Shown here piece after piece: positions 1 through 64,000 of a DNA stretch of 64,000 nt (positions are counted from its first letter, which is position 1; every line of letters starts with the position of its first letter). The translations under genes were made by a program, and so were the position numbers. The notes beneath the pieces are model-generated. The model saw only the letters and a program-made list of their open reading frames with translations. It ran no database searches and had not been told where the DNA came from. Source of the stretch: Streptomyces yatensis (lineage in GTDB: Bacteria > Actinomycetota > Actinomycetes > Streptomycetales > Streptomycetaceae); the NCBI RefSeq assembly GCF_018069625.1, contig NZ_CP072941.1, forward strand, positions 682,001 through 746,000, in the 5' to 3' direction.

Positions 1-2
1 CC

Positions 3-497
3 CTGGCGCTGGCCGTGCTGGGCGCCGGGGTGCTGCTCGTCTCGGGCGGCGCGTGGGGCGTCACCAGTGCCTTCAGCCTGTGGGGAGCGGAGCTGGTGCG
101 AGCGCTCGGCGGCCATCCGGAGAGCTGGTCCTGGTGGCAGCAGCCCGGCAACAAGGAGATGCTCGCCGGGCCGGTGCTCGCCGACAAGACCAGTCTCACC
201 GACATCGGCATCATGATCGGCGCGGCGGTCGCCGCGGCGCTCGGCGGCACCTGGACCCTGCACCGCGGCGTGCCGTGGCGGACGGCGACCGCGGCGGTGC
301 TCGGCGGGGTGCTGATGGGCATCGGTGCCCGGCTCGCGGGCGGCTGCAACATCGGCGCCTACCTCGCGGGCATCGCCTCCGGCAGCCTGCACGGCTGGGT
401 CTGGGGCGGCTTCGCCCTCCTCGGCACCTGGGCCGGGCTGAAGCTGCGGCCGCTCTTCGGGCTCGGGAATCCGAAGCCGGGCGACGGCGTCTGCTGA
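3..497 (+). CDS. YeeE/YedE-family sulfur transporter, C-terminal part (partial)
   Basis: The reading frame is open to the left edge of the window, so this is the 3' end of a longer gene. About 164 residues are visible. They include several hydrophobic segments and a GARLAGGCNIGAYLAGIASG stretch (around 320-380), followed by a Trp/Gly-rich final helix and an RLPL-like end. The Gly-Gly-Cys-Asn-Ile-Gly pattern with a short SGS loop is typical of YeeE/YedE inner-membrane proteins, several of which import thiosulfate or related sulfur compounds through conserved cysteines. Substrate cannot be told from this fragment. It is co-directional with the next gene but 132 bp away, and nothing links it to the polyketide locus. 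Confidence 0.75.
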   Translation: MALAVLGAGVLLVSGGAWGVTSAFSLWGAELVRALGGHPESWSWWQQPGNKEMLAGPVLADKTSLTDIGIMIGAAVAAALGGTWTLHRGVPWRTATAAVLGGVLMGIGARLAGGCNIGAYLAGIASGSLHGWVWGGFALLGTWAGLKLRPLFGLGNPKPGDGVC

Positions 498-629
498 CCG
501 CGACGGCCCCTGGACCCGAAGTGGTGTGTGTTCGGGGGTCGTTCATGCACTCGCCATGTAAATGATCCATCGTCAGGGCGGTGTGCCGGTCCACCGACCG
601 GCCCCGCAGCTGACGAAGGGTTGCTCACG

Positions 630-2060
630 ATGGTCCCGTTCCATGCCGCTCCCCCGCGCCGTACCCGCCGGGTCGTCCACGCCGCCGCGCTGGCGCTGGT
701 GGCCGGCGCCACGACGCTGTCCGCGCTCCCGGCCTCCGCGGTGGCCGGGAACGCGGACTACGGCACGCCGACCATCAAGCCCGCCACCTCGTACCTGTCC
801 GGCGCCGTCGGCGCCACCGGCGACCCGACGGTGACCGTGAAGGTGGCCCAGAGCGGCGCCGACGCGGACGAGCTCACCGTGTCCGCGACCGCCACCACCC
901 ACGGCTCGGTCGCCCGGACCGGGGACGTCACGGTGACCGGCACCGGCGCCACCCGCGAGGTGGCCGTACGGGCGCGCGGCGAGGGCTACACCGACCTCAC
1001 CCTCAAGGTGAACGGCCTCGGCGGCAAGAGCGCCACCACCACCCTGCACTACGCGGCCTCCGGCGCCGTGGGCAACGCCACCGACACCCGCTACCTCACC
1101 GGCTCCAGCGACTCCTCCGCCGCAGTGGACGTCGGCGACGGCTATATGGTCGTCGCCGACGACGAGTCCAACGTCCTGCGCCTGTACCGCCGCGACTCCT
1201 CCGGTGCGCCGGTGCGCACCTGGGACGTCAGCTCCGGCCTCGATGTCGACAAGGAGATCGACATCGAGGCCGCGGCCCGCGTCGGCGACACCGTCTACTG
1301 GACCGGCTCGCTGGGCAACAACAAGGACGGTGAGCCGAAGGAGGACCGCTTCACCCTCTTCACCACCACCGTCTCCGGGTCGGGCGCCGACACCGAACTC
1401 GAGGTCGGCGGCTCCTACCAGGGCCTGCGCGAGGACCTGGTGGACTGGGACAAGGCCAACGGCGACCGGCTCGGCTTCGCCAAGGGCACCGAGGACGGCC
1501 AGGTGCCCAAGCAGATCGACGGATTCAACGTCGAGGGCCTGGAGTTCGCGCCCGGCTCCGGCTCCACCGCGTACCTGGGCTTCCGGGCGCCGCTGGTGCC
1601 GCCCGCCGACGGCGGCAAGGCGCTGCTGGTCCCGGTCACCAATGCCGATGAGCTGGCCCGGTCCGGCAGCGACAAGGACACCCACGCCACCTTCGGCGAC
1701 CCGATCACCCTCGACCTCGGGGGCCTGAGCGTGCGCGACATCCGCCGCAACGGCAAGGGCCAGTACCTGATCGTGGCCGGCTCCTGGGCGGCCGAGGACA
1801 ACAGCGCCCCGTACGCGCTCTACTCCTGGGACGGTGTCGCCGGACACCAGCCGGTCAAGCGGCTCGACCTGCCGACGGCCGATCCGGGCGGCTGGGAGAT
1901 CGTGGTGGACGTGCCCGACCTCACGGCCCCCGGTGCCCGGGCCCAGGTCATCACCGACAGCGGCTCGGCCGATCTGTACGGGGACGGCACCGAGGCCAAG
2001 GACCTGGAGCACGAGGAGTGGAAGAAGTCCCGGTCGGTGAGCTTCCCCCTGAACCCCTGA
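630..2060 (+). CDS. Secreted protein of unknown function
   Basis: A 476-residue protein. The start at 630 is chosen because GAAGGG lies about 10 bases upstream and because translation from it opens with a clean signal peptide: basic n-region (RRTRR near residue 10), an Ala/Leu/Val core, and a PASA cleavage motif near residue 37. An in-frame start at 528 would bury that signal. The mature part begins with roughly 110 residues of Thr/Val/Gly-rich beta-sandwich-like sequence. About 300 residues follow with recurring Asp/Gly-rich turns (VVADDESN, IDIEAAAR, GFNVEGLEF, QVITDSGSAD), suggesting a beta-propeller-like fold. It vaguely resembles DUF3616/phytase-like secreted proteins, but I do not recognise it firmly. 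No lipobox or LPXTG anchor is visible, so it is probably released. Confidence 0.7.
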   Translation: MVPFHAAPPRRTRRVVHAAALALVAGATTLSALPASAVAGNADYGTPTIKPATSYLSGAVGATGDPTVTVKVAQSGADADELTVSATATTHGSVARTGDVTVTGTGATREVAVRARGEGYTDLTLKVNGLGGKSATTTLHYAASGAVGNATDTRYLTGSSDSSAAVDVGDGYMVVADDESNVLRLYRRDSSGAPVRTWDVSSGLDVDKEIDIEAAARVGDTVYWTGSLGNNKDGEPKEDRFTLFTTTVSGSGADTELEVGGSYQGLREDLVDWDKANGDRLGFAKGTEDGQVPKQIDGFNVEGLEFAPGSGSTAYLGFRAPLVPPADGGKALLVPVTNADELARSGSDKDTHATFGDPITLDLGGLSVRDIRRNGKGQYLIVAGSWAAEDNSAPYALYSWDGVAGHQPVKRLDLPTADPGGWEIVVDVPDLTAPGARAQVITDSGSADLYGDGTEAKDLEHEEWKKSRSVSFPLNP

Positions 2061-2162
2061 TCCGTTGGTGGGCGAGCTGCCCGGGTTGTAGCCGAGCTGC
2101 CCGGGCTCCTCGGTCACCAAAAGGTTCCCCAGTCACCGAAAAGTGCGTTCTTCCATGTCAGC

Positions 2163-2198
2163 GGCCACTCTCCTACGGTTTCCGAGTAACCAAGAGAG
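2163..2198. promoter_or_regulatory. Shared 36-bp element, copy 1 (upstream of the ridA-like gene)
   Basis: The sequence begins GGCCACTCTCCTAC and ends AAGAGAG. It is repeated with few changes at 3133-3170, in front of the HxlR-family gene. The outer CTCTC...GAGAG and inner GGTT...AACC pairs form an interrupted dyad. It lies about 70 bp upstream of the ridA-like start. Candidate operator for the neighbouring HxlR regulator. It could instead be a relict duplicated hxlR leader, since its reverse strand reads AGGAGAG followed by an ATG and a short open frame. Confidence 0.5.
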
Positions 2199-2265
2199 AG
2201 CGCGCGCTCTTGGGCTCTACGGAAGCGAGCCCGTGGGCCCCCATGACGAAGAAGGCAGGCAGCAC

Positions 2266-2673
2266 ATGGCCATCACTCTGGTGAACCCCGGCGGATTGCC
2301 GGAGATCGAGGTGTACCGGCAGGTGTCGATCGCGACCGGGTCGAGGCTGGTCCATATCGCCGGACAGGTCGCCTGGGACGCCGACGGGGTCACGGTCGGC
2401 GAAGGCGACCTCGCCGCTCAGGTCGAGCGGTGCTACCTCAACATCGGCATCGCCCTGGCCGAGGTCGGCGGCTCCTTCGACGATGTGGCGAAACTGACCG
2501 TCTACGTCGTCGACTGGACGCCCGACAAGATGCCCCTGTTCCTGGAGGGGGCCGCCCGGGCGGCCGCGAAGCTGGGGGTCACCCCGGTCCCGCCGGGGAC
2601 GCTGCTGGGGGTCGCCGCGCTGGACGTCCCCGAGCACCTGGTCGAGATCGAAGCCACCGCGGTCCTCGACTGA
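2266..2673 (+). CDS. RidA/YjgF-family enamine/imine deaminase
   Basis: A 135-residue protein, the usual length for RidA. The start at 2266 is preceded by GAAGGCAGG at good spacing. Longer in-frame starts would add residues no family member has. Family features seen: a beta-strand ending HIAGQVAWDADG, the helix segment LAAQVERCYLNIGIALAEVGGSFDDVAK (as two shorter conserved blocks), the LTVYV strand, and a C-terminal LVEIEATAVLD strand. RidA proteins hydrolyse reactive enamine/imine intermediates released by PLP enzymes, acting as cytosolic trimers. The Arg that binds the carboxylate in classical RidA (R105) is not obvious, so this is probably a RidA-like subgroup of unknown substrate. Convergent with the hxlR-like gene and separated from it by a strong hairpin. 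Confidence 0.85.
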   Translation: MAITLVNPGGLPEIEVYRQVSIATGSRLVHIAGQVAWDADGVTVGEGDLAAQVERCYLNIGIALAEVGGSFDDVAKLTVYVVDWTPDKMPLFLEGAARAAAKLGVTPVPPGTLLGVAALDVPEHLVEIEATAVLD

Positions 2674-2691
2674 CGTGGCCGCCGAGGTGGC

Positions 2692-2728
2692 CGCGTGGTG
2701 GCCCCGCAGGAGGCGGGGCCACCACGCG
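2692..2728. terminator. Bidirectional hairpin terminator
   Basis: A perfect inverted repeat: CGCGTGGTGGCCCCGC at 2692-2707 pairs with 2713-2728 around a 5-base loop (AGGAG). It sits between the stops of two convergent genes, 19 bp after the ridA-like gene and 22 bp after the hxlR-like gene. No T-run is present, as is common for Streptomyces terminators. Confidence 0.85.
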
Positions 2729-2749
2729 CTCCGCGTGTGAGCCCTGGGA

Positions 2750-3130
2750 TCAGCCGTCGAAGCGGCGGCGGGAGTCCTCGATATGGCCGAGGTAGGTGTG
2801 GGTCCAGCCGCACATGCCGTCGACCGTCGCGCGCAGGGTCCGGCCCGCCTCGGTGAGGGTGTATTCGACCCGGGGCGGCACGGTGGGGTGCACCTTCCGC
2901 TCGACCAGGCCGTTGCGCTCCAGCATGCGCAGGTTCTGGGTGAGCATCTTGTGGCTGATGCCCTCGACCTCGTTCCGCAACTCGCCGAAGCGCAGGGTGC
3001 GTTCACCGAGGAACTCGATGATCAGGAACGCCCACTTGTTGGCGACATCCGCGAAGATCTCCCGCGCCAAGGAGTCCGCGCGCATCAGATCGGCGTCCTC
3101 GGGCGAGCCGGTGTACCGCTTGGTGCCCAT
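2750..3130 (-). CDS. HxlR-family transcriptional regulator
   Basis: A 126-residue winged-helix protein of typical HxlR length. The core reads IFADVANKWAFLIIEFLG, then RFGELRNEVEGISHKMLTQNLRMLE, then GLVERKVHPTVPPRVEYTLTE. This is the canonical order of the helix before the HTH, the recognition helix and the wing (P-x-R-V-E-Y-x-L-T). The start ATG at 3130 has AGGAGAG nine bases upstream. A shared 38-bp element overlaps this leader and recurs before the ridA-like gene, so autoregulation and control of that gene are likely (inference). It lies 82 bp downstream of the alpha/beta hydrolase on the same strand. HxlR proteins act as dimers and often sense electrophiles or oxidants. The only cysteine visible is in the MCGW segment near residue 107. 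Confidence 0.88.
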   Translation of the reverse strand: MGTKRYTGSPEDADLMRADSLAREIFADVANKWAFLIIEFLGERTLRFGELRNEVEGISHKMLTQNLRMLERNGLVERKVHPTVPPRVEYTLTEAGRTLRATVDGMCGWTHTYLGHIEDSRRRFDG

Positions 3131-3132
3131 GG

Positions 3133-3170
3133 GGCCACTCTCCTACAGGCCCCGAGTCACCACAAGAGAG
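3133..3170. promoter_or_regulatory. Shared 38-bp element, copy 2 (leader of the hxlR-like gene)
   Basis: The first 14 bases (GGCCACTCTCCTAC) and the last 7 (AAGAGAG) are identical to copy 1 at 2163-2198, and CCGAGT is conserved in the middle. Read on the minus strand, the element contains the AGGAGAG ribosome-binding site and ends 3 bp before the hxlR-like start codon. Binding here would block both transcription and initiation. Candidate autoregulatory operator. Confidence 0.5.
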
Positions 3171-3212
3171 CACGGGGGCGGGGAGCCGGGCCCTGCGCGT
3201 CCTCGGTTCGGG

Positions 3213-4097
3213 TCAGGTGAGCCGGTCGGCCAGGAACGGCAGCAGGACATCGGCCACCTCCTCCGGCACCTCCTCGGCGAGGTCGTGTCCGGCCTGGAAG
3301 ACATGGCCGGTGACGTCATGGGCGAGCAGCCGCATCTGGGTCTCGTTCCGCTCGCCGATGAACGCGTCGCCGCCGAGCGCCAGCACGGGGATGTCCAGCA
3401 TCGTGCGCGCCGCTTCCCGGTTCTGGTCGGCGTCCACGAGCATCGCCCGGTAGATCGCCAGCATCGAGCGGATACCGCCGGGCATGGAGTAGCAGCGCAC
3501 ATACTCGTCGATCGCCTCGGCGGTGGCGGTGTCGGGGTAGCTGCGCTCGTCCTTGAGCATGTAGGTGATGAGTTCGCGCTCATGCCCGGCGATCAGCATC
3601 TCGGGTACGTCCGGCTGGAAATAGAAGCCCAGATGCCACAGGAACATCCCGCCCGAGACATTCTCGTGGGTCAGGGCGGTGTGGTCCTCGAAGCCGAAGC
3701 CGGGCAACAGCGCCTCGGCGAACACCAGGGCCTCGACGTGCTCACGGTGCCGGGCGGCGAGCTGGTAGGCGACCACCGCTCCCCAGTCCTCCCCCATGGC
3801 GGTGTAGGACTCATGCCCGAGGTGGGCCATGAGCGCGGCGATGTCGTCGCTCATGGTGGCGCAGTCGAATCCGTCCGCGGGACGGGCCGAGTCGCCCAGA
3901 CCACGGAGGTCCGGCACCACGACGGTGTGCCGTGCCGTCAGCTTCGGGACCAGATGCCGCCAGTGGTAGCCGGTCTTGGGCACTCCGTGCAGCAGTACCA
4001 CCACCGGGCCGGAGCCGGCCGTTCGGTAATGGAGCTTGGTGCCGTTGACGGCGGCGCGGCCGGTGCGGACGGGGTCTCCACGATGGTCGAAAAGCAT
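3213..4097 (-). CDS. Alpha/beta hydrolase, epoxide hydrolase/haloalkane dehalogenase-like
   Basis: A 294-residue single-domain alpha/beta hydrolase. The start is supported by GGAGGG five bases upstream of the ATG. Motifs in order: the oxyanion-hole loop LLHGVPKTGYHWRHL, then DLRGLGDSARP, then a nucleophile elbow MGEDWGAVVAYQLAAR, where Asp replaces Ser. This is the signature of the epoxide hydrolase/dehalogenase branch. A cap region of Trp/Phe/Tyr-rich sequence follows, and a C-terminal AGHDLAEEVPEEV places the catalytic His near residue 275. The predicted reaction is Asp-attack hydrolysis of an epoxide or C-halogen bond; substrate unknown. It follows the tetR-like gene on the same strand with its own promoter. 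A role in the polyketide pathway is not supported by position or chemistry. Confidence 0.8.
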   Translation of the reverse strand: MLFDHRGDPVRTGRAAVNGTKLHYRTAGSGPVVVLLHGVPKTGYHWRHLVPKLTARHTVVVPDLRGLGDSARPADGFDCATMSDDIAALMAHLGHESYTAMGEDWGAVVAYQLAARHREHVEALVFAEALLPGFGFEDHTALTHENVSGGMFLWHLGFYFQPDVPEMLIAGHERELITYMLKDERSYPDTATAEAIDEYVRCYSMPGGIRSMLAIYRAMLVDADQNREAARTMLDIPVLALGGDAFIGERNETQMRLLAHDVTGHVFQAGHDLAEEVPEEVADVLLPFLADRLT

Positions 4098-4115
4098 GAG
4101 CCCTCCATGGTTCGG

Positions 4116-4147
4116 GACTGATTAGTCTTGAATTAGGGCAAACACAA
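4116..4147 (-). promoter_or_regulatory. Candidate promoter and operator of the alpha/beta hydrolase
   Basis: On the minus strand TTGTGT (complement of 4142-4147) and TAATCA (complement of 4119-4124) are separated by 17 bp. The imperfect dyad GACTGATTAGTC at 4116-4127 overlaps the -10 box. The 7-mer GACTGAT recurs in the tetR-like promoter, so the TetR-family protein may repress both genes (inference). Confidence 0.5.
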
Positions 4148-4169
4148 GACACCCAGAGATATGGGTGTC
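4148..4169 (-). terminator. Hairpin terminator after the tetR-like gene
   Basis: GACACCCA at 4148-4155 pairs with TGGGTGTC at 4162-4169 over a 6-base loop. On the minus strand it is followed at once by TTGTGTTTG, a T-rich tail. It lies 33 bp beyond the tetR-like stop and abuts the hydrolase promoter. Confidence 0.65.
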
Positions 4170-4201
4170 CCACGCGTCGGTACGGTCGCGGATCGCCGCC
4201 G

Positions 4202-4810
4202 TCAGTCGGTGACGGCGGCCGCCGGGGAGGTCAGCATCGCCATGACCGTGTCGATCGTGGTGGTGATGCGGTCGCGCTGGCCCTCGCCCGCGCACGACAG
4301 CACCTTCAGGCCACTGTTGAGCGAGGCCAGCATGGTCGCCGCCGAACTCGGATCGACGCCGGGCGCCAGCTCGCCCTGCGCACGCGCCCTCAGCAGCGCG
4401 CCGTACAGCGCGGTCTCGAGGCGGCTTCGGTTGCCCTCCAGCCGCCGCGAGATCTCGGGGTCGGAATCCCCGTGCTCCACCGTGGCGTTGACCGCGAAGC
4501 AGCCCTGGGGCGTGCCCGGTTTCGGGTCTGCCGCGCTGGTCTCCAGCAGATCCCGGACGGCGTCCAGGGCGGACGCACGGGATGCCAGGATGTCGGCCGG
4601 GCTCGGCGCCGCGGCGCCGGAGAGAAAGCGGTCGAGCGCGGCCAGATACAGTCCGCGCTTGGACCCGAAGGTCCCGTACAGACTGGCCCGCGCGATCCCC
4701 AGCCCGTCCACCAGGTCGCTGGTGGACGTCCCCTCGTAGCCATTGCGCCAGAACAGCCGCATCGCGGCGTCCAGCGCGACCTCGGGGTCGAATTCCTTCC
4801 TCCGTGCCAT
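4202..4810 (-). CDS. TetR/AcrR-family transcriptional regulator
   Basis: A 202-residue protein. The N-terminal HTH is clear: FDPEVALDAAMRLFWRNGYE, then TSTSDLVDGLGIARASLYGTFGSKRGLYLAAL, the standard TetR order with the recognition helix ending LYGTFGSK. The C-terminal ligand-binding half contains PQGCFAVNATVE near residue 105, a pattern of the C-terminal 'TetR_C'-type regulators that carry a possible redox or ligand-binding Cys. There is no ribosome-binding site before the ATG, and a promoter is placed for leaderless transcription. It lies 155 bp downstream of the polyketide locus and just upstream of the hydrolase gene, which is its likeliest target. Confidence 0.88.
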   Translation of the reverse strand: MARRKEFDPEVALDAAMRLFWRNGYEGTSTSDLVDGLGIARASLYGTFGSKRGLYLAALDRFLSGAAAPSPADILASRASALDAVRDLLETSAADPKPGTPQGCFAVNATVEHGDSDPEISRRLEGNRSRLETALYGALLRARAQGELAPGVDPSSAATMLASLNSGLKVLSCAGEGQRDRITTTIDTVMAMLTSPAAAVTD

Positions 4811-4816
4811 ACCGGC

Positions 4817-4845
4817 ACACTAACCTTTCGAGATCGATCAGTCAA
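4817..4845 (-). promoter_or_regulatory. Leaderless promoter of the tetR-like gene with operator-like half-site
   Basis: The complement of 4840-4845 is TTGACT and the complement of 4817-4822 is TAGTGT, spaced 17 bp. Only six bases separate the -10 box from the ATG at 4810, so the transcript should begin at or next to the start codon. The minus strand GACTGATCGATC (4832-4843) overlaps the -35 box and shares GACTGAT with the hydrolase promoter, consistent with autorepression. Confidence 0.6.
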
Positions 4846-4886
4846 TTTGGAGGCGAGGCGGCGCCACGGACGACGGCCGCCGGCTG

Positions 4887-4908
4887 GGCGCTGCCCGAGG
4901 GCAGCGCC
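4887..4908 (-). terminator. Hairpin downstream of the acyltransferase gene
   Basis: GGCGCTGCC at 4887-4895 pairs with GGCAGCGCC at 4900-4908 around a 4-base loop. It lies about 58 bp beyond the stop of the last gene of the polyketide locus, in the correct place to end that transcript before the tetR-like gene. Confidence 0.55.
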
Positions 4909-4965
4909 TCCATCAGACGGCGGACGACGATCCGGGGCCGGCCGCGGCCGCGGGCGGAACGGCGG

Positions 4966-6000
4966 TCACCGCCGCGCCCGGCGAGCACTCCTCTGACGGA
5001 CGCGCGGGCGCATCGCCTTGCGGGCGTCGATGGCCAGGACCTCGAAGTTCTCCCCGGTGCTGTTCACCCGGCCGAAGAGGTTGTCCGGACCCGAGATGCA
5101 GACCTTGGTGATGCCCTGCCCCCGCATCGTCTCCACCATGTCCGGCCAGCGGATCGGGCAGTTGAAGGTGTCGAGCAGCATGGTGCGCACCCCCTCCGCA
5201 TCCGTCAGCAGCGCGCCGTTCTGGTCGGAGACCACCGGAATCTTGGGGTCGGCCAGCTGGAAGCCGCCGAAGACCTCTTCCTCCGCCTTGCGGCGCAGGT
5301 CGCCGAACGAGGGGGCGTGGACGGGCGGCCACATCGTGTACATGTTGTAGCCGCCGAGGTCGCCGATCCGCTTCTTGAACCGGTCGAGCACGGGCTCGCG
5401 CAGGGACACGAGGTAGAAGCCCCGGTCGATGTGGCCGGAGACGTCGTGCCACTCCCCCTCGTCGTCCAGCTCGTCCAGCGCCTTGCGCAGGCTCTCCTCG
5501 GGGGTGTGGATCACACAGTGGGTGACCGCCTCGCGGTGCTCCCGCGCGAAGTACTCCTCCTCGCAGCGGGCCAGATCGGCGGTGAGCCGCACGGTCTCCT
5601 CGAAGGGCAGCGACCCCGCGTAGGTGACCGCGGCCCGCTGGCCGAAGCTCGGCCCGGCGCACAGCTCGGGCTTCTCGCCCAGCGTTTCCTCGGCCCAGTC
5701 GGCGAGGGAGAGACAGACGGTCAGGAAGGCGATCTGGGTGTGGGCGGCGTACTGCCCCTCCTCGTCGCCGTCCGACTGGCGGTACCGGTCGAAGACGGAG
5801 TACCCCACCACCTCGTCGGCGATCGCGAGCCGACGCCGGGCATGGGGGTTGGTCAGCAGGAACTCGCCCACGTCGGTGAAGCGGAAGGGCCCCATCCCGG
5901 GGAAGACGAACGCCGTGCGGCCCGGCTGTGACTCCGTTGCCTGCGACTCGGTGGCCTGGGGCTCTGGGGTCCGGGACTCTGTCGCCTGTGGCTCTGTCAT
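4966..6000 (-). CDS. FabD-like acyltransferase, probably starter acyl-CoA:ACP transferase
   Basis: A 344-residue free-standing acyltransferase of the malonyl-CoA:ACP transacylase fold. It opens with AFVFPGMGPFRF (cf. FPGQG). The nucleophile elbow is GPSFGQ near residue 117, where the family norm is GHSxGE. The catalytic His block VHAPSF lies near residue 225 and a final ISGPDN segment matches the end of AT domains. Both changes flanking the serine argue against an ordinary malonyl substrate. Its ATG overlaps the stop of the ligase gene (ATGA at 5997-6000), so the two are translationally coupled. The PKS-E loading ACP has no AT of its own. The simplest role is moving the acid activated by the ligase onto that ACP; in guanidino-polyketide pathways this is 4-guanidinobutyrate. 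The first 25 residues are an odd Gln/Ala/Thr/Glu/Ser repeat (PQATES, SQATES) of no known role. Confidence 0.75.
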   Translation of the reverse strand: MTEPQATESRTPEPQATESQATESQPGRTAFVFPGMGPFRFTDVGEFLLTNPHARRRLAIADEVVGYSVFDRYRQSDGDEEGQYAAHTQIAFLTVCLSLADWAEETLGEKPELCAGPSFGQRAAVTYAGSLPFEETVRLTADLARCEEEYFAREHREAVTHCVIHTPEESLRKALDELDDEGEWHDVSGHIDRGFYLVSLREPVLDRFKKRIGDLGGYNMYTMWPPVHAPSFGDLRRKAEEEVFGGFQLADPKIPVVSDQNGALLTDAEGVRTMLLDTFNCPIRWPDMVETMRGQGITKVCISGPDNLFGRVNSTGENFEVLAIDARKAMRPRVRQRSARRARR

Positions 6001-7433
6001 GCGTTCGCTCCGGGTGCCAGATCGAGAGCCAGCTGCTCGAGTTGTCGCTTGTCGGGCTTGCCGTTGCGGTTCAGGGGGAACCGCTCCAGGACGTGAATGC
6101 GGTTGGGGTGCTCGAAGGCGGGCAGCAGGGAGCCGATCGGCTCCCGCCAGAACCGCGACTCCCGCTGCTGCTCGTCCTCCACGAAGAAGACCAGCTGGCA
6201 ACCGCGCTGCTCGTCGGGGACGGGCACGACCTTGACGAGACAGCCGCCCGCGGCCAGCTTGTGCTCGATGATCTCGGGGTAGAGCGTATGGCCGTTGCGG
6301 TGCACCGCGGACTTCCGGCCGAGGACGAAGAGGTTGTCCCCGCCGTCGAGATAGCCGAAGTCGCCGGTGGGGTACCAGTCGGTCTTGGCCGGGTCGACGG
6401 GGGCCACCGTGCCGTCGTCCGCCAGGTAACCCTCCATCAGATCGGGCGAGTGGACCTGGATCTCCCCGACCTCGCCCGAGGGGAGGGCCGCGCCCTCGTC
6501 GTCCACGATCCGCAGCTTCAGGCCCTGGACGGCCCGCCCGCAGGCCACGACGTTGTCCTCGGTCGCGAAGGCCACGTTTCCGGCCTCGGTGCTGCCGTAG
6601 CTGTCCAGCAGGGGCAGCCCGAACCTCTTGACGTAGTCGCCGACCAGACCGGGGTCCAGCGGGGCGGCCCCGCTGCAGAACATGCGGACACCCGACAGCT
6701 CGTCCCCCAGGGCGGGCTTACGGCCGATCATGTTGAGCATGCTGCGGTAGCTGGCCGGGGTGGCGTCGACCACCGTCGCCCCGCAGGTGCCCGCCATGGT
6801 CATCGCCCGGTCCAGCCGCCGGTAGGGCGCGATGACCAGCGAGCACTTGACCAGCCAGGCGATGAGCACCATGGACAGCCCGTACTGGTGGGAGAAGGGC
6901 AGCAGCGGCAGCAGGACGTCGTCGGAGCGGTGGCCCACCTGCTCGGCGTTACGCTGAAGGTTCTTCAGGAACTTCGCCCCGGTCTTGACGACGCCCTTGG
7001 GCTCCCCGGTGGACCCGGAGGACCACATGATCAGGCCGTCGGGCAGCTCGCACCAGGTGTCGAAGGACAGCCGCCGCTCGGCGGGCGACTGCTCCACGGC
7101 CGCCACGAGCAGTTCGTAGACGGTGACCCGGGCCGGCCCGCTCTCGGGCATCGGGGTGTCGTCGTCCACCACGCATATCTTGACGCCGGCCCGGTCACAG
7201 ATGCGCTGTGTCGCCTCCGCCCGCTCCTGGTGGTCGACCATGACGATCGACGCGCCGACGTGCATCAGGGCGAGGAGGGCCCCCACGTAACCGGCGGAGT
7301 TGCCCGCCTTCAGCATGACCCGGGTGCCGTCGCTGATGCCACGCTCGCGCAGCGCGTCGGCGATGCCCAGGGCCCGCTGCTCGAACTCGGGAAGCGTGTG
7401 CACCGCTTCCGTCGTAAAGAGCTTTGCGGTCAT
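5997..7433 (-). CDS. Acyl-CoA ligase (ANL superfamily), probable starter-unit activator
   Basis: A 478-residue adenylate-forming enzyme. Motifs in order: SSGSTGEPKGV (ATP P-loop, near residue 160), LLPFSHQYGLS, YGSTEAG (near 295), TGDFGYLDGGDNLFVLGR (near 380) and the C-terminal LNRNGKPDKRQLEQL with the catalytic Lys. The usual Asp in the hinge motif GRxxD is absent (GRKSAVHRNGHTLYP). An in-frame TGA lies directly upstream of the ATG at 7433, fixing the start; the ribosome-binding site is weak (AAGAAAGG, rather distant). No carrier-protein domain is attached. The partner is the acyltransferase gene it overlaps. The probable reaction is ATP + acid + CoA to acyl-CoA, feeding the PKS-E loading ACP. 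4-Guanidinobutyrate is the inferred substrate, from the polyketide pattern rather than from specificity residues. Direct loading of an ACP without CoA remains possible. Confidence 0.78.
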   Translation of the reverse strand: MTAKLFTTEAVHTLPEFEQRALGIADALRERGISDGTRVMLKAGNSAGYVGALLALMHVGASIVMVDHQERAEATQRICDRAGVKICVVDDDTPMPESGPARVTVYELLVAAVEQSPAERRLSFDTWCELPDGLIMWSSGSTGEPKGVVKTGAKFLKNLQRNAEQVGHRSDDVLLPLLPFSHQYGLSMVLIAWLVKCSLVIAPYRRLDRAMTMAGTCGATVVDATPASYRSMLNMIGRKPALGDELSGVRMFCSGAAPLDPGLVGDYVKRFGLPLLDSYGSTEAGNVAFATEDNVVACGRAVQGLKLRIVDDEGAALPSGEVGEIQVHSPDLMEGYLADDGTVAPVDPAKTDWYPTGDFGYLDGGDNLFVLGRKSAVHRNGHTLYPEIIEHKLAAGGCLVKVVPVPDEQRGCQLVFFVEDEQQRESRFWREPIGSLLPAFEHPNRIHVLERFPLNRNGKPDKRQLEQLALDLAPGANA

Positions 7434-7512
7434 CGGGTTTCACTGTGCCTTTCTTCTTCTTGAAGCTCTGGGGGGTGAGGAACACCCGCGACGAGGGCGG
7501 ACGTTGCCCGAG

Positions 7513-7552
7513 AGTCCGAGTCCCCCCGGAGGTCTCCGGGGGGACTCGGACT
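7513..7552 (-). terminator. Perfect hairpin after PKS-E
   Basis: AGTCCGAGTCCCCCCGGA at 7513-7530 pairs base for base with 7535-7552 around a 4-base loop (GGTC). The 18-bp stem begins only 4 bp past the PKS-E stop and precedes the ligase gene. It should end most PKS-E transcripts or protect their 3' end, so the ligase and acyltransferase genes probably rely on read-through or on a promoter in 7434-7512. Confidence 0.85.
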
Positions 7553-7555
7553 TCA

Positions 7556-10500
7556 TCAGGAGTCGAGGTCTCCGAGCATCATGTCGATCAGGTCGTCGTC
7601 GTCCATCGCGTCGATGGAGTCCGTCTCCTTCTCCTCGGCGTTCTTCTCGGCCTGCTCCTTGCCGCTCGCCAGCTCCGTGAGCGTGTCCAGCAGACCGGCG
7701 CGGCGCAGCCGCTCCAGCGGAATCGACGCCAGCACGGCACGGATCCTGGCCTCTTCCGGATCGACGTCCGGCTCGGCCGGGCTGTCCGTCGCCACCCGGC
7801 CACGCAGGTACTCGGCGAGCGCCGCCGGCGTGGGGTTGTCGAAGATCAGCGTGGAGGGGAGGCGGAGCCCGGTGGCCGAGTTCAGCCGGTTGCGGAACTC
7901 CACACCCGCCAGTGAGTCGAACCCGAGGTTCTGGAACGAGCGGTCGGGCTCGATGGACTGGGCGCCGCTGTGCCCCAGCACCATCGCCGCACTGCCGCGC
8001 ACCAGGTCCAGCAGCGCACGGTCGAGTTCGGCTCCGGAGAGACCGGCCAGCTTCACCCGGGCCGATTCCGGAGCGGCCGCCTTGCCGTCGGCCGCCGCCT
8101 TGCTCCGCACCCGGACCACACCGCGCAGCAGGGTGGGGATGTCCGCCTGGCCGCTGAGCGCCGAGGTCTCCAGCCGCATCGGCACCAGCAGGGCGTCCTC
8201 GCCCGACCGGCCGGCGTCCAGCAGGCGCAGACCGCCCGCCATGGACAGGGCCGCCATGCCCTCGCGCGCCATGCGCACCATGTCCGCCTGGCTGAGCGTG
8301 CCGGTCATGCCGCCGCCCTGTTCCCACGGACCCCAGGCCAGCGATGTGGCGGGGAGGCCGAGGGAGCGCCGGTGTGCGGCGAGCGCGTCCAGGAAGGCGT
8401 TGGCCGCGGCGTAGTTGCCCTGTCCCGGGCTGCCGAACACACCGGCGACGGACGAGAACATCACGAACTGCGCCAGGTCCAGATGGCGGGTCAGCTCGTG
8501 CAGATTCCACGCCGCGTCGACCTTCGGCTCGAAGACCGCGTCGATCCGCTTCGGCGACAGGGTGTCGATGACACCGTCGTCGAGTACGCCCGCCGCGTGC
8601 ACGACCGCGGTCAGCGGGTGCTCGGCGGGCACCGCGGACAGCACCCGCTCCAGCGACGCGCGGTCGGCCACGTCGCAGGCCGCCAGCGTCACCGACGCGC
8701 CCGCCTCGGCCAGTTCGGCCTTGAGGTCGGCGGCGCCCGCCGCGTCCGGCCCGCGCCGGGAGACCAGCACCAGGTTGCGCACTCCGTGCTCGGCCACCAG
8801 ATGGCGCGCCACCTCGCTGCCCAGGCCGCCGGTGCCACCGGTCACCAGCACCGAACCCTCGGTGTTCAGGGGGTGGGACATGGTGAACACGTTCTTGCCG
8901 ATGTGCCGGGCCTGGCTGATGTGCCGGATCGCGTCCGGGGCCCGGCGCACGTCCCACGCCGTCAGCGGGAGGGGGTGCAGCGCGCCGCTGTCGAAGAGGG
9001 CGACCAGTTCGACCAGCATCCGCTGGACCCAGTCGTAGTCGGCGACGACCAGGTCGTACGCCTCGTACTTGACCCCGGGGTGCTCGGCGGCGACGACCTC
9101 GGGGTCGCGCACATCGATCTTGCCCATCTCCAGGAAGCGCCCGCCCCTGGGCATCAGCCGCAGGGACGCGTCGACGAACTCGCGGGCGAGCGAGTCCAGC
9201 ACCATGTCCATGCCCCGGCCGCCGGACGCCTCCATGAAGCGCCGCTCGAACTCCAGGTCACGCGAGGAGGCGATGTGCTTCTCGTCGAATCCCATCGCCC
9301 GCAGGGTGTCCCACTTGCCGGGGCTGGCCGTGGCGTACACCTCGGCGCCGAGGTGGCGCGCGAGTTGCGTGGCCGCCATGCCCACACCACCGGTGGCGGT
9401 GTGCACGAGGATGGACTCGCCCGGCTGCAGCTTGCCGAGTTCCACCAGGCCGATGTAGGCCGTCAGGAAGACCACCGGCACCGACGCGCCCTGCGCGAAC
9501 GTCCAGCCGCGCGGCATGGGGACGATCTGCCGCCGGTCGGCGATCGCGATGGGCCCGAACGATGCGTTGATCATGCCCATGACCCGGTCACCGGGTGCCA
9601 GGTCGGTGACTCCCGGGCCGACCTCCAGGACCACACCGGCGCCCTCGCCACCCATGGTGGCGTGGTCGTCGGGGTACATGCCGATGGCGATCAGCGCGTC
9701 CCGGAAGTTCAGACCGGCGGCGCGCACCGCGATCCGGACGTAGCCGGGAGCCAGCGGCGCCTCGGCCGACGGGTCGGGCTGCAGCGAGAGGTTGTCCAGG
9801 GTGCCTCCGCCGCTGGTGCCCAGTTTCCACGCGGAGGTGTCGGCGGGGGCCTCGAGCACCCGCCCGGCGGCGTTCCTGGCGAGCCGGGGAATCAGCCCCT
9901 GGCCCACCCGAACGGCCACCTCGCGCTCGCCCGCCGCGATGGCGGCCGTCACCAGGCCGGCGGCGGCGGTGGCGGATTCGGCGTGGCGGTCGATGTCCAC
10001 CAGCACGAGCCGGCCCGGGTTCTCCGTGGCCGCCGAGCGCACCAGTCCCCACACGGCGGCGTTGGCCAGTCCGGCCACGCCCTCGCCCGGGCCGGTCGCG
10101 ACCGCGTCGCCGGTCACCACCACCAGCCGGGATCCCTCGAACCGGTCCTCCGCCAGCCAGGACTGCACCAGGGCCAGCGCCCGGTGGGTCGACTTCCGGG
10201 CGGCGTCGGCGATGTCCTCGGTGTCCGGCGCGGCGCCGCACCAGGCCCAGACCACGTCCGGGAGCGCGGCGCCCCCGTCGACGGCGGCGAGGAGCTCGTC
10301 CGTCCCGGCGTACTCGGCGTACTCGACGCCGGAGGCGGCGAGCAGTTCGCCCGCCCGGGCCCGGTCGGCGCCGATGACCGCCGCGGACACACCGTCCACG
10401 GTGAGGCTGCCGCCCCGCGCGGCGGGGAACACATCCCAGTTGGCCCGGAACAGCGTTCCGTCGCCGCCGCTGGAGCGCGGACCCGAGGCGAACCGCTCGG

Positions 10501-13500
10501 GCGCCACCTCGCGCACCACCAGCGACTCCACCGAGGCGACGGGCTCACCCATGGCGTCGGTCACCAGCAGCGCGACCGTGTCCTTGCCCTGCGGGCGCAG
10601 CCGCACCCGCACCCGTCCGGCGCCCACCGCGTGCAGGGTCACCCCGGTGAAGGAGAACGGCAGCGTCACGCGCCCGCTCTCGCCGCCGAAGTCGCCCATC
10701 TCCATGGCGTGCAGGGCGGCATCCAGCAGGGCGGGGTGCAGGCCGAAGCGTCCGGCGTCCTGGGCCGCCGAGTCCGGCAGCGCCACCTCGGCGTAGACAT
10801 CGCCGTCCAGCCGCCAGACCGACTCCAGCCCCTGGAAGACCGGCCCGTATCCGTAACCGACCTGGGCCAGGCCCTCGTAGAAGCCCTCCATCGGCACCTG
10901 CTCGGCGCCCGGGACGGGCCACTGCAGCAGGCTGTCGGTGACCGCGGCTCCGCTGTCCGCCTCGAGGACACCCTGGGCGTGGCGCACCCATTCCTCGCCC
11001 GGCTCGTCGCTGTCGGAGCGCGAGTACACGCCGAGCGGCCGTACCCCGGACTCGTCCGTGGGGCCGACCACGAGCTGGACGCGGACGCCGCCCTGCTCGG
11101 GCAGGAGCAGCGGCGTCTCGAGGGTGAGCTCGCCAAGCCGTCCGGCCCCGGTCTCGGTGCCCGCGAGCAGGCCCAGCTCCACGAACCCGGTGCCGGGGAA
11201 GAGCACTCCGCCGGCCACGGCGTGGTCGGCGAGCCAGGGGTGCGTCTGCAGGGAGAGCCGCCCCGTCAGCACGGTGCGCTCGCCGTCGGCCAGTTCGGTG
11301 AGGCCGCCGAGCAGCGGGTGGTCCACCCGGCCGAGGCCGACGCTGCGGGCGTCACCGGTCACGGCGCCGCCCGCCTCGAGCCAGTACCGCTTGTGCTGGA
11401 AGGCGTAGGTCGGCAGGCCGACCCGGCGGGCGCCGCGCCCGGCGTACACCGCGTTCCAGTCCACGCCGACGCCGTTGGTGTAGAGGGTGGCGACGGCCTC
11501 CGCCAGCGTCTGCGCCTCGGCGCGCCCGGCCCGGGCCAGGGGCACGAACGCCGCGTCGGCGTCGATGGCGTCCAGGCAGTCCTGGCCCATCGCGGTGAGC
11601 ACGGCGTCGGGGCCGAGCTCCACGCAGGTCGTCACTCCCTGGGCCGCCAGGGAGCGCATGCCGTCGTCGAAGCGGACGGCTTCACGCACATGGCGGACCC
11701 AGTACTCGGCGGTGGCCAGTTCGTCGCCGGCCACATCGCCGGTGACATTGGAGATGACCGGGATCGCCGGGGCCGAGTACGCCAGGCAGTCGGCGAGCTG
11801 GCGGAACTCCTCCAGCATGGCGTCCATCCGGGGGGAGTGGAACGCGTGGCTCACCCGCAGCCGCTTGGTCTTGCGGCCCTGTGCCTCCCAGAGGCCGGCG
11901 AGTTCGAGCACCGCGTCCTCGTCGCCCGAGAGCACCACGGAGGTGGGACCGTTGAGCGCCGCCAGCGACACCTGGTCCTCGCGGCCCTTCAGGCTCTCCA
12001 GGACCTCCTGCTCCGACGCCTGGACGGCCACCATGGCGCCGCCCTCGGGCAGTTCCTGCATCAGCCGCCCACGGGCCGCGACCAGGGCGCACGCGTCCTC
12101 CAGGGACAGCACCCCGGCGACGTGTGCGGCCGCGATCTCGCCCACCGAGTGCCCCATCAGGAAGTCGGGGCGCACACCCCAGGACTCCAGCAGGCGGAAC
12201 AGCGCCACCTCGAAGGCGAACAGCCCGGCCTGGGTGAACATCGTCTGGTTCAGCTCGTCACCGGACGTGTTCCCGGCGTCGGCGGCGTCGTCCTCGGGGC
12301 CGAACACCACGTCGAGCACGGAGGTGCCGAGGCGGACCTCCAGATAGTCGCAGGCCTCGTCGAATACGTCGGCGAACAGCGGGTAGGTCTCGTAGAGTTC
12401 CCGGCCCATGCCCATCCGCTGGGCGCCCTGGCCGGTGAAGAGGAAGGCCACCCGCTGCGCCCTGGACCTGCCCAGCACCAGGCCCGGCGCGTCGGTGTCC
12501 TCGGCGAGCGCCGCGAGTCCCCGCAGCAGCCCGTCCCGGTCGGAGGCCACCACCACGGCCCGCTGCTCCAGTGCGGCACGCGTCACCGCGGACGACCATC
12601 CGACGTCGACCGGGCTCGCGTCGCGGTCGCGCACCACGTGCTCGCGCAGCCGCGCGGCCTGCGCCCGCAGCGCCTCCTCGCTCCTGGCGGACACCAGCCA
12701 CGAGATGGGCTGGGACGCCGTCTCCTCGAGGTCGGCGTCGTCGGGCGCGGAGACGGGCTCCTGCGGCGGGGCCTGCTCGATGATGGCGTGTGCGTTGGTG
12801 CCGCTCATGCCGAACGAGGAGATACCGGCACGGCGCGGCTGCCCGTTCTGTGGCCACGCGCGCTGCTCGGCGAGGAGCGCGACGCCGCCCGACGCCCAGT
12901 CCACGTGCGGGGTCGGCACCTCCACGTGCAGCGTCTTGGGCATGATGCCGTGGCGCATGGCCATCACCATCTTGATGACGGCACCCGCACCGGCCGCCGC
13001 CTGGGTGTGGCCGATGTTCGACTTGAGGGACCCCAGCCAGACCGGCTCCCCCTCCGGGCGGCTCTCGCCGTAGGTGGCCATCAGCGCCTGCGCCTCGATG
13101 GGGTCACCGAGCGAGGTGCCGGTGCCGTGCGCCTCGATGACGTCGATCTGGTCCGCGGTCAGCTCGGCGTTGGCCAGTGCCTGCCGGATGACGCGCTGCT
13201 GGGAGCGCCCGTTGGGGGCGGTCAGACCGTTGGAGGCGCCGTCCTGGTTGACGGCGGTGCCACGGACGATGGCCAGCACCTCGTGGCCGTTGCGCCGGGC
13301 GTCCGAGAGCCGCTCCACCAGCAGGACGCCGACGCCCTCGGCCCACGACGTGCCGTCGGCCTCGGCGCCGAACGCCTTGCAGCGCCCGTTGGAGGAGAGC
13401 CCGCGCTGGCGGCTGAAGAGGATGAAGTCACCCGGGGTGGGCATGGTGGCGACGCCGGTGGCGAGCGCCAGGTCGCACTCGCCCTGGCGCAGCGAGTGCG

Positions 13501-14467
13501 CCGCCTGGTGCAGGGAGACCAGCGACGAGGAGCACGCGGTGTCCACGGTCCACGCCGGGCCCTCGAAGCCGAAGGTGTAGGCGATGCGCCCGGAGGCGAC
13601 GCTGCCCGCGATGCCGGTCAGCGCATAGCCCTCCAGGCCGCTCTTGGTGCTCTGGAGGTGGGGTCCGTAGTCGTGGTGCTCCGCGCCGGTGAAGACGGCG
13701 GTCCGGCTGCCCCGCAGCTTGGTGACATCGATACCGGCCCGCTCGAAGACCTCCCAGCTGGTCTCCAGCAGCAGCCGCTGCTGCGGGTCCATGGCCAGCG
13801 CCTCGCGGGGCGATATGCCGAAGAACTCCGCGTCGAACTCGGGGGCGTCGTGGATGAACCCGCCCTCGGTGGCGTAGCTGGTGCCGGGCTGGTCCGGGTC
13901 CGGGCTGTAGAGCGCCTCCAGGTCCCAGCCGCGGTCGGTGGGGAACGGGGTGATGGCGTCGACGCCCTCGGAGACCACCTTCCACAGGTCCTCGGGGCTG
14001 TTGACGCCGCCGGGGAAGCGGCAGCTCATCCCGACGATCGCGATGGGGTCGTCCGAGCCCACGACGGCACGCGCGGGAGCGGTGTCGTCCCCGGCGACGG
14101 GGAAGATCTTCCGGTGGAGGTGGTCCACCAGCTCACTGGGCGTCGGATAGTCGTAGGCGAGCGACACATCGAGGGTGAGCCCGGTGGCGGCGACCAGCCC
14201 GCGGTGCAGATTGACCGCCGCGAGCGAGTCCAGCCCCAGGTCGAGGAACGAGCTCTCCGCGTCGAGGGTACGCGGTGACTCCGACCGCAGCGCCGCGGCG
14301 ACGTGTGCGTGTACCAGGTCGAACAGGACCCTGCGCTGTTCGAGGTCCGGCAGTTCCCTGAAGTCCGGTGCGAGTGAAGGAAGTTCGCCTGGGCTCTCGC
14401 CGCAATCCGGCCCAGCCTGGATTCCGGACTCGCCTGAGTCGCTGGACCCGCGCAACATGCTGCTCAC
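7556..14467 (-). CDS. PKS-E: loading ACP plus first extension module (ACP-KS-AT-DH-ER-KR-ACP)
   Basis: A 2303-residue type I PKS. Domains by approximate residue: loading ACP 37-125 (DLGLDSL), KS 137-566 (DTACSSS, EAHGTGT, NIGH), AT 667-1027 (GHSVGE and HAFH, so malonyl-CoA), DH 1032-1329 ([20 protein letters not shown]), ER 1547-1862 ([14 protein letters not shown]; intact Rossmann segment TGGVGMAA), KR 1866-2059 ([11 protein letters not shown], Ser-Tyr-Asn; B-type), ACP 2149-2219 (GFDSL), and a C-terminal acidic docking segment ending [15 protein letters not shown]. The GTG at 14467 with AGGAG just upstream is preferred; ATG at 14458 is the alternative. It has no AT before the first ACP, so the starter must come from outside, and no N-terminal docking helix, so it starts the line. 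Its docking tail differs from those of PKS-A, -B and -C and should match a PKS gene lying beyond the right edge. The architecture equals the azalomycin F first module, reported to work iteratively. Confidence 0.9.
7800..14055 (-). other. Module E1: KS-AT(malonyl)-DH-ER-KR(B)-ACP
   Basis: First extension module, all reductive domains intact by motif. Active-site positions: KS Cys around 13540, AT GHSVGE at 12132-12157, DH motif at 11200-11245, ER at 8880-9826, KR nucleotide-binding motif around 8835, ACP serine around 7915. One use gives a saturated two-carbon extension. If used twice with the ER off once, as reported for azalomycin F, it would give an alkene and a saturated unit. Confidence 0.85.
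14092..14356 (-). other. Loading ACP of PKS-E
   Basis: A carrier domain with LGLDSLAAV around the phosphopantetheine serine (about 14235), preceded by 36 Ser/Gly/Glu/Pro-rich residues. It is not preceded by a KSQ, AT or A domain. This is the layout of PKSs primed by a separate ligase and acyltransferase. Confidence 0.85.
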
Positions 14468-14536
14468 CTATCTCCTGCTTTGTGGAAAAACCTTGTGGCA
14501 AAGCTGTGCGCCGCGCTGAACGCAGCATCGGCGTGG

Positions 14537-14572
14537 GCGCCCGCCCGGCACTCGTCGGTGCCGGGCGGGCGC
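14537..14572 (-). terminator. Perfect hairpin after the thioesterase-bearing PKS-D
   Basis: GCGCCCGCCCGGCAC at 14537-14551 pairs perfectly with 14558-14572 around a 6-base loop (TCGTCG). It starts 8 bp after the PKS-D stop and lies 70 bp before PKS-E, so it separates the PKS-A-to-D transcript from PKS-E. A PKS-E promoter would have to lie in 14468-14536. Confidence 0.85.
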
Positions 14573-14579
14573 GTGGCCG

Positions 14580-17500
14580 TTAGAGGTCGGCCACCCAGTC
14601 CTCGACGGCCCGGGCGGTGGTGTCCGCGTAGTTCTCCATCATGGTGAAGTGATTTCCGGGCACGTCGATGACGGTGTCGGCGGGCCAGTCGGCCTGCCAT
14701 GTCTCCGCCGGCGCGTTCGGGTCGGCCGACACCTCCGACGCACGAAGGTGGAGGCTGGGAACCGAGATCTCCGGCGGCTTCCACCCCTCCATCAGATGCG
14801 CGTACCAGCCCATGGCGGACATCCGGACGCCCTCCATGGAGACGACCTCCTCCCGCTCGTACATTTCGTCCAGCCAGGCGTCCGCGACTCCCCCGCCGAG
14901 CCTGGTGGTGTACGGAAGGTAGGTGTCCATCAGGACGACTCCCGCGGCCGGTGTGCCCTGGCTCTCGAGAGCGGCGGCCACCGAGTGGGCGAGCATTCCT
15001 CCGGCCGAGGAGCCGCACAGGACGATCGGGGCGCCCTCGGCGTACTCGGCGACGACCCGCGCCTGCAGGCGGAACAGCGCGTCCAGGTTGGCCGGAAGGC
15101 TCTCGCCCTCGACCGACCCCACGGTGTGAAGGGCCGCCACGTCCCGGTTGCCGCGGAACGGTGCGGCGAACCGCGCGTACTGGTGGACGCCGCCCAGCGC
15201 GACATGGGAGGCGAAGCACATCAGCCGGGGACGCCCGGGACCCCGGGAGAGCCGCGCGGGCCTGATGTTCCCCTCGAAGTCGGCCGGGTCCTCGAAGGTC
15301 GGGCGGAGCTTTGCCGCGCTCACCAGCAGCTCCATGCCGATGCTGGACTTGCCCTGCTGGGCCGCCAGCCGGTAGAGGGAGCCGAGGGTGTCGGGCGCGC
15401 TCCCCTGGGGTGCCGGGGAAGCGGGCTCGGCCACGGGCGCGGCCGGTACCGCGGCCGGAGCGGTCTGCTCCTGGATCTGGCCGACGGCGGGGGCGGACGC
15501 GATCTCGGCCGCGAGCCGGGGGCGCAGATGGGCCACCATCTCGCCCGGGCTCGGGTAGTCGAAGACGACCGTGGTGTTCAGCCTGAGGCCGGTGAGGGCC
15601 GCCAGCTGATTACGGAATTCGACCGCCGTGAGGGAGTTGAAGCCCATCTCCATGAACTCATGGCCGGTGTCGATGTCGTTGGGTGATGCGAACCCGAGCA
15701 CCGCGGCGGCGACGGTACGCACCATTTCCAGAAGAGCCTCGTCCCGCTCGGACTCCGACAGCCCCGCCAGCCGTTGCCGCAGCTGGGTGGGCTGGTCCAC
15801 CTCGGACTCCGCCGCCCGGGCCGAACGCCGGACAGGGGCTTCCGGGACGACGGGTCGGAACACGGCGGGCAGCGCGGCGCCCTGCGCGCGCAGCGCGGCC
15901 ACGTCCAGCCGGGCGGGAATCACCACGGCCGTGCCGGAGGTGACACCGGCGTCGAAGAGCTCCAGCCCCTCGTCGGAGGTGAGCGGCGCCAGACCGGTGC
16001 GCGCCACGTCGTTCCACGTCGCGTCCAGCCGCCGGACCTCGTAGAGATCGCTCAGCAACGGGCTGGGCCGGCCCGCGGTGAACGCGGGAACAAACCGTTC
16101 CCAGTCCACGTTCACGACCGTCACCACACCGTCGTCATCCGCTATGACGCGCTCCAGACCGGCCATCGCCGGCTGTGGCGCCAGCCGGGGCAGCCCACGC
16201 CGCTCCAGGTGCTCGCCCTGGTCGTCCCCGGCCGCCATGCCGATCTCGGCCCAGGGGCCCCAGACCACGGAGGTGCCGGCGAGTCCCCGCCCGCGGCGGT
16301 CCTCCACCAGCGCGTCCAGATAAGCGTTGGCGGAACTGTAGGCGGACAGGCCGCCACTGCCCCACAGACCGGAGATGGAGGAGAAGACCACGAACGCGTC
16401 GAGCTCCCGGTCGCCCAGCAGCGCGTCCAGGTTGACGGCACCCGCCACCTTGCCCGCCACGAGGGTGGCGGCATCGGCCAGGCCGGTCTCCAGCAGAGGC
16501 GTCCCGCCGGTGGCGCCCGCCACGTGGACGACCCCCGTCAGCGGATACTCCTCCGGCACCGCGTCCAGCACCGCGGCCAGCTGCTCACGGTCGGCCACGT
16601 CGCAGGCCGCCACGGTCACCCGGGCACCCAGCTTCTCCAGCTCCTCGCGCAGTTCGGCCGCGCCCGGCGCCTCAGGGCCCCGGCGGCTGGTCAGCACCAG
16701 GTGCTCGGCGCCCTTGCCCACCAGCCACCGGGCCACCTCACCGCCGAGCCCGCCGGTGCCACCGGTGACCAGCACCGTGCCGCGCGGGCGCCACGGCGTC
16801 CCCTGTGCGACGGGCGGAGCCGAGCGCACCAGACGGCGTACGAAGACACCGGAGCCGCGCACCGCGACCTGGTCCTCGCCGCCCTCGACGGACAGCACAC
16901 CGGCCAGCCGCGCCGCACCGCGCTCGTCCAGCGACGCGGGCAGATCGACCACACCGCCCCACAGCGGCGGCAGCTCCAGCGCGGCCACCCGGCCCAGCGC
17001 CGACACCATCGCCTGTATCGGGCTGGTGAGCCGCTCCGAACCGTCCACCGAGACGGCCCCTCGCGTAGCGCTCCACAGCCGGGCCGGAATCCTCGCCTCG
17101 ACCATGGCCCGCACCAGCACCAGGCTCAGCGCGTAGCCGTTCGGCATGGCCGGGTGCCCCGGGCAGGGCTCCTCGTCCAGGGCCAGCAGTGAGAGCACAC
17201 CGCCCAGTTCGGGGGCCTGTCCGGCCACCTCGCGCAGCCGCTCGGCGAGCACGCTCGCATCGAGATCCCGCTCGTCCAGCACGACCGAGACCACCTGCGC
17301 GCCGTGCCGCTCGAGCCCGGCGACGACCTCCGAGACCAGCTCGTCCCCGGCGCGGGACGCCGGAACCACCACCGGCCAGGTCCCCGACAGCGACCTCCGG
17401 GACGGGTCCGGGACCGGCTTCCACGACACCTGGTAGCGCCAGTTGTCGATCATCGCCTGCTCGGACCGTGCCCCGTCGGCGTCCTGGGCCCACCGGCCCC

Positions 17501-20500
17501 AGGCCAACGAGACGCCCGGCAGTCCCCGGGCGCGGCGCCACGACGCGAGGCCGTCCAGGAACACGTTGGCCGCGGCGTAGTCGCTCTGTCCGGTCGCGCC
17601 GAGCAGACCCGCGGTCGCGGAGAACAGCACGAACGCCGACAGGTCCATGCCCGCGGTCAGCTCGTGCAGGTTCCAGGCCGCGTCCACCTTCGTCCGCAGC
17701 ATCGCGCTCGCCCGCTCGCGTGTCAGCGAGGCGAACAGCCCGTCGTCGAGCACCTCGTCCGCATGGACCACGGCGCTCAGCGCGAATTCCTCGGGCAGCG
17801 CGGCCAGCACCGCGGCAAGCGCGTCACGGTCCGCGGCGTTGCACGTGGTGACCACCACCGTGGCGCCCGCGGCCTCCAGTTCGGCCCGCAGTTCGGCCGC
17901 GCCGTCCGTCTCCGCATCACGGCGGGACAGCAGCACCAGCTTCGTGACACCGTGCCGGGCCACCAGATGCCGGGCCACCAGACCGCCCCGGGCGCTCGTG
18001 CCCTCGGTCACCAGCACGGCGCCGGAACCGAAGACCTCCGACTCGGGAGCGTCACCCGTGGGCAGGGCGCGGGCCAGCCGTGGCACGCGGACCTCGCCCG
18101 AACGCACCACCACCTGCTCCTCACGAGTGGCCAGCAGCCCCCCGAGAAGTCCCACCGCACGCTCGACATCATCCGTGTCGACCAGCACCACCCGTCCGGG
18201 GTGCTCGGACTGCGCCGACCGCACCAGACCCCATGCGGCCGCACCCGACAGGTCCCCCACACCGTCGCCGGTGTCGACGGCGCCCTTGGTCAGCACCACC
18301 AGCGGGACGTCCGCGAACCGGTCGTCCGCCACCCACGACTGAACGGTCTCCAGCACCTCGGCGACCCGGGTGTGGACCTCGTCCACCACATCGGAGCCAC
18401 TCGACGCGACCGGCAGTACCACCATGCCGGGCATGCTCGTGCCCGCCGCCACGGTGTCGCTGAGCGCCTCGGTGTCCGGGTACACATCGGCGGGGTAGAA
18501 GCCCGCCGCCTCCAGAGCGCCGCCCACGCCGAGGCAGTCGTCGACCAGCACCGCCCACCAGCCGGGTGCCACGCCCTCGGCGGGCTGGGCACCGTCCGCC
18601 GTCCACTCCATGCGGAACAGCGCTTCACCGGCGGTCCGGCTCATGCTCTGCAACGCGGCGGCCTGCATGGGCCGGAAGAGGAGGGAGTCGACGGTGGCCA
18701 CCGGGCGGCCCGAGGAGTCGGCCATGGCCAGCGACACGGCCTGCCGTCCGTCCGGGACGACCCGGACCCGCAGCGCCTGGGCACCGACGGCTTCCAGGGA
18801 GAAGCCCCGCCACGAGAACGGCATCAGATTGCCCGCGCTCGGTGCGTCGTCGCCGCCGCGCAGCGCGTTGTTCGCGCCGATCGCCTGGAGGGCGCCGTCG
18901 AACAGGGCCGGGTGCAGACCGAAGTACTTCGCCACGCCGAGCTGGTCCTCGGGCAGTTCGACGTCGGCGAACACCGCGTCGCCGCGCTTCCAGGCGCGCC
19001 GCAGGCCCCGGAAAGCGGGACCGTAGTACAGCCCGTGCTCCTCGGCGTGCTCGTAGCCGCCGGAGACGTCGACGGGCTTGGCGCCGGAGGGCGGCCACTT
19101 CGCGAAGTCGAAGGAGGCCGCGGGCGCGGGCGGGGTGAGCGCTCCGTGAGCGTGCTGCACCCACGGCTGCTCGAGGTCGGCGCTGTCGTCGGCCGGCTCC
19201 AGTCGCGAGTAGATGCTGACGTCGCGGCGGCCGGAGGCGTCGGCCTCCCCCACCTCGACCTGGATCTGCACCCCTCCGCGCTCGGGCATCGCCAGCGGCG
19301 CCACCAGCACCAGCTCATCGACCCGGCCGCAGCCGACCTGGTCCCCCGCCTGGGCGGCCATCTCCGCGAAGGCCGTTCCGGGCACCAGCGCCACGCCTTG
19401 CACCGCGTGGTCGGCGAGCCAGGCGTGAGTGGCGATCGACAGCCGCCCGCTGAGCAGCACTCCGCCGCCGCCGGCCAGCGAGGTCGCGGCGCTCAGCATG
19501 GGGTGCGCCACCGCGCCGAGGCCCACCGATCCCACGTCGCCGCCGGCCGCCATCCCGTCCAGCCAATAGCGCTGACGCTGGAAGGCGTAGGTCGGCAGAT
19601 CGACCCGGCGGGCGCCGTGTCCCGCGAACACCTTGGGCCAGTCGACACCGACGCCACTGACGTGGGCCTCGGCGGCGGAGGTCAGGAACCGCTCGGTTCC
19701 GCCCTCGTCGCGCCGCAGGGTGCCCATGACCACGGCCCGCGCCTCGGCGGCCTCCACCGTCTGCTGCACCGGCAGGGTCAGCACCGGATGCGGGCTCACC
19801 TCGATGAACACGCTGTGGCCCTCAGCGAGCAGGGTGCGCGTCGTGGACTCCAGCTCGACGGTCTGCCGCAGGTTGCGGAACCAGTACTCCGCGTCCAGAC
19901 CCGCCGTGTTCATCACCTCGCCGGAGACGGTCGAGTAGAACGGCACCTCGGAGGAACGCGGCGCGATGCCCGCCAGGACCTTCAGCAGCTCCTCGTGGAT
20001 CGCCTCCACATGGGCGGAGTGCGAGGCGTAGTCCACCGGAACCCGGCGGACCCGCACCTTCTCACCCTCCAGCTGCGCGACCATCTCGTCCAGCGCACCC
20101 GGGTCACCCGAGACCACGACGGAACCGGGGCCGTTGACCGCCGCGACCGAGATCGCGCCGTCCCAGGGGGCGATGCGCTCCTTGACCTCATCCGCCGGCA
20201 GTCCGACCGACACCATGCCACCACGACCGGCCAGACCGGCGGCGATCGCCTGCGACCGCAACGCCACCACCTTCGCGGCGTCCTCCAGCGAGAGCGCACC
20301 CGCGACACAGGCCGCCGCGATCTCACCCTGGCTGTGGCCCATCACGGCATCCGGCTCCACGCCCACCGAACGCCACAGCTTCGCCAGCGACACCATCACG
20401 GCGAACAACGCCGGCTGGACGACGTCCACCCGGTCATAGCCGGGGGCGCCCTCGGCACCGCGCAGCACCTCGGTCAGCGACCAGTCCACATGAGCGGACA

Positions 20501-22334
20501 GGGCCGTCTCACACTCGCCGATCGCCTCCGCGAACACCGGCGAGGACTCCAGCAGCCCCACCGCCATGCCCATCCACTGCGCACCCTGACCGGGGAAGAC
20601 GAAGGCGGTCCTGCGTCCCTTCGCGGCCTGTCCCCTGACCACGCCCGGGGTCACCTCGCCCTCGGCCACGGCGTGCAGGCCGCGCAGCAGGCTCTCGCGG
20701 TCCTCGCCGATCACCGCCGCGCGGTGCTCGAACGCCGACCGGGACGCCGCCAGGGAGTAGCCGATGTCCGCCACCGACGCCGTCGCGAGCTCGTCGTCCT
20801 CGGCGGGGCCCTGAGCTGTCAGACGGGCGTACAGCCGCTCGGCCTGCGCCCGCAGCGCGGCCTCGCCCTTGCCCGAGAGCAGCCAGGGCACGACGGCGGA
20901 GGCGACCGGGTGGGGAGCCTCGGCCCCGGATCCGTCCGGCTCCGGCTCCTCGGCCTCGGTGGCCTGCTCGATGATGGTGTGCGCGTTGGTCCCGCTGATC
21001 GCGAAGGAGGAGATCGCCGCCCGGCGGGGCCGGTCCGTCTCCGGCCAGGGCCGGGCCTCGGTCAGCAGCTCCACGGCCCCCGCCGACCAGTCCACATGCG
21101 GGGTCGGCTCGTCCACGTGCAGCGTCTTGGGCAGGATGCCGTGCCGCATGGCCATCACCATCTTGATGATCCCCGCGACACCCGCCGCCGCCTGCGCGTG
21201 GCCGATGTTGGACTTGATGGATCCCAGCCACAGCGGCCGGTCCGCCGGCCGGTCCTGGCCGTAGGACGCGATCAGCGCCTGCGCCTCGATCGGGTCGCCG
21301 AGCGAGGTGCCGGTGCCGTGCGCCTCCACGATGTCGACATCGTCCGGGGTGAGTCCCGCGTTGTCGAGCGCCTGACGGATCACCCTGCGCTGCGAGGGGC
21401 CGTTGGGGGCCGTCAGACCGTTGCTGGCCCCGTCCTGGTTCACCGCGGAACCGCGCACCACGGCCAGCACGGGGTGGCCGTGGCGGCGGGCGTCGGACAG
21501 CCGCTCCACGAGCAGTACGCCGACGCCCTCGGACCAGTTGGTGCCGTCCGCGGCCGCCGCGAAGGGCTTGCAGCGGCCGTCGGTCGCGAGTCCCCGCTGA
21601 CGGCTGAACTCGGTGAACGTTCCGGGCCCGGCCATCACGGTGATGCCGCCGGCCAGGGCGAAGTCGCACTCGCCCTGGCGCAGCGCCTGCGCGGCCAGGT
21701 GCAGCGTCACCAGGGACGACGAGCACGCCGTGTCCACCGTCACCGCGGGGCCCTCGAGACCGAGGACGTAGGAGATCCGGCCGGAGGTGACGGCGGGCGT
21801 CTGCCCCGTCATCAGATGGCCTTCGACCTCTTCGGCCTCGATCGGGCCGGCCGCGCCGTATCCCTGGAACGCGGCGCCCATGAACACGCCGCCGGTGGTG
21901 CCCTTGACGGACAGCGGGTCGATGCCGGCCCGCTCCAGGACCTCCCAGGACGCCTCCAGCAGCAGCCGCTGCTGGGGGTCCATCGCCAGCGCCTCACGCG
22001 GGGAGATCCCGAAGAACACCGGGTCGAACATGGCGGCGTCGTGCAGGAACCCGCCCTCGTTCACATAGCTCGTGCCCTGACTGTCGGGGTCCGGGTTGTA
22101 CACCTCCTCGTGCCAGCCGCGGTCCTTCGGAAACGGCGAGAGCCCGTCGGCGCCGTCGGCGACCATGCGCCACAGGTCCTCAGGAGAGCTGACCCCGCCG
22201 GGGAAGCGGCAGCTCATCGCGACGATCGCGATGGGCTCCCGGTTCTTCTCCTCCACCTCCCGAAGGCGCAGACGGGTGCGGTGCAGATCGGTCGTCACCT
22301 TGTTGAGGTAGTCGCGGAGCTTGGTCTCGCTCAC
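14580..22334 (-). CDS. PKS-D: terminal module with tandem KR and thioesterase
   Basis: A 2584-residue protein. Approximate domains: N-terminal docking helix 1-30 ([13 protein letters not shown]), KS 30-458 (DTACSSS), AT 573-924 (GHSQGE and YASH, methylmalonyl-CoA), DH 935-1218 ([20 protein letters not shown]), degenerate KR 1231-1628, second complete KR 1628-2107 ([15 protein letters not shown], Tyr, Asn; A-type), the leftover C-terminal strand of the first KR 2107-2150, ACP 2181-2271 (GFNSL, Asn in place of Asp), a Pro/Ala linker, and TE 2341-2584. The GTG start at 22334 has only a weak ribosome-binding site, 50 bp after PKS-C. It adds the last unit (C1-C2, methyl at C2), sets C3, and releases the chain as a macrolactone. 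If the DH works, the product is a 2-methyl-2-enoyl ester, making a 2,4-diene together with the PKS-C alkene. Confidence 0.9.
14583..15310 (-). other. Thioesterase domain of PKS-D
   Basis: A type I PKS thioesterase beginning after the Pro/Ala-rich linker (RLMCFASH). The nucleophile motif is GSSAGG, where most PKS TEs have GHSxG. The acid is the Asp of LMDTYLP and the His lies in GNHFTM near the C-terminus. It is expected to cyclise and release the chain. It is the only thioesterase in the window. Confidence 0.88.
15500..22242 (-). other. Module D1: KS-AT(methylmalonyl)-DH-KR(degenerate)-KR(A)-ACP
   Basis: Last extension module. KS Cys around 21730, AT GHSQGE at 20319-20344, DH motif at 19373-19425, degenerate KR catalytic part 17450-18035, second KR 16011-17450, ACP serine around 15643. 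Two KR domains in one module are very unusual. The second supplies the only plausible reductase activity. Confidence 0.85.
16011..17450 (-). other. Inserted A-type ketoreductase cassette in module D1
   Basis: About 1.44 kb encodes a full structural plus catalytic KR, from [11 protein letters not shown] to RRLDATW. It lies between the catalytic part of a degenerate KR (ending near ARSEQAM) and that KR's own C-terminal segment ([21 protein letters not shown]). The insert begins exactly at the start of the KR structural subdomain and lacks the upstream dimerisation element seen in the other KR-only modules. It shares long identical stretches with the KR of PKS-B module 1. Confidence 0.8.
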
Positions 22335-22384
22335 TGGTTTGCCGTCACTTTCTCTACAGTCAGGGTCAGACGCTGGACAACGGT

Positions 22385-25300
22385 TCAGGACAGCCCGAGC
22401 TCGTTGTCGATGAAGTCGAACAGCTCGTCGTTGGAGGACGATCCGATCCGTTCGGCCACCTCCGCGGTGGCGTCGGCGTCATCGGAAGCCTCGCCCAGCT
22501 TCTCCAGGAGCTCCTTCAGCCGCTCGGCCACCTTCGTACGGGTCTCACCGTCGTCCATCACGCTGGAGAGCAGGGGCCCCAGCTTGTCCAGCTCGGCGAA
22601 GACCATGGGCTCCCCCGTGCCGCCGTCCGGCAGAAGCTCCTCCCGCAGGTGCTCCACCAGCGCCGTGGGGGTCGGGTGGTCGAAGACCAGCACGGCCGAC
22701 AGCCGCAGCCCGGTCTCCGCGTTGAGCCGGTTGCGCAGCTCCACCGTGGTCAGCGAGTCGAAGCCCATGTCCTTGAAGGCCATGTCGGGCTCGACCGACT
22801 CCGGCGAGCCATGGCCGAGGACCGTCGCCACCTGCACCCGCACCAGGTCCAGCAGGGCCCGGTACTGGTCGGCCGCGGAGAGACCGGCCAGGCGGTCCCG
22901 CAGCGATCCGGTGCCGGTCTGCGCGGTCTCCGCCGCCGTGACCCGGCGCCGGGGGACTCGCACCAGGCCGCGCAGCAGGGCGGGTACGTCACCGGTGCGG
23001 GCCTGGACGCGCAGGGCGGCGAGGTCCACATGGGTCGGCACGAGCACGGTCTCATCGGTGCCGAGCGCGTCGTCGAACAGCGCGAGGCCCTCTTCCGAGC
23101 TGAGCGCGTTCAGCCCGGCCCGCGCGATGCGCTGGAGGTCCGCCTCGCCGAGCTCCCCGGTCATCTCGCTGCGCTGCTCCCACATGCCCCAGGCCAGGGA
23201 GACCGCGGGCAGGCCGAGCGCGCGGCGCTGGTGCGCCAGGGCGTCCAGGAAGGCGTTCGCCGCGGCGTAGTTGGCCTGGCCGCCACCACCGAAGTTGGAG
23301 GAGGCCGAGGAGAACACCACGAAGGCGGAGAGGTCGAGGCCGCGGGTCAGCTCGTGCAGGTGCAGCGCCGCGTCCACCTTCGGACGCAACACCTTGTCCA
23401 CCCGCTCCGGCGTCAGCGACTCCACCACACCGTCATCCAGCACACCCGCCGCATGCACCACCGCGGACAGCGGATGCTCCGAACCGATCCCCGCCAGCAG
23501 ACTCTCCACCGACGCCCGATCGGCCACATCACAGGCCACGGCCCGCGCCTGCGCACCGAGCCCGGCCAGCTCCGCCACCAACTCCGCCGCACCCGGCGCC
23601 TCCGCGCCACGACGACTCGTCAGCACCAGAGACCGCACACCGTGCTCCACCACCAGATGGCGGGCCAACAGCGCGCCCAGACCACCCGTACCACCCGTGA
23701 TCAGCACCGTGCCACGGCCGTCGAACGGCGTGGTCTCCGGCTCGGGCCGGTCCTCGGCCGGGGCCACCCGGGCGAGGCGCGCCGCGAGCACCCGGCCGTC
23801 GCGCACGGCCACCTGCGGCTCCCCGGCGGTCAGCGCCGTCCGCAGCACCGAGGACACCTCGCCGTGCTCCTGCGAGTCCAGGTCCACCAGGAGGAACTTC
23901 CCGGGGTGCTCGGTCTGCGCGGAGCGCAGCAGGCCCCATACGGCGGCCTCGGCCGGGGTGCGCACCTCCTCGGAGGACTGGGCACCCATCGCGCCGCGGG
24001 TAACGAACACCAGGTAGGAGTCGTCGAACCGGTCGTCGGTGACCCAGGTCCGCACCAGCTCCAGCGCGCGGTAGGTGGCGCCGCGCACCCGTCCCGCCAG
24101 GTCCGCGCCGTCGTCGATGCCGACCGCCTCCGCGGCACCCGCCACCATGACGACGTCCGGCGCCGTGGCCCCGGAGTCGATCGCCTCGCGCAGCGCGGCC
24201 AGATCCGCGTACGACGCCACGTCGGCACCCTCGGCCGCGAAACTGGAGAGCACCCCCACCTCGTCGGTGCCCAGTACGGCCCAGGTGCCTTCGGAGGCGG
24301 GGGCCGGAGCGCCGACGGGGACGGGGGTCCAGTCCAGCCGGAAGAGCGAGTCATGCCCGGCCGCCGGGGAACCGGCCGACTGGATCTGACCCTCCGCGAC
24401 CAGCCGCATCACCAGGGAGTCGGCGGTGGCCACGGCGCGGCCGCTGGTGTCGGCCACGGTGAGGCCGATCGAGTCGGGCCCCAGCGAGCTGAGGCGCACC
24501 CTCAGTTCCGAGGCGCCCGTGGCGCGCAGCGACACGCCGGTCCAGGAGAACGGGAGCCTGGCGAGGCCCGCCTCCTCCTGGGGGACGAACATGACGGCCT
24601 GAATCGCCGCGTCCAGCAGGGCGGGGTGCAGTCCGAACTTCCCGGCGTCCGAGGCGTTCTCCTCCGGCAGGCGCACCTCGGCGAAGACCTCGTCGCCACG
24701 GATCCACACCGACCGCAGCCCCTGGAAGACCGGGCCGTAGGCGAAGCCACCCGCCGCCATCCGGTCGTAGACGTCCTCGATGCCGATCCGCTCCGCGCCC
24801 TCCGGGGGCCATACGGCGAGGTCGGCCGGCCCGGTCCCGTCCGGCGCGCCGCTCTGGACCAGCAGGCCGGAGGCGTGCTGGACCCACGGCTGCTCCATGG
24901 TGGGGTCTTCCGGCCGGGAGTACACGTTCAGCGTGCGCGCACCGTTCTCGTCCGGTCCGCCCACCGCCAGTTGGAGGTGCACCGCGCCGCGCTCGGGCAG
25001 CGGCAGCGGCGCGGTGAGGGTCAGCTCCTCGACCCGGTCGCATCCCACCTGGTCGGCGGCGTGCAGGGCCAGTTCGAGGAAGGCGGTGCCGGGCAGCAGG
25101 ATCGTGTCCTGGACCATGTGGTCGACCAGCCACGGATGCGTCTGCGGCGACAGGCGGCCGGTAAACAGGAAGCCGTCCGCGTCGGGCAGTTCGACGGCGG
25201 CGCCCAGCAGCGGATGCGTCGGCGGGACGAGCCCCACCGCGGTGACATCGCTGGCGAACGACGACAGTGCCTCCAGCCAGTAGCGCTCCCGCTGGAAGGC

Positions 25301-27955
25301 GTAGGTGGGCAGCTCGACCGTCCGCGCGCCGCGTCCGGCGAAGACCCGTTCCCAGTCCACTCCGACGCCGCCCACGTGGAGCTCGGCCAGCGCCGTCGTC
25401 AGCGCCCGCGTCTCGGGGCGGTCCTTGCGCAGCACCGGCACCAGGACCGGCTCGGTGGTCGCCTCGGGCCGCTCCGCCACGCAGTCCCGCGCCATCGCGG
25501 TGAGCACGCCATCGGGACCGACCTCGACGAACCTGGACACGCCCTGGGCCTCGAGCGCCCGCACGCCGTCCGCGAACCGCACGGCCTCGCGCACATGCCG
25601 CACCCAGTAGTCCGGCGAGCACACCTCGTCCGTGTCGGCCGGCTGCCCCGTCACATTGGAGATCAGGGCGATGGCGGGCCGGGCGAACGACAGCTCTTCG
25701 ACGACCTTGCGGAAGTCGCCGAGCATGGCGTCCATGCGGGGCGAGTGGAAGGCGTGGCTGACCCGCAGGCGGCGGGTCTTACGGCCCTGCTCCGACCACT
25801 GTCCGGCGATGTCCATCGCGGGCGCTTCGTCGCCCGCGATGACCACGGCGGTCGGGCCGTTGACGGCGGCGATGCTCACCTCGGCCTCACGACCGGCCAG
25901 CGACGGAGCGACCTCCTCCTCCGACGCCTCGATGGCCACCATCGCGCCACCCTCGGGAAGGGCCTGCATCAGACGGCCGCGCGCGGCCACCAGCGTGCAG
26001 GCGTCCTCCAGCGAGAACACCCCCGCCACATGCGCGGCCGCGATCTCGCCGATGGAGTGACCGATCACCACATCCGGGGTGATGCCCCACGCCGACAGCA
26101 GCCGGAACAACGCCACCTCGACCGCGAACAACGCGGGCTGGGTGAACGCCGTCTGATCCAGCAGCCCGGCGTCCGCGCTCCCCTCCGCCGCGAACACCAC
26201 GTCCCGCAGCGGACGGTCGAGCAGACCGTCCAGATGCGCGCACACCTCGTCCCAGGCGTCGGCGAACACCGGGAAGGTGTCGTACAGTTCCCGGCCCATG
26301 CCCAGGCGCTGCGCGCCCTGGCCCGAGAACAGGAACGCCGTCTTGCCGGCCGCCCCCGCCACGCCGCGTACGACGCCGGGCTCGGTCTCGCCCTTCGCGA
26401 GGGCCTCGAGGCCACGCAGCATGTCCGCGCGGTCCTCGCCGACCACGGCGGCCCGGTGGTCGAAGAGCGATCGGGCCGTCGCCAAGGAATAGCCGACGTC
26501 CACAGCGGGCATGGACTCTTCGGTGGCGGTGGCGAGTTGGGCACGCAGCCGTTCGGCCTGGCCGCGGAGGGCGGCGTCGGTCCGGCCGGACAGGATCCAC
26601 GGCACCGGGGCCGCGGTGGAGCCCGGGGTCTCCGCTGCCCGCGGCGCCTGCGGCTCGTCGTCGGCCGGGGCCTGCTCGATGATGGTGTGCGCGTTGGTAC
26701 CGCTCACGCCGAAGGCGGACACCGCCGCCCTGCGCGGGTGGTTCCGCTCCGGCCAGGGCATCGCCTCGGTCAGCAGCTCGAGGTCGCCCGCCGACCAGTC
26801 CACATGCGGCGACACCTCGTCCACGTGCAACGTCTTGGGCAGGGTGCCCTCGCGCATGGCCATCACCATCTTGATGACCCCGGCGACACCGGCGGCGGCC
26901 TGCGTATGACCGATGTTCGACTTGATGGCACCCAGCAGCAACGGCTCGCCTTCGGGACGTCCCTGTCCGTAGGTGGCCAGCAGCGCCTGCGCCTCGATCG
27001 GGTCGCCGAGGGGAGTGCCGGTGCCATGGGCCTCGACCACGTCCACATCGGCGGAGACCAGCCGGGCACTGGCCAGCGTCTGCTCGATGAGCCGCTGCTG
27101 GGACGGGCCGTTGGGCGCCGTCAGACCGTTGGAGGCGCCGTCCTGGTTGATGGACGAGCCCCGGATGACGGCCAGCACCTTGTGGCCGTTGCGCTGCGCG
27201 TCCGACAGCCGCTCCACCAGGAGCATGCCCACGCCCTCGGACCAGCCGGTGCCGTCGGCATCCGCCGAGAACGCCTTGCACCGCCCGTCGAACGACAGCA
27301 CGCGCTGGGCGCTGAACTCGATGAACGTACCCGGGGTGGCCATGATGGTCACACCACCGGCCAGCGCCACGGAGGCCTCGCCCTGGCGCAGCGACTGGCA
27401 GGCCAGGTGCAGGGCGACCAGGGACGAGGAACACGCGGTGTCCACCGTCACGGCCGGGCCCTCGAAGCCGAAGGTGTAGGAGATGCGGCCGGACGAGACG
27501 CTGGGGGCGCTGCCGAGTCCGAGATAGCCCTCCACTCCTTCGGTGTCGCTCAGGATGCGCGAACCGTAGTCGTGGTAGTTGGAGCCGACGAAGACTCCGG
27601 TCTGGCTGCCGCGCAGCGCCACGGGGTCGATACCGGCACGCTCGAACGCCTCCCAGGACGTCTCGAGCAGCAGCCGCTGCTGCGGGTCGATCGCCATCGC
27701 CTCACGCGGCGAGATCCCGAAGAACGAGGGGTCGAAGTGGCCCACCTCGTCGAGGAAGCCGCCGGCCTGGACGTAGCTGGTGCCGGACTTCTCGGGGTCC
27801 GGGTCGTAGAGACCGTCGATGTCCCAGCCGCGGTCGTCGGGGAACCCGGAGATCACGTCCCCCTCGGCCATCAGCAGCTCCCACAGCTCCTCGGGGCTGC
27901 GCACCCCGCCGGGGAACCGGCAGCTCATGCCGATGATGGCGATCGGCTCATCGGT
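22385..27955 (-). other. Module C2: KS-AT(malonyl)-DH-KR(B)-ACP
   Basis: KS Cys around 27435, AT GHSIGE at 26042-26065, DH motif at 25073-25125, KR catalytic part 23160-23710 with Ser, Tyr and Asn in place, ACP serine around 22762. Expected to give a trans alkene if the DH tolerates its Gly-to-Asp change; the catalytic His and Asp ([10 protein letters not shown]) and the YGP motif are present. Confidence 0.85.
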
Positions 27956-30900
27956 GGCAATGGGCCTGTCGAGCCCGTCCGACCCCTTGGCCGCGGCGGC
28001 GGGGCCGCCCTCGGTGACCGGCTGGTCGCCGAACATCTCCGTGTACAGGTACCGGGCCAGAACCGTGGCGGTCGGGTAGTCGAAGACACAGGTGACCGGC
28101 AGTCGGAGGCCGGTGACCACGCCGAGGCGGTTGCGCAGCTCGACGGCGGTCAGCGAGTCGAAGCCGAGGTCACGGAAGGCACGCTCGGCCTCCACCGCGT
28201 CCGCGCTGTCGTAACCGAGGACGTCGGCGGCCTGGTTGCGCACCAGCTCCAGGAGGAGCTTGGGCTGCTCGGCGGGGGACAGCTTCGCCATCTCCCGGCG
28301 CAGCTCGGAAACGGCGTCGTCGCCGTCGCCGGTGTCCGCGCCGGCGGCGGCAGCGGGGCGGTTCAGCTCGGGCAGCTCACGGAACAGCGCGCTCGGACGT
28401 GAACCGACGAACTCCGGCTGGAAGCGATCCCAGTCGATCTCGGCGATGACCATGAAGGCCTCGTCCAGCTCAAGGGCCTGCTGCATACCGGAGATCGCCA
28501 GCTCGGGCACCATTCCGACCATGCCGGAACGGTCCATCCGCTCGCCGACCTCACCGGATCCGAGGCCGCCTCCGGCCCAGGCACCCCAGGCGATGGACGT
28601 GGCCGCAAGGCCGTCCGCACGCCGCTGCAACGCCAGCGCGTCGAGGTAGGCGTTACCCGCCGCGTAGCTGCCCTGACCCGGACCGCCCAGCGTGCCCGCA
28701 CCGGAGGAGAACAGCACGAAGGCGGAGAGGTCCATCCCGGCGGTCAGCTCATGCAGGTTCCGCGTGGCGTCCACCTTCGGGCGCAGCACCCCGGCCGCCC
28801 GGCGTACCGTGAGGGCGTCCACGACACCGTCGTCCAGCACACCGGCCGTATGCACCACGGCGGTCAGCGGGAACTCCTGCGGGATCGCGTCCAGCACCGC
28901 GGCCAGCGCCGCACGGTCCGCGGCGTCACACGCCGCCACCGTCACCCGGGCACCGAGACCTTCCAGCTCCGCCTTCAACTCGGCGGCGCCCTCGGCCTCC
29001 ATACCACTGCGGCTCGTCAGGACGAGGTGCTCGGCCCCCGTACGCGCCAGCCAGCGGGCCACATGGCCACCCAGCGCACCCGTACCACCGGTCACCAGCG
29101 CCGTACCACGGCCCTGCCAGGAGCCCCGGTTCTCCGCGTCGTCAGCCGCCGTGGCCCGCACCATGCGCTTGGCGAACACACCGGAGCCGCGCACCGCGAC
29201 CTGGTCCTCGCCCTCCGTCCCCGCCAGCACTCCGGCCAGCCGGGCCACCGCACGGGCGTCCATGGTCTCGGGCAGATCGACCGCGCCGCCCCAGCGCTGG
29301 GGGTACTCGACCCCCACGATCCGACCGAGGCCCCACACCATCGCCTGCACCGGGCTCACCAGCCGGTCGGAGCGCCCCACCGACACCGCACCCCGGGTGC
29401 CACACCACAGCGGGGCCACCACCCCGGCGTCGCCCAGCCCCTGGACCAGTGCCACCATCGCCGCCAGCCCGGCCGGGACCACACCGAACGTCGCATGTCC
29501 CGACTCGTCCAGCCCGAGCAGCGAGAACACACCCGTCACGCCCGAGGGCTCCACCCCGGCCTCGTCAAGCGCCGCGCGCAGCCGCTCCGCGACGGACCAA
29601 CGGTCGTTGCCCTTTTCCTCCAGCACCACCCGGACGATGTCGGCGCCGCTCGTCTCCAGGCCGTTCACCGTGGCGGCCACGAGAGCGTCATCGGCGTGCG
29701 ACGCGGGAAGGACGACCACCCACGTGCCCGACAGGGCCGCCTCGGTGGCGGCCGCCAGCGGCTTCCAGACCACCTTGTAGCGCCAGCTGTCCACCGTGTT
29801 CTGCTCGCGCCGCTGACGGCGCCAGGACGACAGCGCCGGAAGCAACGCCGTCAACGACGACTGCTGCTCCTCGTCCTCCACCTCCAGGGTGCGGACCAGC
29901 GCCTCCAAATCCTCACGCTCCACCGCCTCCCAGAAGCGCGCGTCCACCGCGTCCGCGGCGAGACCGTCGGCGGTGGCCCGCAGCTCCGCGGCCGACACCT
30001 CCAGCCAGTACCGCTGGCGCCGGAAGGCGTAGGTCGGCAGCTCGACGCGGCGGGCGCCACGGCCCTCGAGCAGGGCGGTCCAGTCCACCGTGACGCCACG
30101 CACGAACACCTCGGCGGCGGAGGTCAGGAACCGCTCCAGACCACCCTCGTCGCGCCGCAGCGTGCCGACCACCACGGCCTGCGCCTCGGCGGCCTCCACC
30201 GTCTGCTGCACCGGAAGGGTGAGCACCGGGTGCGGGCTCGCCTCGATGAACACGGTGTGACCGTCATCCAGCAACGTGCGGGTGGTGGCTTCCAGTTCGA
30301 CGGTCTGCCGCAGGTTGCGGTACCAGTACTCGGCGTCCAGACCGACGGTGTCCACCAGCTCACCGAGCACGGTCGAGTAGAACGGCACCTCGGAGGAACG
30401 CGGCTGGATGTCCGCCAGGACCTTCAGCAACTCCTCGTGGATCGCCTCCACATGAGCGGAGTGCGAGGCGTAGTCCACCGGAACCCGGCGAACACGGATC
30501 TCCTCGCTCTCCAGCTGCGCCACCATCTCATCCAGCGCACCCGGATCACCGGAGACCACGACCGAGCCGGGGCCGTTGACCGCCGCGACGGAAATTCCGC
30601 CGTCCCAGGCGGCAATCCGCTCCTTGACCTGGTCGACCGGAAGCCCGACCGACACCATGCCACCACGACCGGCCAGACCCGCCGCGATCGCCTGCGACCG
30701 CAACGCCACCACCTTGGCGGCATCTTCGAGCGACAGCGCACCGGCCACGCAGGCCGCGGCGATCTCGCCCTGGCTGTGCCCCATCACCGCGTCGGGCTCC
30801 ACGCCGACCGAGCGCCACAACTTCGCCAGCGACACCATCACCGCGAACAGCACCGGCTGGACCACATCCACCCGGTCGAAACCGGGAGCACCCTCGGCAC

Positions 30901-32749
30901 CACGCAGCACACCCGTCAACGACCAGTCCACATGAGCCGACAACGCCGACTCACACGCACCGATCGCCTCCGCGAACACCGGCGAACTCTCGAGCAGGTC
31001 CACCGCCATGCCCATCCACTGGGCACCCTGGCCGGGGAACACGAACACCGAACGGCCGGCGTCGCCGGTCCTCCCCCGCACCACTCCGTTGGACTCGGTG
31101 GCGTCCTCGGCGACCGCCTCCAGACGCTGGAGGAGTTCCTCACGGTCGGCCCCGGTCACCACGGCCCGGTGCTCGAACGCGGACCTGGTCGTGGCCAGTG
31201 AGAGAGCCACGTCCGCCATGCCCAACTCCGGGCGCTCCGTGAGGAACTCCCGCAGTCGTCCGGCCTGTGCCTGCAGAGCCTCCGCGCTACGGCCCGCCAC
31301 GACCCACGCCACCGGGCCGTCGACGGCCTCGGCCTCGACGGCCTCGGCCGGCTCGGCTTCCGGAGCCTGCTCCAGGATGGTGTGCGCGTTGGTGCCGCTC
31401 ATGCCGAACGAGGAGACGGCGGCGCGGCGCGGGCGGTCCCGGTCCGGCCACGGGGTCGACTCGTGCAGCAGGGAGACGGCGCCGCCGGTCCAGTCGATGT
31501 GCGGCGAGGGCTCGTCCGCGTGGAGCGTCTTCGGCAGCACGCCCTCGACCATGGCCATCACCATCTTGATGACGCCCGCGACACCGGCGGCGGCCTGCGT
31601 GTGGCCGATGTTGGACTTGATGCCGCCCAGCCAGAGCGGCTGGTCGGCGGGCCGGTCCTGGCCGTAGGTGGCCATCAGCGCCTGCGCCTCGATCGGGTCA
31701 CCGAGGGTGGTGCCCGTACCGTGTGCCTCCACGGCGTCCACATCGGTGACCGACAGCCGGGCGCTGGTCAGCGCCTGCCGGATGACCCGCTGCTGCGATA
31801 TGCCGTTGGGCGCCGTCAGACCGTTGGACGCGCCGTCCTGGTTGATCGCCGAACCCCGGACGATGGCCAGCACCTTGTGGCCGTTGCGCTGCGCGTCCGA
31901 CAGCCGCTCCACGAGCAGCATGCCGACGCCCTCGCCCCAGCCGGTGCCGTCGGCCGCCGCTCCGAACGGCTTGCAGCGGCCGTCCGCCGCCAGGCCGCGC
32001 TGCCGGCTGAACTGGACGAACGCCGCCGGGGTGGACATCACCGTGATGCCACCGGCCAGCGCGAGCGTGCACTCGCGCTGGCGCAGTGCCTGGACGGCGA
32101 GGTGCAGGGCGACGAGGGACGACGAGCACGCCGTGTCCACGGAGAGCGCGGGGCCCTCGAGGCCCATGGTGTAGGAGATCCGGCCGGAGACGATGCTCGC
32201 CGCGTTGCCGGTGCCGGAGTGGCCCTCGACGTCCTCCGTGCTCTCGGCGGCGCCGAGCGTGAGCATGGAGTAGTCCTGGCCGTTGGTTCCGACGAACACG
32301 CCGGTCCGGCTGCCCCGCAGGGACATCGGGTCGATGCCCGCCCGCTCGAACGCCTCCCACGACGTCTCCAGCAGCAGCCGCTGCTGCGGGTCCATCGAGA
32401 GCGCCTCACGTGGCGAGATCCCGAAGAACGCCGGGTCGAACTGGTCGGCGTGCTCCAGGAAGCCGCCCTCGGTCGTATAGCTGGTGCCGGGACGGTCCGG
32501 GTCCTCGTCGTAGAGGGCGTCGATGTCCCAACCACGGTCCATGGGGAATTCCGAAATCGCGTCGGTGCCGTCCGCCACCAAGCGCCACAGGTCCTCCGGA
32601 GAGTTCACCCCTCCGGGGAACCGGCAGCTCATGGCGACGATCGCGATCGGTTCCTGGTCCGCTGACTCGGCCTCGAGCAGGCGCTGGCGAGTCTGCTGGA
32701 GATCCGCGGTCACCCGCTTGAGATAGTCGAGAAGCTTCTCTTCGTTCAT
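22385..32749 (-). CDS. PKS-C: two extension modules
   Basis: A 3454-residue protein. The ATG at 32749 (MNEEKLL) is preferred over one at 32764, because GGGTGA sits about 9 bases before it, the earlier ATG has no ribosome-binding site, and the result aligns with the docking start of PKS-B. Domains: docking helix 1-30 ([14 protein letters not shown]), KS 31-461, AT 565-915 (GHSQGE/YASH), KR 1213-1396 (LDD, B-type), ACP 1486-1556; KS 1598-2026, AT 2133-2491 (GHSIGE/HAFH), DH 2506-2783, KR 3010-3196 (LDD), ACP 3293-3366, and a C-terminal docking region ending [14 protein letters not shown]. It receives the chain from PKS-B and passes it to PKS-D. Predicted contribution: Me6, OH7 and the C4=C5 alkene. 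The DH of the second module has Asp at the Gly position of HxxxGxxxxP ([10 protein letters not shown]). Confidence 0.93.
28070..32657 (-). other. Module C1: KS-AT(methylmalonyl)-KR(B)-ACP
   Basis: KS Cys around 32127, AT GHSQGE at 30761-30784 with YASH downstream, KR with TGGTGALG and LDD (28560-29110), ACP GFDSL around 28160. Predicted to add a methyl-branched unit with a B-type hydroxyl. Its AT is almost identical at DNA level to that of module A4. Confidence 0.88.
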
Positions 32750-32806
32750 TGTTATGTCACCCATGGAAGTAGTAAGGGACGACGCTCGGGAACCGACCGC
32801 GCCAGC

Positions 32807-35800
32807 TCAGGAGATCCCAAGCTCCTTGTCGATGAAGTCGAAGATCTCGTCCGACGTCGCCGACTGAATCTTGTCCGAAACCGCCTTCTTGCCGGAGTTG
32901 CCCGAATCCTGTTCCGCTTCTCCCCACTTGAGGAGGAGCGTCTGCAGACGCGTCGTGATCCTGGGCCGGTCCACGTCGTCGGCGGAGATCGTGGCCATCG
33001 CCGCTTCGATCCGGTCCAGCTCGCCGAGGATCGGTGCGGCCGCCGAGATCCCGTCCTGGACGACGTCGGTACGCAGCCGGCGGGCGAGCGCGACGGGCGT
33101 CGGGTGGTCGAAGACGATCGTCGCGGGCAGGCGCAGACCCGTCGCCGCGTCCAGCCGGTTGCGCAGTTCGACGGCGGTCAGCGAGTCGAAGCCGAGCTCG
33201 CGGAAGGCCCGCTGGGACTCGACCGACTCCACCGACGGGAAGCCCAGCACCATCGCCACCTGCGTGGTGACCAGGTCGAGCAGCGCTCGTTCCTGCTCCG
33301 CCTCCGACATTCCGGCGAGCCGCTCGCGCAGTTCGGAGCCACCGGTCTCGAACTGCGCCGCGCTGCCGGCGCCGATCGCGGCCTCCAGGATCCGGCGCGC
33401 CTCGGGCACCTCGTCCAGCAGCCGGCTGCCCCGGACGGCGACGTAGGAGGGTACGAAGCGCTCCCAGTCGAGGTCGGCGATGGCCAGGTGCGTCTCCTGC
33501 AGGTCGAGGGCCTGCTGGAGGGCCTTGACCGCCAGCTCCGGGGTCATCGGGGCCATACCGCCGCGCCGCAGCCGCTCCTCCAGCGCCCCGTCGACCGCCA
33601 TGCCGCCCTCGGCCCACGGGCCCCAGGCGACCGAGGTGGCCGCCAGCCCCTGGGCCCGGCGCTGCTGCGCCAGGGCGTCGAGGTAGGCGTTGGCCGCCGC
33701 GTAACTGCCCTGCCCGGCGCCGCCGATGGCTCCGGCGAGCGAGGAGAACAGCACGAACGCGGACAGGTCGAGGCCCTCGGTCAGCTCGTGCAGGTTGCGG
33801 GCGCCGTCCACCTTGGGACGCAGCACCCCCGCGACCCGCTCCACCGACATCGAGTCCAGGACACCGTCGTCCAGGACACCCGCCGCGTGCACGACGGCGT
33901 TCAGCGGATACCGCTCCGGGATGGCGGCCAGTACGGCGGCCAGGGCGTCGCGGTCGGCGGCGTCACATGCCGCGATGGTCACCTCGGCGCCCGACGCGGT
34001 GAGTTCGTCGCGCAGTTCGGCGGCCCCCTCGGCCTCCAGACCACGGCGGCTGGTCAGCACCAGGTGCTCGGCGCCGGCGCGTGCCAGCCACCGGGCCACC
34101 TGACTGCCCACTCCCCCGGTGCCGCCGGTCACCAGCACCGAGCCCCGCGCGTGCCACGGCCGAGCCGTGGTCCGCGGGGCGGCGGCCCGTGCCAGACGCC
34201 GGGTGAACACACCGGAGGTGCGCACCGCCACCTGGTCCTCGAACTCGCCCGCGCCGCCGCCCAGCACACCGGCCAGCCGGTTCGCGGCCCGCTCGTCCAG
34301 CGTCTCCGGGAGGTCGACCAGACCGCCCCAGAGCCGGGGGTGTTCCAGACCGGCGACCCGGCCGAGGCCCCACATCTGCGCCTGGGCGGCGCTGCGCAGG
34401 GTGTCGGATCCGGTCACCGAGACGGCGCCTCGCGTGGCCACCCACAGCGGGGCCTCGACTCCGGCGTCCACGAGTGCCTGCAGGGCGAGAAGGTTCAGCG
34501 CCAGTCCTCGCGGCACGACCGCGTGGTCGGGGCTGGGGTTCTCGTCCAGGGCCAGCAGGGAGAGGACCCCGCCGACGGTCCCGTCCGCCGCGCCCTCGGC
34601 CGCCGTGCGCAACCGCTCGGCGACCGCCGCGCGGTCGAGGTCCACGGCGCCGTCGAGCACGATCCGCGCCACCTGCGCGCCCTGCCGTTCGAGCGTGTTC
34701 ACCGCGGAGGTGACCAGCTCGTCGTCGGCGTGCGCGTCGGGAACCATGACCATCCAGGTCCCGGTCAGCGCCCGCTCCGAGAGCTCGGACACCGGGGTCC
34801 ACGCGATCTCGTAGCGCCAGCCGTCGACCGTGGAGCGCTCACGGTGGCCCTTGCGGTAGGACGACAGGGCGGGCAGCACCTCGGTCAGCGAGGCGTTTCC
34901 GTCCACCTGCAGCGCGGTGGTCAGCGCCTCGAGGTCCGCACGCTCGACCGCGTCCCAGAACTGGGCGTCGACCGAGTCCACGGAGGCGGGGCCGGTGGAG
35001 GCATCGCTCTCGGGGTCCTCCAGCCAGTAGCGCTGCCGCTGGAACGCGTACGTCGGCAGTTCGACCCGCCGCACGTCCTGCCCGGCGAACAGGGCCTCCC
35101 AGTCGACGGTGGTGCCGTGGACGTGGAGTTCGGCGAGCGCCGTGGTCAGCGCCTGGGCCTCGGGGCGGTCCTTGCGCAGCACCGGCACGACGACCGCGGC
35201 CGATGCCTCCTCCGCCGTCAGGCACTCGCGCGCCATCGCCGAGAGCACGCCATCGGGGCCCACCTCCACGAAGGTGGTCACGCCCTGCGCCTCCAGTGCC
35301 CGTGCGCCGTCCGCAAACCGCACGGCCTCCCGCACATGCCGCACCCAGTACTCCGGCGAGCACACCTCATCGGCACCCGCCGACTTACCCGTCACGTTGG
35401 AGACCAGCGCGATGGCGGGCGGGGCGAACGACAGCCCCTCGACGACCTTGCGGAAGTCGCCGAGCATGGCGTCCATGCGGGGCGAGTGGAACGCGTGGCT
35501 GACCCGCAGGCGGCGGGTCTTACGGCCCTGCTCCGACCACTGTTCCGCGATCTCCAGCGCCGCTTCCTCGTCACCGGCGATGACCACGGCGGTCGGGCCG
35601 TTGACGGCGGCGATGCTCACCTCGGCCTCACGACCGGCCAGCGACGGAGCGACCTCCTCCTCCGACGCCTCGATGGCCACCATCGCGCCACCCTCGGGCA
35701 GCGCCTGCATCAGACGGCCGCGCGCGGCCACCAGCGTGCACGCGTCCTCCAGCGAGAAGACCCCCGCCACATGCGCGGCCGCGATCTCGCCGATGGAGTG

Positions 35801-37688
35801 ACCGATCACCACATCCGGCGCCACACCCCACGCCGACAGCAGCCGGAACAACGCCACCTCGACCGCGAACAACGCGGGCTGGGTGAACGCCGTCTGATCC
35901 AGCAGCCCGGCGTCCGCACTGCCCTCCGCCGCGAACATCACATCCTTCAGCGGACGGTCCAGCAGCACGTCCAGGTGCGCGCACACCTCGTCCAGGGCAA
36001 GGGCGAACACCGGGAAGGTGTCGTACAGCTCCCGGCCCATGCCCAGGCGCTGCGCGCCCTGGCCCGAGAACAGGAACGCCGTGATTCCCGTGGGAGTGGC
36101 GACCGAGCGCACGACCCCGGGGGTCTCCTCGCCGGTGGCGACGGCTTCGAGTCCGCGCAGCAGCTCCGCGCGGTCCGTGCCCGTCAGCACGGCACGGTGT
36201 TCGAACACCGACCGGGTGGCGACCAGGGAGTAGCCCACGTCCTTCAGGCTCAGCTCCGGCCGTGCGGTCAGATGCGCCCGCAGCCGCCGCGCCTGGGCGC
36301 GCAGCCCGTCCGCGCTCCGGGCGGACAGCGTCCAGGGAGCCGCGCCACGGTCGTCGGGAGCCGTCGCCTCGGCCGGGCGCTCGTCCTCGGCGTCCGTCGG
36401 GGCCTGCTCGATGATGGTGTGCACATTGGTGCCGCTGACGCCGAACGCGGAGACACCGGCCCGGCGCGGCTGCCCCGTCTGAGGCCACGCGGTGGCCTCG
36501 GTCAGCAGGCGCACCTCGCCCGCCGACCAGTCCACCTGCGGCGACGGCTCGTCCACGTGCAGCGTCTTCGGCAGCACACCGTGCCGCATCGCCATGACCA
36601 TCTTGATGACACCGGCGAGTCCGGACGCGGCCTGGGTGTGTCCGATGTTGGACTTCAGCGCGCCCAGCCACAGCGGGCGGCCCTCCGGCCGTTCCTTGCC
36701 GTAGGTGGCCAGCAGCGCCTGCGCCTCGATCGGGTCACCCAGCGAGGTACCCGTGCCGTGCGCCTCCACCGCGTCCACCTCGGCGGCCGACACTCCGGCG
36801 CTGGCCAGCGCCTGACGGATCACCCGCTGCTGGGACGGGCCGTTCGGCGCCGTCAGACCGTTGGACGCACCGTCCTGGTTCACGGCGGAGCCGCGCACGA
36901 TGCCCAGCACCTGGTGACCGTTGCGCCGGGCGTCCGAAAGGCGCTCCACGAGCAGCACGTTGGCGCCCTCGGACCAGCCGGTACCGTCCGCCGCGGCCGA
37001 GAAGGGCTTGCAGCGGCCGTCGGGCGCGAGTCCGCCCTGCCGGCTGAACTCGACGAACGCCATCGGGGTCGCCATCACCGTCACGCCGCCGACCAGCGCC
37101 ATGGAGCATTCGCCCTGGCGCAGCGACTGGCAGGCCAGATGCAGGGCCACCAGTGACGACGAGCAGGCCGTGTCCACCGTGACGGCGGGGCCTTCCAGGC
37201 CGTAGGTGTAGGCGAGGCGGCCGGAGACGACGCTGCCGGCGTTGCCCGTCAGCAGATGGCCCTCGACGTCCTCGGGCACCGTCGTCAGGTTGGTGCCGTA
37301 TCCGGAGCCCGAGAAGCCGACGAACACACCGACCTGGCTGCCCCGCACGGACGTGGGGTTGATGCCCGCCCGCTCGAACGCCTCCCAGGAGGTCTCCAGC
37401 AGCAGCCGCTGCTGCGGGTCGGTCGCCAGCGCCTCACGGGGCGAGATCCCGAAGAAGCCGGGGTCGAACTCGCTGACGTCGTAGAGGAATCCGCCTTCAC
37501 GGGCGTAGAACGTGCCCGGCCGGTCCGGGTCCGGGTCGTACATGCCCGACAGGTCCCAGCCGCGGTCGGACGGGAACGACGAGATGGCGTCGCCGCCGCC
37601 CTCGACCAACTGCCACAGGTCCTCCGGACTCCGCACCCCACCGGGGAAGCGGCAGCTCATGGAGACGATCGCGATGGGGTCGTCGTCC
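32807..37688 (-). other. Module B2: KS-AT(malonyl)-KR(B)-ACP
   Basis: KS Cys around 37165, AT GHSIGE at 35788-35812, KR 33560-34150 with TGGTGGVG and LDD, ACP GFDSL around 33190. Adds an unbranched unit with a B-type hydroxyl (C9). Followed by the docking region. Confidence 0.88.
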
Positions 37689-40600
37689 GCGCCGGCGACG
37701 GCGGAGCCACCGGACCCGGCGGTGAGTGCCGGGGACGATGCCCCGAGCACCTCGGTGCGCAGATGCGCCGCGAGCGTCGAGGCGCTGGGGTAGTCGAAGA
37801 CCAGCGTGGCGGGAAGGCCGAGACCGGTCTCGGCGGCCAGCCGGTTGCGCAGGTCGACCGCGGTCAGCGAGTCGAAGCCCAGATCGCGGAAGGCCCGGTT
37901 CGGCTCGACCATCTCCGCGGAGGCGTAGCCCAGTACGGAGGCGGCGTGCTTGCGCACCAGATCGAGCAGCGCCCGGTCCCGCTCGCCCTCGGTGAGCGGC
38001 TTCAGCCGCTCACGCAGCTGCGCCCCGGCGGCGTCGGAGCTCTCGCCGTCGCCCCCCTTGGCCTCCAGCCGCTGGACCTCGTCGAGGTCGCTCAGGAACG
38101 GGCTGGGCCGGACCGCGGTGAACGAGGGGGCGAACCGCTCCCAGTCCACGTCCACGACCGTCACCACACCGTCGTCACCGGCCACCGCGCGTTCCAGAGC
38201 GGCGATCGCCAACTCGGGTGCCATCGCGGGCAGTCCGCGCCGCGCCAGCTGCTCCCCCGCGTCGTCCCGGGTCGCCATGCCGCCCTCGGCCCACGGGCCC
38301 CAGGAGACGGCGGTGCCGGCGAGGCCCCGCGCACGGCGCTGCTCCACCAGCGCGTCCAGGAAGGCGTTTCCGGAGCCGTAGACGCCCTGGCTGCCGCCGC
38401 CCCAGATACCGGAGATGGACGAGAAGACCACGAACGCGTCGAGCTCACGGTCGCCGAGCAGCTCATCCAGGTTGACGGCGCCCGCCACCTTGCCCGACAC
38501 CACCCGCGCCGCGTCCGCGAGCTCCGTCTCCACCAGGGAGGACGCGATCGTGACACCCGCCGCGTGCACCACCCCGGTCAGCGGCAGGTGCTCGGGCACG
38601 GCGTCCAGGACGGCGGCGAGCGCGGCGCGGTCCGCCGCGTCGCACGCGGCCACCGTCACCTCGGCGCCCATGCCCTCCAGCTCCGCCTTCAACTCGGCGG
38701 CGCCTTGGGCCGCAAGACCGCGGCGGCTGGTCAGCACCAGGTGCTCGGCACCGCTACGGACCAGCCAGCGGGCCACCTGGCCGCCGAGCCCGCCCGTGCC
38801 ACCGGTCACCAGCACCGTGCCGCGCGCCTGCCACGAGGTCCCCTCGTCGGCGGCCGCGGCCGAGCGCACCAGACGGCGTACGAAGGCACCGGAGCCGCGC
38901 ACCGCGACCTGGTCCTCGCCGCCCTCGACGGACAGCACACCGGCCAGCCGCGCCGCACCGCGCTCGTCCAGCGACGCGGGCAGATCCACCAGACCGCCCC
39001 ACAGCGGTGCCAGCTCCAGCCCGGCCACCCGGCCCAGCGCCCAGACCATCGCCTGCGTCGGGCTGGTGAGCCGGTCCGAACGCCCCACCGACACCGCGCC
39101 GCGCGTACCGCACCACAGCCGGGCCGGGAACTCGGCCCCGACCATGGCCCGCACCAGCACCAGGGTCAGCGCGTAGCCGCCCGACAGCGCCGGGTACCCC
39201 GGGCAGGGCTCCTCGTCCAGGGCCAGCAGCGACAGCACCCCACCCAGCTCGGGTGCGTCGGCGGCCACCTCACGCAGCCGCTCCGCGAGCACGTCCGCGT
39301 CGAGGTCGCGCTCGTCCACCAGGATCGAGACCACATCCGCGCCGTGCCGCTCGAGCCCGGCGACGACCTCCGAGACCAGCTCGTCCCCGGCGCGGGACGC
39401 CGGAACGACCACGGGCCACGTCCCCGACAGCGAGCCGTCGGCGATCTCGGCAAGCGGCTTCCACGACACCCGATAGCGCCAGCCGTCGATCGTGGACTGG
39501 TCACGGTTGTTGCGGTGGTACGCGGACAGGGCGGGCAGCACCGCGCTCAGCGGCGCCTCGCTGTCGACCGCCAATGTCCCGGCCAGCGACTCCAGGTCCT
39601 GGCGCTCCACCACCTCCCAGAACCGGGCGTCGACGGAGCCGGTGGCCTCGGCCGCGCTTCCGCCGGGCGGCAGGCCGAAGCCGTCGAGCCAGTAGCGTTC
39701 GCGCTGGAAGACGTAGGTCGGCAGCTCGACCCGGCGGCCTCCGCGGCCCTCCAGCGTGGTGGCCCAGTCGACCTTGGTGCCGCGCGCGAACACCTCGGCG
39801 GCGGAGGTCAGGAACCGCTCCAGGCCACCCTCGTCGCGCCGCAGCGTGCCGACGACCACGGCCTGGGCCTCGGCGGCCTCCACGGTCTGCTGCACCGGCA
39901 GGGTCAGCACGGGGTGCGGGCTCACCTCGATGAAGGTGGCGTGTCCCTTGCCGAGCAGGGTGCGGGTGGTGGCCTCCAGCTCGACGGTCTGCCGCAGGTT
40001 GCGGTACCAGTACTCGGCGTCCAGACCGACCGTGTCCACCAGCTCGCCGGTCACCGTCGAGTAGAACGGCACCTCGGAGGAGCGCGGCGCGATGTCCGCC
40101 AGGACCTTCAGCAGCTCCTCGCGGATCGCCTCCACGTGGGCGGAGTGCGAGGCGTAGTCCACCGGAACGCGGCGAACACGGATCTCCTCGCCCTCCAGCT
40201 GCGCCACCATCTCGTCCAGCGCACCCGGGTCACCCGAGACCACGACGGATCCCGGGCCGTTGACCGCGGCCACCGAGATCGCACCGTCCCAGGCGGCGAT
40301 CCGCTCCTTGGCCTCGTCCGCGGACAGTCCGACCGACACCATGCCACCACGGCCCGCAAGGCCCGCGGCGATGGCCAGCGACCGCAACGCCACCACCTTG
40401 GCGGCGTCCTCCAGGGAGAGCGCGCCCGCGACGCAGGCCGCGGCGATCTCACCCTGGCTGTGGCCCATCACCGCGTCGGGCCGCACGCCCACCGAACGCC
40501 ACAGCTTGGCCAGCGACACCATCACCGCGAACAGCACCGGCTGGACCACGTCCACCCGGTCGAAACCGGGAGCGCCCTCGGCGCCACGCAGGACCTCGGT

Positions 40601-42424
40601 CAGCGACCAGTCCACATGGGCCGACAGCGCCGTCTCGCACTCGCCGATCGCCTCGGCGAACACCGGCGAGCTCTCGAGCAGGTCCACCGCCATGCCCATC
40701 CACTGGGCACCCTGGCCGGGGAACACGAACACCGAGCGGCCACGGACATCGGCCACCCCGCGCGTCACACCCGAGGCGATCTCATCGCCGGCCAAGGCAC
40801 CCAGCCGCGCGAGGAGTTCCTCACGGTCGGCGCCCGTCACCACGCCACGGTGTTCGAACACCGACCGCGACGACACCAGCGAGTACGCCACATCGGCCGC
40901 GCCCAGCTCCGGGCGCTCCGTCACGAACTCCCGCAGCCGGCCCGCCTGGGCCCGCAGGCCGGCCGGGCTACGGCCGGACACCACCCAGGCCACCGGGCCG
41001 TCGGTGACCTCGGCCTGGGCCTCCTCGGCCACCTCGGCCTCCGGAGCCTGCTCCAGGATCGCGTGCGCGTTCGTCCCGCTGATCCCGAACGAGGACACAC
41101 CGGCCCGCCGGGGCTGCTCGGTCTCGGGCCAGGGAGTCGACTCGTTCAGCAGCCGGATGTCGCCCTCGGTCCAGTCCACCTGGCTGGAGGGCTCGTCCGC
41201 GTGGAGCGTCTTGGGCAGCATGCCGTTCCGCAGGGCCATCACCATCTTGATGACCCCGCCGACACCGGCGGCGGCCTGGGAGTGGCCGATGTTGGACTTC
41301 AGCGAGCCCAGCCACAGCGGCTTGTTCTCCGGCCGCTCCTTGCCGTAGGTGGCCATCAGGGCCTGCGCCTCGATGGGGTCACCCAGCGAGGTGCCCGTGC
41401 CGTGTGCCTCGACCGCGTCCACATCGGCCGGTGTCAGGCCCGCGTTCTTGAGCGCCTGGCGGATCACCCGGCGCTGCGAGGGCCCGTTGGGCGCCGTCAG
41501 ACCGTTGGACGCACCGTCCTGGTTGATCGCCGAGCCGCGGATGACGGCCAGCACCGGGTGGCCGTTGCGCCGGGCGTCCGAGAGCCGCTCCAGGAGGAGC
41601 AGGCCCACACCCTCGGCCCAGCCCGTGCCGTCGGCGCCCGCGCCGAACGCCTTGCACCGGCCGTCGGGCGCGAGCCCGCCCTGCCGGCTGAACTCGACGA
41701 ACATGCTGGGGGTGAACATGACGGCGACGCCGCCCGCCAGGGCCATCGAGCACTCCTCCTGGCGGAGCGCCTGGCAGGCCCAGTGCAGGGCGACCAGCGA
41801 CGACGAGCACGCGGTGTCCACCGTCACGGCCGGGCCCTCGAGCCCCAGGGTGTAGGCCACCCGCCCGGACACCACGGAGGTGGCGTTGCCCGCGAGCAGC
41901 AGCCCCTCCACGTCTTCGGGCATCTCGCTCACTCCGGCGCCGTAGCCGGAGGGCGACGCGCCGACGAACACACCGGCCTGGCTGCCCCGGACCGACGCCG
42001 GGTCGATGCCGGCGCGCTCGAAGGCCTCCCAGGCGGTTTCCAGCAGCAGCCGCTGCTGGGGGTCGGTGGCGAGCGCCTCCCGTGGGCTCATGGAGAAGAA
42101 GCCGGGGTCGAAGTCGCCGGGGGCCTCCAGGAACCCGCCCTCGCGGACCGAGAAGGTACCGGACCGCTCCGAGTCCGGGTCGAAGAAGCCATCGACGTCC
42201 CAGCCTCGGTCAGGAGGGAACTCGCTGATGGCGTCGCCGCCCTCGGCGACCAGTCGCCACAGCTCCTCCGGCGTCTTCACACCGCCGGGGTACCGGCAGC
42301 TCATCGCCACAATGGCGATGGGCTCCCGGTCCCGCTCCTCCACCTGTCGAAGTTGCCGACGAGCCTGACGCAGGTCAGCCGTCACCTTCTTGAGGTAGTC
42401 AAGGAGTTTTTCGTCTTCCGCCAC
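32807..42424 (-). CDS. PKS-B: two extension modules
   Basis: A 3205-residue protein starting at GTG 42424 with AAGGGG upstream. Domains: docking helix 1-30 ([14 protein letters not shown]), KS 31-461, AT 563-912 (GHSQGE/YASH), KR 1198-1398 (no LDD; SSISGIW, A-type), ACP 1471-1551; KS 1579-2008, AT 2111-2467 (GHSIGE/HAFH), KR 2758-2955 (LDD, B-type), ACP 3038-3108, and a C-terminal docking region ending DEIFDFIDKELGIS. Both KRs keep Ser, Tyr and Asn. It takes the chain from PKS-A and hands it to PKS-C. Predicted contribution: Me10/OH11 from module 1 and OH9 from module 2. Gaps of 45 bp to PKS-A and 57 bp to PKS-C indicate one transcript. Confidence 0.93.
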   Translation of the reverse strand: MAEDEKLLDYLKKVTADLRQARRQLRQVEERDREPIAIVAMSCRYPGGVKTPEELWRLVAEGGDAISEFPPDRGWDVDGFFDPDSERSGTFSVREGGFLEAPGDFDPGFFSMSPREALATDPQQRLLLETAWEAFERAGIDPASVRGSQAGVFVGASPSGYGAGVSEMPEDVEGLLLAGNATSVVSGRVAYTLGLEGPAVTVDTACSSSLVALHWACQALRQEECSMALAGGVAVMFTPSMFVEFSRQGGLAPDGRCKAFGAGADGTGWAEGVGLLLLERLSDARRNGHPVLAVIRGSAINQDGASNGLTAPNGPSQRRVIRQALKNAGLTPADVDAVEAHGTGTSLGDPIEAQALMATYGKERPENKPLWLGSLKSNIGHSQAAAGVGGVIKMVMALRNGMLPKTLHADEPSSQVDWTEGDIRLLNESTPWPETEQPRRAGVSSFGISGTNAHAILEQAPEAEVAEEAQAEVTDGPVAWVVSGRSPAGLRAQAGRLREFVTERPELGAADVAYSLVSSRSVFEHRGVVTGADREELLARLGALAGDEIASGVTRGVADVRGRSVFVFPGQGAQWMGMAVDLLESSPVFAEAIGECETALSAHVDWSLTEVLRGAEGAPGFDRVDVVQPVLFAVMVSLAKLWRSVGVRPDAVMGHSQGEIAAACVAGALSLEDAAKVVALRSLAIAAGLAGRGGMVSVGLSADEAKERIAAWDGAISVAAVNGPGSVVVSGDPGALDEMVAQLEGEEIRVRRVPVDYASHSAHVEAIREELLKVLADIAPRSSEVPFYSTVTGELVDTVGLDAEYWYRNLRQTVELEATTRTLLGKGHATFIEVSPHPVLTLPVQQTVEAAEAQAVVVGTLRRDEGGLERFLTSAAEVFARGTKVDWATTLEGRGGRRVELPTYVFQRERYWLDGFGLPPGGSAAEATGSVDARFWEVVERQDLESLAGTLAVDSEAPLSAVLPALSAYHRNNRDQSTIDGWRYRVSWKPLAEIADGSLSGTWPVVVPASRAGDELVSEVVAGLERHGADVVSILVDERDLDADVLAERLREVAADAPELGGVLSLLALDEEPCPGYPALSGGYALTLVLVRAMVGAEFPARLWCGTRGAVSVGRSDRLTSPTQAMVWALGRVAGLELAPLWGGLVDLPASLDERGAARLAGVLSVEGGEDQVAVRGSGAFVRRLVRSAAAADEGTSWQARGTVLVTGGTGGLGGQVARWLVRSGAEHLVLTSRRGLAAQGAAELKAELEGMGAEVTVAACDAADRAALAAVLDAVPEHLPLTGVVHAAGVTIASSLVETELADAARVVSGKVAGAVNLDELLGDRELDAFVVFSSISGIWGGGSQGVYGSGNAFLDALVEQRRARGLAGTAVSWGPWAEGGMATRDDAGEQLARRGLPAMAPELAIAALERAVAGDDGVVTVVDVDWERFAPSFTAVRPSPFLSDLDEVQRLEAKGGDGESSDAAGAQLRERLKPLTEGERDRALLDLVRKHAASVLGYASAEMVEPNRAFRDLGFDSLTAVDLRNRLAAETGLGLPATLVFDYPSASTLAAHLRTEVLGASSPALTAGSGGSAVAGADDDPIAIVSMSCRFPGGVRSPEDLWQLVEGGGDAISSFPSDRGWDLSGMYDPDPDRPGTFYAREGGFLYDVSEFDPGFFGISPREALATDPQQRLLLETSWEAFERAGINPTSVRGSQVGVFVGFSGSGYGTNLTTVPEDVEGHLLTGNAGSVVSGRLAYTYGLEGPAVTVDTACSSSLVALHLACQSLRQGECSMALVGGVTVMATPMAFVEFSRQGGLAPDGRCKPFSAAADGTGWSEGANVLLVERLSDARRNGHQVLGIVRGSAVNQDGASNGLTAPNGPSQQRVIRQALASAGVSAAEVDAVEAHGTGTSLGDPIEAQALLATYGKERPEGRPLWLGALKSNIGHTQAASGLAGVIKMVMAMRHGVLPKTLHVDEPSPQVDWSAGEVRLLTEATAWPQTGQPRRAGVSAFGVSGTNVHTIIEQAPTDAEDERPAEATAPDDRGAAPWTLSARSADGLRAQARRLRAHLTARPELSLKDVGYSLVATRSVFEHRAVLTGTDRAELLRGLEAVATGEETPGVVRSVATPTGITAFLFSGQGAQRLGMGRELYDTFPVFALALDEVCAHLDVLLDRPLKDVMFAAEGSADAGLLDQTAFTQPALFAVEVALFRLLSAWGVAPDVVIGHSIGEIAAAHVAGVFSLEDACTLVAARGRLMQALPEGGAMVAIEASEEEVAPSLAGREAEVSIAAVNGPTAVVIAGDEEAALEIAEQWSEQGRKTRRLRVSHAFHSPRMDAMLGDFRKVVEGLSFAPPAIALVSNVTGKSAGADEVCSPEYWVRHVREAVRFADGARALEAQGVTTFVEVGPDGVLSAMARECLTAEEASAAVVVPVLRKDRPEAQALTTALAELHVHGTTVDWEALFAGQDVRRVELPTYAFQRQRYWLEDPESDASTGPASVDSVDAQFWDAVERADLEALTTALQVDGNASLTEVLPALSSYRKGHRERSTVDGWRYEIAWTPVSELSERALTGTWMVMVPDAHADDELVTSAVNTLERQGAQVARIVLDGAVDLDRAAVAERLRTAAEGAADGTVGGVLSLLALDENPSPDHAVVPRGLALNLLALQALVDAGVEAPLWVATRGAVSVTGSDTLRSAAQAQMWGLGRVAGLEHPRLWGGLVDLPETLDERAANRLAGVLGGGAGEFEDQVAVRTSGVFTRRLARAAAPRTTARPWHARGSVLVTGGTGGVGSQVARWLARAGAEHLVLTSRRGLEAEGAAELRDELTASGAEVTIAACDAADRDALAAVLAAIPERYPLNAVVHAAGVLDDGVLDSMSVERVAGVLRPKVDGARNLHELTEGLDLSAFVLFSSLAGAIGGAGQGSYAAANAYLDALAQQRRAQGLAATSVAWGPWAEGGMAVDGALEERLRRGGMAPMTPELAVKALQQALDLQETHLAIADLDWERFVPSYVAVRGSRLLDEVPEARRILEAAIGAGSAAQFETGGSELRERLAGMSEAEQERALLDLVTTQVAMVLGFPSVESVESQRAFRELGFDSLTAVELRNRLDAATGLRLPATIVFDHPTPVALARRLRTDVVQDGISAAAPILGELDRIEAAMATISADDVDRPRITTRLQTLLLKWGEAEQDSGNSGKKAVSDKIQSATSDEIFDFIDKELGIS
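37750..42330 (-). other. Module B1: KS-AT(methylmalonyl)-KR(A)-ACP
   Basis: KS Cys around 41805, AT GHSQGE at 40446-40470 with YASH, KR 38230-38830 lacking LDD and carrying the A-type Trp (SSISGIW) with no His three residues before the Tyr (A1-like), ACP GFDSL around 37868. The KS has FFSMSPREA where its neighbours have FFGISPREA. This KR is the closest visible relative of the inserted KR in module D1. Confidence 0.87.
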
Positions 42425-42469
42425 TATGCCCAGCCCCTTGAAACACTCTGTGAGTTCCAGCTCGCCACG

Positions 42470-64000
<21,531 letters not shown>

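What the first reader, a model, noticed from the sequence alone, without database searches (positions are those of the whole stretch)
15500..18640. Nested double ketoreductase in the chain-terminating module
The sequence shows a degenerate KR (18640-17450), an entire A-type KR cassette (17450-16011), and only then the C-terminal segment ([21 protein letters not shown]) that normally closes a KR of the first type. The second KR is therefore inserted within the first, not simply appended. It looks like a natural replacement of a dead KR by insertion of a live one, leaving the module readable. I know of no standard PKS module with this arrangement.
Basis: seen in the sequence. Interest (0 to 1): 0.88.

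Follow-up and report, generated by a model that had tools for sequence, protein, structure and literature searches.

The report
Ketoreductase nested inside dead ketoreductase
In the last station of a bacterial antibiotic assembly line, a complete and apparently working reducing enzyme sits inside a loop of an older, apparently disabled one, and related bacteria seem to preserve the form without the insertion and a form that lost it again.

Summary
The chain-terminating PKS protein (window 14580-22334, minus strand, 2584 aa) reads KS-AT-DH-KR1(N part)-[complete KR2]-KR1(C tail)-ACP-TE. KR2 (17462-16007) is a full-length A-type KR with intact catalytic residues. It lies in the lid loop of KR1, whose cofactor sites and catalytic Ser are lost.

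It is not an assembly artefact: four protein clusters (59 member sequences, representatives read) and five other genomes carry it. Azalomycin-type modules have an intact, uninterrupted KR there. The likely donor is the A-type KR of an upstream module of the same assembly line (38039-39496, 83% DNA identity). A third group lacks KR2, has a non-elongating-type KS (His to Phe, 9 of 9 rows), and its deepest member (DSM 40750) keeps KR2's last residues as a scar. Insertion, then excision, is the likeliest order.

Best reading: KR1 is a silent scaffold and KR2 reduces. The A-type alcohol is not dehydrated, so azalomycin's 2-ene becomes the 3-hydroxyl of a niphimycin-type macrolide. The predicted mass (1141.72) fits niphimycin only if no N-methyl is present.

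Modules with two KRs are mentioned in print; my searches found no description of a nested one.

The parts
14580..22334 (-). terminal PKS gene: docking-KS-AT-DH-KR1[KR2]KR1 tail-ACP-TE, 2584 aa
20970..22238 (-). KS, catalytic Cys-His-His motifs intact (EAHGTGT)
19650..20603 (-). AT, methylmalonyl motif VDYASH
18648..19505 (-). DH, HxxxGxxxxP intact
17463..18623 (-). KR1 N-terminal part (KRs1 + most of KRc1), B-type LDD, inactivated by motif
17982..18008 (-). KR1 NADPH loop changed to TEGTSARGG (azalomycin type: TGGxGxLGG)
17754..17765 (-). KR1 HADE in place of HA[AT]G
17616..17618 (-). KR1 catalytic Ser to Ala (residue 1573)
16007..17462 (-). inserted complete A-type KR2, in the KR1 lid (83% DNA identity to donor KR)
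16326..16379 (-). KR2 catalytic Ser/Tyr/Asn and diagnostic Trp (residues 1986-2003), intact
15783..16004 (-). KR1 C-terminal tail resumed after KR2 ([18 protein letters not shown]...VVIPARLD); may start up to three residues earlier
15525..15722 (-). ACP
14595..15221 (-). thioesterase
38039..39496 (-). likely donor: A-type KR of the first module of the 3205-aa PKS protein

Best explanation
An A-type KR from an upstream module of the same assembly line was copied into the lid loop of the terminal module's B-type KR (insertion shown by homology and empty sites; donor by tree and DNA identity). KR1 now lacks cofactor and, in part, catalytic residues and acts as a folded scaffold that holds KR2 and joins DH to ACP (inferred). 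KR2 reduces the beta-ketone to the A-type (L) alcohol (inferred from motifs). The DH motif is intact but such domains normally take the opposite alcohol, so no water is lost, and the module gives a 2-methyl-3-hydroxy end where azalomycin F has a 2-methyl-2-ene (inferred). In one descendant group KR2 was later excised and the KS lost its catalytic His (excision inferred from a scar).
For: Two KRs in one module. Junctions and empty sites. Donor: all six KR2 rows in the tree and five donor-type KR rows form one clade, 100/99 (65), and DNA identity is 82.9% over 1458 nt. KR1: G1 to E 6 of 6, HAxG to E 6 of 6 nested rows, plus private losses; KR2 intact 6 of 6 at six sites; azalomycin-type KR intact 9 of 9 at eight sites. 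Insert equals a whole KR structure. Clusters of the same length that cover the junction: four, 59 members, representatives read. DSM 40750: clean in-frame 1413-nt absence with KR2's tail kept; it is sister to the other eight state-B rows (80/93) in a B clade of 97/96 (105). Colinear formula: azalomycin-type modules give C56H95N3O17 = azalomycin F4a; the window genome's modules with a terminal OH give 1141.72, with 2-ene 1123.71, with 3-keto 1139.71; niphimycin is reported as 1141.7 (PMC5082578, passage) and m/z 1142 (PMC10483227, passage).
Against: KR1 is not freely decaying: dN/dS of KRc1 in state C is 0.28, KRc2 0.35, state-A KRc 0.20. Lys of KR1 remains in 6 of 6, Tyr and Asn in 5 of 6 C rows, so some activity cannot be excluded by motif alone. 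The structure model does not settle whether the KR1 tail packs on KR1. The formula match needs no N-methyl, whereas niphimycin, as recalled and as a cited title suggests, carries one; then one CH2 is unexplained. It also assumes azalomycin's saturation pattern. The 3-hydroxyl of niphimycin is recalled, not read. C is not a clade in the concatenated tree, single-domain trees disagree, and gene conversion between KRs and KSs blurs the order of events (P0011).
Confidence: 0.75

Rival explanations
1. KR1 died first (no insert) and KR2 later rescued the module; the state-B modules are that ancestral dead form, not products of excision.
For: B and C share HADE (15 of 15) and mostly TEG/TDG in KR1; state B shows perfect empty sites.
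Against: DSM 40750 keeps KR2-derived residues VQRLDTAW at the site and is sister to the other B rows, though that inner split is only 80/93. All 9 B rows have KS His to Phe, which C lacks.
Confidence: 0.25
2. KR2 and the intact DH together make a cis (Z) 2-ene, not an alcohol.
For: The DH His motif is intact in 5 of 6 C rows. PMC11228615 (passages) cites fostriecin KR2, in the A1-type clade, which makes a cis double bond with a DH.
Against: The predicted mass would be 1123.71 against the reported 1141.7, subject to the N-methyl question. P0011 lost the DH His but keeps KR2.
Confidence: 0.1
3. Both KRs act, or KR1 keeps a non-reducing role such as epimerisation (C2-like) while KR2 reduces.
For: KR1 keeps Tyr, Lys, Asn in most rows and is under purifying selection.
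Against: The first NADPH glycine and HAxG are mutated in 6 of 6 C rows; the window lost the catalytic Ser and P0011 the Tyr.
Confidence: 0.12
4. Assembly artefact from repeated PKS sequence.
For: PKS genes are repetitive and KR2 resembles a cluster paralogue.
Against: The same junctions occur in other assemblies, including single-contig genome G193, and the junction region of G055 and G096 is only 82-84% identical to the window's protein.
Confidence: 0.01

Closest known systems
Azalomycin F terminal module (Streptomyces sp. 211726, P0130)
   Same: Same KS-AT-DH-KR-ACP-TE order and start sequence; 73% identity over residues 2100-2584
   Different: One intact, uninterrupted B-type KR; no KR2
Niphimycin PKS (Streptomyces sp. 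IMB7-145; S. niphimycinicus 4503)
   Same: L042 from S. niphimycinicus is 98% identical in the ACP-TE part with the same nested KRs; IMB7-145 protein P0092 has the same AT motifs as the window genome's own 3376-aa protein P0089
   Different: The terminal module of IMB7-145 itself was not seen; its paper (Hu 2018) was not held
A-type PKS KR, amphotericin AmphB KR (3mjv, 5xwv)
   Different: KR2 is held inside another KR
ER inserted between KRs and KRc in reducing modules (as in 8g7w)
   Same: A domain inserted in a KR is a normal PKS arrangement (legend in PMC11228615; general knowledge)
   Different: There the insertion point is between the subdomains and the guest is an ER; here it is the catalytic lid and the guest is a KR

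Membership tests
cis-AT type I modular PKS, releasing module | KS with Cys-His-His motifs, AT, ACP, TE in one protein | tested here: met
A-type PKS ketoreductase (KR2) | NADPH motif, K-S-Y-N, Trp 8 residues before Tyr, no LDD | tested here: met
   fold
Active B-type PKS ketoreductase (KR1) | LDD motif | tested here: met
Active B-type PKS ketoreductase (KR1) | intact NADPH loop, HAxG and catalytic Ser | tested here: not met
Niphimycin biosynthetic cluster | one extra propionate module in the side chain compared with azalomycin | tested here: met
   extra ATmm-DH-ER-KR module; text in PMC5082578 (passage)
Niphimycin biosynthetic cluster | product formula/mass | tested here: inconclusive
   1141.72 predicted without N-methyl; N-methyl state unresolved
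Niphimycin biosynthetic cluster | same terminal module in the producer IMB7-145 | not tested
   that protein was not listed under its own name
Non-elongating KS0 module (state-B relatives only) | loss of the HGTGT His with Cys kept (hallmark recalled) | tested here: met
   EAFGTGT with DTACSSS in 9 of 9 state-B rows; not in the window

The most novel reading that the evidence does not exclude
A PKS changed its product by nesting a live KR in the lid of a resident KR, kept the resident as a selected scaffold, and in one lineage expelled the guest again together with shutting down the KS. The lid would then be a natural insertion port for KR exchange that bypasses an intact DH by stereochemistry.
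Probability: 0.5. Interest if true: 0.75.

Novelty: new variant of a known kind. Interest (0 to 1): 0.62.

Why it matters
KR exchange is a way to engineer polyketide stereocentres, and choosing boundaries that do not disturb the module is a stated difficulty (PMC12636015, abstract start and passages). Here evolution seems to have done it by insertion, in the lid, with the old KR left in place, and forms without, with and after the insert survive in living strains. That gives a testable design rule and an example of how a module's outcome could switch from alkene to alcohol without killing the DH.

Tried and rejected
Simple tandem duplication of KR1: rejected, KR2 is far closer to KRs of other modules (76-78% protein identity for the best two) than to KR1 (about 45%).

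Free decay of KR1: not supported; dN/dS similar to KR2. Nei-Gojobori on pairs, small groups (C 5, B 3, A 6 sequences), gene conversion not modelled.

Fold-back of the KR1 tail: not settled. The 927-aa model has mean pLDDT 72.8, pTM 0.56, and is weak at KR1's start and tail; the VIA rows lie on KR2, so the KR1 fold was barely tested. A second model (L041 KR, one sequence) had pLDDT 48 and was not used.

Nested or tandem KRs elsewhere: a motif scan of the 262 proteins held (237, 25 more, slightly different patterns) found two KR motifs without an ACP between only in P0001, P0003, P0004, P0005, P0011, plus P0070 where the 1591-residue gap points to an ACP motif missed by the pattern. These are the listed best hits of three searches (the lists were cut at 120), so this covers a part of the PKS world only.

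Literature: searches for 'two ketoreductase domains', 'tandem ketoreductase', 'two KR domains', 'additional/extra/second/tandem/double/duplicated KR' and an inserted/inactive/second KR combination gave no nested KR in their listings. Searches on azalomycin and niphimycin led to passages in papers, none on this module. One method text (PMC11228615, passages) excludes 'modules with two KR domains' from a data set, so such modules are known. Hu et al. 2018 was not held.

Full report
The window is part of a 10.36-Mb single-contig genome (G000) and holds most of a large PKS cluster read on the minus strand. The terminal protein (14580-22334) is 2584 aa with KS, AT, DH, two KR stretches, ACP and TE. 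Between DH and ACP the order is KR1 from residue 1238, KR2 from about 1625 to 2110, then a tail that reads [21 protein letters not shown]...VVIPARLD.

KR1 looks dead. I compared 24 terminal-module rows: 16 proteins (window included) and 8 loci. Several are near duplicates, and P0126 and L055 are identical in the parts compared. Eight cofactor or catalytic sites are intact in 9 of 9 azalomycin-type rows (state A). In the 6 nested rows (state C) the first NADPH glycine is Glu in 6 of 6 and HAxG is HADE in 6 of 6. Further losses are Ser to Ala in the window, Tyr to Cys and Asn to His in P0011, and a second NADPH glycine to Ser in 3 of 6. KR2 is intact at six sites in 6 of 6. Against simple decay, KR1 is still under purifying selection (KRc1 dN/dS 0.28 in C, 0.48 in B, 0.20 in A; KRc2 0.35).

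Spread. A protein search with the left junction returned four clusters of 2582-2586 aa that cover it fully, P0003, P0004, P0005 and P0011 (26, 4, 19, 10 member sequences at 90% clustering; only the representatives were read). With the right junction the same four lead a list of 34. In 150 genomes of the genus, 3, the window's own included, show one alignment over the whole 631-aa junction region in the listed rows (G000, G055, G096; 8 candidates scored per genome and the list is cut). Among 61 'relatives' 2 have the ACP-TE part at E 1e-120 (G000, G031). Of 295 genomes in another draw, 9 match a 92-aa piece at E 1e-20: five nested (G000, G055, G096, G178, G193), three azalomycin type (G031, G182, G284) and one with a scar (G282). 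G193, G182, G282 and G096 were read, G055, G031. G284 has the contig length of L052, read as state A. G178 was placed by contig number, frame length and alignment only; it is probably the S. niphimycinicus genome of L042. Named nested loci are S. niphimycinicus (L042) and S. violaceusniger NBRC 13459 (L050, broken reading frames in the draft).

Third state. Nine rows (state B) lack KR2, share KR1's HADE (9 of 9), and all have KS EAFGTGT in place of EAHGTGT (9 of 9; 0 of 15 in A and C; one A row, P0129, gave no match to the KS Cys pattern). By established knowledge, loss of this His marks a non-elongating KS. One of them, P0122 of Streptomyces sp. DSM 40750, reads TQQ-VQRLDTAWHDVARTG. Against nested G096 its gene is colinear except for a clean in-frame absence of 1413 nt with a 3-nt overlap, and VQRLDTAW is the end of KR2.

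Order. In a tree from DH, KR1 N part and tail-ACP-TE, without KS and insert, A and B+C are separate at 100/100. B is a clade at 97/96 with P0122 sister to the other eight at 80/93. C is not a clade and branches beside B. Single-domain trees disagree in part: C is one group in DH (99/97), B in KS (100/99); in KR1N both are broken, in AT both are broken, and in tail-ACP-TE B is one group only at 65/8. Gene conversion is a likely cause. I read this as insertion before the B/C split, then one excision. The root on the A branch is an assumption. 'KR1 dead first' remains possible.

Donor. In a tree of 50 KRs from four clusters plus other nested genes, the six KR2 rows group at 100/99 with five A-type KRs: four are the first-module KR of the 3205-aa protein and its counterparts, and one is another G055 module (G055's own KR2 was not in this set because its start did not match my pattern). 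DNA identity to that KR is 82.9% over 1458 nt. P0011's KR2 looks partly overwritten by it.

Product. Counting modules by hand from the motif scans (no single pattern finds all), A_G031 has 19, as stated for azalomycin (PMC5518293, abstract and passages), and its colinear formula with one N-methyl, one malonyl and one hydroxylation is C56H95N3O17, azalomycin F4a ([M+H]+ 1082.6734 in PMC5082578, passage). The window genome's cluster has 20, the extra one an AT(methylmalonyl)-DH-ER-KR module, as expected for niphimycin's extra side-chain propionate. With the terminal module giving 3-OH the formula is C59H103N3O18, 1141.72, without N-methyl; 2-ene 1123.71; 3-keto 1139.71. The assignments of saturation follow azalomycin and are assumptions. 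Niphimycin is reported as 1141.7 and niphimycins A and C as m/z 1142 (PMC10483227, passage). If niphimycin carries an N-methyl, as a cited title suggests, one CH2 is unexplained. The 3-hydroxyl of niphimycin and the DH's preference for the B-type alcohol are recalled knowledge.

Novelty. Insertion of an ER in a KR is normal, and modules with two KRs are mentioned in print (PMC11228615, passages). A KR nested in the lid of another KR, with the empty site and an apparent post-excision scar in relatives, was not found in the searches listed. I rate it a new variant of a known kind.

Noticed in passing
L059-L064 (S. endocoffeicus cluster, G176): State-B cluster: terminal KS0 plus one module fewer in the place of the window genome's 3376-aa protein. 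Relative to a 36-membered ring this predicts 32 members, a size class listed in PMC6864768. Inference only.
   Followed up: partly
L074-L079 (G055 cluster): Nested-KR cluster with 21 KS motifs in the fetched stretch and probably one more module outside it (frame of 3986 aa), more than the window genome's 20; suggests the 40-membered class.
   Followed up: partly
P0011 (S. hygroscopicus): DH catalytic His is Gln (LADQTVQG) while KR2 is intact: dehydration appears dispensable in the nested lineage.
   Followed up: no
P0128-P0132, L046-L048, L051: Azalomycin-type terminal AT is malonyl type (HAFH) in 6 of 9 rows and methylmalonyl type (YASH) in 3 of 9; the AT tree splits into two deep clades, an AT swap in the same module.
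   Followed up: no
P0089, P0092 and relatives, first module AT: AT motif VAIDYASH in P0089, P0092 and seven others of 16 checked, VPVDYASH in the remaining seven; possibly linked to the one-CH2 question.
   Followed up: no
window 3216-7433, minus strand: Alpha/beta hydrolase, VinK-like acyltransferase and AMP-binding enzyme genes next to the ACP-KS-AT-DH-ER-KR-ACP protein, fitting starter-unit supply.
   Followed up: no
L055/P0126: Only state-B KR1 sequence that keeps TGG in the NADPH loop, but with HADE and EFDD in place of LDD.
   Followed up: no
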